Shown in pieces: positions 1-64,000 of a stretch of 64,000 nucleotides of DNA. Position 1 is the first letter of the stretch; each line of letters opens with the position of its first letter. The position numbers were made by a program, and so were the translations under genes. This DNA comes from Christiangramia sp. GTDB taxonomy: Bacteria; Bacteroidota; Bacteroidia; Flavobacteriales; Flavobacteriaceae. The stretch covers positions 9,275-73,274 of the forward strand of contig NZ_JAPYPC010000001.1 of assembly GCF_029937855.1 (NCBI RefSeq). The letters run 5' to 3'. A model generated the notes under the pieces. It was not told the origin of the DNA and searched no databases. It saw nothing but the letters and a program-made list of their open reading frames with translations.

Positions 1-683
1 GTTCGTTGTTCAATTCTTTTCTCGTAATCTTTCCCTTGAAAAATTCTTTGCACAAAAATCCCAGGGATATGAATCTGGTTCGGGTCAAGCTCTCCGGGTT
101 CTACCAGTTCTTCTACTTCAGCTACGGTAACTTTCGCAGATCCGCACATTACAGGATTAAAATTCCTCGCGGTTCCTTTAAAAATTAAATTTCCTGCCCT
201 ATCCCCTTTCCAGGCTTTTACAAAGGCAAAGTCGGCTTTAAAAGCTTCTTCCAGCACATACATTTTACCATCAAATTCCCTGGTTTCCTTTCCCTGGGCT
301 ACTTCGGTACCGTAACCGGCAGGTGTATAGATTGCGGGAAAGCCCTGTTGTGCAGCCTGACATCGAGCAGCCAGGGTTCCCTGCGGAATCAATTCCACAT
401 CAAGCTCCCCGCTTAACATCTGCTTTTCAAAAATGGCGTTCTCACCTACATAAGAAGACACCATCTTATCAATTTGTTTTTTATGAAGTAATTGTCCAAG
501 GCCAAAATCGTCTACCCCGGCATTATTAGAAATACAGGTAAGCTTTTTAACATTAAGACGAACAAGTTCGGAAATGGCATTTTCAGGAATTCCGGACAAC
601 CCGAAACCGCCAAGCATAAAAGTCATTCCGTCCTCAACGCCTTTTAAAGCATCCTGTACATTATCAACCGTTTTTATGATCAT
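1..683 (-). CDS. scoA: 3-oxoacid CoA-transferase subunit A (partial, C-terminus off window)
   Basis: This is the A subunit of a family I CoA transferase (succinyl-CoA:3-ketoacid type), which moves CoA between succinyl-CoA and acetoacetate in the cytoplasm. Reading from the ATG at 683 gives 227 codons with no stop before the window edge. The family signature, Asp-Gly followed by hydrophobics and GGFGLSGIP, is at residues 18-33, and conserved stretches such as [14 protein letters not shown] and [13 protein letters not shown] follow. The family is about 233 residues long, so only a few C-terminal residues should be missing. The B subunit usually follows directly and would lie beyond the left edge. 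The acyl-acceptor specificity cannot be fixed from sequence alone. Confidence 0.9.
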
Positions 684-790
684 TTTTTCAGAATTTTACC
701 CGAAAATACGAAAATAAAAATGTGGTCACAACGAAAGATGGTCGCGAAATATATTATAGATAAAAATACGTGTTGATTTTTGTGAAAACC

Positions 791-3103
791 CTAAAAATCG
801 AGTTCATCTGGCACCGAATCATCAGAATTCTGATCAGCAGCATAATTAGCACAATTCACTTCGATACTTAAATTTTCAGGACGTTCAAAACCTTCTTTGG
901 AGACCTTAAGCTCTTCATTGGCGTACACATCTTTCATATACATTCCCCAAATAGGCAGGGCCATAGTAGCTCCCTGGCCGTAAGTAATCGATGGAAAATG
1001 TACAGATCTGTCTTCAGCACCCACCCAGACTCCCGTGGCAAGATTCGGAACCATTCCAATAAACCAGCCATCACTCTGGTTTTGGGTAGTTCCCGTTTTC
1101 CCGGCAATTGGATTTTTAAAGTCATAGGGATATCCGGTTACAGCTCTTTCATAATCCTGCCTGCCCTTTGCCCAGGTACCTCTAAGACGAATGCCTGACC
1201 CGGTTTGAGTTACACCTTCCAGTAAACTAGTGGTCACATAAGCTGCTTCTTTGCTAAGCACATCACGGGTTTCGGGCACATGTTGATAAAGTACCGTACC
1301 ATTTTTATCTTCTATACGATTTACCAGTACAGGTTTTACATAAACCCCCTGGTTTGCAAACGTGCTGAAAGCAGAAACCATTTCGAATAAACTTAGATCT
1401 GCCGTACCCAACGCGATCGAAGGAACTTCCGGAATATTGGAAACATCTACTCCTAATTTTTCAGCCAGGTCAATTACCGGCCCAGGACCGGTTTTATCAA
1501 TAAGCCGTGCGGTAACCGTATTTACAGATTGCGCTAACGCGTCTTTAAGAGAAATCATTCCTTCATAACCGCCGTTACCGGCATTCTTTGGAGCCCAGTC
1601 ATTTTGATTGTTATGTTTTCCTGCTTCAATAGTAAATCTTGCTCTTGGTAATGTGTCACAAGGTGAAAATTTTAACTGGTCTATAGCCGTGGCATATACA
1701 AAGGGCTTAAAGGTTGAACCTACCTGTCTTTTCCCCTGTTTCACATGGTCATATTTAAAATGCTTAAAATTGGTACCTCCAACCCAGGCCTTTACTTCCC
1801 CTGTTTGAGGCACCATAGACATCATGCCGGCCTGAAGGAAGGATTTATAATAAAGAATGGAATCACGCGGAGTCATAACTGTATCTATGGTTCCTTTCCA
1901 GCTAAAAACACGCATTTCTGCATCTTCGGTAAAAGATTTCCTTATTTCTTCCTCAGATTTACCCTGAGCCTCCATTTTTCTCCACCTTTCAGAACGCTTC
2001 ATGGCACTTTCCACCAGGCTTTCCACTTCGGTTTTATCAATATCCCTAAAAGGCGCGGTAGAATTATTCTCATTCTGGCGGTCAAATTCCTTTTGAAGAT
2101 GAGAAATATGTCTTGTTACGGCATCTTCAGCGTATTCCTGCATTTTAGAATCGATGCTAGTGTAAATCTTTAGTCCGTCTCTAAAAAGGCTGTATTCACT
2201 TCCATCCGGCTTGGGATTTTCTTCGATCCATTCCCTCATGAATTTCTGAAGATATGCCCTGAAATAGGTAGCCATCCCTTCATCGTGGCCTTCGGGGGTA
2301 AAATCTATCTTCATAGGTAATTTCTGAAGGGAATCCATTTCCTGTTCAGAAATATAGCCGTTACGATTCATCTGCTCAAAAACCTGATTCCTCCTAGATT
2401 TAACCAGTTCTGGCCTTCTCATAGGATTGTATAATGCAGAATTCTTAAGCATCCCCACCAAAACCGCAGATTCTTCAATTTTTAAATCCCTCGGCTCTTT
2501 GTCAAAATATATTTTGGAAGCAGAACGAATCCCCACTGCCTGGTACACAAAATCATATTTATTAAAATACATCGTTATGATCTCTTCCTTGGTATATTGC
2601 CTTTCCAGCCTTGTAGAGATCACCCATTCCTTTATTTTCTGAAAAACTCTTTCAAAATTATTCTGTGCAACATCTTCGGTAAAAAGCTGTTTTGCCAACT
2701 GTTGGGTAATCGTGCTCGCACCACCTCTGGTTCCTAAATAAACCGCAGCCCTTACCGTTCCTTTTGCGTCTATTCCCGCATGCTGATAAAAACGCTCATC
2801 TTCAGTAGCTATTAATGCCTGCACCAGATGCTCGGGAAGGTCTTCATACTTTATGGGAGTCCTATTTTCGCTATAATATTTACCAAGGGTTTCGCCATCT
2901 GAAGAAAATATTTCCGTAGCCAGATTTGTTTCGGGGTTTTCCAGCTCTTCGAAAGTCGGCATTTTTCCAAATGCGCCCCATCCTGCGAGTAAGAAAACAA
3001 AGATGGCTATCAGAATTCCTATTCCGAATAGCGTCCAGAAGCCTACGATATATTTTCTATTGCTATGCGTAGGTTTCTCATTTTTTTTTGGTGTGCGAGC
3101 CAT
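791..3103 (-). CDS. Penicillin-binding protein 1A, bifunctional transglycosylase/transpeptidase
   Basis: A class A PBP of 770 aa that polymerises and crosslinks peptidoglycan at the inner membrane. A short basic N-terminus is followed by one membrane helix at about residues 18-42. The GT51 glycosyltransferase domain carries the EDERFYQHAG motif with catalytic Glu101 and the GASTITQQLAKQL motif near 128-140. The transpeptidase domain has all three motifs: STFK at 463-466, SVN at 526-528 and KTG at 669-671. A roughly 100-residue charged insertion (about 325-420) sits before the transpeptidase part. It lies 15 bp downstream of gldH and probably shares its transcript. The C-terminal 30 residues are acidic and low in complexity. 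Confidence 0.95.
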   Translation of the reverse strand: MARTPKKNEKPTHSNRKYIVGFWTLFGIGILIAIFVFLLAGWGAFGKMPTFEELENPETNLATEIFSSDGETLGKYYSENRTPIKYEDLPEHLVQALIATEDERFYQHAGIDAKGTVRAAVYLGTRGGASTITQQLAKQLFTEDVAQNNFERVFQKIKEWVISTRLERQYTKEEIITMYFNKYDFVYQAVGIRSASKIYFDKEPRDLKIEESAVLVGMLKNSALYNPMRRPELVKSRRNQVFEQMNRNGYISEQEMDSLQKLPMKIDFTPEGHDEGMATYFRAYLQKFMREWIEENPKPDGSEYSLFRDGLKIYTSIDSKMQEYAEDAVTRHISHLQKEFDRQNENNSTAPFRDIDKTEVESLVESAMKRSERWRKMEAQGKSEEEIRKSFTEDAEMRVFSWKGTIDTVMTPRDSILYYKSFLQAGMMSMVPQTGEVKAWVGGTNFKHFKYDHVKQGKRQVGSTFKPFVYATAIDQLKFSPCDTLPRARFTIEAGKHNNQNDWAPKNAGNGGYEGMISLKDALAQSVNTVTARLIDKTGPGPVIDLAEKLGVDVSNIPEVPSIALGTADLSLFEMVSAFSTFANQGVYVKPVLVNRIEDKNGTVLYQHVPETRDVLSKEAAYVTTSLLEGVTQTGSGIRLRGTWAKGRQDYERAVTGYPYDFKNPIAGKTGTTQNQSDGWFIGMVPNLATGVWVGAEDRSVHFPSITYGQGATMALPIWGMYMKDVYANEELKVSKEGFERPENLSIEVNCANYAADQNSDDSVPDELDF

Positions 3104-3118
3104 TTTATATCACGAAAA

Positions 3119-3607
3119 TTAATTGTCACTTTTCTCTATACGGAATCCAACATCGGTGATTCCTTCTAATTCCTGAATTCCGTCTACTTCCCCATTCTTA
3201 CGCATCGCCTGCTGGATACTTACTTTGTAGGTTCCGGACTCCTCGAATTTTACATTTTCCTTATACCAGAGTTTATTCTCCTTTACATCACCAAAACCTG
3301 TGCCGAGCCATTCGCCGTCTGGTTTGGTCATTTTATATTCCAGGGTATCGCTTATCACCTTTCCCTGCGGAAATTTTATCTCAGTGATCAGGAACAAATT
3401 GCTATACTGATATTCGTTGTTGTTCCTCACATTGATAAATAAGTCATATACCTGTGTGGAATCTATATTTTTCAATTCAAAATTAACCAGGGAATCTTTA
3501 TGCCATCCACTTAAAGATTCATATTCATCATAAACCCGATCACGGTCACAGGATGAAAAGATGACTATTACTAAAATCAAAGAAGAAACAGCTAAGGCAC
3601 TACGCAT
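3119..3607 (-). CDS. gldH: Gliding motility lipoprotein GldH
   Basis: A 162-residue lipoprotein with a signal peptide and lipobox ending at Cys20 (VIFSSC), so it is expected to be membrane anchored and periplasm-facing. GldH is a Bacteroidota lipoprotein needed for gliding and, directly or indirectly, for surface protein secretion in Flavobacterium; its biochemical role is unknown. I use the ATG at 3607 rather than the in-frame ATG at 3724, because the upstream extension is basic, lies inside the PSP1-family gene and would bury the signal peptide. With this start the gene overlaps the preceding stop by 8 bp, a typical translational coupling. The order PSP1 - gldH - PBP1A suggests one operon. 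Confidence 0.85.
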   Translation of the reverse strand: MRSALAVSSLILVIVIFSSCDRDRVYDEYESLSGWHKDSLVNFELKNIDSTQVYDLFINVRNNNEYQYSNLFLITEIKFPQGKVISDTLEYKMTKPDGEWLGTGFGDVKENKLWYKENVKFEESGTYKVSIQQAMRKNGEVDGIQELEGITDVGFRIEKSDN

Positions 3608-4781
3608 TTTTAGACTTTGAAGTATTTCCTTTACGTTTTTTCCTTTTCTTATTCTTATTGTTCCTTCGCTTATGATGCTGCTTTGGCTTATCAAATCTGG
3701 TAAGGCTGTCTTCGCCAATTCCATTATTGAAACTTTTCTTATCGCTTTCTTCCAGTTGAAGATCTAAGGCATATTCCTCCAGGCTTCCAACCGATTCGTC
3801 CTTCTTATTTTTAGCGATTATTTTATTCGCCTGTTCCGGTGTAAGGGTATGCCAGTTCATCCATTCCCCTTCATAGGCATACCAAAGAAGGCCTTTAAAA
3901 ATGTCGATTTTCTGACAAACGGCTGTTCCCTTCTTCGTCTTTAACTTAACGTCGCTTTTTGGAAAAGATTTTAATGCTTCCAGATAAGTATCCAATTCGT
4001 AGTTTAAACAGCATTTTAATTTACCGCATTGCCCCGCTAATTTCTGCGGATTCAAAGATAATTGCTGATATCTGGCTGCTGAAGTACTTACCGATCTAAA
4101 GTCTGTTAACCAGGTAGAACAGCATAATTCACGACCACAGGAACCAATCCCTCCCAGTCTTGCAGCTTCCTGACGAAGGCCAATTTGCTTCATTTCAATA
4201 CGTGTATTGAATTCACGCGCAAATTCCTTGATCAATTGCCTAAAATCTACACGATCTTCAGCCGTATAATAAAAAGTACATTTTGAAGCATCTCCCTGAA
4301 ATTCAATATCACTGATTTTCATACTGAGTTTCAGCCTGATGGCGATCTGTCTCGAGCGTTGTTTGATCTTTTCTTCCCGGTCACGGGCTTCCTGCCAAAC
4401 ATCAATATCTTTTTGAGAAGCTTTTCTATAGATCTTTAAAATTTCCGGGGAATCAGGGTCTTCCTTTTTCTTCTTCATCTGAACCCTCACCAGTTCCCCG
4501 GTAAGACTTACGATCCCAATATCATGACCCGGACTGGCTTCTGTAGCCACCACGTCACCGATACTCAAACTTAAGTTTTCAGTATTTTTAAAGAAATGTT
4601 TACGACCGTTCTTAAAACGGACTTCAACAAAATTGAAAGGTTCTGCACCTCCCGGAAGAGACATATTTGAAAGCCAGTCGAAAACGGTGAGTTTATTACA
4701 CCCATCGGTTCCACAGGTTCCATTATTCTTACATCCTTTTGGCTGACCGTCTTTGCCGGTCGAGCAACTTGTGCAAGCCAT
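3600..4781 (-). CDS. PSP1 domain protein, RicT/YaaT-like
   Basis: A 393-aa cytoplasmic protein with a PSP1 domain. The best known relative is B. subtilis RicT (YaaT), part of an Fe-S-containing complex affecting RNA processing and development. Here the N-terminus is unusually Cys-rich (Cys 3, 6, 17, 23 and 28), and two more clusters occur in the body (GSCGRELCC and GQCGKLKCC), consistent with metal or Fe-S binding. The last 40 residues are extremely Lys/Arg/Asn-rich, suggesting nucleic-acid contact. It is the first gene of a probable operon with gldH and PBP1A. The function in Bacteroidota is not established; the RicT analogy is inference from the domain. Confidence 0.85.
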   Translation of the reverse strand: MACTSCSTGKDGQPKGCKNNGTCGTDGCNKLTVFDWLSNMSLPGGAEPFNFVEVRFKNGRKHFFKNTENLSLSIGDVVATEASPGHDIGIVSLTGELVRVQMKKKKEDPDSPEILKIYRKASQKDIDVWQEARDREEKIKQRSRQIAIRLKLSMKISDIEFQGDASKCTFYYTAEDRVDFRQLIKEFAREFNTRIEMKQIGLRQEAARLGGIGSCGRELCCSTWLTDFRSVSTSAARYQQLSLNPQKLAGQCGKLKCCLNYELDTYLEALKSFPKSDVKLKTKKGTAVCQKIDIFKGLLWYAYEGEWMNWHTLTPEQANKIIAKNKKDESVGSLEEYALDLQLEESDKKSFNNGIGEDSLTRFDKPKQHHKRRNNKNKKRKKRKGNTSKSKNA

Positions 4782-4987
4782 ATATTATATATATTGAGGA
4801 AGTCGCTTTTGTACATTTATAAACATCATTCTGTCCCGCCCATTGGCGTTTTTGCAGAATCTCCTTCATCTTCATTGGCAATTTTTCAGCCTAACGTACA
4901 TTTTTAAAGCTCCTTCTTGAGGTTCATAAAAAATTTTCAACGTAAATATACCAATATTAATTGGCACCACCATTTTAGAAAAGAAAC

Positions 4988-6019
4988 CTATTGCTTAAAT
5001 CGTAAAACCTCAGACCTTCCTTTTTTAAAGATCTTGTTACTTGCGCCTTTACCTTTGCGAAGCGCTTTTTGCTCTTCATAAGGCAAAGCCGCTATCTCCT
5101 TACAATTATCTGAACAACAATCATTCATTTTTTCAGCACATTCTTCACACTGAATAAAAAGTAAGTGACATGCTTCATTTGCGCAATTTACGTGTGTATC
5201 ACAAGCTTTTCCGCATTGATGACATTGCGCGATCACATCTTCTGAAATTCTTTCAGCACGACGATGATCAAATACGAAGTTTTTACCAATAAATTTATTT
5301 TCAAGCTTTTGTTTTTCTACCTGCCGGGTATATTCAATAATCCCTCCTTCAAGCTGAAAAACATTCTTAAACCCGCGATGTTTGTAATAAGCACTGGCTT
5401 TCTCACATCTAATTCCGCCGGTACAATACATCACCAGGTTCTTATCTTCCTTATGCTCCTTAAGATCTTTCTCTATGATAGGCAACGAATCGCGAAAAGT
5501 ATCTACATCTGGAGTGATCGCTCCCTGAAAATGCCCAATTTCACTCTCATAGTGATTTCGCATATCTACCAGCACCGTATTAGGATCATTAATCAATTCG
5601 TTAAATTTCAAAGCATCCACATGAATACCTTTATTAGTAACATCAAAAGTATCGTCATTCAAACCATCAGCAACGATCTTATTTCTCACCTTTACTTTTA
5701 ATTTAAGGAAAGATTTGATATCGTGCTCAATAGCGATATTCAAACGAACATTTTCCAGAAAATAAATATTATCTATAAAGGCTTTGAATTCATTAAAACG
5801 TTTTGCGGGTACAGAAAGCTGGGCATTAATACCTTCATTAGCCACATAAATTCTTCCCAGAACGTCCATCTGGTCCCAGGCAATAAATAAATGATTCCTG
5901 AATAATTCGGGGTTTCCGATCTTTGCGTAAGCATAGAAAGAGAGCGTAAGCCTGTCTTCTCCGGCTTCTTCTAAAAGGGCTTCTCTTTCTTTAGCGCTCA
6001 ATTTATTGTACAGTTGCAT
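4988..6019 (-). CDS. trhO: tRNA uridine(34) hydroxylase TrhO, rhodanese family
   Basis: A 343-aa protein of the TrhO/YceA (UPF0176) family, which in E. coli and B. subtilis performs oxygen-dependent hydroxylation of tRNA U34 on the way to cmo5U/mo5U. The N-terminal ferredoxin-like domain (about 20-120) is followed by a rhodanese domain with the active loop CTGGIRCEKA, whose catalytic Cys is residue 199. The C-terminal part has many Cys/His pairs (CHQCGKAC, CEEC, CCSDNC) resembling a zinc-binding extension. A TAnnTTTG -7 element lies about 40 bp upstream. It is probably monocistronic. Confidence 0.9.
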   Translation of the reverse strand: MQLYNKLSAKEREALLEEAGEDRLTLSFYAYAKIGNPELFRNHLFIAWDQMDVLGRIYVANEGINAQLSVPAKRFNEFKAFIDNIYFLENVRLNIAIEHDIKSFLKLKVKVRNKIVADGLNDDTFDVTNKGIHVDALKFNELINDPNTVLVDMRNHYESEIGHFQGAITPDVDTFRDSLPIIEKDLKEHKEDKNLVMYCTGGIRCEKASAYYKHRGFKNVFQLEGGIIEYTRQVEKQKLENKFIGKNFVFDHRRAERISEDVIAQCHQCGKACDTHVNCANEACHLLFIQCEECAEKMNDCCSDNCKEIAALPYEEQKALRKGKGASNKIFKKGRSEVLRFKQ

Positions 6020-6056
6020 GCTATACCAATATTTTAAGTGTTAAAGAAAATTTTTG

Positions 6057-6064
6057 CAAAGATA
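6057..6064 (-). promoter_or_regulatory. Predicted -7 element (TATCTTTG) for trhO
   Basis: On the minus strand this reads TATCTTTG, an exact match to the Bacteroidota -7 consensus TAnnTTTG. It predicts a leader of about 35 nt before the trhO ATG at 6019. I see no convincing TTG -33 element at the usual 19-21 bp spacing. Confidence 0.5.
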
Positions 6065-6154
6065 CATTTTTCCATAAATAACCTAAAGCAATTAGGAAAG
6101 ATTACATCTCATCCAAATTTTTGGAATTATTCCATAAATCCTTCATAAGTTTTA

Positions 6155-6185
6155 TTGTATTGCAGCAAAACTTATCTTATTTTAG
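6155..6185 (+). promoter_or_regulatory. Predicted recA promoter (TTG - 20 bp - TATTTTAG)
   Basis: TTG at 6155-6157 and TATTTTAG at 6178-6185 are separated by 20 bp, matching the Bacteroidota -33/-7 layout with one mismatch (A for T) in the TTTG part. The expected start site is about 25 nt upstream of the recA ATG. I see no obvious LexA-type palindrome over it. Confidence 0.45.
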
Positions 6186-6216
6186 CACACCTTATTTCAT
6201 ATTATAAAACACATTA

Positions 6217-7230
6217 ATGAGCAACGATAAAGAAAAAGAAGCGAAATTAAAGGCGCTTAAGCTTACACTGGATAAGATGGATAAAACCTACGGAAAAGGT
6301 ACCGTCATGAAAATGAGTGACCAGGTTGTGGTAGATGTAGATGCTATTTCTACCGGTTCTTTAGGCCTTGATCTGGCCCTTGGTGTTGGAGGATATCCAA
6401 GAGGAAGGGTGATTGAGATTTACGGTCCTGAATCTTCAGGTAAAACAACCCTTACGTTGCATGCTATTGCTGAAGCTCAGAAAAAAGGGGGAATCGCTGC
6501 CTTTATTGATGCTGAACATGCCTTTGATAGATTTTATGCTGAAAAACTGGATGTAGATATAGATAATCTTATTATTTCGCAACCGGATAACGGGGAGCAG
6601 GCCCTTGAAATTACAGATAACCTGATCCGTTCCGGAGCGATTGATATTATTGTAATTGATTCAGTTGCCGCTCTTACTCCAAAAAGTGAGATCGAAGGGG
6701 AAATGGGGGATTCCAAAATGGGTCTTCATGCCAGACTAATGTCTCAGGCACTTAGAAAACTTACCTCCTCCATCAGCAAAACCAACTGTACGGTTATTTT
6801 CATTAATCAGTTAAGGGAAAAGATTGGTGTTATGTTCGGTAATCCAGAAACTACTACCGGTGGTAATGCTCTTAAATTTTACGCTTCGGTTAGACTGGAT
6901 ATTAGAAGATCTACCCAAATAAAAGATAGTTCTAACAATGTGATGGGGAATAAAACCCGCGTGAAAGTTGTAAAGAACAAAGTAGCACCGCCATTTAAAA
7001 CTGCTGAATTCGATATTATGTACGGAGAAGGTGTTTCCAAAATTGGAGAGATCATCGATATTGGCGTAGATTATGAGATCGTGAAAAAAAGCGGTTCATG
7101 GTTTAGTTATGAAGATACCAAACTGGGACAGGGACGTGATGCAGTTAAAATTTTACTGAAAGACAATCCAGATCTCATGGAGGAACTCGAAGAAAAGATC
7201 AAAAATGCGATTAAAGTCGCAAAAGAATAA
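6217..7230 (+). CDS. recA: Recombinase RecA
   Basis: RecA of 337 aa, the ATP-dependent strand-exchange protein for recombination and SOS repair, acting on single-stranded DNA in the cytoplasm. The Walker A loop GPESSGKT is at residues 70-77, the Walker B region reads [12 protein letters not shown], and the loop L2 area carries [19 protein letters not shown]. The Lys/Glu-rich tail after about 310 is typical. Length and all core motifs are normal and there is no intein. It stands alone between a predicted promoter and a strong intrinsic terminator. Confidence 0.98.
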
Positions 7231-7239
7231 ACCAGTAAG

Positions 7240-7264
7240 AATCCCCTTTCGGGGATTTTTTTTT
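7240..7264 (+). terminator. Rho-independent terminator of recA
   Basis: A perfect 7-bp stem, AATCCCC (7240-7246) with GGGGATT (7251-7257), loop TTTC, followed by a run of T. It begins 10 bp after the recA stop codon. Confidence 0.9.
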
Positions 7265-7321
7265 GCTTTGTACGCAACCATTCCAGTTAAAATGCATCTA
7301 TAGTACAAACGCAAATATTTT

Positions 7322-7771
7322 ATGAAAAGACTGATTTTCGCCATAATGGCTTTGATTATGATGAGTAGCTGTTCTATAGATGACGACGCATCGAACACTA
7401 CCTATGAGTTGGCAGAAATTACCGGAAATGACCTGCCTGATAATTTTATACTTGGTGAAACTTATGCTGTAAATGTGGAATATACCCTGCCTTCCGCTTG
7501 CAACTCGTTTGCAAGATTAGATGCGAGCAGAGGGGGTTTAGCTGGCAACGAGAAAAGACAAATATATGTGGGTATAGTTTCTGTATTTAACGATGCTAAT
7601 AATTGTGACCCAAATACACCCGGGGCAGAAGGCTCAAGTAATTTTTCTATTACAATAGATGAAACTGAAGATTATACCTTTTATTTTTGGACCGGGACAG
7701 ATAGTAATAATGAGCCTATATATTCAGAAATAGTTGTTCCCGTTCAGGATCAAGTTTCTTCTGAAAATTAA
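7322..7771 (+). CDS. Putative surface lipoprotein, function unknown
   Basis: A 149-aa lipoprotein. The signal peptide ends in the lipobox MSSC with Cys17, followed directly by SIDDDASN. An acidic stretch just after the lipid-bearing Cys resembles the lipoprotein export signal described in Capnocytophaga and Flavobacterium, so display on the outer leaflet is plausible. The mature part has two further Cys that could form a disulfide, a predicted all-beta character, and no family I recognise. It lies between recA and a sigma-factor gene, 29 bp upstream of the latter, so co-transcription is possible. Gene assignment is solid; function is not. Confidence 0.75.
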   Translation: MKRLIFAIMALIMMSSCSIDDDASNTTYELAEITGNDLPDNFILGETYAVNVEYTLPSACNSFARLDASRGGLAGNEKRQIYVGIVSVFNDANNCDPNTPGAEGSSNFSITIDETEDYTFYFWTGTDSNNEPIYSEIVVPVQDQVSSEN

Positions 7772-7800
7772 AATTGAAGTGAAATAAAATAAAGATTTTT

Positions 7801-8346
7801 GTGGGTTTAAAAGACCTCATTCGCCGGTGTAAAAAAAATGATAGGGGTGCACAGGAGGAGCTTTATCGCATATATGCGGCAAAGCTTTTTGGTGTTTGCC
7901 TGAAGTATTCAGGAAATTACCAACAGGCGGAAGATAACCTACAGGATGGATTTGTAACCATCTTCGATAAAATCGTTCAATATAAAGATGAAGGCTCTTT
8001 TGAAGGCTGGATGAAACGTATTTTAATCAATACCGCCTTACAAAAGCACAGACAGCAAAAAGTATACGGCATCACTAATGAAGATCGCCTGCAGGAAGAA
8101 GAGGCTGAAGTAGAAACAGAAGAGCTTTCAGTGGATTTTCTACTAGCCTGTATTCACAGTCTGCCGGACAGATATCGGCAGGTTTTCAGCATGTATGCCA
8201 TGGATGGTTATTCTCATCGAGAAATTGCCGACCAGTTAAATATATCTGAAGGAACCTCAAAGTCTAATCTTGCCAGGGCAAGAATGGCTTTAAGAGAAAA
8301 AATAGAAAAAGAGAATATAAACAGAAATTCGGCTCAATCGTCATGA
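7801..8346 (+). CDS. ECF-type RNA polymerase sigma factor
   Basis: A 181-aa sigma-70 family protein of the two-domain ECF type. Region 2 covers about residues 10-75 (YRIYAAKLFGVCLKY through WMKRILINTAL). Region 4 covers about 112-165 and contains the helix-turn-helix SHREIADQLNISEGTSKSNL. A 30-residue Glu-rich linker separates them. The start is a GTG at 7801; no in-frame ATG gives an intact region 2. The gene overlaps the next one by 4 bp (ATGA), so the two are translationally coupled. That neighbour has the features of a membrane-bound sigma-factor partner. The stimulus and regulon are unknown. Confidence 0.9.
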   Translation: MGLKDLIRRCKKNDRGAQEELYRIYAAKLFGVCLKYSGNYQQAEDNLQDGFVTIFDKIVQYKDEGSFEGWMKRILINTALQKHRQQKVYGITNEDRLQEEEAEVETEELSVDFLLACIHSLPDRYRQVFSMYAMDGYSHREIADQLNISEGTSKSNLARARMALREKIEKENINRNSAQSS

Positions 8347-9779
8347 AAGAAAAGAAAAGCATAGACCGGATTTTTCAGGAAAAATTCAAGGATTTTGAAA
8401 AGGAACCCCCTGAAAAAGTGTGGGACAACATCGCTTCAAGACTGGATAAAAAAGATAAAAAAAAGCCCCTCATTATTCCTATATGGTTTAAGATAGGCGG
8501 AGTGGCAGCTGTTTTAGCGATTATACTGAGCAGTCTTCTTTTTATCGATGTTCAGGATCCTGTTTCGGGAGAACCGGGAGTAGTTTTTGAAAAACCTGAA
8601 GAACCAACAAATAAGCAGGAAGATTCGAAGGATACTTTACAAAAAGAGAATAAAACAGATGATCCTGAAGCTTCACTTGCTGCAGATGAAGAAGATCCTA
8701 AATCTAAAACTGGTGGACAAAATTCTGCTTCAGGAAATAATTCTTCATCAACTTCAGAAGGAATCGCTAATACAAATAATTCGTATAAAACAACAAATAA
8801 AAATACCAATCCTGGTGATCAATCTAATTCCGAAGCAGTAATTGCAATCAATGAGCAAAAAACAAATACGACTTATGAAAATTGGGAAACCAAGAATCCT
8901 TCTGGATTACATAAAATAAATCCTTCCGGTAATATTGTCCAATCGGACTCTGTTAAAAAAGATTTTCTTATAAAAGAAGAGAATGCACTGGCACAGGTAG
9001 AAGAAGAAAAGAAAAAAACTGAAAATGAAGAAGAAGTCATAGCTCAGGCAGATTCTAAAAAAATGGAACTTTCCACCTTCGCGGCACCAGTATTCTATAA
9101 AAATATTGGCGGCGGAAATGAGTTATCAAACCAATTATCCAATAACTCAACCTCGTCTCAAGTTACTGTATCCTACGGTATGAAAATAGCTTATAAAATA
9201 TCTGACAGGTTTAAGATTAGAACCGGCATTAGCAAAATTGATATCAATCAAAATATTCAGGATATTTCCTACTCTCCCACGGCCTTATCTGTAGGATTTG
9301 AAAATATAAGTTCGGTAGAAGATAATGTGCAAATTAGGGATAATTCCCCTACTCCTTCAGAAAATGGTCTGCCCATGGGGGAATTAGACCGGAATAATTC
9401 TTTATCTACTTCAGTTTTTACTCCCGGAGAGATCAAACAACAATTTGGCTATATCGAGGTCCCACTGGAAATGGAATACGTTTTAATAGATAAACAATTT
9501 GGCCTGAATATTATTGGTGGCGGTAGTAGTTTATTTTTAGATAACAACAGGGTTCAATTAGTTGCAGGAGAATCAAAAACAGATCTTGGTGAAGCTACCA
9601 ATATTAATAATACTAGTTTTAGTACAAATATTGGTGTTGGCATGGACTATAAACTTACTGATAAGTTCAGCATAAGTGTAGAGCCTATTTTTAAGTATCA
9701 GATAAATGCCTTTGATAGAGTTGATAATGTACAACCGGTAAACTTTGGAATATATTCCGGTTTAAGTTTTAATTTTTAA
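8343..9779 (+). CDS. Sigma-factor partner: anti-sigma-like N-terminus, TM helix, beta-barrel C-terminus
   Basis: A 478-aa protein of composite build. Residues 1-46 are charged and contain the pattern FQEKFKDFEKEPPEKVWDNI, common at the N-terminus of Bacteroidota membrane partners of ECF factors. A single membrane helix follows at about 47-68. Residues 70-245 are low complexity (Glu, Lys, Asn, Ser, Thr). From about 246 to 478 alternating hydrophobic strands with polar loops end in YSGLSFNF, with the terminal Phe typical of outer-membrane barrels. There is no cleavable signal peptide. The 4-bp overlap with the sigma gene supports partnership. The anti-sigma role is inference from position and N-terminal pattern, not from a recognised domain. 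Confidence 0.75.
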   Translation: MKEKKSIDRIFQEKFKDFEKEPPEKVWDNIASRLDKKDKKKPLIIPIWFKIGGVAAVLAIILSSLLFIDVQDPVSGEPGVVFEKPEEPTNKQEDSKDTLQKENKTDDPEASLAADEEDPKSKTGGQNSASGNNSSSTSEGIANTNNSYKTTNKNTNPGDQSNSEAVIAINEQKTNTTYENWETKNPSGLHKINPSGNIVQSDSVKKDFLIKEENALAQVEEEKKKTENEEEVIAQADSKKMELSTFAAPVFYKNIGGGNELSNQLSNNSTSSQVTVSYGMKIAYKISDRFKIRTGISKIDINQNIQDISYSPTALSVGFENISSVEDNVQIRDNSPTPSENGLPMGELDRNNSLSTSVFTPGEIKQQFGYIEVPLEMEYVLIDKQFGLNIIGGGSSLFLDNNRVQLVAGESKTDLGEATNINNTSFSTNIGVGMDYKLTDKFSISVEPIFKYQINAFDRVDNVQPVNFGIYSGLSFNF

Positions 9780-10519
9780 GAAATTGTTGGTTGGGTGAGT
9801 TCCTGATAGATGATTTTAAATACTTGATCTCTCAATGGTTTTCTTTCTGTCGCTTCCAGGCCTTTGGTACAGAGAAAGTTATGAATCTTCACCCTTAATT
9901 TTCCCGGGCTACCAGTATGGAACTTATAGGAAAATCGTTTTTTCGTATCATGGAAGCTTATGGGCACTACGGGAATTTGATGCTCTATAGCCAATCTAAA
10001 CGCGCCGTCTTTAAATTGATCTAAAACGATTGACTGATCCTCCGGAACTCCACCTTCCGGAAAGATGCAGATACTATTTCCCTGCTTCAACCGGCGCTGC
10101 GCCTCTTCAAAAGCTGCCATCCTGCTTTTTTGACTCTTTCGATCCACCAGAATACAGGTACGACGGTAAAAGAATCCGAAAACGGGAATTCTTCCTAACT
10201 CTATTTTTCCAATAAAAACAAAAGGTTGTTTGACCACTGCCAGCATCAACATGATATCCAGCATAGAGGTATGATTTGCGACCAGCATATAACTCCTGTC
10301 TTCTTCTAAATTCTCATCAGCTTCAGTTTTAATATAAAATCCCATTCCATAAATAATAATTGCAGCCCAAATCCTGGCGCAGACAAAAAATTGCGGATAA
10401 AATTTTTCAGAAGAAGTAAAAACAATGAGAAAGGGTAACATAATTATAATTGGCACTACCATTAAAATATAGAACCAGATGCGCCATAATAGAATTGCTG
10501 CCGTTTTAATAAAACTCAT
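9776..10519 (-). CDS. plsC: Lysophospholipid acyltransferase (1-acyl-glycerol-3-phosphate acyltransferase family)
   Basis: A 247-aa membrane-bound acyltransferase of the PlsC family, which adds the second acyl chain to lysophosphatidic acid or related lipids at the inner membrane. Two hydrophobic helices occur in the first 60 residues. The catalytic NHxxxxD motif is NHTSMLD at 82-88, and the substrate-binding FPEGG motif follows. I take the ATG at 10519 rather than 10537, because a TAnnTTTG -7 element overlaps the upstream ATG. The gene converges on the sigma-partner gene, overlapping its stop by 4 bp. The exact acyl acceptor is uncertain. Confidence 0.88.
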   Translation of the reverse strand: MSFIKTAAILLWRIWFYILMVVPIIIMLPFLIVFTSSEKFYPQFFVCARIWAAIIIYGMGFYIKTEADENLEEDRSYMLVANHTSMLDIMLMLAVVKQPFVFIGKIELGRIPVFGFFYRRTCILVDRKSQKSRMAAFEEAQRRLKQGNSICIFPEGGVPEDQSIVLDQFKDGAFRLAIEHQIPVVPISFHDTKKRFSYKFHTGSPGKLRVKIHNFLCTKGLEATERKPLRDQVFKIIYQELTQPTIS

Positions 10520-10525
10520 AGTCTC

Positions 10526-10533
10526 CAAAAGTA
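10526..10533 (-). promoter_or_regulatory. Predicted -7 element (TACTTTTG) for plsC
   Basis: On the minus strand this reads TACTTTTG, an exact TAnnTTTG match. The G lies only 7 nt upstream of the ATG at 10519, so the transcript would have a leader of only a few nucleotides or none. The element also overlaps the alternative ATG at 10537 and so argues against that start. Confidence 0.5.
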
Positions 10534-10566
10534 ACAAAATGAACCGAGCGAATTCTATAAAAAAAT

Positions 10567-10574
10567 TACCTTTG
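10567..10574 (+). promoter_or_regulatory. Predicted -7 element (TACCTTTG) for trpS
   Basis: An exact TAnnTTTG match 20 nt upstream of the trpS ATG. No clear TTG -33 box is visible at the usual distance. It lies back to back with the plsC element. Confidence 0.55.
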
Positions 10575-10594
10575 CAACAAAATTAAAGAAGTCA

Positions 10595-11563
10595 ATGTCC
10601 AGAATACTTACAGGAGTACAAAGCACGGGAACCCCACATTTAGGAAATCTTTTAGGAGCTATTTTTCCGGCAATTGAAATGGCGAACCAACCGGATAATG
10701 AGTCCTTTATTTTTATTGCAGATATGCACTCGCTTACGCAAATAAAGGATGCTGAAATACTTAGGCAAAACACCTATTCTGTTGCGGCAACCTGGCTAGC
10801 CTGTGGTCTTGACATTGAAAGAAGCGTTTTTTATCGCCAGAGTGATATCCCTCAGGTTACTGAACTTTCATGGTATTTAAGCTGTTTTTTTCCATACCAA
10901 AGACTCACGTTAGCTCATTCTTTTAAGGATAAGGCAGACAGGCTTGAAGATGTAAATAGTGGTTTGTTCTCCTACCCCATGTTAATGGCTGCAGATATTC
11001 TATTGTATGATGCTGAAATAGTTCCAGTTGGCAAAGATCAGCTACAGCATATTGAAATGACCAGGGATGTAGCTTCCAGGTTCCATGCGAAAATGGGGGA
11101 AGTATTTGTAATGCCGGAAGCGAATGTACAAAAGGAAACTATGTATATCCCAGGAACAGATGGTGCCAAAATGAGCAAATCCAAGGGCAATACTATTAAT
11201 ATATTTCAAACAGATAAAAAGCTGCGCAAAGAAATTATGAGTATTGATACAGACAGTACCCCACTGGAAGATCCTAAAGATCCAGATACCTGTAATGTTT
11301 TTGCTCTTTATAAGATCATGGCTTCAGAAGATCAAATTGCTGAAATGCGTAAAAATTACGAAGCCGGAGGTTATGGCTATGGCCATGCGAAACAGGCACT
11401 TTTTGAATTGATCAAAGAAAAATTTCAGGAGGCCAGAGAGAAATATGAATATTATATCAATAATCTTGAAGAGGTTGATAAAGCCTTACAGATAGGATCA
11501 GGAAAGGCTAAGATCGTTGCCAATGAAGTTTTGAAAAAAGTAAGGGCCAGCGCTGGATATTAA
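10595..11563 (+). CDS. trpS: Tryptophan-tRNA ligase
   Basis: A 322-aa class Ic aminoacyl-tRNA synthetase charging tRNA-Trp in the cytoplasm. The HIGH-equivalent TPHLGN is at residues 13-18 and the KMSKS loop at 192-196. GKDQLQHIEMTRDVA is the usual Trp/adenylate pocket region. The length matches bacterial TrpS. It converges with dprA: the stop codons overlap by 4 bp, leaving no room for a separate terminator. Confidence 0.97.
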   Translation: MSRILTGVQSTGTPHLGNLLGAIFPAIEMANQPDNESFIFIADMHSLTQIKDAEILRQNTYSVAATWLACGLDIERSVFYRQSDIPQVTELSWYLSCFFPYQRLTLAHSFKDKADRLEDVNSGLFSYPMLMAADILLYDAEIVPVGKDQLQHIEMTRDVASRFHAKMGEVFVMPEANVQKETMYIPGTDGAKMSKSKGNTINIFQTDKKLRKEIMSIDTDSTPLEDPKDPDTCNVFALYKIMASEDQIAEMRKNYEAGGYGYGHAKQALFELIKEKFQEAREKYEYYINNLEEVDKALQIGSGKAKIVANEVLKKVRASAGY

Positions 11564-12660
11564 ATTACTTCAAAAAGTTTTCCGGGTAGCGGTCTAATAG
11601 CTCCTTTCAATTCCATATTAAGTAGTAAAGTAGCAGCTTTAAAGGTTGGAAAGTTGCAGTTAAGGGCAAGCGTATCCAATTCAGATTTTCCTTGCGTTTG
11701 CAGGAATTCGTACAGTTTTTGTTCTTCAAGTTCCAGTTCTATAAAAAGCTGTTTTTGAATCGGTTTTCTTTCTGTCTCGACATCCCAGTTCAGGATATAA
11801 GCAAGATCTGCTGCAGAGGTTAAAACATGGGCGCTTTGAGCTTTAATAAGATTATTACAACCAGTACTGTATTTATCTGAAGGTCTTCCCGGCACAGCAA
11901 AAACTTCCCTATCGTAAGAATTTGCGATATCTGCCGTCACCAATGCCCCTCCTTTTTCGGCACTTTCAATCACAATAGTAGCCTCGCTCAAGCCTGCAAT
12001 AATTCGATTTCGTTTTAGAAAATTGTTACGTTCAAATTTATCTGTGCTCCAATAATCTGTAAAAAACCCTCCATTCTCCTCTATCTCTTTCATATATTTT
12101 TTATGGGATTTAGGATAGATCTGATTCAATCCATGCGCCAGGCATCCTACAGTCTGTAATCCATTTTTTACTGCTGCTTTATGTGCTGTGATATCAACGC
12201 CGTAAGCAAACCCGGAAATAATTACAGGATCTAATGCCGCAATATCTTCTATAAATGATTTGCAAAATGAAATTCCCTGTGGAGTAATTTGCCGTGTCCC
12301 CACAACACTGATAATTTTCTTTTTCTGAAGATCAATTTTGCCCTTAGAGAATATTAAAATTGGTCCATCCAAACAGTGCTTTAATTTTTCCGGATAATTT
12401 TCGTCTTGAAAGTAATGGGTTTGAATATTATTTTGATCTATAAACTTCAACTCCGCTTCAGCTGCCTTTAGGTGTTTGGAGTCATATAATTCCTGAATTC
12501 TGATTTTACCAATACCATCAATTTTTAAAAGATTGGCTTTCTTTTCCTTAAAGATGTTTTCTGCAGATTTGAATTTACCGAGAAGTTTTTTTGCGGTTGT
12601 ATCTCCCAGGTTTGTAACATGTTGCAGTGCCAGGTTATAAAATAAATCTTCAGAATTCAT
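11560..12660 (-). CDS. dprA: DNA-processing protein DprA/Smf
   Basis: A 366-aa DprA, which loads RecA on incoming single-stranded DNA during natural transformation and is also present in many species not known to be competent. The N-terminal part has a helix-hairpin-helix-like segment (LLKIDGIGKIRIQEL). The Rossmann-like core carries VVGTRQITPQG, SGFAYGVDITAH, RNRIIAGLSEATIVIE and KGGALVTADIA. A C-terminal winged-helix segment follows after about 300. I start at the ATG at 12660 (MNSEDLF), as the 12 residues added by an upstream ATG are hydrophobic and unlike the family. No other competence genes are in the window. Confidence 0.93.
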   Translation of the reverse strand: MNSEDLFYNLALQHVTNLGDTTAKKLLGKFKSAENIFKEKKANLLKIDGIGKIRIQELYDSKHLKAAEAELKFIDQNNIQTHYFQDENYPEKLKHCLDGPILIFSKGKIDLQKKKIISVVGTRQITPQGISFCKSFIEDIAALDPVIISGFAYGVDITAHKAAVKNGLQTVGCLAHGLNQIYPKSHKKYMKEIEENGGFFTDYWSTDKFERNNFLKRNRIIAGLSEATIVIESAEKGGALVTADIANSYDREVFAVPGRPSDKYSTGCNNLIKAQSAHVLTSAADLAYILNWDVETERKPIQKQLFIELELEEQKLYEFLQTQGKSELDTLALNCNFPTFKAATLLLNMELKGAIRPLPGKLFEVI

Positions 12661-12745
12661 CCAGGTTAATTTGATTAAAATTACAGAAAAAAACATTTGT
12701 TAATAAATTTTCTTTAGGTAACTTTATAGCACTGCCAATAACCTA

Positions 12746-12753
12746 TATTTTTG
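12746..12753 (+). promoter_or_regulatory. Predicted -7 element (TATTTTTG) for the HU/SPOR gene
   Basis: An exact TAnnTTTG match whose last base is 7 nt before the ATG at 12760, so the mRNA would be leaderless or nearly so. It excludes the in-frame TTG at 12751 as a start, because that codon lies within the element. Confidence 0.55.
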
Positions 12754-12759
12754 CAAACA

Positions 12760-13689
12760 ATGAATATTTCCAATTACATCCAGGATCTGCTTTATAGATA
12801 TGAATGCGTAGTGCTGCCAGGATTTGGCGCCTTCCTTTCACAAAAACAGTCAGCATATATCGATAAAAATTCAAATGAATTTTATCCTCCTAATAAGCTT
12901 ATTTCCTTCAACAGGCAGCTTATCAAGAATGATGGCTTACTGGCTAATTATATTGCAGAGGTTGAATCTGTAAATTATAATTCAGCAAACAACATGATCC
13001 AGGAATTTGTATATGATCTTGAAAATTCATTGCAAAATGATGCAAAAGCAGAATTGGCAAATATTGGAAGGTTTTTTCTTGATAACGAAGATAAGCTTCA
13101 GTTTGAACCTTTCACAGAAGTTAATTTCCTGACACAATCCTTTGGACTCAATTCTTATAAAACAATTCCCGTTCAGCGTGAAGTTTATAAGAAACAGGTA
13201 GAAGAAATTGAAGAAAAAGCACCGCTTCTTTTCACTCCGGAAAAAAGAAAATCTTCTTTTCTCAAATATGCAGCAATAGGACTTTTAGCCCTTGGAATAT
13301 CGAGTTTTGCCGGATTGAATATTTATAGCAGTCAGGTGTCAAAACATAATATTGCCGAGCAACAGGAAGCCGAAAGCCAGCTTCAGCAACAAATACAGCA
13401 AGCCACCTTTGTAATTGACAATCCACTGCCGGCGGTTACTTTTGAAGTGGAAAAGCAATCTGGAAATTATCATATAGTTGCCGGTGCTTTCCGCGTTGAA
13501 GAAAATGCTCAGAAGAAAGTAGATGAACTTCGTACAGACGGTCATAAAGCAAGGCTCATTGGAGCAAACAAATATGGACTGCACCAGGTAGTTTATTCCA
13601 GTCATCAAACCCGAAGAGAAGCAATCAACAAACTTTACGAAGTTAAGAGAAGCAACGAAGCAGCCTGGTTATTGGTAGAGGAACTTTAA
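12760..13689 (+). CDS. HU-CCDC81-like and SPOR domain membrane protein
   Basis: A 309-aa protein with an unusual domain chain. Residues 1-135 resemble the bacterial HU-CCDC81 type module (MNISNYIQDLLYRYECVVLP at the start, then GFGAF and NIGRFFLDNEDKLQF), related to HU/IHF folds. A membrane helix lies at about 168-188. A Gln-rich spacer follows, then a SPOR domain at about 234-307, the fold that binds denuded septal peptidoglycan. The expected topology is HU-like part in the cytoplasm and SPOR part in the periplasm. A link between division site and nucleoid or a scaffold is inference only. Start chosen at the ATG after the -7 element. Confidence 0.85.
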   Translation: MNISNYIQDLLYRYECVVLPGFGAFLSQKQSAYIDKNSNEFYPPNKLISFNRQLIKNDGLLANYIAEVESVNYNSANNMIQEFVYDLENSLQNDAKAELANIGRFFLDNEDKLQFEPFTEVNFLTQSFGLNSYKTIPVQREVYKKQVEEIEEKAPLLFTPEKRKSSFLKYAAIGLLALGISSFAGLNIYSSQVSKHNIAEQQEAESQLQQQIQQATFVIDNPLPAVTFEVEKQSGNYHIVAGAFRVEENAQKKVDELRTDGHKARLIGANKYGLHQVVYSSHQTRREAINKLYEVKRSNEAAWLLVEEL

Positions 13690-13724
13690 TACTTTATTAA
13701 CGGCCTACTTTCACCTATCCTCCT

Positions 13725-13732
13725 TATTTTTG
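13725..13732 (+). promoter_or_regulatory. Predicted -7 element (TATTTTTG) for the acyl-CoA thioesterase
   Basis: An exact TAnnTTTG match with a predicted leader of roughly 9 nt to the ATG at 13746. Confidence 0.55.
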
Positions 13733-13745
13733 CAAAAAAATTGAC

Positions 13746-14258
13746 ATGGAGGCTAAATCACCAAGCGAATCACGTACTACTTTAACCGATCTTGTTTTAC
13801 CCAGTGAAACGAATCCATTGAATAATCTCTTTGGTGGTGAATTACTTGCGCGTATGGATCGTGCCGCAAGTATTGCCGCAAGAAGGCATAGCCGTAGAAT
13901 TGTAGTTACGGCTTCTGTAAATCACGTGGCTTTCAATAAATCTATTCCGTTAGGTAGCGTGGTAACTGTAGAGGCAGTGGTTTCCAGAGCTTTTAAGAGC
14001 TCTATGGAAATCTATATCGATGTTTGGGTGGAAGATCGTGAAAGTGGCCGTAGAACGAAGGCAAATGAAGCTATCTATACTTTTGTAGCGGTAGATGAAA
14101 CCGGAACCCCAATTCAAATTCCAGCGCTGAAACCAGAAACAGATCTGGAAAAGGAGCGTTATGAAGCTGCTTTAAGAAGAAAGCAATTGAGTCTTGTACT
14201 TGCCGGAAAAATGAAACCCGCTGAAGCTACCGAGTTAAAAGCACTTTTTGAGGATTGA
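13746..14258 (+). CDS. Acyl-CoA thioesterase, hotdog fold (YciA/BACH-like)
   Basis: A 170-aa single-hotdog acyl-CoA hydrolase. The family pattern is clear: NPLNNLFGGELLARMD around residues 23-38, then VNHVAFNKSIPLGSVVTVEA. The Asn and Asp around the GG turn supply the catalytic residues in relatives. It releases free fatty acid and CoA in the cytoplasm; chain-length preference cannot be read from sequence. Its stop codon abuts that of the convergent barrel gene with no intervening base. Confidence 0.88.
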   Translation: MEAKSPSESRTTLTDLVLPSETNPLNNLFGGELLARMDRAASIAARRHSRRIVVTASVNHVAFNKSIPLGSVVTVEAVVSRAFKSSMEIYIDVWVEDRESGRRTKANEAIYTFVAVDETGTPIQIPALKPETDLEKERYEAALRRKQLSLVLAGKMKPAEATELKALFED

Positions 14259-14876
14259 TTAGTGGGTAATAAATCTCATCCCTGCGCTTAGGCTAAAAAT
14301 GGATGCATCTCCATAGTAATTTTCTAGCTCAGCCGGTACACTGGTATTCATAAAATCATTCCTAAACTCAAGTCCGCCATAAATTCCGAAGAAATTATTT
14401 ATTCGGTAACTCATTTTAGGCCCTACCCAGAGCGTAGTGGCAGAATCACGAAATTTTGTGCCAAATTTTGAGTCGTGATTGTAGGTGGTAGGTCCAATTC
14501 CCCCTATAAGATCTAAATATAGCCTATCATTAAATTTAAAGGCATAACCTCCCTGCAAACCAAAGCTAAAGATCGAGGTAGCACTGATCCCTTCTGTTTT
14601 TTCTGGTTTTATCACTTCGGTATTGATCATTTTGAACCTGGAACCTATATACCAGTGTGAGTCAAGATAAAAATCTGCCGTTAAATCTGACCCTACCTGA
14701 AGATCATAGGCATCATTTAAAAATCCATCTCCAAGGGCCATATCATAACTTAAACCAAGACTTAGTTGTATCCTGTTGAAATGATGTGGGGATAATTTGG
14801 TTGAATCTTTTTGGCTATAGGATAACACCGGAAACATAAGGATCGCAGCCATTAAAATCTTAAAGATCGATCTCAT
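14259..14876 (-). CDS. Outer-membrane beta-barrel protein, function unknown
   Basis: A 205-aa protein with a cleavable signal peptide (MRSIFKILMAAILMFPVLSYSQ) and alternating amphipathic strands such as FNRIQLSLGLSYDMALGDG and WVGPKMSYRINNFFGIYGGLEFRN, ending in SLSAGMRFITH. This is typical of a small 8-strand outer-membrane barrel. The ATG at 14876 places the signal peptide at the very N-terminus; the alternative at 14909 adds a basic, non-signal stretch. With 14876 it overlaps the upstream lipoprotein gene by 17 bp, so the two are probably one transcript. I cannot name the family. Confidence 0.75.
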   Translation of the reverse strand: MRSIFKILMAAILMFPVLSYSQKDSTKLSPHHFNRIQLSLGLSYDMALGDGFLNDAYDLQVGSDLTADFYLDSHWYIGSRFKMINTEVIKPEKTEGISATSIFSFGLQGGYAFKFNDRLYLDLIGGIGPTTYNHDSKFGTKFRDSATTLWVGPKMSYRINNFFGIYGGLEFRNDFMNTSVPAELENYYGDASIFSLSAGMRFITH

Positions 14877-15552
14877 AAATATTTTCCTCCTGGTTAACTT
14901 CAAATTCATAAATCTCCTGGTTTACCGGATATCTTACCAACAATTCAAAACTTGAATTTTGTAATGTCCTGAATCTTAATGTGTCTCTTATATTTTCTGA
15001 ATTAAACACCCCTGATAATTCACTTATTTCTCCCACCAGATCGGGGTTATCAAAATTACTTAGCTCATTCCAGTCTTCTATTTCGTATTGTGCATAATCG
15101 TCTTCAAAACTGAGGGTATATCCCAAATTTTGATCTAATGAGACTATAAGGGTAACAATTGCTTGTTTCCTCAGCTGAAAATCTCCCAGATCAAATTTAT
15201 TAGCCTTTCTTGAACTTGAAGAATCGCAAATTCTAATTTGTTGATAATTTTCAGTTCCGGGAAACCTTCCAATATCCAGGCAGATCATCCCGGGATTCAC
15301 ATCCAGGGAAACAAAAGAAACTTCACCATTTTCATTGGTAGTTCCTTTAGCCAGGGTCTCAATACCCCGATTAAGAAATCGGTTTACATAGGTAGCGGTG
15401 CGAACCTCCACTCCCTCCAAGGGCTGCATGTCTTCCCCTAAAATCCTTCCGTCAACCAAAATACGTTTATTATTTTCTATGGAAACGGGAGTACAGGACC
15501 TAGCAAGAAATGCCAGTATGAGAATTACTAAATAATGACCAAATTTAGGCAT
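14860..15552 (-). CDS. Lipoprotein with carboxypeptidase-regulatory-like beta domain
   Basis: A 230-aa lipoprotein with lipobox LARSC (Cys20). Residues 33-130 (GRILGEDMQPLEGVEVRTAT, then ENGEVSFVSLDVNPG) look like a carboxypeptidase regulatory-like or CNA-B-type beta sandwich, often seen at the N-termini of Bacteroidota surface proteins. The C-terminal half is acidic and beta-rich without a recognised domain. It is coupled by overlap to the following barrel gene, which suggests they act together at the outer membrane. Function unknown. Confidence 0.72.
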   Translation of the reverse strand: MPKFGHYLVILILAFLARSCTPVSIENNKRILVDGRILGEDMQPLEGVEVRTATYVNRFLNRGIETLAKGTTNENGEVSFVSLDVNPGMICLDIGRFPGTENYQQIRICDSSSSRKANKFDLGDFQLRKQAIVTLIVSLDQNLGYTLSFEDDYAQYEIEDWNELSNFDNPDLVGEISELSGVFNSENIRDTLRFRTLQNSSFELLVRYPVNQEIYEFEVNQEENIYEIDL

Positions 15553-15607
15553 AAAATGACGTGTATATGTAAGATACCGGAATACCTAAAAGGTTGCGTT
15601 CTAGAGA

Positions 15608-16831
15608 TCACATTCTATAAATCCAATCTGCCGGATCCATTTTTTGATCATTCCTGTATAGTAAAAAGTGAAGGGTAGTTTTACCTGTAGTCCTACTGGT
15701 AGCAACTTCTCCTATCTCCTGGGCTGTTGTTACTTTATCCCCTCTTTTCACATAAACCTCTTCCAGGTTATTATAAATGGTAATATAATCACCATGTCTC
15801 ACCATTACCGCCTGGTTTGCTCCTTTTACCGCCTGCACCTCACTAACGGTTCCGTTAAAAACAGCGCGAGCTTTTCCTCCTTTATCCGTATCGATTCTAA
15901 CTCCATTATTATTTACCATCACAGATCTTACCACCGGATGCGGCTGTTTTCCAAAACGCATGGTCACCACTCCAGATTGCACCGGCCATGGGAGCTTCCC
16001 TTTATTATTATTGAAGTCGGCTGCCAGGGCTTTCGCGGCTGGAGTAAGTTCATAGGTACTTCTGGAACTGGATCCACTTTCTTTATTGGCTTTTGCGATA
16101 GATTCCCGAATCATCTTATCTATAGCACGGTCTATCTCATCAATCTCATTTTGTTTTTGTCTAATCTGGGAAGCAAATTGGCCCTCTTTCTGCCTGATGG
16201 TTGCCATCAGTGTTTGTTGGGATTTTCTATTCTTTTCAAGTTCAGCCCGGGTTTTCCTGTTTTCGGCAATTAGTTTATCCTTTTCTTCCTTTTGTTGAAC
16301 CAAACGGGCATTTAGTTGCTGTAATTCTATAGTATTAGCTTTTATCTCTTCTCCCTGCTGCTTCCGGTAGTTCGTATATTGTTTCATATACTGAAGCCGT
16401 TTGTAGGCCTGCAAAAAGTTTTTAGAAGATAATAAGAACATCACCCGGCTTTGCTGAGATTTACTCTTATATGATTTTTCAATCATTCGCGCATAATCTT
16501 CTTTTAGCTTTTCCAATTCCTTTCTAAGCTGACTAATTTTATTGGTATTGGTGTTGATCTCCCTGGTAAGAAGGTTAGCCTGCTGATTAGTAAGTTTAAT
16601 AAGATCTTCGGTACTTTTTATCTGTTGATTCAGGTCTTCCACCTGACCCAAAACCGAACGCTGTTTCTTCTGATTAGATATTCGAAGTTCATTGATTCGG
16701 CTTATTTCATTCCGAAGCTCAATACGCCTCTTTTCAAGTTCTTCACGATTGGTTTGTGCATTGGATAAATTCAATCCAAGAAAAAAGAACAAAATAAAAA
16801 ACAGAGATTTTGAAAACTTTAGTTCAATCAT
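15608..16831 (-). CDS. EnvC-like murein hydrolase activator, degenerate LytM domain
   Basis: A 407-aa secreted protein: signal peptide (about 1-25), a long coiled coil (about 28-250) and a C-terminal LytM/M23 domain (about 280-407). The zinc ligands of active M23 peptidases are incomplete. The first ligand position reads GVRIDTDKGG without the usual His, and the HxH motif is reduced to LHF. This is the pattern of EnvC/NlpD-type activators that switch on amidases rather than cut peptidoglycan. It is the last gene of the operon starting at the flippase and overlaps the DUF4292 gene by 4 bp. Confidence 0.88.
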   Translation of the reverse strand: MIELKFSKSLFFILFFFLGLNLSNAQTNREELEKRRIELRNEISRINELRISNQKKQRSVLGQVEDLNQQIKSTEDLIKLTNQQANLLTREINTNTNKISQLRKELEKLKEDYARMIEKSYKSKSQQSRVMFLLSSKNFLQAYKRLQYMKQYTNYRKQQGEEIKANTIELQQLNARLVQQKEEKDKLIAENRKTRAELEKNRKSQQTLMATIRQKEGQFASQIRQKQNEIDEIDRAIDKMIRESIAKANKESGSSSRSTYELTPAAKALAADFNNNKGKLPWPVQSGVVTMRFGKQPHPVVRSVMVNNNGVRIDTDKGGKARAVFNGTVSEVQAVKGANQAVMVRHGDYITIYNNLEEVYVKRGDKVTTAQEIGEVATSRTTGKTTLHFLLYRNDQKMDPADWIYRM

Positions 16832-17598
16832 TTTAAACTGATTTCTTCGTAACCTGATGGGATATCAAACGGAAAGCTAACTTCTTCATTGAAGCTAATA
16901 GATCTGTAGGTAAGTTCAATATTAGTACTGGAACCTCCTTCATTCGCAATGATCTTAATATTCTCCGGAAAAATTAAACCGTCTACCTCCTGATATTCTG
17001 AATAGGTGACAGTTAAACCACGATTTTCATTATCCTGAATTAACTGTTGTGCTTCTGCTTTGAAATTTGAAGGATTCAGTAAAAACATTTTTTTCATCAT
17101 GGCATCTTCATCCTGGACAAATTGAAATCCGCGAGGGGATTGTATAAAATCGTATTCTTCTTCGCGAAGATCATAGATCGCCTGACCTATCAATAAATTC
17201 TGAAGTTTTTGAAAATCAAGTGGTGTTCCCAGGAAATCGCTCACCAACCTAAAGTCACCGTCAAAAAACGTTTGGGTTACTTTTTCATAGTAACTTACAC
17301 TGGTAGGGGTGATATAGGCTTTCGCCACAGGGAAACCAAGTATACTGGCACTCATCCATATCGCCTTATCTTTTTCCAGTCTGAAACTGAGATTTACAGA
17401 GTGTGTTTTTTCATCATCCTGGTAAACTGCCCGGAGTTTTCCTGAAGCTGTCTTAAACTCGGTTTCGCTGGTATAATGTTTTTTAATGACTGAAACAGCT
17501 TCGGCATTTTTTGTAGCTATTCTCCCAGTTGAAGTCCTGCTACCACAGGAAACAACAAAAACTGAAAGTAAAATAAGGGTACATATTCTTGTTAACAT
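16828..17598 (-). CDS. DUF4292 family lipoprotein (LolB/LppX-like fold suspected)
   Basis: A 256-aa lipoprotein, lipobox VVSC with Cys18. Alternating beta strands such as KLRAVYQDDEKTHSVNLSFRLEKD, AKAYITPTSVSYYEK and ENIKIIANEGGSSTNIELTY fit the DUF4292 family, which has a half-barrel lipid-binding look similar to LolB. In Bacteroidota this gene is commonly found between a TPR gene and an EnvC-type gene, as here, and both junctions overlap (4 bp downstream, 1 bp upstream). A role in lipoprotein or lipid transfer in the periplasm is inference. Confidence 0.8.
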   Translation of the reverse strand: MLTRICTLILLSVFVVSCGSRTSTGRIATKNAEAVSVIKKHYTSETEFKTASGKLRAVYQDDEKTHSVNLSFRLEKDKAIWMSASILGFPVAKAYITPTSVSYYEKVTQTFFDGDFRLVSDFLGTPLDFQKLQNLLIGQAIYDLREEEYDFIQSPRGFQFVQDEDAMMKKMFLLNPSNFKAEAQQLIQDNENRGLTVTYSEYQEVDGLIFPENIKIIANEGGSSTNIELTYRSISFNEEVSFPFDIPSGYEEISLK

Positions 17599-18962
17599 CA
17601 GTTGATTTCTTTTTTTAAATTTTCTGCCTTGCGGCGGTATTCTTCCGCCTTATCAGCATTTTTCATACCATTGTAACTAATTGCAAGTTGGGAATAAAAG
17701 TCAATTTCCATCAGCTTATCATCTATGAGATAATCCAATCCATCCTGTAAGCTTTCTGCAGCTGCTTCATAATCCATCAACTTATTTAGCGCTACCGCCT
17801 GAAATAAATAAAGCAGCGGTTGGGATGGAAAACCTTCCAGCGCTTTTGCGCTCAAATTTTTAGCAGCATCAAACTTTCCAAATTCCAATTGCAAAAGAAG
17901 GGTATTCTTTGTTAACTGAAAGTTCTCCGGATTCTCTTTTAAACCCAATTCAAAAAACTTTAACGCATCTTCGCGATTATTCTTTTTTAAATAATAACTC
18001 CCCAGTTGTTCATAAAGCTTTGGAGCATCTTCCCATTCTGAAAGTTTTCCAGCCACCTCTATTAATTCATCTTCATATTCCGGATTTTCCTGAACAAAAT
18101 TTAGGAAATCATTCAAAACCTTGAATTTCGATTCTGCATCGATCTCTTCACTCTCAAATACAATTTTCATTGAAGCCACTGCGGCGTCTGTATTGCCTTT
18201 ATTCAAATAAAACTTATACAGCGCAAGGTGAGCCAAAGTAGAACCTGGATTTGTCTCTAAAAGCTCCTGTGCGACTTTAAAAGCCTCCTCATCTTCCCCA
18301 TTTTCACCATAGATATAGATAAGATTAAGGTAATTCTGTTCTACATCGGGATTATCAGAAATTCCCTCCTGAAGATTTTCAATTTGTGCAGTGGTATTAT
18401 TAGTACGAGCAAAGATTTGCCGTCTTAAAGAGTTTCGATAGGAGTTAGCTCCGAGTTCAGCATCCAGTTTATCGAGTAAACTCAATGCCTGATCATAATT
18501 TTCATTCAGTAAATACAGGTTTGCGAGATCTTCTTTATAAGAGACATCGATAGGGATCAATTTTTTTAAAGTAGCAATGGCCCCATCAAAATCTTCCATC
18601 ATTCCATAGGTCTGAAAAAGATAGACAAGGACTGATTCTTTTTCTGGCTCCAGATCGTTTGCTTTTTGAAAACTTGATATGGCCTTATCAAATTCTTCCA
18701 ACTCCCTGTAATTCTTCCCTAATTCAAAATAAACTACCGATTTTTCGGTATCTAACTCAAGGCATTTCTCTAAAGCGATAATCGCTTTTTCATAGTTCTC
18801 AATACCTTTTTGCTTGAGTGCTTCAAAAAAATAGTCCTGGAATTCGTCACTAACATTACCAAGGTCATCCTGGTTAACATCCTGAAAAGGTTGTGGTAAC
18901 TCCTGTGAATTTACAGGAATTGCCAGGAAAGCCATCATCAGGGTGAAAAACAGGTTCTTCAT
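17598..18962 (-). CDS. TPR-repeat exported protein
   Basis: A 454-aa protein with a signal peptide (MKNLFFTLMMAFLAIPVNSQ) and tandem tetratricopeptide repeats over nearly the whole mature chain, for example AIIALEKCLELDTEKSVVYF, AISSFQKANDLEPEKESVLV and ALKFFELGLKENPENFQLTK. TPR solenoids bind other proteins, so a periplasmic scaffold role is likely. It shares an operon with the DUF4292 lipoprotein and the EnvC-like activator, which points to cell-envelope assembly. No enzymatic domain is visible. Confidence 0.85.
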   Translation of the reverse strand: MKNLFFTLMMAFLAIPVNSQELPQPFQDVNQDDLGNVSDEFQDYFFEALKQKGIENYEKAIIALEKCLELDTEKSVVYFELGKNYRELEEFDKAISSFQKANDLEPEKESVLVYLFQTYGMMEDFDGAIATLKKLIPIDVSYKEDLANLYLLNENYDQALSLLDKLDAELGANSYRNSLRRQIFARTNNTTAQIENLQEGISDNPDVEQNYLNLIYIYGENGEDEEAFKVAQELLETNPGSTLAHLALYKFYLNKGNTDAAVASMKIVFESEEIDAESKFKVLNDFLNFVQENPEYEDELIEVAGKLSEWEDAPKLYEQLGSYYLKKNNREDALKFFELGLKENPENFQLTKNTLLLQLEFGKFDAAKNLSAKALEGFPSQPLLYLFQAVALNKLMDYEAAAESLQDGLDYLIDDKLMEIDFYSQLAISYNGMKNADKAEEYRRKAENLKKEIN

Positions 18963-18971
18963 ATTTTTATT

Positions 18972-19982
18972 TTATTCCAATACCGAATAGTCTCCAATAC
19001 TAATTTGAGTAAACTCACCATCAAACCTGGCATGATTCCCAATCATCGCATTATCGAGTTTGGCATTTTTTACCTCTGCAAAAGTTTGGATAAGACTATT
19101 CTTAATCGTTGAATTCTCAACTTTAGTACCATCTCCTATAGAAACATTGGGACCGATCTTCGCATTGATCAACTCAACATTCTCTCCGATATAACACGGC
19201 TCGGTAATTTCAGAATCTTTGATTTTTACTGAATCTGAAATCAACTTTTCTCCATCCTGGTGAAGGAAATTCAACATTCTTCCATTGGTTTCCACGGTCA
19301 CATTCTTGTTTCCGCAGTCCATCCATTCGTCAACTTTTCCAGGCACAAATCTTAATCCGCTTTTACGCATAGCTTCAATCCCATCATTGATCTGGTATTC
19401 CCCACCTCGGGTTAGCTTAGCATCCAGCACATTTTGAAGTTCATTTTTCAACACTTCCACATCTTTAAAGTAATAGATCCCTATCACTGCAAGATCTGAT
19501 ACAAATTTCTCTGGCTTCTCCACAAGATCTGTGATCTCGTTATTCTGGTTAAGCTTTACCACTCCGTAAGCTGAAGGGTTCTCCACCTTTTTAACCCACA
19601 TCACCGCATCTGCAGATTTATCCAGGTTAAAGTCTGCCTTAAAAAGCGTATCTGCATAGGCTACTACGGCCGGTCCCCTAAGTGACTCTTTTGCACACAT
19701 TATAGCATGCCCGGTGCCCAAAGGTTTATCCTGATAATAGATCGTCCCTTTAGCACCAAGGCTATTGGCGATTTCCATAAGGTCCTTTTCTACTTTGTCT
19801 CCAAAATCTTCTCCGATAATAAAAGCAACTTCATCTATCTTTTCATCCAGAACTTTGGCGATATCCTCCACCAAACGGTGCACAATAGGTTTGCCTGCTA
19901 TAGGAATTAACGGTTTTGGTACGGTTAAAGTATGTGGACGAAGTCGCGAACCACGACCTGCCATTGGTACAATTATTTTCAT
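18972..19982 (-). CDS. Sugar-phosphate nucleotidyltransferase
   Basis: A 336-aa enzyme that couples a sugar-1-phosphate to an NTP to give an activated sugar. The N-terminal Rossmann-like domain starts MKIIVPMAGRGSRLRPHT and includes the Lys of VPKPLIPIAGKPI, the classic signature of the glucose-1-phosphate thymidylyltransferase / mannose-1-phosphate guanylyltransferase superfamily. Residues from about 245 on form a left-handed beta-helix (hexapeptide-like repeats: ENVELINAKIGPNVSIGDGT). Base and sugar specificity are not decidable by eye. It could supply the rmlC/rmlD pathway in this window if it made dTDP-glucose, but that is speculative. Confidence 0.85.
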   Translation of the reverse strand: MKIIVPMAGRGSRLRPHTLTVPKPLIPIAGKPIVHRLVEDIAKVLDEKIDEVAFIIGEDFGDKVEKDLMEIANSLGAKGTIYYQDKPLGTGHAIMCAKESLRGPAVVAYADTLFKADFNLDKSADAVMWVKKVENPSAYGVVKLNQNNEITDLVEKPEKFVSDLAVIGIYYFKDVEVLKNELQNVLDAKLTRGGEYQINDGIEAMRKSGLRFVPGKVDEWMDCGNKNVTVETNGRMLNFLHQDGEKLISDSVKIKDSEITEPCYIGENVELINAKIGPNVSIGDGTKVENSTIKNSLIQTFAEVKNAKLDNAMIGNHARFDGEFTQISIGDYSVLE

Positions 19983-20003
19983 TTCTCTCTTTTAAATTAA
20001 TTT

Positions 20004-20438
20004 TTATTCATGTCCTGTACTACCGAATCCTCCCGCTCCACGAGATGTTTCGCCAAGAATATCTACTTCTTTCCAGGAAATATGTTCATGTTTTGCGATC
20101 ACCATTTGAGCAATTCGCTCACCATTATTTATGACGAACTCTTCATTGGACAAATTTACAAGGATCACCCCTATTTCGCCACGATAATCGGCATCAATTG
20201 TGCCGGGCGCGTTTAAGACGGTGATACCTTTTTTTGCTGCCAACCCGCTGCGGGGTCTAACCTGTGCTTCAAAACCTAAGGGAAGTTCGATAAAAAGACC
20301 TGTTTTTATAATAGCTCTTTCAAGAGGTTTAAGGCTTATTGGTTCCTCAATATTTGCCCGAAGATCCATTCCAGCTGAAAAATCTGTTTCGTAATTCGGT
20401 AAATTATGAGCCGATTTATTTATAATTTTTATATCCAT
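20004..20438 (-). CDS. dut: dUTP diphosphatase
   Basis: A 144-aa trimeric dUTPase, which converts dUTP to dUMP and pyrophosphate, keeping uracil out of DNA and feeding dTMP synthesis. All five family motifs are present: AGMDLRA (22-28), PRSGLA (62-67), the uracil-binding hairpin [13 protein letters not shown] (76-88, Tyr85), GERIAQ (106-111) and the C-terminal arm [10 protein letters not shown] (133-142). It lies 3 bp after the flippase gene, inside an envelope operon. Confidence 0.97.
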
Positions 20439-20441
20439 AAA

Positions 20442-21893
20442 TTAAGATTGTATGATTTTGAGAATGTGTTTCTTTTCAGAAAAATAGACTATCCCGATAA
20501 ATACTAATAATAACGGTATTCCAATAAAATAATTTCCGCGGAATACATAAAATGAGAGTATTGAGAATAGAATGGAAATAACCAGATAACCACTGATCTT
20601 TCTCATATTGTAAGGGATAGGGTAATGTTTCTGGCCAAAATAATATGAAAGGATTACCATAAGTCCATAAGCCGCGAGTGTAGCAATAGCTGAACCAGTA
20701 TAACCTATTTTTGGGATCAAAAAGATATTCAGCATAATGGTTAAAGCAGCTCCAGCCAGAGAAATATATCCCCCAAATTTCGTTCTATCGGTGATTTTGT
20801 ACCAAACTGAAAGATTGTGATAAATTCCCAGGAAAAGATTGGCAAGTAAAATGAGCGGTACTATCTCCATTGCTTCCCAATAAGCCTCATCCTGAATTAA
20901 AATGATCTTCAACAAATCTGCAAAGACAATTACTGAAAGTAAAATAATGCTTCCAAAAACCACAAAATAATTAGTGATCTGGGCATAGGTTTGTGAGGCA
21001 TTTTTGGATTCAGCGTGACTGAAAAAGAAAGGTTCTATACCTAATCTGAATGCAGTTGCAAATAAGGTCATGAATAAAGCCAGTTTATAACAGGCTGAAT
21101 AAGCTCCAATTTCAGATCTTGCAATATCTGCAGGTAATAAATAGTCCAGCATGATCCTGTCGAAAACTTCATTGATGGAAAATGCAATTCCGGCAATCAA
21201 TACCGGGAAAGCGTATTTCATCATTTTTCTCCATAAGTTTACATTGAACTCAAATTTAATTCTGAAATAAAACGAAAGCATCAAGAGCAAGGTTAAACCA
21301 CTGGCTATTAAATTAGCAATGAAAACATAGCTAATTTCAAAGTCAGGTAGATAAATCGATGCAAATAATTTACTGTCTTCAGCAAGACCCTGAAGAAATA
21401 CCAGGAAGAAGACATTAAGACCAAGATTTACCGCTACATTCATGATCTTGATCACAGCATACCGCATTGGCTTCTCTGCGGCTCTGAGCCAGGCAAATGG
21501 AATGATCACTAAGGCATCTAACAATAAGATCCATATTGCCAAATTAATATATTGTAAGGGGATACCGGACAGTAGGGAGATTTGATCCTTAACGAAAAAA
21601 GCAAGAAAAAAGAATATCAGAGAGGAGACAACAAGTGACCATCCCGACGTACTTAAAACCTCCGTTTTATTTTCTTTTTTATTATAAAAGCGAAAAAAAG
21701 CTGTTTCCATTCCATAAGCCAGGATAACATTAAACAGCACAAAATAAGCAAAGATCACCGAAATTTCCCCATATTCCTTTGTGGGCAAAATTTCGGTGTA
21801 TAGTGGAACCAATAAGAAGCTGAGCATTCTCGGCAACACAGTTGCCAGTCCATACAAAAATGTTTGTTGAAATAGTTTCTTAAAGGTACTCAA
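20442..21893 (-). CDS. Polysaccharide flippase (Wzx/MATE-like oligosaccharide transporter)
   Basis: A 483-aa inner-membrane protein with about 12-14 hydrophobic helices, in the MOP superfamily of polysaccharide exporters. The N-terminal FKKLFQQTFLYGLATVLPRM is the conserved first-helix entry of this family. It probably flips lipid-linked sugar units across the inner membrane. The start is a TTG at 21893; the next ATG (at residue 23) would delete the first helix. It heads the six-gene minus-strand operon that runs to the EnvC-like gene with gaps of at most 21 bp. Confidence 0.88.
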   Translation of the reverse strand: MSTFKKLFQQTFLYGLATVLPRMLSFLLVPLYTEILPTKEYGEISVIFAYFVLFNVILAYGMETAFFRFYNKKENKTEVLSTSGWSLVVSSLIFFFLAFFVKDQISLLSGIPLQYINLAIWILLLDALVIIPFAWLRAAEKPMRYAVIKIMNVAVNLGLNVFFLVFLQGLAEDSKLFASIYLPDFEISYVFIANLIASGLTLLLMLSFYFRIKFEFNVNLWRKMMKYAFPVLIAGIAFSINEVFDRIMLDYLLPADIARSEIGAYSACYKLALFMTLFATAFRLGIEPFFFSHAESKNASQTYAQITNYFVVFGSIILLSVIVFADLLKIILIQDEAYWEAMEIVPLILLANLFLGIYHNLSVWYKITDRTKFGGYISLAGAALTIMLNIFLIPKIGYTGSAIATLAAYGLMVILSYYFGQKHYPIPYNMRKISGYLVISILFSILSFYVFRGNYFIGIPLLLVFIGIVYFSEKKHILKIIQS

Positions 21894-21953
21894 CAGGAGT
21901 GGGTTGATTTATTACAAATATCTGAATAAATCAGTATAATAAAAGCTTTCGCA

Positions 21954-22397
21954 TTATTCCTTTTCCACAATCCCTGTTAGTTTATAATATCTGGTCTTGT
22001 CATTTTGTGAGAAAACCAAAATAGCTTCATCTTCTTCTATAGTAAAAGGGCTTTTTTCAGGTTTTTGCGGTGGTTTGTTTCCATATTCCTTTTTAGGATC
22101 CTCATGCATCACCATATCCTCACTGCCAAGGCGGAAATTTGCCACATACTGATTGGGTTTTTCCTCACTTTTCTTAAGATCAGATTTCATCCCGTGAAAG
22201 TATACCGCTTTCAGACTAACTCTATCATCCTGTATTGCTGCTACGGGAATGTTTAATTGAATTCCTTCAGAAGTATAGGTATAATAAACCTCATTGAACT
22301 GTGCCGGAGCCCGTTCCTGAAGATCTTTATTGCTTCCGCAGGAAGCGAAAACTGTAAGAATAAAAATTCCTGCCATTAAGTGTAATGCATTTTTCAT
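21954..22397 (-). CDS. Small lipoprotein, function unknown
   Basis: A 147-aa lipoprotein with lipobox FASC (Cys20) and a mostly beta, charged mature part (YYTYTSEGIQLNIPVAAIQD, DEAILVFSQNDKTRYYKLTG). I recognise no domain. It sits between the ATP-synthase terminator and the flippase operon, 60 bp upstream of the flippase start, and may be its own unit. Localisation to the periplasmic face or outer membrane is inferred from the lipobox and absence of an inner-membrane retention signal. Confidence 0.7.
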   Translation of the reverse strand: MKNALHLMAGIFILTVFASCGSNKDLQERAPAQFNEVYYTYTSEGIQLNIPVAAIQDDRVSLKAVYFHGMKSDLKKSEEKPNQYVANFRLGSEDMVMHEDPKKEYGNKPPQKPEKSPFTIEEDEAILVFSQNDKTRYYKLTGIVEKE

Positions 22398-22445
22398 ATC
22401 GTCTGGTTTATAGATTTAAAGTTATAAAAACAAAACCCATACCAA

Positions 22446-22472
22446 ATAAAAAAGCCCTCTAAAATGAGGGCT
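22446..22472 (-). terminator. Rho-independent terminator of the ATP synthase operon
   Basis: On the minus strand a 7-bp stem AGCCCTC/GAGGGCT (22466-22472 with 22453-22459) encloses a 6-nt loop and is followed by TTTTTTATTT. It lies 58 bp past the atpG stop, so transcription appears to end here and does not continue into an atpD/atpC pair. Confidence 0.85.
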
Positions 22473-22491
22473 ATATATGTAATTTATAGTT

Positions 22492-22530
22492 GTCAGGTTG
22501 AGATTCCTAGCTACACTCGGAATGACGGAC
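22492..22530. repeat. 29-nt hairpin repeat element, copy 1 (22499-22527)
   Basis: The 29-nt unit begins TGAGATTC and ends GGAATGACG, with a small internal hairpin ATTCC/GGAAT. The same frame of ends and the same length recur at 35211-35239 and, inverted, at 35158-35186. The copy directly abuts the atpG stop codon. Confidence 0.5.
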
Positions 22531-23390
22531 TATCCATTTAGTGCTTCTGCACCACCAACGATCTCAAGGATCTCGTTCGTAATAGAAGCCTGTCTAGCTT
22601 TGTTATAAGAAAGTTTAAGATCATCTCGAAGCTCTGTGGCATTCTCTGTCGCTTTGTGCATGGCCGTCATACGGGCACCGTGCTCTGAAGCAAAAGAATC
22701 CCTCAGTGCTTTAAATAATTGCATTTTCAGCGACTTCGGAATAAGATCTTTAACAATCTCTAATTTTGAAGGCTCAAAAATATAATCTAATTGTTTGTTC
22801 TCTTCAGAATCAAATTGTTCAATAGGCAAAAACTGTTCATGCTGAACAATTTGCGTGGCGGCATTTTTAAACTGGTTGTATACAAGAACGATCTTATCGT
22901 ACTTCTCATCAAGGAAAAGTTGCATCAATTCTTCAGCGATAGCCGAAGCATTTTCAAAGCTCAGATCATCATAGATCTCATTGTTATTCTTATGAATATC
23001 ATACTCCTTTTTCAGAATATCATTGGCTTTTTTCCCAAGGGTATAGACATCTATATTTTTAGCTTTGTAATCGTTCTTAGCCTTGTATTTAACCGCTTTT
23101 ATGATATTGGTATTAAAAGCACCGGCCAATCCCTTATTTGATGAAATAGCAACGATCAAAACATTTTTTATCTCGCGCTCTTCAGCAAATTTGCTTCCAG
23201 AGTCATCATCCAGAGTAGCACTTAAATCCTGTAGCAACTGGGTAAGCTTTTCAGAATAGGGACGCATTTGGGTAATTGCATCCTGGGCCTTGTTCAATTT
23301 TGCAGCCGATACCATTTTCATGGCTTTGGTAATCTGCATCGTTGAAGATACCGAAGTAATCCTGCTACGTAATTCTTTTAAGTTTGCCAT
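22530..23390 (-). CDS. atpG: F-type ATP synthase gamma subunit
   Basis: The 286-aa central-stalk subunit of F1, which couples rotation of the c-ring to catalysis in alpha3-beta3. N-terminal ELRSRITSVSSTMQITKAMKMV and C-terminal MTAMHKATENATELRDDL form the two coiled-coil helices diagnostic of the family. It is the last gene of the operon. It is separated from atpA by a 91-bp spacer packed with hairpins, whereas most other junctions in the operon are tight. Confidence 0.97.
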   Translation of the reverse strand: MANLKELRSRITSVSSTMQITKAMKMVSAAKLNKAQDAITQMRPYSEKLTQLLQDLSATLDDDSGSKFAEEREIKNVLIVAISSNKGLAGAFNTNIIKAVKYKAKNDYKAKNIDVYTLGKKANDILKKEYDIHKNNNEIYDDLSFENASAIAEELMQLFLDEKYDKIVLVYNQFKNAATQIVQHEQFLPIEQFDSEENKQLDYIFEPSKLEIVKDLIPKSLKMQLFKALRDSFASEHGARMTAMHKATENATELRDDLKLSYNKARQASITNEILEIVGGAEALNG

Positions 23391-23393
23391 AAG

Positions 23394-23476
23394 CCCCTCT
23401 TAATCTCCCCATAGGGGAGAAATTAGTATTCAATTTTATTATATTAACCCCTCCCCCTCGGGGAGGATGGGAGGGG
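23394..23476. repeat. Two GC-rich hairpins in the atpA-atpG spacer
   Basis: One hairpin is TCTCCCC (23404-23410), loop ATA, GGGGAGA (23414-23420). The other pairs CCCCTCCC (23448-23455) with GGGAGGGG (23469-23476), and inside it CCTC with GAGG around a GGG loop, giving about 12 paired bases. The second ends only 5 bp from the atpA stop. The G/C strings stand out sharply from the AT-rich genome, so an inserted repeat is more likely than simple spacer drift. Without a U-tract they are poor terminators. Confidence 0.75.
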
Positions 23477-23481
23477 ACTTA

Positions 23482-25062
23482 CTATTGTTTGTATTTAGCT
23501 GAAAGTTCTTTAGCAGTCTGAGTTAAAGTATCAATTACTTCATCAGTTAATTTACCTGCTTTAAGAGTATCCAGTGTATCTCTATGTTTGGTATCCAAAT
23601 ACTGAAGGTATTCAGTTTCAAATTCCTTCACCTTATCTACGGGAACATCTCTTAAAAGATTCTTTGAACCAGCATAAATAATAGCGATCTGGTCTTCTAC
23701 AGGATACGGATCATTTTGCCCCTGCTTAAGGATTTCCACGTTACGCTTACCTTTTTCAATCACATTCCTGGTAGCCGGATCAAGATCTGAACCAAACTTG
23801 GCGAATGCTTCCAGTTCACGGTATTGAGCCTGGTCCAGTTTTAAGGTACCGGCAACTTTCTTCATCGACTTGATCTGTGCATTACCACCCACACGGGATA
23901 CAGAGATACCCACATCAATTGCAGGACGTACACCCGAGTTAAACAAGTCTGAAGTTAAGAATATCTGTCCATCTGTAATCGAAATTACATTGGTTGGAAT
24001 ATATGCTGAAACGTCTCCTGCCTGAGTTTCGATAATTGGAAGTGCAGTAAGTGATCCGCCACCTTTTACCTTATCTTTAAGAACATCAGGAAGATCGTTC
24101 ATTTGTTTTGCGATATCATCATCATTGATAACCTTCGCAGAACGCTCTAATAATCTTGAGTGAAGGAAGAATACATCTCCTGGGTATGCTTCACGTCCTG
24201 GTGGACGACGAAGTAAAAGGGAAACCTCACGATAAGCAACCGCCTGCTTAGAAAGATCATCATAAACGATCAATGCAGGACGACCAGTATCTCTAAAATA
24301 TTCTCCAATAGCAGCACCTGCAAACGGAGCATATACCTGCATTGGCGCAGGGTCTGATGCGTTTGCCGCAACAATAGTGGTATAAGCTAAAGCGCCTTTG
24401 TCTTCAAGAGTTTTGGCAATAGCCGCAACTGTTGAAGCTTTTTGACCAATAGCTACATAAATACAATAAACCGGCTCACCGGCATCGTAAAATTCTTTCT
24501 GGTTAAGGATGGTATCAATACAAACTACGGTTTTACCGGTTTGACGGTCTCCAATTACCAGTTCACGTTGTCCTCTTCCTACCGGTACCATGGCATCGAT
24601 AGATTTGATTCCCGTTTGAAGTGGCTCGGTTACCGGCTGACGGAAAATTACCCCGGGAGCCTTACGCTCTAGTGGCATCTCAAAGGTTTCACCTTCAATT
24701 GCACCTTTTCCATCTATGGGAGCACCCAATGTATCAACCACACGGCCAACAATACCTTCACCAACATTGATAGAAGCGATACGTTGTGTTCTTTTTACAG
24801 TAGAACCTTCTTTGATCTCTTTTGCAGGACCTAAAAGTACTACCCCAATGTTGTCTTCTTCAAGGTTAAGAACGATCCCTTCAAGACCGCTTTCAAATTG
24901 TACTAATTCCCCATACTGGGCATTAGCCAATCCATAAACGTTAGCAATACCGTCACCTACGGTTAGAACGGTACCTACTTCATCTAAAGAGGCCTTGGAT
25001 TCAAAACCTGATAATTGTTGTTTTAATATTGCTGATACTTCAGCAGGATTTACTTCTGCCAT
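23482..25062 (-). CDS. atpA: F-type ATP synthase alpha subunit
   Basis: The 526-aa non-catalytic nucleotide-binding subunit of F1. Walker A GDRQTGKT is at residues 171-178, and the ATP synthase alpha signature region [17 protein letters not shown] supplies the Arg finger. N-terminal beta-barrel and C-terminal helical domains are complete. It follows atpH by 44 bp on the same transcript. The partner beta subunit (atpD) is not in this window. Confidence 0.98.
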
Positions 25063-25106
25063 AATTATTCAAGATAAAATGCCACATTAGAATGCGACGG
25101 TTTTAA

Positions 25107-25661
25107 TTAAATTTTTGAAACGTATGTGTTGTCTTTTAATTCTCTTTTTAGCCTTGTTAAGTTTCTGGAAACACTTGCATCATATTGCAAATCTCCCACC
25201 CTTAACACAAAACCACCAATGATGCTTTCATCAACGATGCTTTTAAGACTGGCTTCTGAACCTGTTAATTCTTTTACCTTCGCAAGAATCACAGTTTCCA
25301 ATTCTTTATCTAGAGGCACTGCCGTTGTAACAACAGCCTGCCGTACATTATTCAATTCATTAAATAAAATAATATACTGTCTTGCGACTATATGAAGAAT
25401 ATTGATTCTTCCGTTCTCCAAAAGTATATCTATAGCGCCTTTGGTAATAGTATTAAGTCCCTTAAAAATTTCAAGTAAAGCACTCTTCTTAATACTGTCT
25501 TTTACTACAGGACTGGTAAGCATATTTTCAAGGTCCTTGCTGTTTAAAACAGTTTCAGAAATTGAAAGCATATCCTCGTTTACAGCTTCCGCTGAATTTT
25601 TATCCTTTGCTAAAGAAAGGATCGCCTTTGCATAACGTTGTGCGGCTCTGGTTCCTCTCAT
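25107..25661 (-). CDS. atpH: F-type ATP synthase delta subunit
   Basis: The 184-aa peripheral-stalk subunit linking F1 alpha to the b subunits. The N-terminal RGTRAAQRYAKAILSLAKDK and C-terminal SIIGGFVLRVGDLQYDASV are characteristic. It begins 3 bp after the atpF stop, implying translational coupling that balances the stator subunits. Confidence 0.95.
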   Translation of the reverse strand: MRGTRAAQRYAKAILSLAKDKNSAEAVNEDMLSISETVLNSKDLENMLTSPVVKDSIKKSALLEIFKGLNTITKGAIDILLENGRINILHIVARQYIILFNELNNVRQAVVTTAVPLDKELETVILAKVKELTGSEASLKSIVDESIIGGFVLRVGDLQYDASVSRNLTRLKRELKDNTYVSKI

Positions 25662-25664
25662 AAC

Positions 25665-26159
25665 TTAGTTTAGCTTAGCATCACCGATCATCTTCTCGAT
25701 CATCTGGTGTTGTTCTTTTTTATCTGAAAGTTCTTTGCGAACTATTTTTTCAGCGATTTCTACTGAAAGTTCAGCAACCTGGTTTTTCAATTCAGCCATT
25801 GCAGATTGCTTTTCAAGCTCAATACTTCTTTTGGCATCTGCAACAATTTTATCAGCTTTTACTTTTGCTTCTTCCGAAGCGTCTGTAATTACTTTTTCCT
25901 TTAACTCACGGGCTTCTTTTAGGATCGCATCTCTTTCAGCACGAGCTTCTTTCATCAACTGCTCATTGTCTGACTTAAGATTCTGCATTTCCTTACGGGC
26001 ATTTTCAGCTGAAGCCAACGCATCGTTAATAGACTGTTCTCTATTTCTTACTGAATTAAGAATAGGTTTCCAGGCGAATTTCGCCATTAAGAACATTAAT
26101 ATCAGAAAAACAACGGTTTGCCAGAAGAACAAGCCAATTTCGGGAGTTATTAAATCCAT
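25665..26159 (-). CDS. atpF: F-type ATP synthase b subunit
   Basis: The 164-aa stator subunit: a membrane helix near the N-terminus (GLFFWQTVVFLILMFLMAKF, about 8-28) followed by a long, charged, heptad-like helix that forms the peripheral stalk. Lengths of helix and tail are typical. Only one b-type gene is seen, so a homodimer is expected. Confidence 0.96.
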   Translation of the reverse strand: MDLITPEIGLFFWQTVVFLILMFLMAKFAWKPILNSVRNREQSINDALASAENARKEMQNLKSDNEQLMKEARAERDAILKEARELKEKVITDASEEAKVKADKIVADAKRSIELEKQSAMAELKNQVAELSVEIAEKIVRKELSDKKEQHQMIEKMIGDAKLN

Positions 26160-26243
26160 AGTTTTAAATAATAATAGTTAAAAACATCATTTAAAGAAGT
26201 CCTTTCGCAACCAACCGTTGCGAAAGGGACTCTTTGAAATTAA

Positions 26244-26465
26244 TTATCTTAATACACCTAATAAAGAGGCAACTACTCCAAAAAGAGCAACACCCTCTAC
26301 AAGTGCAGCAGCGATAATCATAGCTGTCTGGATTTTTCCAGAAGCTTCTGGCTGACGTGCGATAGCATCCATGGCAGAACCACCGATTTTACCTACACCT
26401 ACTCCGGCTCCAAGAACCGCTAGTCCAGCTCCTAAAGCTGCAAGACCTACATACAATAATTCCAT
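26244..26465 (-). CDS. atpE: F-type ATP synthase c subunit
   Basis: A 73-aa hairpin of two membrane helices forming the rotor ring. The loop has the conserved RQPE (37-40), and the ion-binding carboxylate is Glu57 in ALVEGVALFG. The residue after Glu57 is Gly and the first helix lacks the Gln ligand of Na+-type rings, so proton coupling is more likely than sodium. That is inference from known c-ring signatures. Confidence 0.97.
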   Translation of the reverse strand: MELLYVGLAALGAGLAVLGAGVGVGKIGGSAMDAIARQPEASGKIQTAMIIAAALVEGVALFGVVASLLGVLR

Positions 26466-26489
26466 AGTTGAAAAAATTAAAAATTAAAA

Positions 26490-27593
26490 TTAATGATGTT
26501 CATGTTCCTCAACTGCCATCCCGATAAACAGGGCCGACAGAATCGTAAAAATAAACGCTTGAAGGAATGCTACTAACAATTCCAATACTGTTATAAATAA
26601 GGCAAAGGGAACGGAAACTCCGGCAATACCTGCATTTTCTAAAATAAATATCAATCCTATTAAACTCAGGATGATGATGTGTCCCGCGGTGATATTCGCA
26701 AATAAACGAATCATAAGTGCCGCAGGCTTAATAAGCAATCCTAATCCTTCCACGATTGCAAGGATAGGTTTTACCCAGGTTGGAATTCCTGGCATCCAAA
26801 AAGTGTGCTTATAAAAATCTTTATTCCCGTTAAAGATCATAATCAACATCGTGAAAAGACCTAAAGACACGGTAACTGCTATATTTCCTGTTACGTTAGC
26901 TGCACCAGGTAATAACCCCATTAAGTTTGTGATCCAAATAAAGAAGAATACCGTTAACAGAAAAGGCATAAACTTCATGTACTTTTTCTCGCCTATCTGA
27001 GGTAAAGCAATCTCGTCCCTTACAAAAAGAACCAGTGTTTCAAGTACATTGTTGAAACCTCTTGGCGCATGTTCATTTTTCTTGTGATGCCTTGCCAGAC
27101 CCACAGAGAAGAAAAGGATCATCAAGATCACCGTTAAGAACATGGCGGCAACATTTTTTGTAATCGAAAGATCCCATGGTTTAGATGCATTTAAAGGGTG
27201 GTGCTCCTCGTCAAATTCAATAGTTTCGGCACCCGCATCTAATTTGTAGATATCTTCATGCAAATTCACAAAGCGCATCCCGTCTTTTTCAACGATATGC
27301 TGACCTTCGGTATCATGATGAAATTCGCTAGACATAAAAGTTACAAGCTCACCATCGGTATAAAGAATTACAGGTAAAGGAAGAGTAACAGAACTGTCTC
27401 CTTCTCCAAAGAAATGCCATCCATGAGCATCACCAATATGGTGCATAATCATGTCGGTTGCGTTAAACTCTTCTTCAGCCTCCTGAAGTGACTTTTCCTC
27501 CTGCTCGTGTGCCTGAGCGAAAGAAAACATTGGGGAAATAGTAAATGCTATTGCAAAGTACAAGCTAATCACTAAAGATTTCCGTGCTGTCAT
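26490..27593 (-). CDS. atpB: F-type ATP synthase a subunit with long N-terminal periplasmic extension
   Basis: The 367-aa proton-channel subunit. The core (about 145-367) has the essential Arg296 in ALMIRLFANITAGH. Ahead of it stands a signal-peptide-like helix (1-26) and a periplasmic segment of some 115 residues rich in His and acidic residues (MIMHHIGDAHGWHFFG near 48-63, then HH pairs at 92-93 and 131-132). E. coli AtpB is about 271 aa and lacks this. I chose the ATG at 27593, because a -7 promoter element lies over the region of the ATG at 27638. This is the first gene of the core operon atpBEFHAG. Confidence 0.93.
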   Translation of the reverse strand: MTARKSLVISLYFAIAFTISPMFSFAQAHEQEEKSLQEAEEEFNATDMIMHHIGDAHGWHFFGEGDSSVTLPLPVILYTDGELVTFMSSEFHHDTEGQHIVEKDGMRFVNLHEDIYKLDAGAETIEFDEEHHPLNASKPWDLSITKNVAAMFLTVILMILFFSVGLARHHKKNEHAPRGFNNVLETLVLFVRDEIALPQIGEKKYMKFMPFLLTVFFFIWITNLMGLLPGAANVTGNIAVTVSLGLFTMLIMIFNGNKDFYKHTFWMPGIPTWVKPILAIVEGLGLLIKPAALMIRLFANITAGHIIILSLIGLIFILENAGIAGVSVPFALFITVLELLVAFLQAFIFTILSALFIGMAVEEHEHH

Positions 27594-27635
27594 AGTACCT
27601 GTTCTACTTAAAATTATGGGCTCTAAATTTCCGTG

Positions 27636-27643
27636 CAAAGGTA
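27636..27643 (-). promoter_or_regulatory. Predicted -7 element (TACCTTTG) for atpBEFHAG
   Basis: On the minus strand this reads TACCTTTG, an exact TAnnTTTG match, giving a leader of about 40 nt to the ATG at 27593. It provides an internal promoter for the core ATP synthase genes, apart from read-through from sprE-bactofilin-atpZ. The -33 TTG is not evident. Confidence 0.55.
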
Positions 27644-27727
27644 TACTTTTAATTTTTATCTGAAAGCCCGCCGTATAATTTTTTAAAGCTTTCAGAAAAT
27701 TTAACGATTTTACTGAAAGACAGTTTG

Positions 27728-28111
27728 TTATTTGGTATTTATGAGCTTTACTGCATAAACAGTTTCGAAAATCAGGAACAAAAAATAAGGTATAAAAAAA
27801 GCGATCATATCCTGAAATGGATTTGGTGCATCATTCAGCATCATGGGTAAAAGAAATAGTACCGCTGCCAGCATTTTTAATAGACTACAAGCCATAAATG
27901 CAAAGCCGGTTTTATCACCGAAAGATTTGTTAACATATACCAGGAAAAGATAAATAAGAAAAGTGGCGCTAATATGAAAGGCATATACGGCGACTACTGA
28001 ATAATAAAATGTTATTTCAAACACATAATTTACCAGTATAAATTGGATAGTAAACAGAAGGATTGAAAACGGAATAAAAGGTTTAAGAAATTGAATTAGT
28101 GTAATCTTCAT
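27728..28111 (-). CDS. Small four-helix membrane protein in the ATP synthase locus (DUF6168/AtpI-like)
   Basis: A 127-aa integral membrane protein with four hydrophobic helices (about 11-32, 36-60, 70-92 and 102-122). Its position between atpZ and atpB is where AtpI-type assembly helpers lie in other phyla, and it matches my recollection of a flavobacterial DUF6168 family, but I cannot verify that by search. It starts directly after the atpZ stop codon. Role in c-ring assembly or Mg2+ handling is inference from position. Confidence 0.7.
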   Translation of the reverse strand: MKITLIQFLKPFIPFSILLFTIQFILVNYVFEITFYYSVVAVYAFHISATFLIYLFLVYVNKSFGDKTGFAFMACSLLKMLAAVLFLLPMMLNDAPNPFQDMIAFFIPYFLFLIFETVYAVKLINTK

Positions 28112-28327
28112 TTATTCGTCTTCATTCAAATTTTTAACCGATCTATATACCTGGTAAAGCGCTATAAAAACTCCCAATAATGACAGGCAGATGGTGTAGG
28201 CAGAATATTTATTAGGAAATTGCTCATCGAGCCAGATACCAGCGAAGACACCGAGGGCGATAATAATTCCCATTTGAAAGGCAATATTAATTAAACCCAG
28301 GTATTTATTACGCTGATCTTTTTTCAT
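28112..28327 (-). CDS. atpZ: AtpZ/AtpI family protein
   Basis: A 71-aa protein with two membrane helices (about 11-30 and 41-60) and the family pattern LGVFAGIWLDEQFPNKYSAY. AtpZ/AtpI proteins assist F1Fo assembly or ion supply. I start at the ATG at 28327 (MKKDQRNKYL); the alternative at 28357 adds ten residues lying inside the bactofilin gene. The chosen start still overlaps the bactofilin stop by 20 bp, indicating coupling. Confidence 0.85.
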   Translation of the reverse strand: MKKDQRNKYLGLINIAFQMGIIIALGVFAGIWLDEQFPNKYSAYTICLSLLGVFIALYQVYRSVKNLNEDE

Positions 28328-28706
28328 TATTTTCCTTAAGTGGCTTAACCCCGGCATTCATTTCGCAGGTTGCATTAAATACAGCTCCTGGTTCCACGGC
28401 AAGTTTACCTGCAACAACTTCTCCTTCTATATTAGCCAGCGCCCTGAGCGTAAGTGTGCCTTTTACAAATAACTTTCCTTTAAAATTGCCCTCAATATCA
28501 GCATTTTCACATTCCAGAAGGCCATCTATCATTCCTCCCTCACTAATCACAACTTTTTCAGGTGTTTTTAAACTTCCTTCCAAAGTACCTTCAATCCTAA
28601 AACATCCTTTTCCTGAAATTTCTCCAGTGATAAGCGTGCCTGCGGCAATTCTATTTTGTCCGTTCTGTCCTGAACTTACTTTCGTTTTTTTGGTTTCGGA
28701 AAACAT
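28308..28706 (-). CDS. Bactofilin (polymer-forming cytoskeletal protein)
   Basis: A 132-aa bactofilin: a short disordered N-terminus, a right-handed beta-helix core (ITGEISGKGCFRIEGTLEGS, then VISEGGMIDGLLECENADIE) and a polar tail. Such proteins polymerise without nucleotides and scaffold cell-shape or envelope enzymes at the inner membrane. It lies 11 bp after sprE and overlaps atpZ, tying motility, scaffold and ATP-synthase genes into one strand-wise run. Confidence 0.88.
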   Translation of the reverse strand: MFSETKKTKVSSGQNGQNRIAAGTLITGEISGKGCFRIEGTLEGSLKTPEKVVISEGGMIDGLLECENADIEGNFKGKLFVKGTLTLRALANIEGEVVAGKLAVEPGAVFNATCEMNAGVKPLKENNEKRSA

Positions 28707-28717
28707 ACTTGTAGGGT

Positions 28718-31255
28718 TTAGTTATTGTCCGTGTAATTTCTTAAATTTTTCTTAATTTGTACAATTCTATAATTTTCTGCGGACATAACCATAGCTTCCC
28801 GGGCTATTTTGTAATTTTTATTATCCCGTAACAACTCCTGAAATCCTAAAGCTTTAGATTTAGACGATAATCCATGAACTACTACAAAGTTTTGCTCAAT
28901 ATCATATACATCTACCGAAACATTTAAATTCCTGTAGCCTAATTCTGATAAAGATTTTTCAATAGTTTCTTTTAATTGCATAGCTTCCTCCTTCTTTTCA
29001 CTATCTACAGGATAAATGAGTTTGAAGTTGTTTTGAAGACTATCAGTTACAAATTCGAGGGATTTTAATTCTGAAATTGTTTTATTAATAATATCCTGAG
29101 CTTTCTGAGCTTCTTTGGATTGAGGATAAGTTACTGCCACATAATTAAGTGCCTTTTCATAGGCATCTACTCCCATAAGTCGGGCAGTGGCACGCGCTTT
29201 TAAAAGATCAAATTTCGGAACTATAGGATCCCCAGTGAACTGGGAGACATATTGATTTGATTTTTGGATCACCTCTTCATACTGCTCATCTTCATACTTC
29301 CTAAACAATTCATTGTACAAAACTTCCGGGGCATTTTCGTCCCTTTGAAGACTTTCAGGATTTCTTATAAAAGCGGCATATCTGGAGTCTGAATAATTCT
29401 GCAGAATATCATTCCTTATTTCCTCCTGAGCATTCAATCTTCCCTGAGCCCCGTATATTTTATACAGGTTATATTTAGCAGGCAGAATCAATCGTTCCTC
29501 AGGTTCGTTTTTCAGTAAAAATTCGAGTCGTTCTGCCGCCAAGTCATACTCTCCATAATTTTCATTATAAATAACGCCTAATTGATAATATGCCAAATTT
29601 TGCTGAGTTGCCAGGCTGTCTAAAATAGAACGGTCTCCAGGGATCTGACTTACATAGGTCATGGGATCGTAAAGCGGATCGTTATCCAGGTTAATATCCA
29701 CCAGGCGTTCCTGGGCATTGATAGAACTTTGATTTAAAGCTGAAGATCCCCATCTCCAATTATCTACAAGTTCCCTGTTTCCCCATACCCGCATAAATTC
29801 CTGTGCGCCTTTTGAAACCCGGATAGGATTATAGAAATAAAACGTATTGCCGGCATTTGGTCCTGCCGGTGGAACGCTTGCCGATGGGAAATTATTGGAG
29901 GCGCCAATGCTGGCGGTATAAACCGGAAGTTCTCCCGCTTCAATATCTTTTATAGCCTGTGTCCTTAAATCGTCAGTATATTTAGTGAAATACGCGATAC
30001 GTTCCTCTTCAGAAAGTTGTGCTAGCCTTAAAATACTATCGGTTTCCTCTGCAATTTGCTCATATTTTATAACGTCATCAAGATTGCTTCTCTTTCTTTT
30101 GATAGTTCTGAATTCCAGCAATTCCGGAGACATATAGGTTAAAGTACTATCATAATATTTTCCGGCATCCTGATACCTCGCCCTATCGAAATTAATATTG
30201 GCAAGGATCTCGTAATTAATAGATTTCAGATAGATATCACTCGAAGGAGCTCTTAAGGATTTATTATAATATTCCAATGCTGTTTCCGTGGAATCCAGCC
30301 TGCTATAATATTCCCCAAGCTGAAAATATATTTTATCCAAATATGGCCTGTTTTCCCGATCTTCTTCCAGTTCAGTTAAAAGCTCCAATAGATATTGCTC
30401 ATTCCCTGAATTAAAATCGAAATTCCTGGCTTTTTGAACCTGGGCATTTACGTAATAAATTCGGGGAGATTTTCGATGAAGCTCAATCACCTCATCAAAG
30501 GCCGCGTTTGCGGTAGCAGTTTCACCAAGACGATTGTGCAGCTGACCAAGAATATAAAAATACCGGCCTTTTTCAGCATTCTTATTCGTAAAATCGGCCG
30601 CATTATATAAAGGCGCCACTGCGCTATCTATATGCTTTAAGTTAATATAGGCCTGAGCGATACTTGCACTGGCATCAGCTAAATCCTGATCGTTAAGCCG
30701 ATCTGAATCCAGTATCTTTTTAAGGTTCTTTATCGCCAGCCTTTCATTACCGATCCTGATATTCGTCTTTTCGCGCCAGATCCTTGCATGATTTATATTG
30801 TCACTTGCGGGATATCGGTAAAGGATATAATTAAAAGCATCTAAAGCGGGAACAAATCTTTGATCAAAATATCTCGCTTTTCCTAAAAGCAGGTAAGCTT
30901 CATCCATTTGAGGATTTCGCTCCTTGCCACTAATCTGCATGGAATGTTTCTGAATTGCCTTCACAGCTTTTTCCTCTGCCCTGCCAAAATTCTGATTTCT
31001 TACGCTATCCGGAAGTAAAATTTTCTCATCAACCGCAAGTCTTTCAACGGGAAGAATATCCCAATAATTATCTGCATAATTCTGATTGATTTCCTCCCTA
31101 CCCTGTTCCAGCGCGATTTCGCCGTTGTATAGTGTATTATATTCCGCAGTAACCGCGTGATAATTTCGATTAATAAAGCTGTCTTTCTTTCTGGAACAGC
31201 TAAAAATGGCCGCAGAAAGCAGAAGAAATAAAAAATATCGGGTAAACGTATTCAA
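28718..31255 (-). CDS. sprE: TPR lipoprotein SprE/PorW of gliding motility and type IX secretion
   Basis: An 845-aa lipoprotein with lipobox IFSC (Cys20) and many TPR-like helical hairpins (AYLLLGKARYFDQRFVPALD, KGRYFYILGQLHNRLGETAT, LDKIYFQLGEYYSRLDSTET). Architecture, length and N-terminal sequence fit SprE of Flavobacterium / PorW of Porphyromonas, needed for type IX secretion and gliding. The C-terminal 150 residues are less repetitive. The T9SS core genes themselves are not in this window. The assignment is from family recall; the TPR lipoprotein part is directly visible. Confidence 0.82.
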   Translation of the reverse strand: MNTFTRYFLFLLLSAAIFSCSRKKDSFINRNYHAVTAEYNTLYNGEIALEQGREEINQNYADNYWDILPVERLAVDEKILLPDSVRNQNFGRAEEKAVKAIQKHSMQISGKERNPQMDEAYLLLGKARYFDQRFVPALDAFNYILYRYPASDNINHARIWREKTNIRIGNERLAIKNLKKILDSDRLNDQDLADASASIAQAYINLKHIDSAVAPLYNAADFTNKNAEKGRYFYILGQLHNRLGETATANAAFDEVIELHRKSPRIYYVNAQVQKARNFDFNSGNEQYLLELLTELEEDRENRPYLDKIYFQLGEYYSRLDSTETALEYYNKSLRAPSSDIYLKSINYEILANINFDRARYQDAGKYYDSTLTYMSPELLEFRTIKRKRSNLDDVIKYEQIAEETDSILRLAQLSEEERIAYFTKYTDDLRTQAIKDIEAGELPVYTASIGASNNFPSASVPPAGPNAGNTFYFYNPIRVSKGAQEFMRVWGNRELVDNWRWGSSALNQSSINAQERLVDINLDNDPLYDPMTYVSQIPGDRSILDSLATQQNLAYYQLGVIYNENYGEYDLAAERLEFLLKNEPEERLILPAKYNLYKIYGAQGRLNAQEEIRNDILQNYSDSRYAAFIRNPESLQRDENAPEVLYNELFRKYEDEQYEEVIQKSNQYVSQFTGDPIVPKFDLLKARATARLMGVDAYEKALNYVAVTYPQSKEAQKAQDIINKTISELKSLEFVTDSLQNNFKLIYPVDSEKKEEAMQLKETIEKSLSELGYRNLNVSVDVYDIEQNFVVVHGLSSKSKALGFQELLRDNKNYKIAREAMVMSAENYRIVQIKKNLRNYTDNN

Positions 31256-31349
31256 AATGAACCAATTCTGGGTATCATGAATAACTTTGATACAACTAGT
31301 TTAGTATGTAAAAGTAAACTTCTTTTTCTAAAGTCCAATAAGCGACGGT

Positions 31350-32063
31350 TTAGCCTTCGGCTATTTCTTTTGAAAAGTATGCTTCCAGCTCATTTAAAGT
31401 AGCTTCTGAAGTTTCCATATCGCGAACAATTATTCCTTTATCCAACACTACTATACGCTCGCAAACTTCTGTCACATGAATGAGATCGTGACTGGAAATA
31501 AGCACCGTAGTACCTGTGGTTTTGGAAAGCTCCTTCAGCAGTTTTTTAAGTCTGATCTGGGTTGTAGGATCCAGGTTTGCAAAGGGTTCATCAAGTATCA
31601 CAACTTCAGGATCACCAATTAAAGCAGCGACTATTCCAACTTTTTTCTGATTTCCTTTAGAAAGATCCCTTAAATACTTTTTTCTACCGATGATCTCTCC
31701 GTTAAAAAGATCATCAAATTGAGTGAGAAAAGTATCGATATCAGCTTTATTCCTGTTTCTAAGATCACCGATAAAATAAAAATATTCTTCTGGTGTAAGA
31801 TATCCTATCAAAAAACTTTCATCAATAAACGAAGATGTAAAAGGTTTCCAATCTTCACTCTGACTAACCGTTATCTCATTATTAAAAATATTTCCTGTAG
31901 TTGGCTCGATTAGATCTAATAACAAACTGAAAAATGTCGTTTTCCCTGCTCCATTATTGCCTACCAGGCCAAAATTCTGTCCTGAAGGAATATCCAGATG
32001 TTCAATATCCAACACCTTAGTGCCGTTATATATTTTTGAAAGATTTGTAGCTGTTATCATCAT
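31350..32063 (-). CDS. ABC transporter ATP-binding protein
   Basis: A 237-aa ABC ATPase: Walker A GNNGAGKTT near 35-43, signature DLSKGNQKK, Walker B VVILDEPFANLD and an H-loop in LISSHDL. The sequence resembles ATPases of the exporter type that pair with large DUF5687 permeases. It follows its permease gene by 7 bp. The substrate is not identifiable. MMIT at the start offers two adjacent ATGs; either is possible. Confidence 0.92.
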   Translation of the reverse strand: MMITATNLSKIYNGTKVLDIEHLDIPSGQNFGLVGNNGAGKTTFFSLLLDLIEPTTGNIFNNEITVSQSEDWKPFTSSFIDESFLIGYLTPEEYFYFIGDLRNRNKADIDTFLTQFDDLFNGEIIGRKKYLRDLSKGNQKKVGIVAALIGDPEVVILDEPFANLDPTTQIRLKKLLKELSKTTGTTVLISSHDLIHVTEVCERIVVLDKGIIVRDMETSEATLNELEAYFSKEIAEG

Positions 32064-32070
32064 AAAGTTT

Positions 32071-33555
32071 TTAATCGCCCTTTTGTTTAAATCCCTGAAT
32101 TGTCACATATTTTCTCTGGCGGTATCGCTGTGCCAAAAAAGTAAGTATTGCCGGCTTTAAAATTAATCCAATGATACCAAGTGCGCAAAGCACGCCAATT
32201 GCTGCTTCGTAATTCACAAACTTATTGATAAACCAAAAGATAAGAATGGGAAATATTAATAAGGGGAGGCTTACCAGCCATTGAGTTGCTCCCGTTCCCT
32301 GGTAATTCATAAACGGACTTTTATCCAGGTCTATCGCTTTTTTATTAAAAGAACCGGCGAATATTAGTAAGGGAATATTAACTCCTATATTATAAATGGC
32401 ACAGGTGATATTAAGTAATAGAATATTCCAACCAAAATATACATAAGGTGTCGTTAAAACTCCCAACACAACTACGCTAAAGGTGATTAAAGCCATCTTT
32501 GATGCGAGATATTGTTTCATTGGTATATTCTGAGCCATGATCATAGGATAGTATGATGCATCCCAGGAAGGCACAAACTGACCAAAGTTGATCATAAAGA
32601 TACCCGTCATAAATATGCCGACAAAAACAAAAAAAGAAGGCATACCCTGATAAGTTTCATTGGGGTAAAAAATTAGACCGTAACTCAATAATATTAGCGA
32701 CAGGTAAATAGTAGTTTTAGGCCTTTTATTTCGCCAGATAAGTTTAAGATCCTGCTGAAGGAACGGCGCTATGCTACCAAATTTCCTGGTCCAGCCAAAC
32801 TCTTTGGTATTGGTTTTAGTAGTCTTGCCTTTTAAACCAGCATCCAGATAAAATTTTCCGGATAAATTTTGAAGGTTCCATAGATAAAGCGCCACCAAAA
32901 TAATCACCGGCACGAAGGCTAAATATGGATTTAAATACACGTAATCATATAATCTTCCAAAATACAGGCCTACCTGAAATATTTCAAGGTAATCCAATAA
33001 AGCAAGAGCCAAACCAAGAATGATAACAGGTATAAGTGCTTTTAAATTTTCAGTAAAACGCTTCTTTATAATAAAATTGAGATAGTTAATACAAAGTGTG
33101 GTCGCGAACATGGCAACCATCCATCCGGCCATATTTGTGGTTGGATAGGCCTCTTTTATGATGCAAAAAAGTCCGAAAGGAATAATTAGCAGGAGTGGTA
33201 AAAAGTTATAAAATGAATAAAGTGATTTTAAAAGTATAAAATTCACCACTTTCGATTTTTTGATGGGAAGGATCATCAAAGGCTTGATATCCATCACAGG
33301 TAAGGTTTGTAACAAGAACCTGAAAAGCAATTCAAAAGAAAAATAGGTGAGCGCAAAACCATTCACCACTTTTAAGGGATCGGCTTCAGGGTACAGCTCC
33401 TTTAGCAAAGGAAAAAGGGCAATTCCCAGGGTAAGGAACATGGCGGAGAAATACAGGGCAAGAAAAGCCATCAGGATTTTCAGCCCTAGACTTTTCCCAA
33501 AACTGGCAGATCTGAAAAAAGATTTCCACTCCAGCCAGACGAATTTCTTAAACAT
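32071..33555 (-). CDS. DUF5687-type ABC transporter permease
   Basis: A 494-aa integral membrane protein with about 12 hydrophobic helices. N-terminal FKKFVWLEWKSFFRSASFGK is an amphipathic elbow helix common in ABC-2-type permeases, and the overall pattern matches the Bacteroidota DUF5687 family. It is followed at once by an ABC ATPase, so the pair probably forms an exporter. Substrate unknown. Confidence 0.82.
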   Translation of the reverse strand: MFKKFVWLEWKSFFRSASFGKSLGLKILMAFLALYFSAMFLTLGIALFPLLKELYPEADPLKVVNGFALTYFSFELLFRFLLQTLPVMDIKPLMILPIKKSKVVNFILLKSLYSFYNFLPLLLIIPFGLFCIIKEAYPTTNMAGWMVAMFATTLCINYLNFIIKKRFTENLKALIPVIILGLALALLDYLEIFQVGLYFGRLYDYVYLNPYLAFVPVIILVALYLWNLQNLSGKFYLDAGLKGKTTKTNTKEFGWTRKFGSIAPFLQQDLKLIWRNKRPKTTIYLSLILLSYGLIFYPNETYQGMPSFFVFVGIFMTGIFMINFGQFVPSWDASYYPMIMAQNIPMKQYLASKMALITFSVVVLGVLTTPYVYFGWNILLLNITCAIYNIGVNIPLLIFAGSFNKKAIDLDKSPFMNYQGTGATQWLVSLPLLIFPILIFWFINKFVNYEAAIGVLCALGIIGLILKPAILTFLAQRYRQRKYVTIQGFKQKGD

Positions 33556-33626
33556 AAAAATCGTTATTTATTCAATTGGTAGAGAAATTTAAACTTTTGT
33601 TACATTTCTAAAACCACCATACTTTG

Positions 33627-33634
33627 TATTTTTG
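33627..33634 (+). promoter_or_regulatory. Predicted -7 element (TATTTTTG) for the PaaE-like reductase
   Basis: An exact TAnnTTTG match about 17 nt upstream of the ATG at 33652. A -33 TTG at standard spacing is not evident. Confidence 0.55.
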
Positions 33635-33651
33635 CGCACAAATACAAAACA

Positions 33652-34701
33652 ATGAGTCAGTTTTATCCGCTAAAATTAAAGGAAATAATTCGCGAAACAC
33701 CCCAGGCGGTAAGTTTATCTTTCGAGATACCTCAAAACTTAACAGAAACATTTAGTTTTTCTGCCGGACAATATATCACCATTAAAACTAAAATTGAGGG
33801 CGAAGAGGTAAGAAGGGCCTATTCTTTATGTTCTGCACCAAATTCTGAAGATTTTAAAGTAACGGTAAAAGAAGTAGAAGGCGGAAAATTTTCAGTGATA
33901 GCCAATAATAAATTAAGTGCAGGCGATGTGCTGGAAGTTCATCCGCCTGAAGGCAAATTTATATTCCAACCCGGAGAGGGGCAAAAGAATTATGCTGCAT
34001 TTGCTGCGGGAAGCGGAATCACTCCTATTCTTTCTATCATAAAAACAGTTCTGCGCGATGAGCCTCATAGTAGATTTGTTCTTACCTACGGAAATAAATC
34101 TGTAGATGATACCATTTTTTTTAAAGAATTGCTAGGCTTACAATCTCAGTTTCCAGACAGATTGTTCGTAGAATTCGTATACAGTAGAACCCGGGAAGAA
34201 AATTCGCATTTTGGCCGTATAGAAACAAGCACGGTGAACTATGTGGTAAAAAATAAATTCAAAAATCACCCTTTTGATAAGTTCTATTTATGCGGACCAG
34301 AACAAATGATCAATCATGTTTCGGAAGTGCTTCAGGCAAATGGGGTAAGTGAAGATCAAATACTGTTTGAGCTTTTTACAACTACTGCTGAAGAAAAAGA
34401 AATCCAGGGGGATACTGACGGTCAAACCGCGGTAACTATTACTGTGGATGACGAGGAATTTTCATTCTCTATGGATAGATCTGCAGTAGTGCTCGATATT
34501 GCGCTGGAAAATGATATTGATGTCCCTTATTCCTGTCAGGGAGGGATTTGCAGCAGTTGCATGGCTAGAATAACGGAAGGAAAAGCCGAAATGAGCAAAA
34601 ACCAGATCTTAACAGATGAGGAAATTGAAGAAGGTTTTGTGCTCACCTGTCAGGCACATCCAACCACTCCAATTTTAAAGGTGGATTTTGATGATGTTTA
34701 A
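33652..34701 (+). CDS. PaaE-like ferredoxin reductase (FAD, NAD(P)H, 2Fe-2S)
   Basis: A 349-aa soluble oxidoreductase with three modules in order: FAD domain with the RxYS motif (RRAYSLCSAP, about 54-63), NAD(P)-binding domain with GSGITPILSI, and a C-terminal plant-type 2Fe-2S ferredoxin with ligands Cys295, Cys300, Cys303 and Cys333. This order is that of PaaE and HCP/flavohemoprotein reductases. No phenylacetyl-CoA epoxidase subunits (paaABCD) lie nearby, so in this genome it may serve another partner, for example a desaturase or monooxygenase. The name PaaE should therefore be taken as family only. Confidence 0.88.
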   Translation: MSQFYPLKLKEIIRETPQAVSLSFEIPQNLTETFSFSAGQYITIKTKIEGEEVRRAYSLCSAPNSEDFKVTVKEVEGGKFSVIANNKLSAGDVLEVHPPEGKFIFQPGEGQKNYAAFAAGSGITPILSIIKTVLRDEPHSRFVLTYGNKSVDDTIFFKELLGLQSQFPDRLFVEFVYSRTREENSHFGRIETSTVNYVVKNKFKNHPFDKFYLCGPEQMINHVSEVLQANGVSEDQILFELFTTTAEEKEIQGDTDGQTAVTITVDDEEFSFSMDRSAVVLDIALENDIDVPYSCQGGICSSCMARITEGKAEMSKNQILTDEEIEEGFVLTCQAHPTTPILKVDFDDV

Positions 34702-34974
34702 CTGGTAGCTTTAAAAATTTTATGAAGCCTGGACTTTCTTTTTTGGCAATTCAAAAAAGAAAAACATTTTAATGTATATCCATTTCCTTTCCTAGAAGCT
34801 TTTTTCGTCACCCTGAGACCCATGATAAAAATTATCTAGTGTAGGAAATTGACATATTTTATGAAGATACTTGTTCATTTTTTCCATTGATGAAAAATTC
34901 TGCATTCCTCTCCCTTTGGTCGTCAGATGCATTCAAAATCTAGGCTAACGAAACTCTATCTAAATTTATCGTTC

Positions 34975-35060
34975 AGCACCTAAATTTTAGGAACTCGCTA
35001 TTGAGATTTGTTTTTATAGAAAATGTGTACAGCTCAAACAGCCTAAAATTTTACGGTGCT
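34975..35060. repeat. Imperfect inverted repeat, about 50-nt loop
   Basis: AGCACCTAAATTTTAGG (34975-34991) is nearly the reverse complement of CCTAAAATTTTACGGTGCT (35042-35060), with a two-base insertion. The arms could pair in RNA or mark the ends of a small lost element. Confidence 0.45.
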
Positions 35061-35157
35061 TACACTTCAAATTTTACGATATATTTTCGATAGGCCGGGA
35101 AAAATGGAGGCTCTTAAAATTAAGTATTTAACCTTATAATTAATAATTTCAGAAATA

Positions 35158-35239
35158 CGTCAATGGTAACTTGTTTCAGGGTCTCAATATAGCACTGATT
35201 TATATCAAAATGAGATTCTGAAACAAGTTCAGAATGACG
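35158..35239. repeat. Two 29-nt repeat elements in inverted orientation
   Basis: Arms 35158-35186 and 35211-35239 match as reverse complements at 23 of 29 positions across a 24-nt loop. The right unit is itself a hairpin, ATTCTGAA/TTCAGAAT around ACAAG, and ends GAATGACG. The right unit shares its first eight bases and its GAATGACG end with the copy at 22499-22527. This is REP-like organisation. Confidence 0.65.
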
Positions 35240-35299
35240 TCATTTTTCGGTTTAGGAAACTTTATGGACAAACAAAAAATTCTATAACAGGATAGGTAC

Positions 35300-36370
35300 T
35301 TATCCCAAAATATCTTTTATTTTCTGAATGACCTTTTCTGGAGGAATGCTTCGCATTACCTCTTCGTAGCCTTCCGGATATTTATTTCCGTAGATGGAAG
35401 TGGGGATTTTTGGATATTGCTCGAGATCTGGCAAAATACAGTTCTCCATTGGCTGGTTGAAAGCTCTAAAACCGGCATAGGGATGGGTAACGCCCCAGAG
35501 ACTAATTACAGGTATCCCGTAAATAGCCGCGAGATGTGCATTTCCACTATCCATAGAAAGCATAACGTCTAAATTTGAGATAAGACTTAATTCTTCTGTA
35601 AACCTCAGCTTCCCTACTACACTTATCACCTTTGGAAACTTTTGTTCCCAATGTTCCAGTTTTTCTTTTTCAGTATTTCCTCCGCCAAATAAAATGATCT
35701 TTAGGTTTTCTTGGGAAGAAAGTTCAGCGATCACTTTTTCCATAAGGTCTTCAGGATAACATTTGGAATCATGCTGAGCAAAAGGAGCTATACCGAGATA
35801 TTTCTGCTTCTTTGTGCCAATGATTTCCTGCACCGTTGGTAGTAGTTTCCTTTTCGGAGGTGGTGAATATTCTGAAAGATCTAAAGGAAATCCTAATTCC
35901 CTAAAAACATCGGCATAACGCTGATGGGAGGATTTTAGCTGTTTAAATTCCTTATCATTATCTCGGGTTAAGGCTTTTTTTTCAGCACGGCCCTTATCAA
36001 TTTGTTTAAAAGGTATTCCGTAGAAATAAAATAATGATCTTAACACATTAGTTCGAAGGACATCATGGAGATCTGCCACGGCATCTATTTCTTCGTCACG
36101 AAGTTCAGTAGCCAATGTTCCAAGCCCTAGCACCCCACTATGTACACCTTTAAGATCTGCCTCGTAGATAGTAACATTCGGAAGATGACTGAAAAGGGGC
36201 CTGAAAAAATTTTTGGTAAGTACGGTAACCTGTAAATTTGGATATGTATGTATTAAAACACTTAGCACAGGAACGGTCATAGCGACATCTCCCATGGCAG
36301 AAAAACGTATCACCAGTATATGCTTCGCTTTACTGCTTTTAATTTCCGAATGATTTCCGGACTTATCCAT
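35300..36370 (-). CDS. Glycosyltransferase family 9 (heptosyltransferase-like)
   Basis: A 356-aa GT-B glycosyltransferase of family 9, the family of LPS ADP-heptosyltransferases. The N-terminal block HILVIRFSAMGDVAMTVPVL and the C-terminal SMDSGNAHLAAIYGIPVISLWG and THPYAGF blocks are diagnostic. It probably adds a sugar to lipid A core or a related glycan at the cytoplasmic face. It follows the DUF4254 gene by 2 bp and is probably last in that transcript. Confidence 0.9.
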   Translation of the reverse strand: MDKSGNHSEIKSSKAKHILVIRFSAMGDVAMTVPVLSVLIHTYPNLQVTVLTKNFFRPLFSHLPNVTIYEADLKGVHSGVLGLGTLATELRDEEIDAVADLHDVLRTNVLRSLFYFYGIPFKQIDKGRAEKKALTRDNDKEFKQLKSSHQRYADVFRELGFPLDLSEYSPPPKRKLLPTVQEIIGTKKQKYLGIAPFAQHDSKCYPEDLMEKVIAELSSQENLKIILFGGGNTEKEKLEHWEQKFPKVISVVGKLRFTEELSLISNLDVMLSMDSGNAHLAAIYGIPVISLWGVTHPYAGFRAFNQPMENCILPDLEQYPKIPTSIYGNKYPEGYEEVMRSIPPEKVIQKIKDILG

Positions 36371-36372
36371 AA

Positions 36373-36981
36373 CTATTTATTCCCCCTAAGTACGGGATTT
36401 AGCTCATCGTCATTATACATCTTCATTTGCTTATAGACCTTCATATATTTTTCGCCTTTAGAAATCGCATCCAATAACTGATTGATCGCCGTAGAAAGAT
36501 CTACCCGCTGTTCCAGTAACACATCCAGTTTAGCCTTACACTTCATCTGGTGCTCCTGAGATGCATCTGTTCTATTGGCTTCCTCATCCATATGATATAT
36601 TTTTAGTGCAAGAATGGAAAGTCTATCTATAGCCCATGCCGGACTTTCAGAATTGATTATAGCATCTGTATTTGGCTTTACATCCTTGTACTTTTCAAGA
36701 AAATAGCTGTCTATAAATTCAACAGTATCTGTACGATCCTCGTTGGATGCATCAATTTGCCTTTTCAATTTTAAAGCCTTCACGGGATCTATATTTTGAT
36801 CCCGAATAATATCTTCATAATGCCATTGCACAGTGTCTATCCAGCATTTTCTATATAGTAAATGTTCCAAAGGATCTTTTTCAGCATCGTAAGGATTATT
36901 AAATTCCTGATCCACACTATCTTTTTCGTGATATTTCTCTATTACTTCCTGAAAGATTGAGTTGGCTTTATCTGAAAACAT
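36373..36981 (-). CDS. DUF4254 family protein
   Basis: A 202-aa, mainly alpha-helical, charged cytoplasmic protein with no signal peptide or membrane helix. The conserved pattern (HLLYRKCWIDTVQWHYEDIIRD, then NRTDASQEHQMKCKAKLDVL) fits DUF4254. In Bacteroidota this gene regularly precedes a family 9 glycosyltransferase, as here, suggesting a helper role in LPS/glycan assembly. Function is not established. Confidence 0.82.
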   Translation of the reverse strand: MFSDKANSIFQEVIEKYHEKDSVDQEFNNPYDAEKDPLEHLLYRKCWIDTVQWHYEDIIRDQNIDPVKALKLKRQIDASNEDRTDTVEFIDSYFLEKYKDVKPNTDAIINSESPAWAIDRLSILALKIYHMDEEANRTDASQEHQMKCKAKLDVLLEQRVDLSTAINQLLDAISKGEKYMKVYKQMKMYNDDELNPVLRGNK

Positions 36982-37096
36982 ATATTTTTCTTCTTATTCT
37001 GGTTTATTATATACTGAAATGGCTAAAAATTACAGCTTGTACAAAGATATTATTTTTAAAAAGAGTATAGGTTCAAACTGAAAGGAAACCTAAAAT

Positions 37097-38020
37097 CTAA
37101 ACAAAAAATGCCACTACAAAAGGCATTATTAAAAGTGTTGCGAGGATGATCTCTTTTAATATTTTATCACTTTTACCATCGAAGTAATTGGAAGAAATAA
37201 TACTTAAGGGAACAAAAAAGAAAATAAGTTCCGCTCCGTTCTTCGTGGGAGAAAACAAGGCCACTCCCGCAGCAACCAGTAAACTAAAAAAGATCATACC
37301 TAATACCGGCCTTCTGTTGATACTTGCTTTTTGAATAGTCGAAAAAAACTGAAATAAAGTCCAGATGAGCAATGCCAGAATAACACTCAAAGGAATCAAT
37401 AATTTTAGATCTCCATATCTGGAAAAATCAAAATTACTTTCCTGATACCAATCTGAAAAAGTATAAAACTGATCATATGCCACAAGATGGAAACATATGG
37501 TGAGGGAAACTACTGCAGCAAAAGCAACAATGGGCACCAGCCAGTTTTTAAAATTGGAGGCGAAATTTAAAATAGCAAAAAAAACAATCAGGAAAAATAG
37601 CGCCGACCAAAAATGATATAGCGTCGCAATGCTTATCCAAAAAGTCGCATCAAAAATCTTTTTCTGAATAAACTTATGCGATTTTAAACTAATGATCCTG
37701 CGCATCGCAAACAGCACACACAGATTTGAAATTATAACCGATTCATTCTTCAAAACACTGCTAAAAGAAATACAAAATAGCGCAAAGAGTAAAGTTTTAT
37801 AGGCACTTCTTTTAGTAAGCTCATTTTTTTTAGCGATGAAATTCAACACTAAAAGGCTCAAAACCAAAAGCAATAAAACCCCTATTTTCTGAAAAAGTTC
37901 CAGCAAATCAAACCCCTCTTCCCAGCTGGTAAAATTAGCCCCGAAATAAAAAACACAGAGCAGCAGAATGATCACCGAAAGGTTTAAAGGTTTTGATTTA
38001 TTAAAAAAGCTTGTTAGCAT
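37097..38020 (-). CDS. Polytopic membrane protein of DUF6427 type
   Basis: A 307-aa inner-membrane protein with about 8-9 hydrophobic helices and no catalytic motif I recognise. From recall of flavobacterial gene order it corresponds to DUF6427, found beside DUF4254 and a small DUF6341 gene; the family number needs a search. It starts 43 bp from the divergent DUF6341-type gene, and 115 bp separate it from DUF4254. The role is unknown, perhaps envelope-related by context. Confidence 0.72.
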   Translation of the reverse strand: MLTSFFNKSKPLNLSVIILLLCVFYFGANFTSWEEGFDLLELFQKIGVLLLLVLSLLVLNFIAKKNELTKRSAYKTLLFALFCISFSSVLKNESVIISNLCVLFAMRRIISLKSHKFIQKKIFDATFWISIATLYHFWSALFFLIVFFAILNFASNFKNWLVPIVAFAAVVSLTICFHLVAYDQFYTFSDWYQESNFDFSRYGDLKLLIPLSVILALLIWTLFQFFSTIQKASINRRPVLGMIFFSLLVAAGVALFSPTKNGAELIFFFVPLSIISSNYFDGKSDKILKEIILATLLIMPFVVAFFV

Positions 38021-38040
38021 TGGGGTTTTTTATATTTTTG
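38011..38040 (+). promoter_or_regulatory. Promoter of the DUF6341-type gene (TTG - 19 bp - TATTTTTG)
   Basis: TTG at 38011-38013 and TATTTTTG at 38033-38040 with a 19-bp spacer match the Bacteroidota -33/-7 consensus in full. The -33 box lies inside the start region of the divergent membrane-protein gene, so the two may interfere or be co-regulated. Confidence 0.65.
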
Positions 38041-38063
38041 TACTCACAAACAAAGTTTACCAA

Positions 38064-38294
38064 ATGAAAGATTTTTTTGAAGGAATAGAGTGGCTTTTTG
38101 AAAATATACTTTTTTATCCTCTTGATGCTTTAAGATCTCTTGAGCTTGACTCATGGTTTCTTGCAAACATTTTGAACTGGATTTTCGTAATCGTTGGTTT
38201 CCTTGCTTTCCTATACTGGATGAAGCAGTTAAAAACATTCAACGATAGAAATGAAGAGAATAGGGAATCTACTTCTCACTCATTCCTGGGATAA
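38064..38294 (+). CDS. Small single-pass membrane protein (DUF6341-type)
   Basis: A 76-aa protein, MKDFFEGIEWLFENILFYPL..., with a membrane helix at about 29-50 (FLANILNWIFVIVGFLAFLYW) and a polar cytoplasmic tail. The start at 38064 is fixed by the promoter; an in-frame ATG at 37968 lies upstream of it. The last 15 bp overlap the end of purD on the opposite strand. Family number is from recall. Function unknown. Confidence 0.75.
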   Translation: MKDFFEGIEWLFENILFYPLDALRSLELDSWFLANILNWIFVIVGFLAFLYWMKQLKTFNDRNEENRESTSHSFLG

Positions 38295-39557
38295 ATCAAA
38301 GCCTATATCCTTTCTATAATACATCTTATCAAATTGTAGTTTTTCTGCACTTTGATAAGATTTTTTTAGTGCCTTTTTGTAATCATCCCCAAAAGAAGTT
38401 AAGGCTATTACTCTTCCGCCGCTGGTCACAATATTATTGCCTTCATTTTTTGTTCCTGCATGAAAAACGATGGAATCTTGGATTTCTTTAATTCCTGAGA
38501 TGATCTTTCCTTTTTCATAAGATCCTGGATAACCGCCAGACACCATCATCACCGTAGTTGCAGATCTTGGATCAATTTCTAATTGAGCCTTATCCAGATC
38601 TCCGTTCCAGGTCTTTTCGAACAATTCCACAAGATCTGACTGTATCCTTGGCAATACCACCTCGGTTTCAGGATCTCCCATTCTCACATTGTATTCAATC
38701 ACATAAGGCTCATCCCCTACTTTAATCAATCCTATAAATACAAAACCTTTATAATCTATTTCCTCTTTTTGAAGTCCATCCACAGTTGGTTTAACGATAC
38801 GCTCTTCAATTTTATTCATTAAAGTCTCATCGGCAAATGGAACTGGAGATACTGCGCCCATACCTCCCGTATTTAGCCCGGTATCACCCTCTCCAATTCT
38901 CTTGTAATCTTTTGCGGTAGGTAATATTTTATAATTTTTCCCATCGGTAAGAACAAATACACTTAGCTCTATCCCATCTAGAAATTCTTCTATCACTACT
39001 TTTTTGCTGGCAGCACCAAATTTACCCGAAAGCATATTTTCCAGTTCCTTCTTGGCTTCCTCCAGATCTTCTATGATAAGTACTCCTTTCCCAGCGGCGA
39101 GTCCGTCAGCTTTTAAAACATATGGCGGTTTTAAAGTCTCCAAAAAGTTCTTTCCCGCACCGAGACTTTCATAGCTGAAACTTTCATATGCAGCGGTTGG
39201 AATATTATGCATCGCCATAAATTCTTTTGCCCGCTCCTTACTACCTTCCAGTAAAGCACCGCGACTCGAAGGACCAATAATCTGAATATTCTTAAGTCTT
39301 TCATCTTGTGTAAAATAATCTACAATGCCCTTTACCAGGGGATCTTCTGGTCCAACCACGATCATTTGAATATCCTTTTCCAATGCAGTATTAGCAACGG
39401 CAGCGAAATCTATAGGATTAAGCGGAAGGTTTTCAGCAATTTCTGCGGTTCCGGCATTTCCGGGTGCAACATACAGTTTACTGCATTTGCTGCTTTGAGC
39501 CATCTTGTAGGCAAAAGTATGCTCTCGCCCACCGGAGCCAAGGATAAGAATATTCAT
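38280..39557 (-). CDS. purD: Phosphoribosylamine-glycine ligase
   Basis: The 425-aa GAR synthetase, the second step of purine synthesis: phosphoribosylamine + glycine + ATP to GAR. N-terminal MNILILGSGGREHTFAYKMA, the ATP-grasp domain with KADGLAAGKGVLI, and the signature VIEYNVRMGDPETEVVLPRI are all present. Length is normal. It is probably monocistronic with its own promoter at 39582-39613, and it converges with the DUF6341-type gene with a 15-bp overlap. Confidence 0.97.
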   Translation of the reverse strand: MNILILGSGGREHTFAYKMAQSSKCSKLYVAPGNAGTAEIAENLPLNPIDFAAVANTALEKDIQMIVVGPEDPLVKGIVDYFTQDERLKNIQIIGPSSRGALLEGSKERAKEFMAMHNIPTAAYESFSYESLGAGKNFLETLKPPYVLKADGLAAGKGVLIIEDLEEAKKELENMLSGKFGAASKKVVIEEFLDGIELSVFVLTDGKNYKILPTAKDYKRIGEGDTGLNTGGMGAVSPVPFADETLMNKIEERIVKPTVDGLQKEEIDYKGFVFIGLIKVGDEPYVIEYNVRMGDPETEVVLPRIQSDLVELFEKTWNGDLDKAQLEIDPRSATTVMMVSGGYPGSYEKGKIISGIKEIQDSIVFHAGTKNEGNNIVTSGGRVIALTSFGDDYKKALKKSYQSAEKLQFDKMYYRKDIGFDLSQE

Positions 39558-39581
39558 GTGCTTTTGATTTTAATATTGCTT

Positions 39582-39613
39582 CAAAAATAATTGTTTGTAA
39601 ATTGAAGCACCAA
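39582..39613 (-). promoter_or_regulatory. Promoter of purD (TTG - 21 bp - TATTTTTG)
   Basis: On the minus strand, TTG (39613-39611) and TATTTTTG (39589-39582) are spaced by 21 bp, giving a leader of about 20 nt to the purD ATG. This is a full-consensus Bacteroidota promoter. I see no purine riboswitch-like structure in the short leader. Confidence 0.6.
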
Positions 39614-39641
39614 TAAATTCGTTAAAAAAGCTTTTCTGCCC

Positions 39642-40952
39642 TTGGATTGGTTTAAACTTTCATTACAGCTTAATAAATTCCCGATAAAAAGGGCGCAAAA
39701 AACTCTGGAAGAAATTCAGAATATTCCTGAAGAGGATTATACAGAATATCAACGAAAGCGAAAAAATGCCATCCTGGATTATCATATTCAGCATAATGAT
39801 TTTTACAGGGAATTCTTTAACTGGGATGGTTTTGACGACTGGCAGCATGTGCCTATAATGAAAAAATCTGATCTTCAGCACCCCTTAAAAGATCGGCTGA
39901 GTTCTACTTATAATTCCAAAACTGCCTATGTTGGCAAGACTTCAGGAAGCAGTGGAACGCCTTTTATTTTTGCCAAAAATAGATTTGCCCATGCTTTAAG
40001 CTGGGCGGGTTTCCAGGACCGGTACCACTGGTATGGAATTGACCTTAATAAATCCCTGCAGGCACGATTTTATGGAATTCCGCTTGATTTCTACGGAAAT
40101 ATACAGGAACGCCTCAAAGACAGGATAAGCCTGAGAAGAAGGTTCAACATTTTTGACCTCAGCGAGAAAAAAATGGAAGCCTTTCTGAAAAGGTTTAAAA
40201 AATCGAATTTTAATTATTTAAATGGTTATACCAGTGCTATCGTACTTTTCGCCCGATTTTTAAAAGAAAAAGGAATTGTGCTGAAAGAACTTTGCCCCAG
40301 TCTTAAAATTTGCATTGTAACTTCTGAAAGGCTTTTTGAAAAAGACAAGGAACTTATTGAAAATGCATTGGGAGTTCAGGTAATAAACGAATACGGCGCC
40401 AGTGAAGTGGGTTTGATCGCATTCGAAGATCGGGATAACCACTGGATCGTTAATTCTGAAGATCTATACATAGAGATCTTAGATGAAAATGACCATATCC
40501 TGCCTTATGGAGAAGAAGGCAGAGTGGTAATTACCTCCTTATACAATAAAGCGCATCCCATGATACGTTACGATATTGGAGATTTTGGTTGTCTTTCCAA
40601 AAAAAGTACCTTGAAAAAACCAATTCTTGAAAAATTAATTGGAAGAACCAATGATATAGCAAGATTACCGGACGGGAAAGTAGTTCCAGGCCTTACTTTT
40701 TACTATGTTACCAAAACCATCATAGAGGATAATGGGCATATTAAAGAGTTTGTGATCATTCAAACAGAATTGGATAAATTCAAGATAGAATATGTTAGTA
40801 AAAATGAATTTACTTTAGAACAACGAAATAAAATTCTAGATGCTATTGGGACGTATGTTGGGAAAAATCTGAAAATCACTTTTGAACAGAAAGATATCTT
40901 AAAAAGAAGTGGCAGTGGAAAACTCAAGCAATTTATTTCTCATTTGGAATAG
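39642..40952 (+). CDS. CapK/PaaK-like adenylate-forming enzyme
   Basis: A 436-aa member of the ANL superfamily branch of phenylacetate-CoA ligase and CapK. Visible motifs: the P-loop-like TSGSSGTPFIFAKN, NEYGASEVG (adenine-binding region), MIRYDIGDFG and the C-terminal GRTNDIARLPDGKVV hinge. Relatives near glycosyltransferases act in surface-polysaccharide modification, for instance by activating an acyl or amino acid. The start is a TTG at 39642; no ATG gives a complete N-terminus. It overlaps the convergent GT2 gene by 20 bp. Confidence 0.82.
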   Translation: MDWFKLSLQLNKFPIKRAQKTLEEIQNIPEEDYTEYQRKRKNAILDYHIQHNDFYREFFNWDGFDDWQHVPIMKKSDLQHPLKDRLSSTYNSKTAYVGKTSGSSGTPFIFAKNRFAHALSWAGFQDRYHWYGIDLNKSLQARFYGIPLDFYGNIQERLKDRISLRRRFNIFDLSEKKMEAFLKRFKKSNFNYLNGYTSAIVLFARFLKEKGIVLKELCPSLKICIVTSERLFEKDKELIENALGVQVINEYGASEVGLIAFEDRDNHWIVNSEDLYIEILDENDHILPYGEEGRVVITSLYNKAHPMIRYDIGDFGCLSKKSTLKKPILEKLIGRTNDIARLPDGKVVPGLTFYYVTKTIIEDNGHIKEFVIIQTELDKFKIEYVSKNEFTLEQRNKILDAIGTYVGKNLKITFEQKDILKRSGSGKLKQFISHLE

Positions 40953-41718
40953 CCTTTACCTGCCTGGATTTTATAAAAAACTGCTCATTTAAAAATAGGA
41001 GCATTCTCCAGCTGCTTTGAAAAAAACCATATTTCAGGACGCTGTGATATACCCTGAAATTGTATTTCAGCAGTGCAAGTTTATTGGTAGAGATAGATTT
41101 TTTCCTTACCCTGTAAACTGCAAGGGATTCCGGTATCCCTTCAATAGGGCCACCTTCTTCAATTACTTTTAACCATAACGCCCAATCCTGACGTTTCGAA
41201 ATTTCAGGACAATAGATTTTTCCAAGTATTTCTACATTGTAGATACCCGTTAAATTACCTACATAATTTGCTTTCAGCAATTTATCGTAATGAAGCACAG
41301 GTAGCGCCTGAACTTTTTTATTAAGCCTTTCCCCCTTTTCATTCATAAGCTCATAACTTGAAAAGCAGGCAGCTACATTAGGTTTAGAAAGCACTTTTAG
41401 CTGTTTGAACAACTTTTCAGGCTTCCAGAGGTCATCAGCATCAAGAAACGCGATAAAGTTCCCTGAAGCCACTTTAATTCCTTTATTCCTGGCGTGATGG
41501 GTTCCTGAATTGACTTCATTCTTCAACAATTTTATTCGTTTGTCTTCGGAAGAAAATTTACCAGCGATCTCTTTGGTGGAATCTGAAGAAGCATCATTGA
41601 TTATTAATAGTTCCCAATGCGGATAGGTTTGCTGAATTACAGATTGGATAGATTCAGTAATATAAGCCTCTGAATTATATGCAGGCATGATTACTGAAAC
41701 CAATCCCTTATCCTTCAT
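40933..41718 (-). CDS. Glycosyltransferase family 2
   Basis: A 261-aa GT-A glycosyltransferase. The N-terminus VSVIMPAYNSEAYITESIQS and the metal-binding DxD-type motif FLDADD (about 94-99) are typical of family 2. It transfers a sugar from a nucleotide sugar to a growing surface glycan on the cytoplasmic side. It begins 1 bp after the UXS-like gene and is last in the block that includes rmlD and rmlC. Acceptor and donor are unknown. Confidence 0.9.
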   Translation of the reverse strand: MKDKGLVSVIMPAYNSEAYITESIQSVIQQTYPHWELLIINDASSDSTKEIAGKFSSEDKRIKLLKNEVNSGTHHARNKGIKVASGNFIAFLDADDLWKPEKLFKQLKVLSKPNVAACFSSYELMNEKGERLNKKVQALPVLHYDKLLKANYVGNLTGIYNVEILGKIYCPEISKRQDWALWLKVIEEGGPIEGIPESLAVYRVRKKSISTNKLALLKYNFRVYHSVLKYGFFQSSWRMLLFLNEQFFIKSRQVKAIPNEK

Positions 41719-41719
41719 A

Positions 41720-42709
41720 CTAGCGTCTAATGTGTTTCGAAAAATCTTTATGCTCTCTTTTTTCTAATTCAGCGGGACTCAAATTTCTAAAATAATCGTA
41801 GGTGATCCTCATCCCTTCAGCTCTGGAAACTTTTGGTTCCCATCCCAGGACTTCCCTCGCTCTGGATATGTCTGGCTGTCTTTGCATAGGATCATCTTTC
41901 GGAAGATCTTTAAATACAATTTTTTGATCTGTCCCCGTAAGTTTAATAATCTCATCGGCAAAATCCAAAATACTTATCTCGTCTGGATTTCCAATATTAA
42001 CAGGTTCAGAATAATCACTTAAAAGAAGTCTGTAAATCCCTTCTATTTGATCGTCTACATAACAGAAAGACCTGGTTTGTGAACCATCGCCAAAAACAGT
42101 TAAATTTTCTCCCCTCAGCGCCTGACCGATAAAAGCCGGGATTACCCTGCCATCATTCAGTCTCATCCTTGGCCCATAGGTATTAAATATCCTGGCTATT
42201 CTTGTTTCAAGACCATGAAACCTGTGGTAAGCCATGGTAATAGATTCCTGAAAACGTTTTGCCTCATCATAAACTCCGCGAGGACCAATCGCGTTTACAT
42301 TTCCATAATATTCTTCATTTTGAGGATGAACCAATGGATCTCCATAAACTTCTGAAGTAGAGGCTATAAGAATTCTCGCATTCTTTTCTTTCGCCAATCC
42401 AAGACAATGATGAGTTCCAAAAGCACCGACTTTTAAAGTTTGAATGGGAATTTTTAAATAATCTATAGGACTTGCGGGAGAGGCAAAGTGAAGAATGTAA
42501 TCGAGCTTCCCAGCTACATGCACAAATTTGGTAATATCATGATGATGAAATTCAAAGTTATGAAGCTTCATCAAATGTTCAATATTTTTAAGATCGCCGG
42601 TTATAAGGTTATCCATTCCAATAACTTCAAAGCCCTCATGCAGGAATCGGTCGCAAAGGTGCGAACCCAAAAAACCTGCAGCCCCGGTAATCAATATTCT
42701 TTTAGCCAT
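41720..42709 (-). CDS. UDP-glucuronate decarboxylase-like extended SDR
   Basis: A 329-aa extended short-chain dehydrogenase. NAD-binding GAAGFLG is at 9-15, the catalytic triad elements are TSE at 118-120 and YDEAK at 147-151, and [10 protein letters not shown] follows. The sequence pattern ([25 protein letters not shown]) is that of UXS, which makes UDP-xylose from UDP-glucuronate, and not that of the dTDP-glucose dehydratase RmlB. It could still be a related epimerase. It follows rmlD by 19 bp. Confidence 0.87.
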
Positions 42710-42728
42710 TTTTGAAATTTTCTACTAA

Positions 42729-43580
42729 TTAATTCATCGTATCTATAAGACGATGAAGACTTTCTTTCCAGTCTTGCACTGGTTCAAATCGTGTAGTGAT
42801 CTTCTCTTTGGAAAGCACGCTATATTCCGGTCTTTTCGCCAAGGTCTTAAAAAATCCGGTCTTATTCAATGTAACCTGACCCATTTTCCCGGAATATTTC
42901 AAAATTTCTTCCGCGAAATCATACCAGGTTGCCTCTCCTTCGTTGCTAAAATGATAGAGGCCAAAAGATTTAGATTCAGACTGAATTATTTTGAGCACAT
43001 AATCGGCAAGATCATTTGCGTTGGTTGGAGTTCCAATTTGGGAAGTGGTAATATTCAATTCTGCATTTTCTTCTGCTTTCCGAAGAATTGTTCTGAAAAA
43101 ATTATGGCCAAATTCTGAATATAACCAGGAAGTCCTAAGAATAAAATATTGCTTGGAAACCGATTGGATTTCCTCTTCTCCTTTCAGCTTAGAGGCTCCG
43201 TAAATATTGATGGGATTTACCTCATCAGCTTCCAAATATGGAGTTCTTGACTTCCCATTAAAGACATAATCTGTGGAAAAATGAAATAAAACCGAATTGT
43301 GTTCCTTGCAAACTTCGGCTATATTTTTAGCTCCTTCTGCATTAACCAAAAAAGCTTTTTCTTCCTCTTTTTCGGCCTGTTCCACATTGGTATAGGCCGC
43401 AGTATTTATACAATAATCAATTTTCTGATCGCTGAAAAATTGTTGTACTGCCTTTTTAGAAGTAATATCAAGCTCTTTAGAGGAACAATTTAGAAATTGA
43501 AAATTTGGAAATTGCTTAGACTGTTTCTGAAAACATTGTCCCAACTGTCCGCTGGAGCCTGTTACCAAGATCGTTTTCAT
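42729..43580 (-). CDS. rmlD: dTDP-4-dehydrorhamnose reductase
   Basis: A 283-aa SDR that makes the last step to dTDP-L-rhamnose. The NAD(P) loop TGSSGQLG is at 7-14, STDYVFNG is the RmlD fingerprint, and the catalytic YxxxK occurs in IYGASKLKGE. It overlaps rmlC by 4 bp. rmlA and rmlB are not in this window. Confidence 0.94.
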   Translation of the reverse strand: MKTILVTGSSGQLGQCFQKQSKQFPNFQFLNCSSKELDITSKKAVQQFFSDQKIDYCINTAAYTNVEQAEKEEEKAFLVNAEGAKNIAEVCKEHNSVLFHFSTDYVFNGKSRTPYLEADEVNPINIYGASKLKGEEEIQSVSKQYFILRTSWLYSEFGHNFFRTILRKAEENAELNITTSQIGTPTNANDLADYVLKIIQSESKSFGLYHFSNEGEATWYDFAEEILKYSGKMGQVTLNKTGFFKTLAKRPEYSVLSKEKITTRFEPVQDWKESLHRLIDTMN

Positions 43581-44122
43581 TCGAAGGTCTCTTTAAAAGT
43601 TGGCAATTTCCTATCTTTTTCAGATAAAATCATTTCCCGCTCTGGAAAGTTCCAGTCAATATTAAGATCGGGATCGTTAAAGATAATACCTGCTTCAGAG
43701 CCGGGAGTATAATATTGATCACATTTATAAGCGAAAACCGATTTTTCGGAAAGCGTTAAAAATCCATGCCCAAATCCCTTCGGAACATACAACTGATTCA
43801 GGTTTTCATCATCCAGAATTACAGAATGTACCTGCTTAAAAGTTGGCGAATCTGGACGTAGATCTACTACTACATCCAAAACTTTTCCATAAAGCACCCT
43901 AACAATTTTTGTTTGCGCAAATTCACCCTTCTGGTAATGCATTCCTCGAAGCACTCCATACCTGGAAACCGATTGGTTATCCTGAACAAAATCTTCGTCG
44001 ATACCAGAAAGTTCAGCAAAACGCCTGCGTTGATAGGTCTCCAAAAATATCCCTCGGTGATCCTCGAATATCCTGGGTTTTATAAGAAAACAATCTTTTA
44101 AAGGTGTTTCTTCTATCTGCAT
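43577..44122 (-). CDS. rmlC: dTDP-4-dehydrorhamnose 3,5-epimerase
   Basis: A 181-aa cupin-fold epimerase acting just before RmlD. The conserved block GVLRGMHYQKGEFAQTKIV carries the substrate-binding Arg and catalytic His, VLDVVVDLR the Asp, and YVPKGFGHGFLTLSE the second conserved region. Length matches the family. It lies in a tight operon with rmlD (overlap) and the DUF6909-type gene (9 bp). Confidence 0.96.
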   Translation of the reverse strand: MQIEETPLKDCFLIKPRIFEDHRGIFLETYQRRRFAELSGIDEDFVQDNQSVSRYGVLRGMHYQKGEFAQTKIVRVLYGKVLDVVVDLRPDSPTFKQVHSVILDDENLNQLYVPKGFGHGFLTLSEKSVFAYKCDQYYTPGSEAGIIFNDPDLNIDWNFPEREMILSEKDRKLPTFKETFE

Positions 44123-44131
44123 TTTGTTGAA

Positions 44132-45820
44132 TTAAGAATTAAAAATCTGTTCCAGAATTTTTTCTGTAATTAAATAAGTAGGTTTCACCCCTGAGGTGCC
44201 AAGACCTCCGGAAGCAAGGGTACTACCTGTTTCCAGAGGGTTATCTGAAGCATAATAGGCATATCTTACCTTCACCTCCTCATCAATGCTTCCCCGTAAC
44301 CTCGAGGCCGCCTGAATTGCTTTCTGATAGTGTGCCCCTTCCATTTCCAGGCCGCAAACGTTCCAGGTAGAATCATGAAAAAACCTCAAAATATCTTTAT
44401 TCTGAAGCGAAGTTCCTAAAACAGTTATCATCGCCCCGTCCACTACATTAATTCCGTGGCCTTCAAGATCTGATTTCTTTAACTGATTTCTAAATGGATA
44501 ATTATCTGCCGTTCCCTCAAATAAATGGGCATCTGGGATCATAATATCTCCTTTCCCGCCTTCCAAAATTCCAGCCTTCCCCATTATCGAAATCGACTTT
44601 ACGTTCATTCTCATCTCTTTATTCTCATGGTTAAATGGTTTTAGAAGCTCATCCATAGTTTCGTATGCCTGCTCCCCAAAAGCATAATCCATTACGATAA
44701 TCACCGGTTTTTCTTCTTTTTTTAATTCACTGAGCCTGGTTCCGGTAAACCCATCTTCCAATTTATCGGTATCAAAGATCTGAACGTCAATATTAGTTCC
44801 GCTTTTATCTTCAATAAAAAACATCCCTTTATCTAAAGCGGTTTTGGTCACTTTGTTTCGTAATGAACCATTGCCGCTATCACTCAACTCTTCGTAGATA
44901 TCCAGGGCTTTCTTTTTCTTTAATTCGGCTTTTAGGGCGCAGGGGGTATATAGCGTGTTCATAACGCTATGCATATTCGCACTGATGATATGGATTGGCC
45001 TATCCATTAGGTCATTTTCAATTAGCTTTAATTTAATATCGTTAGACCAAATTTCTCCGTGAATATGATGTCCCAGGCGTTCCCTAAGTACCGGGCTAAA
45101 AGTGATAATCCTTTTTTCATTCTTTATGGCTTCACGTATCGCCATTTTCCCGAGCGACCAAATAACTCTCAAAAATCGATCTGGGTTATTTGGACTTGAA
45201 AATTTAGGATATAAGCTGTTTATTTCACTAAAAGTCCTACCTAAAATACTGGCAGTATGCGTAAGAGCAATCTCACGCTGTGCCTGAGTTAAATCTTTAG
45301 TTTGAGTGACTGCGAACTCTAATTTTTCCCAATCCCTGTTTACACTACCATCTTCGTCTATCAAAACCCTTTTCATGATCTTATGCGATTCGATAAAAAG
45401 GAAGGTAAGATGGGTGAGAATATCATATATTTCAGATCTTCCGCGGGTAATCTCAATATTCATCTGCTCTTCATCAATCCTATAACAATTCCTTCTCCTT
45501 TTAGGCGGAACTATGGGTTTAAAATGCGAATTTCCGTAGCCTTCATCACTGGTAAGGTTTATAAACCGGCATTCTTCAATTCCTTTCGGAAGCCTGTCTA
45601 TTACATATAATAAGCCTTCTAATTCAGCTTTATCGTTTGCAATAGAGCCATAAATTTCAGGTCTTAAAGTAAGCAGGGATTCCCTAAGCGTTTCTCCGGA
45701 AACACCCATTGGTTTATAGAAACCCCTATTGAAAAGGTGTCTCATGGTTATATACATGCGTTCAATAGCGCCTGAACTTTCCTGTGCTCTTGTTCTGCCC
45801 TGTAATTTTAATATAGACAT
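44132..45820 (-). CDS. DUF6909-type protein with nucleoside-phosphorylase-like C-terminus
   Basis: A 562-aa protein without signal peptide or membrane helix. I recall a flavobacterial family called DUF6909 for this gene. The N-terminal 230 residues are helical with no recognised motif. The C-terminal half carries motifs reminiscent of the PNP/MTA-nucleosidase superfamily: GLEMEGAHY (490-498), and YYASDNPLE with Ser525-Asp526, akin to the EMEA and SD catalytic motifs there. A nucleoside or nucleotide-sugar related role is therefore possible but unproven. It is embedded between the GH3 gene and rmlC with 9-bp gaps. Confidence 0.72.
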   Translation of the reverse strand: MSILKLQGRTRAQESSGAIERMYITMRHLFNRGFYKPMGVSGETLRESLLTLRPEIYGSIANDKAELEGLLYVIDRLPKGIEECRFINLTSDEGYGNSHFKPIVPPKRRRNCYRIDEEQMNIEITRGRSEIYDILTHLTFLFIESHKIMKRVLIDEDGSVNRDWEKLEFAVTQTKDLTQAQREIALTHTASILGRTFSEINSLYPKFSSPNNPDRFLRVIWSLGKMAIREAIKNEKRIITFSPVLRERLGHHIHGEIWSNDIKLKLIENDLMDRPIHIISANMHSVMNTLYTPCALKAELKKKKALDIYEELSDSGNGSLRNKVTKTALDKGMFFIEDKSGTNIDVQIFDTDKLEDGFTGTRLSELKKEEKPVIIVMDYAFGEQAYETMDELLKPFNHENKEMRMNVKSISIMGKAGILEGGKGDIMIPDAHLFEGTADNYPFRNQLKKSDLEGHGINVVDGAMITVLGTSLQNKDILRFFHDSTWNVCGLEMEGAHYQKAIQAASRLRGSIDEEVKVRYAYYASDNPLETGSTLASGGLGTSGVKPTYLITEKILEQIFNS

Positions 45821-45829
45821 AGTAACTTT

Positions 45830-47323
45830 TTAAATAATCTCTTTTAATTTATCTGCGATTTTCCGGTCGTTGGAAAGCCTTGGAAGCTTATTTTGACCAC
45901 CTAATTTACCTATGGATTTCATATAATTCTGAAAAGCATTCTGCGGAACTCTGGTGACCTTCAGTCGCTGAAGGATACTTCCTTCTATAAGATCCAGGTA
46001 ATAGGAATTCTGTTTTTGTAACGACCTGTCGATAATTTCAGCAAATTTATTCAAATCTCCCGGTTCCTGCTCAAATTCTACAAACCATTCGTGAAACGGA
46101 AGTTCATCTCCGTCAGGGTTTATTTGCGGTGCCACTGTAAATTCGCTGATAGCAGCTCCTGTTGCAGCCACAGCTTCCTGCATCGCCTGTTCCACCTCTT
46201 TAGCGATAACGTGTTCTCCAAAAGCTGATATAAAATGTTTTATCCTTCCCGAAACAATTACCCGATAAGGTTTATCTGAAGTGAACTGTATGGTATCCCC
46301 AATATTATATGCCCAAAGTCCAGCCGTAGAAGAAATGATCATGACGTAATTCACGCCAATTTCCACATCTTTCAATAATAATCTTTTGGGAGCTTCCTCG
46401 TAAAATTCATCAGCCTTAATAAACTCATAGAACATTCCTGAATCTAGCTGAAGCAGCATTCCCTTTTCATCCTGTTTGTCCTGAAAAGCAAAAAAACCTT
46501 CCGAAGCCGGATAAAGCTCTATACTGTCTACTTTTCTCCCAATAAGATTTTCAAATTTAGAACGGTATGGTTCATAATTTACTCCTCCATAAATGAAAAG
46601 ATTAAAATTAGGGAAGATCTCCCCTACTTTTTTTCCTGTATTATCTATAAGTCTTTCAAAATACATTTGTACCCAGGAGGGTATTCCGCTGATGACAGAC
46701 ATATCTTCTTTCGCCGTTTCATCTACAATTGCCTCCACCTTATCTTCCCAGTCTTCAATACAATTGGTTTCCCAGCTTGGCATCCTGTTTTTCTGAAGAT
46801 ATGCGGGAACATAATGCGCTACAATTCCTGAAAGTCGGCCTAGTTTAACTCCATTTTTTTCATCAAGCTCTGGACTTCCCTGAAGAAAGATCATTTTTCC
46901 GTCTACAAATTTCGAATTTCCAGTGTCTTCGATATAGCAAAGAATGGCGTTTCTCGCGGCATTAATATGGGTAGGCATGGAATCTTTGGTAAGCGGAATA
47001 TACTTTGCCCCGCTGGTTGTTCCAGAAGTTTTTGCGTAGTAAAGAGGTTTTCCCGGCCATAGAATATCTTTTTGACCTTTCACCATAAGATCTACATATG
47101 GTTTCAGCTCCTCGTAATCCCTTACCGGAACGTTTTGCATAAAATCCTGATGTGTCCTGATATGATCAAAATTATGCTCCTTTCCGAATTTGGTAGCTTT
47201 AGCCTTTCTAATTAGCTCTTGAAAAACTTTTTCCTGGGTCTTATGCGGATGTGAAGCCCAATAATCTATCTTTTTCCTAATGCGGGAGGCAAATATTTTA
47301 GCAGTAAAAGATTTTATAGACAT
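45830..47323 (-). CDS. GH3 family acyl-adenylate-forming protein
   Basis: A 497-aa protein of the GH3 family, known from plants where members conjugate amino acids to auxin or jasmonate by way of an acyl-adenylate. Motifs seen: YYAKTSGTTSGAKYIPLT (ATP phosphate loop), ELYPASEGFFAF and YNIGDTIQFTSDKPYRVIVSGR. Bacterial GH3 proteins are common in Bacteroidota, but their substrates are mostly unknown. It follows the M23 gene by 3 bp in a run of envelope-related genes. Confidence 0.88.
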   Translation of the reverse strand: MSIKSFTAKIFASRIRKKIDYWASHPHKTQEKVFQELIRKAKATKFGKEHNFDHIRTHQDFMQNVPVRDYEELKPYVDLMVKGQKDILWPGKPLYYAKTSGTTSGAKYIPLTKDSMPTHINAARNAILCYIEDTGNSKFVDGKMIFLQGSPELDEKNGVKLGRLSGIVAHYVPAYLQKNRMPSWETNCIEDWEDKVEAIVDETAKEDMSVISGIPSWVQMYFERLIDNTGKKVGEIFPNFNLFIYGGVNYEPYRSKFENLIGRKVDSIELYPASEGFFAFQDKQDEKGMLLQLDSGMFYEFIKADEFYEEAPKRLLLKDVEIGVNYVMIISSTAGLWAYNIGDTIQFTSDKPYRVIVSGRIKHFISAFGEHVIAKEVEQAMQEAVAATGAAISEFTVAPQINPDGDELPFHEWFVEFEQEPGDLNKFAEIIDRSLQKQNSYYLDLIEGSILQRLKVTRVPQNAFQNYMKSIGKLGGQNKLPRLSNDRKIADKLKEII

Positions 47324-47326
47324 AGG

Positions 47327-48202
47327 TTAATCGAAATCAATATATTCTGAAGGATCTACAGGGTTTCCTTCATTCCAAAGTTCAAAGTGTAGATGAGGAC
47401 CAGTAGTCAATTCTCCTGTATTTCCTGCTGTGGCAACCACTTCGCCTCCACGCACCATATCCCCCTGGGATTTGGTAAGCGAAGCGTTGTGTTTATACAC
47501 TGAAAGTAGCCCATAGCTATGTTCAATGATGATCACATAACCTGTTTCTGCGGTCCATTCAGCAAAAATCACCCTTCCGTCTGCCACAGATTTTATAGGA
47601 GAATTTCTAGTGGTAACAATATCTACGGCATAATGCCTGTCTTCTAAATTATATTCCTCAGAAATTGAGCCTTTAACCGGTGGAAACAGGGAGAAATTAA
47701 TATTATCTGTAGCCGTTGGTAAAATATTATATTTGTCCTCCTGGGCAACTTCTTCCCTAAGCAACGAATCTGCTTTGATCCTGTTTATTTCTTCATATTC
47801 TATATCTGTAATAGGCTTGCTTAATACTGAATCCCTATTTAACTGATCGATATCTAATTCGCCGGTTAAGGCATTTTTAATGGAACTCAAATATTGATCG
47901 TTCAGCCTGATCACATTTTGAAGCGAATCTGAAGTATATGCAAGATGGGTTGCTTCTTCTTTAAGTTGTGCACTGGAATAACCTGGTATATATTCGCGTA
48001 AAGGGGTAAAAGCGATTAAAATGGTGGTAGCGGCTATTAAAAAAATTACTGATAGGCCAACAACTACGAAAACATTCAGCTTTGTTAATCTAAATGAAAA
48101 ACGCTCTTCAAACGTATCTTCATTTAGCACCACCATCCTATATTTATGAAGCAGCTTTTTGGTAAATTTCTTTTTTGCTTTCGTATCCTTAGCCATAGCC
48201 AT
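47327..48202 (-). CDS. M23 family metallopeptidase, membrane anchored
   Basis: A 291-aa type II membrane protein: basic cytoplasmic N-terminus, membrane helix at about 43-65, a short coiled-coil stretch and an LytM/M23 domain (about 175-291). Unlike the EnvC-like protein in this window, it keeps the zinc and catalytic residues: His190 and Asp194 (HYAVD), His238, and HLH at 270-272. It should be an active peptidoglycan endopeptidase in the periplasm. It is the first gene of a seven-gene minus-strand run ending at the GT2 gene. Start at the ATG at 48202, 9 nt or so after the predicted transcript start. Confidence 0.9.
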   Translation of the reverse strand: MAMAKDTKAKKKFTKKLLHKYRMVVLNEDTFEERFSFRLTKLNVFVVVGLSVIFLIAATTILIAFTPLREYIPGYSSAQLKEEATHLAYTSDSLQNVIRLNDQYLSSIKNALTGELDIDQLNRDSVLSKPITDIEYEEINRIKADSLLREEVAQEDKYNILPTATDNINFSLFPPVKGSISEEYNLEDRHYAVDIVTTRNSPIKSVADGRVIFAEWTAETGYVIIIEHSYGLLSVYKHNASLTKSQGDMVRGGEVVATAGNTGELTTGPHLHFELWNEGNPVDPSEYIDFD

Positions 48203-48214
48203 ATTTAAGTTTTA

Positions 48215-48222
48215 CAAAGATA
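48215..48222 (-). promoter_or_regulatory. Predicted -7 element (TATCTTTG) for the M23-to-GT2 run
   Basis: On the minus strand an exact TAnnTTTG match, leaving a leader of about 9 nt to the ATG at 48202. A -33 TTG at 19-21 bp is not seen. Confidence 0.5.
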
Positions 48223-48324
48223 AATGAAATAATTTGCTCACTATAAGCCAAAATAACTTATTAAGGAGGTATTATTCCGTAGCAATTTATTGTCTTCTTA
48301 ACGTTTATATTGCGTAATTCTTGT

Positions 48325-48332
48325 TAAGTTTG
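48325..48332 (+). promoter_or_regulatory. Predicted -7 element (TAAGTTTG) for tatA
   Basis: An exact TAnnTTTG match 20 nt upstream of the tatA ATG. Confidence 0.5.
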
Positions 48333-48351
48333 TATTTCTAAATTAAAAGAC

Positions 48352-48561
48352 ATGAATGCATTTATTTTGCCTTTGGCTATAGGAGCACCACAAATAATAT
48401 TAATAGTAGTGGTAATATTATTGCTTTTTGGAGGACGTAAGATTCCTGAATTAATGAGAGGCTTGGGAAGTGGAATTAAAGAATTTAAGGATGCTTCAAA
48501 AGACGACGAAAATGGAGCAACTCCAGACGACAGTAAAAAAGTTCCGGAAGAAAACAAATAA
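48352..48561 (+). CDS. tatA: Sec-independent translocase protein TatA/TatE
   Basis: A 69-aa protein: membrane helix at about 10-27, hinge [20 protein letters not shown], and an acidic polar tail. TatA forms the pore-like part of the twin-arginine pathway, which exports folded proteins. The hinge FG pair and amphipathic helix are intact. tatC is not in this window. It is monocistronic, with a strong terminator directly after it. Confidence 0.93.
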
Positions 48562-48584
48562 ACTTCCGTACTTATATAAAAAAT

Positions 48585-48613
48585 AAAACCCAACTAAAAT
48601 AGTTGGGTTTTTT
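48585..48613. terminator. Bidirectional terminator between tatA and the DUF4837 gene
   Basis: A perfect 10-bp stem AACCCAACTA (48587-48596)/TAGTTGGGTT (48600-48609), loop AAA, with T-run after it on the plus strand and A-rich sequence before it, so it can end both convergent transcripts. Confidence 0.9.
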
Positions 48614-48640
48614 ATTTGAGGCTGTCTAGAAAGTTTTTAT

Positions 48641-49627
48641 TTAATCAATCTTCGCTGATTGCAAAATAGCATCCAGTTCAAAAATATTATCCCTTTTGCT
48701 TCTGGAAGGTGAGAATACAAATCCTTCCAGAATTATAAATCGGTTATTTTCTTCATCTTTCACAGCATAATTCACAAATGGACCTGCCATAAAATCATTT
48801 TGAACCTCCCAGGTTCCTCGGGTTTCATAAGCAAATTTGCCGTCAATTTTGGTCTCGAAAAGATAAGGCGCATAAGCCTTTTCGGTAATCATATAAGAGT
48901 CTTCCAATCTACCGGGAATCTGAGCTTCCCCAATGGAATCCCTCATTTTAATAATATTTGAGATTACGCTGGAATCATTTTCAATCTGGCTCATAGGAAC
49001 TTCATATACCAGAATCTCCATACTCCCTTTTGGGATCTCTTTTCTTATCCAGGAAAAATTTTCCTCCTCTTTAGCATATCTATAGGCAGTTGGAAATTTA
49101 AGACTAACCCCAAATTTCTCTTCCAATGCATCATCTTTTTTTAAGGATTTTCTAATTCTCCGCTGTTTTTCAGTTAATTCTGTCTTTTTGAGGATTTTTA
49201 CAATAGAATCAGACTGTTTATTTATAACCTCGATTATTTCATCGGAGCTTTTTCCCTGAATAACAATACCGGTTTGAGGTCTGGAGAATTCATCTTTAAA
49301 GAGATCCATTCCTTTATTACCTCCTTCTTCTATCTTTAGAAAGATTCGGCTGTTTCTAACAAAACCCGTAAAAGTTTCCGGTGGAATTTGGCTCAGACTG
49401 AATAAAGGCTCTTCCTGGGGCAGGCCATCTACGGGTGCGGCCAGATTTTCCCTTATTGCCTCTCCTACTTCTCCTTCCCAGAGATTATTCTCTATTACTA
49501 CCGTGAGTTGATTGATGTTTCCCGAAGAATCAGATAATATTCTATCGTCTCGATTAGATGATTTCTCATCGCTTTTACATGAAATTAAAAAGAAAATACT
49601 GGCTAGCAGGATTAGGCTACGTTTCAT
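48641..49627 (-). CDS. DUF4837 family lipoprotein
   Basis: A 328-aa lipoprotein, lipobox FLISC with Cys17 followed by KSDEKSS. The mature chain (NNLWEGEVGEAIRENLAAPV, then EVQNDFMAGPFVNYAVKDEE) matches the Bacteroidota DUF4837 family, of unknown function. It lies 26 bp after the MltD-like gene and probably forms an operon with it and pgk. A role near peptidoglycan is guesswork from context. Confidence 0.82.
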   Translation of the reverse strand: MKRSLILLASIFFLISCKSDEKSSNRDDRILSDSSGNINQLTVVIENNLWEGEVGEAIRENLAAPVDGLPQEEPLFSLSQIPPETFTGFVRNSRIFLKIEEGGNKGMDLFKDEFSRPQTGIVIQGKSSDEIIEVINKQSDSIVKILKKTELTEKQRRIRKSLKKDDALEEKFGVSLKFPTAYRYAKEEENFSWIRKEIPKGSMEILVYEVPMSQIENDSSVISNIIKMRDSIGEAQIPGRLEDSYMITEKAYAPYLFETKIDGKFAYETRGTWEVQNDFMAGPFVNYAVKDEENNRFIILEGFVFSPSRSKRDNIFELDAILQSAKID

Positions 49628-49653
49628 TTTTTCGGTTTTGATTTAAATCGTCT

Positions 49654-51240
49654 TTACCCCTTGGAAAGTTTGAGTTTCATACCCGGTTTCAGACTATTTG
49701 TGTTCATATCATTCCATGACCTCAAATTTTGTACCGTAACTCCCGGGAATTTTTTTGAAATACTCCAAAGCGAATCTCCATTCTTAACAGTATAAATTCT
49801 GGGATTAGAACTTTTATCTGAATCGCCTGATGTGTTGTTCGAGGCAACTTCAACAGGTTTACGGGGGTAAATCGTGAGATATTGGCCAATTCTAAGGGTA
49901 TTACCCCTCATATTGTTCCAGCGCTTGATACTGCTTATTCCCACGCCATATTTTTCCGCAATTTTACCTAAATAATCTCCACTTCTCACTTTATACCGAA
50001 TTCGATCTTCCGTTTCCACATATTTTGGAAGTGCTTTCTTTTCCTCCACCATCTGATTTTCTATAAAATCATAGATCGCACTTTCGTTAGAAACAAATTT
50101 CCCGGTAGCCGGTTTTGGAAGTCTTACACTATACTGCTCATCCTCTACAAAAGGAATAATATCCAGTTTATAGCTAGGATTTAAAAATTGCAACATCTCC
50201 TTTTCCACTCCGGTAACTTTGGAAATTTGATCAAAAGATAAAAGCTGTTTTACCTTAATAGTATCAGTTTCAAAATAAACAACATCTGGCTTTGAAGGTT
50301 GAAAATTATGCTCATCTGCATATTCGAATAAATAAAGAGTTGCTAGAAAAGCAGGAACATAACCCGCTGTTTCACGTGGAAGAAATCTTCTTAAATGCCA
50401 GTAATCTGTAGAACCACCGCTTCTTCTAATCGCTTTGGAAACATTGCCGGGGCCGGAGTTATAAGATGCCAATACTAGATCCCAATCCCCAAACACCTTG
50501 TAAAGACTGGCTAAATACTGTGCAGCAGCTTCCGTAGCCCTTTCAGGGTCCATACGTTCGTCTACATAAGAGCTTACGTCCAAACCATGCATTTTACCTG
50601 TTGTAAACATAAACTGCCAAAGACCGGTTGCCCCTACCCTGGATTTAGCCCTGGGATTAAGGGCAGATTCAACAATCGCCAGGTACTTAATTTCTAAAGG
50701 AATATCATATTTATCAAGTTCCTGTTCAAACATTGGAAAATAATAGCTACTTAGAGCCATTAAACGTTCCATACCTTGCTTATTTCTTTTTAGATAGGAC
50801 TTGATAACGCTTTCTAAGATAGGATTGTACTCCACATTAAAGGGAGTCCTCGCATTGAGCTTGGCTAGCCGTGCCTTAAGCGTATCTGTAGGAAGATCTT
50901 TATAAACTACTTCTTCATAATCTTGCTCTCTGATACTTTTCTGCATATTTTCAAAAAGCTCTGAATTTGTTAATTCAAGCTTCCAGAGGGAATCTATGGT
51001 TTTAGCCTGGGGAAGGTCTTCTAATTTAACTTTTGAAGAATCCCTAATTGCTGCAGAAATCGGTAATTTATCCCTGAATTCAGGATCTGGCTCTGCAAGT
51101 TTGATCTCTGTATCATCGCTCTTTTGAAATATCTGAACTCTAAAATTGGCTTTTTCCACCCGTTCCTTGTTCTTCTTTTCCTGGGCCAGGCTAGACATCC
51201 CGGCGAGGAGCAACAACAATAAAAATCTTCGTTTCAGCAT
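49654..51240 (-). CDS. MltD-like lytic transglycosylase with two LysM domains
   Basis: A 528-aa exported enzyme that cleaves peptidoglycan glycan strands to 1,6-anhydro ends. A signal peptide covers residues 1-19. The SLT domain (about 175-320) has catalytic Glu191 in IVESALNPRAKS, GATGLWQFM, and the RETAGYVP block. Two LysM modules follow at about 408-452 and 484-527 (SGDYLGKIAEKYGVGISSI; NGDSLWSISKKFPGVTVQNL). It follows pgk by 49 bp. A parS-like sequence lies in the codons of PRET. Confidence 0.93.
   Translation of the reverse strand: MLKRRFLLLLLLAGMSSLAQEKKNKERVEKANFRVQIFQKSDDTEIKLAEPDPEFRDKLPISAAIRDSSKVKLEDLPQAKTIDSLWKLELTNSELFENMQKSIREQDYEEVVYKDLPTDTLKARLAKLNARTPFNVEYNPILESVIKSYLKRNKQGMERLMALSSYYFPMFEQELDKYDIPLEIKYLAIVESALNPRAKSRVGATGLWQFMFTTGKMHGLDVSSYVDERMDPERATEAAAQYLASLYKVFGDWDLVLASYNSGPGNVSKAIRRSGGSTDYWHLRRFLPRETAGYVPAFLATLYLFEYADEHNFQPSKPDVVYFETDTIKVKQLLSFDQISKVTGVEKEMLQFLNPSYKLDIIPFVEDEQYSVRLPKPATGKFVSNESAIYDFIENQMVEEKKALPKYVETEDRIRYKVRSGDYLGKIAEKYGVGISSIKRWNNMRGNTLRIGQYLTIYPRKPVEVASNNTSGDSDKSSNPRIYTVKNGDSLWSISKKFPGVTVQNLRSWNDMNTNSLKPGMKLKLSKG
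50369..50384. other. parS-like site with one mismatch, inside the transglycosylase gene
   Basis: TGTTTCACGTGGAAGA matches the parS consensus TGTTNCACGTGNAACA at all but one position. It encodes the conserved Pro-Arg-Glu-Thr of the SLT domain, so a chance match from codon use is quite possible. It is 5.4 kb from the nearest clear parS. Confidence 0.3.
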
Positions 51241-51289
51241 AGGTTCATTTTACATTATCAAACGAAAAGTTATCAAACTTCGTACCTGA

Positions 51290-52474
51290 TTAATTTTTAA
51301 TTGCTTCAATTCCTGGTAAGGATTTTCCTTCTAACATCTCTAACATTGCACCACCACCGGTAGAAACATAACTTACTTTATCTTCAAGTCCGAATTTTTT
51401 AACAGCTGCAACAGAGTCCCCTCCTCCAACAAGCGAAAAAGCGCCGTCTTTAGTTGCTTCAGCAATAGCTTCTCCCAACTCTATAGTTCCTTTGGCAAAA
51501 GTATCCATCTCAAAAACACCCATAGGGCCGTTCCATAATATGATTTTAGAATCTTTGATTACACTGGAAAAATTACTCACGGTTTCCGGACCAATATCGA
51601 GACCCATCCAACCATCAGGTATATTATCTACACTTTCGGTCTGGGTGCTTGCCTGTTCAGAAAAGCTATCACCAATAACCGAATCTACCGGCAGATGGAC
51701 TTCCACACCTTTTTCTTTAGCCTTTTTTAATATTTCCAGGGCAAGCTCCTGTTTATCATCTTCCACCAGGGAATTCCCAATATGCCCTCCCTGAGCTTTG
51801 ATGAAGGTATAAGTCATTCCTCCGCCAATAATCAAATGGTCAATTTTATCTAAAATATTCTCAATAACAGTGATTTTAGAAGAAACCTTAGCCCCACCAA
51901 GAACTGCAGTGACTGGTTTTTCAGAACTATTTAAAACCTTATCCAGGCTTTTAATCTCTTTGGCCAAAAGATAACCGAAGCATTTATCCTCAAAGAATTT
52001 TGCAACTACTGTGGTGGAAGCATGGGCTCTGTGAGCAGTACCGAAAGCATCATTCACATAAATATCTCCTAGTTTGGAGAGGCTTTGGGCAAATTTCTCA
52101 TCACCTTTAGTTTCTTCCTCATGAAAACGAAGATTTTCCAATAAAAGGATTTCTCCTGATTCTAAATTTTTAGCAGCATTTTCTACCTCTTCCCCAACAC
52201 AATCTTCCACAAATTTCACCTCCACGCCGAGAATTTCAGAAACCTTACCGGTAATATGCTGAAGCGAATATTTACTTTCTTTCCCTTTTGGTCTTCCCAA
52301 ATGAGACATTAAAACAACACTACCTCCATCTTCCAGGATTTTAACGATAGTTGGTTTCGCCGCTTCAATACGATTCGTATCGGTTACTTCCATATCCTCA
52401 TTCAAAGGAACGTTGAAATCCACTCTGATGAGGGCTCTTTTATCATCAAAATTGTAGTCGTCTATTGTTTTCAT
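51290..52474 (-). CDS. pgk: Phosphoglycerate kinase
   Basis: A 394-aa glycolytic kinase transferring phosphate between 1,3-bisphosphoglycerate and ADP. The N-terminal signature [14 protein letters not shown], the substrate-binding MSHLGRPKG, and the C-terminal [13 protein letters not shown] with STGGGAMLE are all present. Length is normal. It has its own promoter and probably drives the downstream MltD-like and DUF4837 genes too. Confidence 0.98.
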
Positions 52475-52489
52475 AGTATTGCTTTCTTA

Positions 52490-52497
52490 CAAATATA
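52490..52497 (-). promoter_or_regulatory. Predicted -7 element (TATATTTG) for pgk
   Basis: On the minus strand an exact TAnnTTTG match, giving a leader of about 12 nt. It lies back to back with the holB element 35 bp away. Confidence 0.55.
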
Positions 52498-52531
52498 ATT
52501 TTTTCCGAAGATAATAAAGCTTATATAATTT

Positions 52532-52539
52532 TATATTTG
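52532..52539 (+). promoter_or_regulatory. Predicted -7 element (TATATTTG) for holB
   Basis: An exact TAnnTTTG match with its last base 4 nt before the ATG at 52543, predicting a leaderless transcript. The in-frame TTG at 52537 is inside the element and cannot be the start if this promoter is used. Confidence 0.55.
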
Positions 52540-52542
52540 CCT

Positions 52543-53700
52543 ATGCTTTTTAACGATATAATTGGTCTTCCGCACATCAAAAATCATTTGACGACCACGG
52601 CCGACAGAATGAGAATCCCGCATGCTCAACTCTTTACCGGTAAGCCAGGAAGTGGTGCCCTGCCTATGGCAATAGCCTATGCACAATACATCTTATGTAG
52701 TAATGATAACGGAGAAAATAATAGTGAACAGGCCGCAAGCTGTAATTTGAAGTTTAAAAATTTATCCCATCCAGATCTACATTTTGCTTTTCCTGTTGCC
52801 GGAAATGATAAGGTTAAAAGTCATCCTGTTTCATCACATTTTTTGGAGGAATGGAGGGAATTTCTAAAAACCAGTCCATATGGAAGTTTATATGACTGGT
52901 ATCAAAAATTGGGCGTTGAAAATAAGCAGGGAAAAATAGGGGTGGATGAGGCTCAGAATATTGTTAAATCTCTTTCTTTAAAGGCATACGAAGGCGGATT
53001 TAAAGTGATGATTATCTGGATGGCAGAAAAGATGAATACCGAAGCCGCCAATAAACTGCTGAAATTAATTGAAGAGCCTCCCAATAAAACCATTTTTATC
53101 TTAATTGCCGAAGACGAAGAACAAATTATTCAAACTATACGCTCCAGGTGTCAAAGGCTTCATTTTCCTCCTTTAAGTGAGGCTGATATAGCAAAAACTC
53201 TGGAAGAACGAGAAGATTGCAGCCATACTTTAGCGAAAAAAATAGCGCATCAGGCTAATGGTGATTACACCAAAGCTATTCATATATTAAGAAAAAATTC
53301 TGGTGATGAACAATTTGAAGCTTGGTTTATAAGCTGGATTCGTAGTGCTTTTAAAGCCAAAGGAAACAAAGCCACGGTGCTGGAACTAGTATCCTGGAGT
53401 GAAGAAATTGCGGCGCTTGGTCGAGAGACCCAGAAAAGTTTCCTGCTCTATTGTCTGGATTTTTTCCGGCAGTCATTATTAATGAATTATAAGGCAAAAA
53501 GCCTCGTTTATTTGGAACCTTCCGCAGAAAAATTTAAACTTGAGAATTTTGCTTCCTATGTACATGGTAATAATATTAAAGAAATTACCGAAGCACTGGA
53601 AACTGCAATTTATCATATTGAACGAAATGGAAACGCTAAAATCATCTTAACAGATCTCTCTATTAAACTAACCCGATTTTTACATAAAAAAGCAGCATAA
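52543..53700 (+). CDS. holB: DNA polymerase III delta' subunit
   Basis: A 385-aa clamp-loader subunit, AAA+ fold. N-terminal MLFNDIIGLPHIKNHLTTTA and IPHAQLFTGKPGSGALPMAI are typical. The P-loop lacks the usual GKT lysine (GSGAL), as expected for the non-hydrolysing delta' subunit. The SRC motif occurs in IRSRCQRLHFPPLSE, after IWMAEKMNTEAANKLLKLIE. A shortened Cys cluster (CSNDNG and SCNLKF) stands where many relatives bind zinc. It overlaps no gene and is 1 bp from the DoxX gene. Confidence 0.9.
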   Translation: MLFNDIIGLPHIKNHLTTTADRMRIPHAQLFTGKPGSGALPMAIAYAQYILCSNDNGENNSEQAASCNLKFKNLSHPDLHFAFPVAGNDKVKSHPVSSHFLEEWREFLKTSPYGSLYDWYQKLGVENKQGKIGVDEAQNIVKSLSLKAYEGGFKVMIIWMAEKMNTEAANKLLKLIEEPPNKTIFILIAEDEEQIIQTIRSRCQRLHFPPLSEADIAKTLEEREDCSHTLAKKIAHQANGDYTKAIHILRKNSGDEQFEAWFISWIRSAFKAKGNKATVLELVSWSEEIAALGRETQKSFLLYCLDFFRQSLLMNYKAKSLVYLEPSAEKFKLENFASYVHGNNIKEITEALETAIYHIERNGNAKIILTDLSIKLTRFLHKKAA

Positions 53701-53701
53701 A

Positions 53702-54097
53702 ATGGCCAATCTTACAACCAACATTACTGAAATTTTAATTCTTTTATTTATCCTGATCACCTTCCTACAATCAGGTATAGACAAAGCAGCCGACTGGAAT
53801 GGGAATACGGGCTGGTTGAAGGATCATTTTTCAGAAACCATATTATCAGGCGTAGTTCCACTTATGGTGGGTATTATTATGATTATTGAAATAATAACTG
53901 GAATTCTGGCAATTGCCGCTATATTCCAGATAATTGCCTATAATGAACCTTCGTTTGGCTTATATACCTGTGTTTTAGCTTGCGTAACTTTACTAATGCT
54001 CCTTTTTGGGCAGCGAATTGCTAAAGATTATGCGGGAGCGTTCACCTTAACAGGATATTTTGTAGTATCAATTTTCGGGGTTTACCTCTTAAGTTAA
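53702..54097 (+). CDS. DoxX-like small membrane protein
   Basis: A 131-aa protein with four hydrophobic helices (about 10-28, 46-68, 72-100 and 105-130) and the pattern FLQSGIDKAADWNGN near the N-terminus, as in DoxX/MauE-like families. The function of these proteins is mostly unknown; some link to quinones or thiol systems. It follows holB by 1 bp and is co-transcribed with it, ending at a bidirectional terminator. Confidence 0.78.
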   Translation: MANLTTNITEILILLFILITFLQSGIDKAADWNGNTGWLKDHFSETILSGVVPLMVGIIMIIEIITGILAIAAIFQIIAYNEPSFGLYTCVLACVTLLMLLFGQRIAKDYAGAFTLTGYFVVSIFGVYLLS

Positions 54098-54115
54098 ATT
54101 CAAAAATTATAACAT

Positions 54116-54149
54116 AAAAAAAGCTTCAGATTTCTCTGAAGCTTTTTTT
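54116..54149. terminator. Bidirectional terminator between the DoxX and Skp-like genes
   Basis: A perfect 10-bp stem AAGCTTCAGA (54121-54130)/TCTGAAGCTT (54135-54144), loop TTTC, with an A-run before and a T-run after it. It can end both convergent transcripts. Confidence 0.92.
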
Positions 54150-54170
54150 ATTAAGATAAGCGAATAAGAA

Positions 54171-54722
54171 TTAGTCTTCGTTAGTTGCTTCTTCAGTTTC
54201 GGTTTCTTCTACTCCACCGTATTCTTCATTCAGTTCACTTAGGATTTCCTGGGTAATATCCAGTCCTTCTTCAGCGTACATAATATTAGCGCTTTCATTA
54301 GAACCAAAAATATAGGTATAATTATTATCCTTACCATAATCCTTTACGTAGTCCTTGATCTTGGTTACAAGAGAATCCATTACCGTATTGCTCTCTTCTC
54401 TAAGACGGTTACCCACCATCTGCTGTTGTTGCTGAAGCATTTGTTGCTTCTGCATTAATTCCTGCTCTTTTGCCTTACGTTGAGATTCAGACATAGAATT
54501 CATTTGCGACTGATATTCCTGAACTTCCTGTTGGAAAACCTTTGCTACAGAATCCAGCTGTTGTCTAACAGAATCAGATTTTGATGTGAATTGAGCTTCT
54601 ACATCTTTCATCTCTTTGTATTCCTTAATTAAAACAGTGGTATCTACATACGCTGTTTTTTGTTCATTACATGAGGCCATTAAAATTGCAACTGCTGCAA
54701 TACCAATAAATCTTTTGATCAT
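54171..54722 (-). CDS. OmpH/Skp-like periplasmic chaperone, lipoprotein form
   Basis: A 183-aa OmpH/Skp family protein: lipobox LMASC (Cys18), then a small beta core and a long Gln/Lys/Glu coiled coil (about 45-110, with KQQMLQQQQQMVGNRL), matching the tentacle helices of Skp that hold unfolded outer-membrane proteins. Unlike E. coli Skp it appears lipid-anchored. The ATG at 54722 is chosen since a -7 element lies between it and the ATG at 54797. The C-terminus is strongly acidic (EETETEEATNED). Confidence 0.85.
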   Translation of the reverse strand: MIKRFIGIAAVAILMASCNEQKTAYVDTTVLIKEYKEMKDVEAQFTSKSDSVRQQLDSVAKVFQQEVQEYQSQMNSMSESQRKAKEQELMQKQQMLQQQQQMVGNRLREESNTVMDSLVTKIKDYVKDYGKDNNYTYIFGSNESANIMYAEEGLDITQEILSELNEEYGGVEETETEEATNED

Positions 54723-54741
54723 AATTTTTCGTTTTGAACCG

Positions 54742-54749
54742 CAAATGTA
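54742..54749 (-). promoter_or_regulatory. Predicted -7 element (TACATTTG) for the Skp-like gene
   Basis: On the minus strand an exact TAnnTTTG match, with a leader of about 16 nt to the ATG at 54722. Confidence 0.55.
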
Positions 54750-54937
54750 TAAAAGTATTTTTTGTGGCAAAGAAGAAAGTGAACCACTTATAATCATTTC
54801 TAATCGTAAATTTTTTAATATAAGTTTTGCTTATAGAAAATAATAAATTTTAAAGCGGCTCAAAGATAAAACGAAGTTTTTTGTTAATCCATATTGCTTT
54901 AGATGGAAATAAGCTCTTAAAAAGGCTTAAATTGACT

Positions 54938-55801
54938 TTAAGCTCCTTTTCTGAAGAAATAAGCTATAGATGAATACTCTCCAGATTGCTTAGCCTTAAT
55001 ATTTGAAATAAAACCTCTATAAAACGCATTTAATAAATTTGAGATTTTGGAATCGCTATTTTCACTCAAAAGACTTACATAATAAGAATCAAACTTGAGA
55101 GGTTTTTCTTTCACTAAATTAAAGCCATATTCTACGAGTTTGCTTTCCAGTCCTGTCCTCGAAAAATGCCAAAGATGTCGGGGCACGTCCCAGGCTGCCC
55201 AATTTTTATTGTAATGATGGGCATCGTAAGAATTATAATTAGGAACGGCTATTATCAATAAGCCGTCTTCTTTTAATAATTTATGGAAACGTACTAATTT
55301 TTTCTCAAAATCTGGAATATGCTCCAGCACATGCCAAAGACTTATTACATCATATTGATCACTTCCCAAATCTGATAAATCAGGTTTAAGATTCAGCCCT
55401 TTTAAAACAGCAAGTTTACGAGCATCATTATTAGGTTCAATTCCTTCAACTTTCCAATCTAAACTTTTCATCTTGTTTAGAAAGTCTCCAGTGCCGGCTC
55501 CATAATCTAAAATTTTTCCTTGTCTTTTAAAATTTTGTATCCAGCCTGCTTTTTTTGAAAGCATATAGGATTTTACAAGCTGATATATTTTTTCCCTGAA
55601 ATTTTTCTTTGAATCACTATGAGAAATATAATCTTCGCTCTCATAATACCGCGATAAATTTTCCGGCACCGGCTCTGTCTTAAAAATCCCTTTTTCGAAT
55701 TCTGAGATTTCAAAACTTTCGCCACTTACCAAATAATCTTTGCAGATTAACTTTGATTCAGGCTGCAACCCGGAATTATATTTATTCTCTATTTTGATCA
55801 A
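54938..55801 (-). CDS. Class I SAM-dependent methyltransferase
   Basis: A 287-aa methyltransferase. SAM-binding motif I is ILDYGAGTGDFL (about 94-105); an acidic residue follows at VEGIEPNN, and DVISLWHVLEHIPD is the motif IV region. This is a methyltransferase 11/23-type fold of the sort often acting on sugars or small molecules. It lies 34 bp after mnmG, with a parS palindrome in between. Substrate unknown. Confidence 0.87.
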   Translation of the reverse strand: MIKIENKYNSGLQPESKLICKDYLVSGESFEISEFEKGIFKTEPVPENLSRYYESEDYISHSDSKKNFREKIYQLVKSYMLSKKAGWIQNFKRQGKILDYGAGTGDFLNKMKSLDWKVEGIEPNNDARKLAVLKGLNLKPDLSDLGSDQYDVISLWHVLEHIPDFEKKLVRFHKLLKEDGLLIIAVPNYNSYDAHHYNKNWAAWDVPRHLWHFSRTGLESKLVEYGFNLVKEKPLKFDSYYVSLLSENSDSKISNLLNAFYRGFISNIKAKQSGEYSSIAYFFRKGA

Positions 55802-55812
55802 TGAATATAATT

Positions 55813-55828
55813 TGTTCCACGTGGAACG
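55813..55828. other. parS centromere site 1
   Basis: TGTTCCACGTGGAACG has the perfect 14-bp palindrome GTTCCACGTGGAAC (55814-55827), matching the conserved parS core bound by chromosomal ParB. It lies in the 34-bp gap between mnmG and the methyltransferase gene, free of coding constraint. Confidence 0.85.
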
Positions 55829-55835
55829 TTTAAAC

Positions 55836-57707
55836 TTATCTTCCCATATAAACCAATAAAACGGAAATATCGTTAGGACTCACACCACTAATTCTTGAAG
55901 CCTGAGAAACGGTTGCGGGCTGGACTTTTTTAAGTTTCTCCCGAGCTTCGTAAGACATAGATTTAATATTGGAATAATCAAAGTTCTGTGGGATCTTAAG
56001 ATCTTCCAATCGGTTCAGCTTATCAGCATTGTTTTTTTCCTTTTGAATATACCCTGAATATTTTACCTGAATTTCTGTTTGCTCGATCATCTCTTCATCC
56101 AGATCATTTTCCGAAATAAATTCTTCTACCCCGCTAAAATTTTTCACATCTTCCATGGTGATCTGTGGGCGTGAAAAAACTTTAAAAGCCTTATCGCTTT
56201 GTTTCATCAGGGATGATTTTCTCTGTTCTAAAACAGGGTTTGCTTCTTCCGGTACCACACTAAGATCTTTCAGAAACTGAACGAATTTAAAAGACTTTTC
56301 TTTCTTCTCTTCCATTTTTCTCATACGATCTTCAGAAGCCAATCCTAATCTATAAGATTTTTCAGTTAACCTGAAATCCGCATTATCCTGCCTTAATAAA
56401 GTTCGATATTCCGCACGGGAAGTAAACATTCTATAAGGCTCCTCGGTTCCCTTAGTGATAAGATCGTCAATTAAAACACCAATGTAAGCTTCGTTTCGCT
56501 TTAGGATAAATTCATCCTTCTCCTGCACTTTTAAAGCCGCATTTATACCCGCCATCATTCCCTGGCAAGCAGCTTCTTCGTATCCGGTTGTTCCATTGAT
56601 CTGACCTGCAAAATATAAACCTTCTACAAGTTTTGTCTCTAATGTATGCTTTAATTGCGTTGGCGGAAAGTAGTCATACTCGATCGCATATCCCGGTCTG
56701 AAAAATTTCACGTTTTCAAAACCAGCTACAGAGCGTAAAGCCTTAAACTGAACATCTTCAGGCAGGGAAGTAGAGAATCCGTTTACATATACCTCCACAG
56801 TGTTCCAGCCTTCTGGCTCTACAAAAAGCTGATGCCTGTCTTTATCTGCAAAACGATTAATTTTATCTTCTATGGAAGGGCAATATCTCGGGCCAATACT
56901 TTTAATTCTCCCATTAAACATTGGAGATCTGTCAAAACCTTCTTTCAAAATCTCATGTACCTCATTAGAAGTGTAAGTCATGTGACAGGAACGTTGTTTG
57001 GCAAGCGGTTTTGTTTCATCTGAATATGAAAATTTTCCTGGAATATCATCGCCAGGTTGCTCAACCATTTTAGAATAATCCAAAGATCTTCCATCAACTC
57101 TTGGTGGAGTGCCTGTTTTCATTCTACCTGCTTCAAAACCGACATCTATTAGATCTTTGGTAATTCCAGTTGCTGCCCTCTCTCCTGCTCTACCTCCTCC
57201 AAATTGTTTATCCCCAATATGTATCAATCCATTTAAAAAAGTACCATTGGTACATACTACAGATTTGGAGAATATCTCCAGTCCAAGAGAAGTTCTAACC
57301 CCAATAACCTTATCATTTTTTATAATTAAACCAGCCACCATTTCCTGATAAAAATCGAGATTAGGTGTCTGTTCCAATTTAATTCTCCAATCCTCAGCAA
57401 ACCTCATGCGGTCACTTTGAACACGAGGACTCCACATTGCAGGCCCTTTAGATTTATTAAGCATTTTAAACTGAATAGCACTAGTGTCACTAACAATTCC
57501 ACTATAACCACCCATAGCGTCGATTTCACGTACTATCTGCCCTTTTGCTATTCCGCCCATTGCCGGATTACAGCTCATTTGAGCAATATTTTGGAGGTTC
57601 ATGGTAATAAGAAGCGTTTTACTACCCATATTAGCTGCCGCTGCCGCTGCTTCACTTCCAGCATGCCCAGCTCCAACTACAATAACATCATATTCCTTTT
57701 CGAACAT
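55836..57707 (-). CDS. mnmG: tRNA uridine-5-carboxymethylaminomethyl synthase MnmG (GidA)
   Basis: A 623-aa FAD enzyme that, with MnmE, makes cmnm5U34 in several tRNAs using glycine and methylene-tetrahydrofolate. The dinucleotide motif VVGAGHAGSEAAAAAANMG is at about 10-28, and both GidA signatures (GPRYCPSIEDKINRF and GQINGTTGYEEAA) are present. Length is normal. It is flanked on both sides by parS palindromes. In many bacteria mnmG lies near the replication origin and parAB. Confidence 0.97.
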   Translation of the reverse strand: MFEKEYDVIVVGAGHAGSEAAAAAANMGSKTLLITMNLQNIAQMSCNPAMGGIAKGQIVREIDAMGGYSGIVSDTSAIQFKMLNKSKGPAMWSPRVQSDRMRFAEDWRIKLEQTPNLDFYQEMVAGLIIKNDKVIGVRTSLGLEIFSKSVVCTNGTFLNGLIHIGDKQFGGGRAGERAATGITKDLIDVGFEAGRMKTGTPPRVDGRSLDYSKMVEQPGDDIPGKFSYSDETKPLAKQRSCHMTYTSNEVHEILKEGFDRSPMFNGRIKSIGPRYCPSIEDKINRFADKDRHQLFVEPEGWNTVEVYVNGFSTSLPEDVQFKALRSVAGFENVKFFRPGYAIEYDYFPPTQLKHTLETKLVEGLYFAGQINGTTGYEEAACQGMMAGINAALKVQEKDEFILKRNEAYIGVLIDDLITKGTEEPYRMFTSRAEYRTLLRQDNADFRLTEKSYRLGLASEDRMRKMEEKKEKSFKFVQFLKDLSVVPEEANPVLEQRKSSLMKQSDKAFKVFSRPQITMEDVKNFSGVEEFISENDLDEEMIEQTEIQVKYSGYIQKEKNNADKLNRLEDLKIPQNFDYSNIKSMSYEAREKLKKVQPATVSQASRISGVSPNDISVLLVYMGR

Positions 57708-57726
57708 ATAGAAATCGTCTTTTTAT

Positions 57727-58158
57727 CTATTGTTCCACGTGGAACAATTTGATCTTCTCTTCTTCCTTGCGTCGCATTAAATCATTCTCCCTTTCAGTTT
57801 TATCTTTATAACCACAAAAATGAAGGATCCCATGTGCTAAAACTCGTTTTAATTCTTCGATAAATTCAGTATTAAAATTCTCTGCATTTTCTTCCACCCT
57901 CTCGGTACTTATAAAAATATCACCCTGCAGGGTATTTCCTAAACTGGAATCAAAACTTATAATATCTGTATAGGTATCATGAGAGAGATATTTAAGGTTT
58001 ATTTCATGAAGATAATCATCATCGCAAAAAATAATATTAATATTTCCTGTATGTTTGTCCTCCGATTTAATAACGGAATCCAGCCAGTTCTTATACACGT
58101 TTTCTTCAGTAAGCGAAAAGTTGTTTTCGCAGAAAAAATTAATCTCTCCCTTTTCCAA
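57727..58158 (-). CDS. ybeY: rRNA maturation endoribonuclease YbeY
   Basis: A 143-aa metal-dependent RNase for 16S rRNA 3'-end maturation and ribosome quality control. The zinc motif HGILHFCGYKDKT has the first two His, with Asp-Lys at the position of the usual third His (GYDH), a variant I believe common in Bacteroidota. The last codons (LFHVEQ) are written by a parS palindrome. It overlaps the DUF4175 gene by 20 bp and precedes mnmG by 19 bp. Confidence 0.92.
   Translation of the reverse strand: MEKGEINFFCENNFSLTEENVYKNWLDSVIKSEDKHTGNINIIFCDDDYLHEINLKYLSHDTYTDIISFDSSLGNTLQGDIFISTERVEENAENFNTEFIEELKRVLAHGILHFCGYKDKTERENDLMRRKEEEKIKLFHVEQ
57731..57746. other. parS centromere site 2
   Basis: TGTTCCACGTGGAACA is a perfect 16-bp palindrome identical to the parS consensus TGTTNCACGTGNAACA. 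It lies over the final sense codons of ybeY, 24 bp upstream of the mnmG start and 1.9 kb from site 1. Confidence 0.92.
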
Positions 58159-61100
58159 AATATTCCTTTACTTTCTCTCTGTAAATTTGCTGCAAAGGTA
58201 AGATTTGTCTGTTTAAAATTTCAGTAGAATTAAAATATTCTTTTGCGCTATTTATCTGATTCTGAATGCTGTTTTTATAGTCGGTATTATTACTTTCTGA
58301 TTTTCTTCTATCATCGGTTCCCTGCAATTGGAATGCCTTTTCAAATTTCAATAACTCATATTGCAATTGTTGCATTCTTCGGGCACTTTCAGGATCAAAA
58401 CCTTTATCCAATAATTGATCTTCCACCTGTTTCATTTCTTCAGTAATTTTGCTGCCACCCTCACCTTCATTCTGCTCGAGCAATTTTTCCATCTGCATAC
58501 GCAACATCTGTTGCTCTTTATAAATTTCATATAATTCGCCATTCATACTTTCCCCGTCGTCATTCTGATCCTGTCCGTTTGGCTCGGGTTTAGATTGACC
58601 TTCGGTACCTTTTTTCAATTGCTGCATTAACTTATCCTGTTCCTCAATGATATCCTGTAATTGAAATTCTTCACCTCCTTCACCTTTTCCCGCCTGAGGA
58701 TTCGCCATCATCTGCTGCATGGATCCCAGAATTCTATCAAGTAAATTTGCGAGATCATTCGCTCCGGTGATCACATATTGCTGACTGGCGGTTCCCTGAG
58801 GTATTGCATTTTCCGAGAGCCGTTCAATAGATTTTTCCAAATCAAACTCAACATTGGTCAGTTTATCTGTAATTACTTCATTGATCATGGGATTTCTCAT
58901 TGCCAGCATGTATAAACTATCATCTATATGCCTGAAATTTTCCCTTAAATTACTTTGCTCCCTAAGCTTACCAGCATACCTGGGATTATTCTGCTGGATA
59001 TCCTTAAAATTTTCAAGAAGCGCTTCCTGCTCAAAGGAAAACACGATTAAATTATCCAGGATCTGCCTTAAGGATTCCGCATCTGCTTCTAACTGCTCTC
59101 CAGCTTGCATCCTAGAAGACTGTTGCATCTGCTGGCTCATACTTTTCATTTTCTTCGCTGCATCCTTTTGCTTCTCTTTAGCAGCAGGCTCCTTATTCTC
59201 CTCTAATTTTTGTTTCGCATCCACCTGATCTTTCCTAATATTTTCTTCTTCGCCATTTTCTCTATTTAGATCCTGAGGTTGCTTTAAAGCTTTATTTTCC
59301 TTTTCAAGCTTATCCATCTCGTCCTGAAATTCTTCAAATTTCTCATTAAGATGTTCCTGGTTTTCCGGGGTGTTGCCGTTTTTATCTTTTGAAATTTGTT
59401 CCTGTTTGTTTGAAAGATCTTCAAGCTCCCTTGATAATTTTTGCTTCTTTTCCTCTACATAATATCTTTTGGTTAGCTCTAATAACTGCTTCAGATTTCT
59501 TTGATTGGTTTTATTCTGTTTAGATAAATTATCCAATTTCTTACCTAAGTCTTCTTTTTGGATTTTTTCTGAATACTTATCCAGTTCCTTCAATAATTCC
59601 TCATTCTCCTCAAGACGCTTTTCATTATTCTCCAGGCGATCGCTCAATTGTTTTTCCATGGAAGAATTTTTATCATCCTTATTTTCAACAAAACTTTTTT
59701 TAAGTTTCTCTGAATAAGACTTCATCATTTCATTCTGCTTTTTCTGCCGTTTTAGAAATTCCTCCAGTTTTTTTCTTTCATTATAATTAAGTTCTTCCCG
59801 CTCCTTTTCCAACCTGGAAATTTCTTCAAGTTCTTCTTCTGACTTTTTAAAATCTTCTAGTTTTTTATCCATATTTTTTATGGTCTCATCCTGCTCCTTT
59901 AGTCGTTCTGTTTCCAGTTCTTCCTGTGTTTTTTTTCTGTAGGAATAGGTTTCAGAATTAACAGATTTTGCACCGTTCACCCCATCGTTATCAAAAATTC
60001 TGAAAAAATAAGAATAGCTTAGACCGCTTTCCAGATCAATATTTCCTGGAAAGGTGAAGTGAAACTCATCAAAACTCTCTTTTGAAACAGGAATATCTAC
60101 AATCCGGGGATTTTCTATATTTTGTTCACTGAAATAAACCAATTGTAACTTACTCAACCCATAATCATCTGAAACATCTCCTTTAAAATATTGTATATCA
60201 GTATTTAATGAATCTATTTCAGCTTTGACAGAGATTTCCGGATATTGATCCCTGATGACTTTTATACTATAGTCAAGATTCTCGTAATCCCTGATTTGTT
60301 GATTGGAAGTGCTTACAGAATATAACAAATCTGAAACCAGCGTTTTTTCATGACTGACTTTATTTTCACTAATATTAAGTTGTATTGTTGAATCTGGAGA
60401 CTTAAAGAGGATGGTTTCCGCATTTCGTGTTTTAAAATTCCAATTGATCCGGGTTCCTTCAGGAACGGTCATATTTCCTGTGCCAGATAAATTTTCATCC
60501 TTTATGCCCGTATAACTGGGATAATCAAAACCCATTTCAAAATTCAATAATTTTGGAACCTTGATAACATTCAATTTAAAATTTTCTGAAACCACATCAT
60601 TTGCAAGAAGTTGAAATTCAATATCCTCATTTAGATCATTAAAAGTATATTCAAAACTTCCAGTACCGGTGAGTTTCATATAGTTTTCATTATCCTGCAC
60701 AAGAAGCCTCACGTTTTCTGGATCATAATCTCCCACTGTCTTTATTTGAAGAATAAAATCCTCCCCTTCCCTGGCAATTAAATCCTTATTCAGAATGATA
60801 AACTGAAAAGGCGCAGGTTTAACATAGACCTTGTTATAATCTGATAATCGTGCAAAACTGTTTGTGATCGCTTCTGCCTTTCCAGCGACCATTAAACCAA
60901 CAATTATCAAAACGGGAAAAATTACATACCTAAGCTGCTTCCTGTTTTTACGTAGATCTATGGCCTGAGAGAATGGGATTGGAGTGAGTTCTTTTGATCT
61001 TTGATTAATGCTGGCCAGCAATAAATCTGATTGGTTCCCATTTGTCTTTAACTGAAGTAAATTCTTAAGCTTATCGTTTACTTCGGGGAAATGATTTCCG

Positions 61101-61396
61101 ATAATTTCTGAAGCCTGAAATTCATCTATTCCATTTGAAATTTTCAGAAGTTTAAATAAAGGAATGCCAACAAACCTGAAGAGAAGCCACAATTCAACCA
61201 AAATAAAAAGCCAGAATAAAATACTTCTTCCCGTGGTGGAGAGCCAGAAGAAATATTCCAGACTAACCACAAGCAGAAAATAAAGCAAACCAGTAGCAAG
61301 GAATAATAAGCTACCTCTAAGTATTAAATTGAGATAATATTTTTTAATAAAAGCTTCCAGCTTTTCCTGCACCAATCCGAAATTCTCCATTTTCAT
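58139..61396 (-). CDS. DUF4175 family large membrane/coiled-coil protein
   Basis: A 1085-aa protein of the Bacteroidota DUF4175 type. Two membrane helices lie near 22-70, a third near 150-170, then a beta-rich periplasmic part (about 190-475) and a very long Glu/Lys/Gln coiled coil (about 480-830) with stretches such as EKEREELNYNERKKLEEFL. The C-terminal part is Gln/Met-rich (SMQQMMANPQAGKGEGGEEF). A scaffold across the periplasm is a plausible reading, but function is unknown. Two close ATGs (61396 and 61390) are possible starts. Confidence 0.83.
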   Translation of the reverse strand: MKMENFGLVQEKLEAFIKKYYLNLILRGSLLFLATGLLYFLLVVSLEYFFWLSTTGRSILFWLFILVELWLLFRFVGIPLFKLLKISNGIDEFQASEIIGNHFPEVNDKLKNLLQLKTNGNQSDLLLASINQRSKELTPIPFSQAIDLRKNRKQLRYVIFPVLIIVGLMVAGKAEAITNSFARLSDYNKVYVKPAPFQFIILNKDLIAREGEDFILQIKTVGDYDPENVRLLVQDNENYMKLTGTGSFEYTFNDLNEDIEFQLLANDVVSENFKLNVIKVPKLLNFEMGFDYPSYTGIKDENLSGTGNMTVPEGTRINWNFKTRNAETILFKSPDSTIQLNISENKVSHEKTLVSDLLYSVSTSNQQIRDYENLDYSIKVIRDQYPEISVKAEIDSLNTDIQYFKGDVSDDYGLSKLQLVYFSEQNIENPRIVDIPVSKESFDEFHFTFPGNIDLESGLSYSYFFRIFDNDGVNGAKSVNSETYSYRKKTQEELETERLKEQDETIKNMDKKLEDFKKSEEELEEISRLEKEREELNYNERKKLEEFLKRQKKQNEMMKSYSEKLKKSFVENKDDKNSSMEKQLSDRLENNEKRLEENEELLKELDKYSEKIQKEDLGKKLDNLSKQNKTNQRNLKQLLELTKRYYVEEKKQKLSRELEDLSNKQEQISKDKNGNTPENQEHLNEKFEEFQDEMDKLEKENKALKQPQDLNRENGEEENIRKDQVDAKQKLEENKEPAAKEKQKDAAKKMKSMSQQMQQSSRMQAGEQLEADAESLRQILDNLIVFSFEQEALLENFKDIQQNNPRYAGKLREQSNLRENFRHIDDSLYMLAMRNPMINEVITDKLTNVEFDLEKSIERLSENAIPQGTASQQYVITGANDLANLLDRILGSMQQMMANPQAGKGEGGEEFQLQDIIEEQDKLMQQLKKGTEGQSKPEPNGQDQNDDGESMNGELYEIYKEQQMLRMQMEKLLEQNEGEGGSKITEEMKQVEDQLLDKGFDPESARRMQQLQYELLKFEKAFQLQGTDDRRKSESNNTDYKNSIQNQINSAKEYFNSTEILNRQILPLQQIYREKVKEYFGKGRD

Positions 61397-61480
61397 AGCA
61401 AAGTTTCCTTAAAAATACAATAAAATTAGATCTTATAAAGGATGCCGCCTTTAGGGTTTAGGATTGGATTAAGAAGGTTG

Positions 61481-61488
61481 TATCTTTG
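61481..61488 (+). promoter_or_regulatory. Predicted -7 element (TATCTTTG) for gltX
   Basis: An exact TAnnTTTG match 20 nt upstream of the gltX ATG. At the -33 spacing the sequence is TTA instead of TTG. Confidence 0.55.
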
Positions 61489-61508
61489 TCAGCAAAAATT
61501 AGAAAATT

Positions 61509-63026
61509 ATGTCTTCAAAAGTAAGAGTAAGATTTGCTCCCAGTCCCACCGGTCCATTACACATTGGTGGGGTAAGAACAGCCTTATATAATTATTTATT
61601 CGCTAAAAAACATGGCGGTGATTTTGTACTGAGAATTGAAGATACAGATCAAAACCGGTATGTAGAAGGCGCTGAAGATTATATTATTGAATCCCTCAAT
61701 TGGTGCGGGATTCCATTTAATGAAGGGCCTGGAAAGGAAAAAGGTCATGGTCCTTATAGACAAAGTGAGCGCAAAGATATTTACCGTGAATATGCTGAAA
61801 AATTAATTGCATCAGGAGATGCGTATTATGCTTTTGATACTGCAGATGAACTTGACGAACATCGAAAAGACCATGAAGAAAAAGGCAAGACTTTCATTTA
61901 TAACTGGCATAATAGGGAAAAGCTGAAAAATTCCCTCTCACTATCTCAAGAAGAAGTGGAGAAAAAGCTGGAAGCCGATGAAGATTATGTGATCCGGTTT
62001 AAATCTCCGCAGGATGAAACTTTAGATTTAAAAGATGTGATTCGTGGGGATATGGAAATAGATACTAATATTCTTGATGATAAAGTGCTATTTAAAAGCG
62101 ACGGCATGCCTACTTATCATCTGGCTAATATTGTAGATGATCATTTGATGAAAATAACCCACGTGATTCGTGGAGAAGAATGGCTCCCCTCTCTTGCTTT
62201 ACATTTTATGTTATACAGAGCTTTTGGATGGAAGGCCCCAGAATTTGCTCATTTACCGCTTATTCTAAAACCACAGGGTAAAGGAAAATTAAGCAAAAGG
62301 GACGGAGAAAAAATGGGCTTTCCGGTCTTTCCATTAGAGTGGAAAGATCCTAAATCTGGAGAAATTTCTGCCGGATATAAAGAAGAAGGCTATCTCCCGG
62401 AAGCGGTGGTTAATATGTTGGCATTTCTAGGCTGGAACCCGGGAACTGAACAGGAATTCTTCAAATTGGAAGAATTAATAGCTGCTTTTGAACTGGAAAG
62501 AGTACATAAAGGAGGTGCTAAATTTGATCCTGAAAAAACGAAATGGTTTCAACAGCATTATATTCAGGAGGCTGATAATGACATTCTAGCTGATGAATTT
62601 CAAAAACAGTTAGAGAAAAAAGAGATAAAAGCTGATAAAAAATATATTTCAGAAGTGGTGGCATTGATTAAAGAAAGAGTGGTGTTTCCTAAAGATTTCT
62701 GGGATCAGGGCTATTTCTTTTTTATTGCCCCTACCTCCTTCGATCCTAAAGATTCTAAAAAAGCCTGGAAAGAAGATACTGGTCAGCTAATGCAAGAACT
62801 GGCTGAATTTCTAAAATCTATAGATAATTTTGAAGCCGAAGCTTTACAGGAAAAGGTAAAAACCTGGATTAAAAGCAAGGAAATTGGTTTTGGAAAAGTA
62901 ATGATGCCTTTAAGAATAGCACTCGTGGGCGCTTTACAGGGTCCAGATCTTTATAAAATTGCTGAATTTATAGGAAAAGAAGAAAGTATAGATCGAATTG
63001 AAAAAGCAGTAGAAACTTTAAAGTAG
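61509..63026 (+). CDS. gltX: Glutamate-tRNA ligase
   Basis: A 505-aa class Ib synthetase charging tRNA-Glu (and tRNA-Gln in organisms using the amidotransferase route). The HIGH-type motif is PSPTGPLHIGGVRTALYNYL at about 10-29, and the KMSKS equivalent is KLSKRDGEK at about 258-266. The C-terminal helical anticodon-binding domain is complete. It is followed by an intrinsic terminator. Confidence 0.97.
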   Translation: MSSKVRVRFAPSPTGPLHIGGVRTALYNYLFAKKHGGDFVLRIEDTDQNRYVEGAEDYIIESLNWCGIPFNEGPGKEKGHGPYRQSERKDIYREYAEKLIASGDAYYAFDTADELDEHRKDHEEKGKTFIYNWHNREKLKNSLSLSQEEVEKKLEADEDYVIRFKSPQDETLDLKDVIRGDMEIDTNILDDKVLFKSDGMPTYHLANIVDDHLMKITHVIRGEEWLPSLALHFMLYRAFGWKAPEFAHLPLILKPQGKGKLSKRDGEKMGFPVFPLEWKDPKSGEISAGYKEEGYLPEAVVNMLAFLGWNPGTEQEFFKLEELIAAFELERVHKGGAKFDPEKTKWFQQHYIQEADNDILADEFQKQLEKKEIKADKKYISEVVALIKERVVFPKDFWDQGYFFFIAPTSFDPKDSKKAWKEDTGQLMQELAEFLKSIDNFEAEALQEKVKTWIKSKEIGFGKVMMPLRIALVGALQGPDLYKIAEFIGKEESIDRIEKAVETLK

Positions 63027-63045
63027 CTATAATTTTTACTTAACA

Positions 63046-63080
63046 AACCGATTTTCTCTCCAGAGAGAGTCGGTTTTTTT
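63046..63080 (+). terminator. Rho-independent terminator of gltX
   Basis: ACCGA...CTCTC pairs with GAGAG...TCGGT around loop CAGA, with a TTTT bulge on the left arm, followed by a seven-T run at 63074-63080. Confidence 0.8.
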
Positions 63081-63142
63081 ATTTTATAAGGATTCAAGCT
63101 TTTATTCCTAAATTGAAGCATTCTTAATTCAAAAATTTTTCC

Positions 63143-64000
63143 ATGCTTAATTTAGTCTTATTCCCCATTTTGGGTATTCTTTTACTCCTCATTATATTTT
63201 CCGGTGTTTTTATCGTAAAGCAACAAACTTCCGCTGTTGTTGAACGATTTGGAAAATTCACCAGCATTAGAAGTTCTGGACTTCAGTTAAAAATTCCGTT
63301 GATAGACCAGGTTGCGGGGAGAATAAATTTAAAGGTTCAGCAACTTGACGTGTTAGTAGAAACCAAGACAAAAGACAATGTTTTTGTGAAACTGAAAATA
63401 TCGGTTCAATTCCAGGTACGTAAGGATAATGTATATGACGCCTTTTATAAGCTTGAAAGTCCGCATGATCAGATTACGGCCTATGTTTTTGACGTTGTGC
63501 GCGCAGAAGTGCCTAAAATGAAGCTGGACGATGTTTTTGAACGTAAAGATGATATTGCAATTGCAGTAAACCGGGAATTAAATGAAGCCATGCAGTCTTA
63601 CGGTTATGATATCATTAAAACCCTGGTTACCGATATCGATCCGGATGTACAGGTAAAAGCGGCCATGAACCGTATAAATGCTGCGGAACGTGAAAAGGTA
63701 GCTGCCGAATACGACGCGGAAGCAGACCGTATAAAGATAGTAGCAAAAGCAAGGGCTGAAGCTGAAAGCAAACGCTTACAGGGACAGGGAATTGCAGACC
63801 AAAGAAGGGAAATAGCACGCGGACTTGAAGAAAGTGTGGATGTTTTGAATAATGTCGGTATCAACTCACAGGAAGCTTCAGCATTAATTGTGGTAACACA
63901 ACATTACGATACATTACAGGCGATTGGCGAAGAAACCAATAGTAATTTGATCTTACTGCCCAATTCGCCACAAGCCGGTAGTGATATGCTGAATAATATG
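63143..64000 (+). CDS. SPFH/Band 7 (stomatin/prohibitin-like) protein, partial
   Basis: Reading from the ATG at 63143, 286 codons run to the window edge without a stop. The N-terminal membrane helix (about 5-25) is followed by the Band 7 domain: VKQQTSAVVERFGKFTSIRS, IPLIDQVAGRINLKVQQLDV, then a helical Ala/Glu-rich stretch (AAEREKVAAEYDAEADRIKI). Members form large oligomeric rings on membranes and often work with FtsH or NfeD-type proteins. The family is about 300-330 aa long, so the gene lacks only its last few tens of residues. The reading is open at the right edge. Confidence 0.9.
   Translation, partial: MLNLVLFPILGILLLLIIFSGVFIVKQQTSAVVERFGKFTSIRSSGLQLKIPLIDQVAGRINLKVQQLDVLVETKTKDNVFVKLKISVQFQVRKDNVYDAFYKLESPHDQITAYVFDVVRAEVPKMKLDDVFERKDDIAIAVNRELNEAMQSYGYDIIKTLVTDIDPDVQVKAAMNRINAAEREKVAAEYDAEADRIKIVAKARAEAESKRLQGQGIADQRREIARGLEESVDVLNNVGINSQEASALIVVTQHYDTLQAIGEETNSNLILLPNSPQAGSDMLNNM

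Follow-up and report, generated by a model that had tools for sequence, protein, structure and literature searches.

Two predicted parS sites bracket mnmG and lie in the likely replication origin region of Christiangramia and other Flavobacteriaceae

Results

A pair of palindromes on either side of mnmG

The window analysed here is a stretch of 64,000 nucleotides from a Christiangramia sp. contig. Its minus strand carries, in this order, genes for a DUF4175 protein, ybeY, mnmG, a methyltransferase and an OmpH-like protein, flanked on the right by gltX, which is on the plus strand, and on the left by a holB-like gene and pgk. Within the 64-kb window, a search for tRNAs found none. Exact matches to GTTNCACGTGNAAC occur at 55814-55827 and 57732-57745, one on each side of mnmG. 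The features of the locus are:

50369..50382, plus strand: possible degenerate third site, GTTTCACGTGGAAG, with one mismatch, inside an MltD-like transglycosylase gene; uncertain member
54938..55801, minus strand: methyltransferase-domain gene (PF13489), downstream of site 1
55813..55828, no strand assigned: predicted parS site 1, TGTTCCACGTGGAACG, in a 34-bp gap 3' of the mnmG stop codon
55836..57707, minus strand: mnmG (gidA), between both sites (TIGR00136, 853.3 bits against a cut-off of 524.85)
57727..58158, minus strand: ybeY, rRNA maturation RNase (TIGR00043 and translation), whose 3' end (FHVEQ-stop) holds site 2
57731..57746, no strand assigned: predicted parS site 2, TGTTCCACGTGGAACA, a perfect palindrome within the last ybeY codons, upstream of the mnmG start

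An earlier note on this DNA had reported two 16-mers at 55813 and 57731 that fit the ParB-binding consensus, one of them in a 34-bp intergenic gap. Both are present at these coordinates. The gap (55802-55835) runs from the mnmG stop to the TTG that the ORF caller chose as start of the methyltransferase gene and holds site 1; site 2 is not intergenic and lies within ybeY, whose ORF closes at 57727 with KLFHVEQ-stop. The parS consensus is the 16-bp palindrome TGTTNCACGTGNAACA, with which site 2 agrees at all positions and from which site 1 departs at the last outer base only, so that the proposed fit is borne out for both. The two sites match parS and presumably not the Noc site.

Exactly two matches to GTTNCACGTGNAAC occur in the window, whereas none of 100 dinucleotide shuffles contained two or more (shuffle mean 0.00). 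The whole assembly (3,906,436 bases in 80 contigs, completeness 99.89) contains only these two matches, 1.9 kb apart, and the reversed control pattern has none in the same 3,906,436 bases. Few copies in a single cluster, here two in 3.9 Mb, are what is expected of parS, and this genome-wide count contrasts with the many evenly scattered copies that the earlier note had named as speaking against its proposal. Its estimate of one chance occurrence in hundreds of megabases holds when every position of the 14-mer is specified; if two positions of the consensus are left free, our own arithmetic at ~37% GC gives about one in 26 Mb, or 0.15 in the genome. The one-mismatch match at 50369-50382 could be a weak third site or reflect coding conservation. 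A one-mismatch match lies at +5.46 to +5.55 kb in all five Christiangramia/Gramella loci listed, and Gillisia lutea (L017) has an exact site at +5.6 kb.

Conservation beside mnmG in the family

We scanned 299 genomes of the Flavobacteriaceae, an even draw from a larger group, and found a site in 293. By hand count, exactly two sites occur in 244 genomes, another number of at least one in 49, and none in six; the control pattern has at least one match in 26 of the 299 (also by hand count). For the arrangement itself we turned to the best 80 of 559 confirmed mnmG matches (81-96% identity), which are, by virtue of this selection, near relatives. Exact sites flank mnmG on both sides in each of these 80 loci, with exactly one site per side and none elsewhere in the fetched flanks in 69. 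The distance from site to site varies between 1901 and 2379 bp (median 1919), and GTTCCACGTGGAAC accounts for 144 of the 177 flanking sites. The closest fetched relatives of the locus belong to Christiangramia/Gramella. In a set of eight family loci, mnmG lies within 1.5 kb of a site in all eight.

Some lineages depart from the simple pair. There are two or three sites upstream of mnmG in seven Aquimarina loci, and in Aquimarina loci L026, L027, L028, L031, L033 and L068 the downstream site is shifted to +339 or +479 bp. In g128, a genus of the same family, parS copies have expanded, with as many as ten exact sites in a genome.

None of the six family genomes without a site (completeness 76-99%) gives an mnmG match. 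Missing contigs can explain the absence of both sites and mnmG in the less complete of these genomes. G123, a single 2.7-Mb contig rated 99% complete, has neither an exact parS nor an mnmG match, and ParB is present; the site and the gene may have been lost together, or the region may be masked or fall in a gap.

Conservation beyond the family and genomes without exact sites

A sample of the phylum yielded a site in 363 of 395 genomes. Six other families of the class (f4, f5, f8, f9, f11 and f12) contributed 30 loci, 23 of which have mnmG within 1.5 kb of a site, the seven misses being all five loci of f5 and both of f9. These seven (L165-L169, L178 and L179) have exact sites with other neighbours, and no mnmG match falls in the 1.5 kb on either side of the first listed site. 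Likewise, of 30 genomes picked for having a site, one from each of 30 other families, 23 have mnmG no more than 1.5 kb from the first site. Given that both counts cover the flanks of the first listed site only, the misses are upper bounds. In f4 and f8, several loci have two to five closely spaced sites next to mnmG.

We also examined 25 genomes without an exact site, comprising all six from the family scan and 19 of the 32 from the phylum sample. The idea that genomes lacking ParB also lack the sites fails as a test, since ParB is present in 24 of the 25; exact sites are therefore not strictly required. A full mnmG match was obtained in 18 of the 25, and 14 of these 18 have a one-mismatch site just outside mnmG, which base shuffles reproduce in 0-4 of 200 cases per locus.

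The motif persists outside coding sequence

Given that site 2 encodes the C-terminus of YbeY, FHVEQ, the match might reflect protein coding or, at the RNA level, a hairpin or terminator, rather than DNA binding. The upstream site nearest mnmG does fall inside ybeY, always in the same frame, in 21 of the best 80 loci, and in eight more (L026, L027, L028, L031, L033, L068, L069 and L083) ybeY ends with FHVEH or FHVEQ at a second upstream site. These eight are among the 59 loci in which the nearest upstream site lies past the ORF end and is still exact (at least one of the 59, L065, was scored against an ORF that is not ybeY), so the motif is kept even in places where it does not code for protein. 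The downstream site lies outside mnmG in all 80 loci. A perfect palindrome without a loop would form a poor hairpin, and only two copies exist in the genome. Together, these data render a coding or RNA origin of the match exceedingly improbable.

The sites adjoin the ends of genes that form a short cluster, and some transcription factors recognise sites with a CACGTG core, which would be compatible with operators of a transcription factor controlling ybeY, mnmG and the methyltransferase gene instead of centromeres. We consider this highly improbable, as the match covers the full ParB consensus, with only two copies in this genome, the position of one site 3' of mnmG in 80 of the best 80 loci would be odd for an operator, and the groups of two to five sites in f4 and f8 also argue against it.

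ParA, ParB and dnaA lie elsewhere in the genome

The genome encodes one protein with a ParB_N domain (PF02195, E 2.7e-33), on contig C34. Its translation carries SGERRFRAS, which includes the N-terminal CTPase motif GERR, together with a helix-turn-helix, aligns to solved ParB/Spo0J chains over residues 40-241 and passes TIGR00180 (168.9 bits against 58.45). Assignment to a Noc system was rejected: the protein reaches 245.5, short of the Noc cut-off of 315, though this is its highest bit score among the models listed. Directly before parB lies a ParA ORF with KGGVGKTT, a deviant Walker A motif (L226:10853-11614), all of whose NCBIfam matches to ParA-type models fall below cut-off. The gene for DnaA is found on contig C9. 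The earlier note was thus right that parA, parB and dnaA are absent from the window, and the genome contains the ParB homologue whose lack it had named as a counter-argument. Proximity of parAB to parS, which is usual and not strictly defining, is not seen here, the two being on different contigs.

In five relatives (G143, G254, G154, G059 and G205), dnaA is separated from parS by 31-47% of the chromosome, and the gene for the 300-aa type of ParB by 1.0-1.4 Mb (29-36%). The distance between parB and parS is similar among the five genomes, and G254 has a second, longer ParB_N protein. For comparison, we used nine genomes of other families in one or two contigs (G300, G437, G326, G301, G303, G339, G556, G671 and G678), leaving out G525 (six contigs) because its dnaA sits on another contig. 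In four of the nine (G300, G437, G326 and G301), dnaA is 16-58 kb from the nearest site, and in the other five 0.6-1.4 Mb; ParB is encoded ~0.3 Mb or more from parS in all nine. In G437, another DnaA match also exceeds the cut-off. Since mnmG is not beside the first site in G326 and G301, where dnaA is near, or in G671, the link to mnmG and the link to the origin do not always occur together.

GC skew places the origin near the sites in four of five relatives

Within the window, raw GC skew mainly follows gene direction, and we therefore compared third-codon-position GC skew on the two sides of parS. Twenty 20-kb stretches were sampled from each of the five relatives, whose site-bearing contig is approximately the whole genome. 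The skew rises across parS with one-sided p values of 0.0004 (G143), 0.001 (G154), 0.006 (G059), 0.011 (G205) and 0.09 (G254); Fisher combination gives 6e-8 with samples taken as independent, which is only roughly true. The corresponding values for raw GC skew are 0.006 (G143), 0.09 (G254), 0.014 (G154), 0.013 (G059) and 0.001 (G205). Gene strand alone did not separate the arms in any of four genomes (p 0.17-0.66).

We then fitted origins with a terminus 30-70% round the chromosome, at least four samples per arm and a right arm of higher skew. In G143, parS falls within the range of the best-fit origin; the best fit is 20-60 kb from parS in G059 and ~50-160 kb from it in G154 and G205. G254 shows no clear skew change at parS, and its best fit is ~0.4-0.5 Mb off. 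Hence, in four of the five relatives the sites lie in the replication-origin region, with the skew origin within ~160 kb and dnaA and parAB far off, which agrees with the proximity to oriC that the earlier note had proposed. For the genome under study, the assembly of 80 contigs confines the analysis to a skew change at contig level. In 10-kb bins over the first 110 kb of the 244.6-kb contig, skew is positive at 0-10 kb, negative at 10-90 kb and positive at 90-110 kb, with parS at 65-67 kb; this is weak evidence because gene direction changes there too.

The sites might be parS while the origin of the family is located elsewhere, for example at dnaA, leaving the centromere far from oriC. The distance of dnaA from parS in the five relatives is compatible with this arrangement, as is the fit in G254, which is slightly better for an origin at dnaA than at parS (0.107 versus 0.110; best 0.078). 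DnaA boxes point in the same direction: no group of at least four TTWTNCACA motifs within 600 bp was found around the sites in the five genomes, 98 stretches contained a single group of three within 600 bp, ~80 kb from parS in G143, and TTATCCACA at one mismatch reaches a best count of three per 500 bp, in eight of the 80 loci. No DnaA-box cluster that would mark oriC directly was thus found beside the sites in the stretches and loci scanned. On the other hand, parS is a better-fitting origin than dnaA in G154 and G059, no fit at dnaA satisfies the set conditions in G143 and G205, and dnaA itself lies close to a site in the four other-family genomes described above. The available text of two studies puts oriC beside mnmG (PMC11278836; PMC12843772), and that of a third describes oriC as commonly far from dnaA in Bacteroidetes (PMC4755523). 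We therefore regard an origin away from the sites as very unlikely.

Discussion

Both palindromes are, with high probability, parS sites: predicted loading sites of ParB that form a chromosomal centromere in the oriC region, away from dnaA and parAB. Given that relatives keep the same arrangement, this would be a standard centromere in an unusually fixed place. A review describes one or several parS sites, commonly near the origin (PMC7333895, available text), and the sites reported here share with such chromosomal ParABS systems the palindromic consensus, the few clustered copies, a predicted origin region, and genes for ParA and ParB. They differ in flanking one gene, mnmG, across the family.

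By analogy with the known ParABS mechanism, ParB, encoded elsewhere in the genome, would clamp onto both sites, and CTP-bound ParB would slide outward over mnmG and its neighbours, building the partition complex. ParA would then move this complex, allowing two new origins to separate, and SMC is probably loaded at the sites. In model ParABS species, parAB is found near the origin, whereas in the five family genomes parB is 29-36% of the chromosome away from parS. In kind, this is an ordinary chromosomal centromere; what is distinctive is that the sites bracket mnmG in an almost fixed arrangement and lie apart from dnaA and parAB.

From the comparison with other families, we infer that parS kept its place in the origin region, usually next to mnmG, and that parAB relocated, as did dnaA in many lineages. 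In many other phyla, mnmG (gidA), rsmG and parAB occur together near oriC, so that the link to mnmG may be a remnant of this cluster.

We found no report of a parS pair flanking mnmG in the literature searched, mainly titles and the beginnings of abstracts. Livny et al. 2007, outside the scope of this search, is reportedly a likely earlier survey of parS and may contain such a pair.

The origin itself has been placed near mnmG in the same family before. In Mariniflexile litorale, dnaA is out of line with GC skew, and the oriC predicted by Ori-Finder adjoins mnmG (PMC11278836, available text; oriC and ter are labelled in its Figure 3 legend in reverse of its text). For 'Algorimicrobium', the available text gives mnmG as the origin, based on Ori-Finder and GC skew (PMC12843772). 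An origin near mnmG was thus already known for the group, with the same landmark gene as here and, in M. litorale, the same disagreement between GC skew and dnaA. These two studies do not name parS in their available main text, where the sole match to 'pars' is 'parsimony'. The origin of Prevotella intermedia is likewise apart from dnaA, and 'parS' does not occur in the available text of that study (PMC4755523).

The parS pair together with mnmG provides a simple landmark by which to recognise the origin region of Flavobacteriaceae, and perhaps that of much of Bacteroidota. Three of the five sampled genomes have records that begin at dnaA, 31-47% of the chromosome away from the region of the likely origin, which matters for estimates of replication rate from read depth and for genome maps. 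The constant position also raises the question of why the centromere stayed with one tRNA-modification gene when dnaA and parAB are elsewhere. One tentative and rather unlikely answer is that the two sites are selected as a pair, with near-fixed spacing around mnmG throughout the family and a place beside it in many other families of the phylum, whereas dnaA and parAB moved away: mnmG would be coated by sliding ParB, and either its expression would be tied to the partition complex or its transcription would shape ParB spreading. If so, mnmG would be a resident of the centromere.
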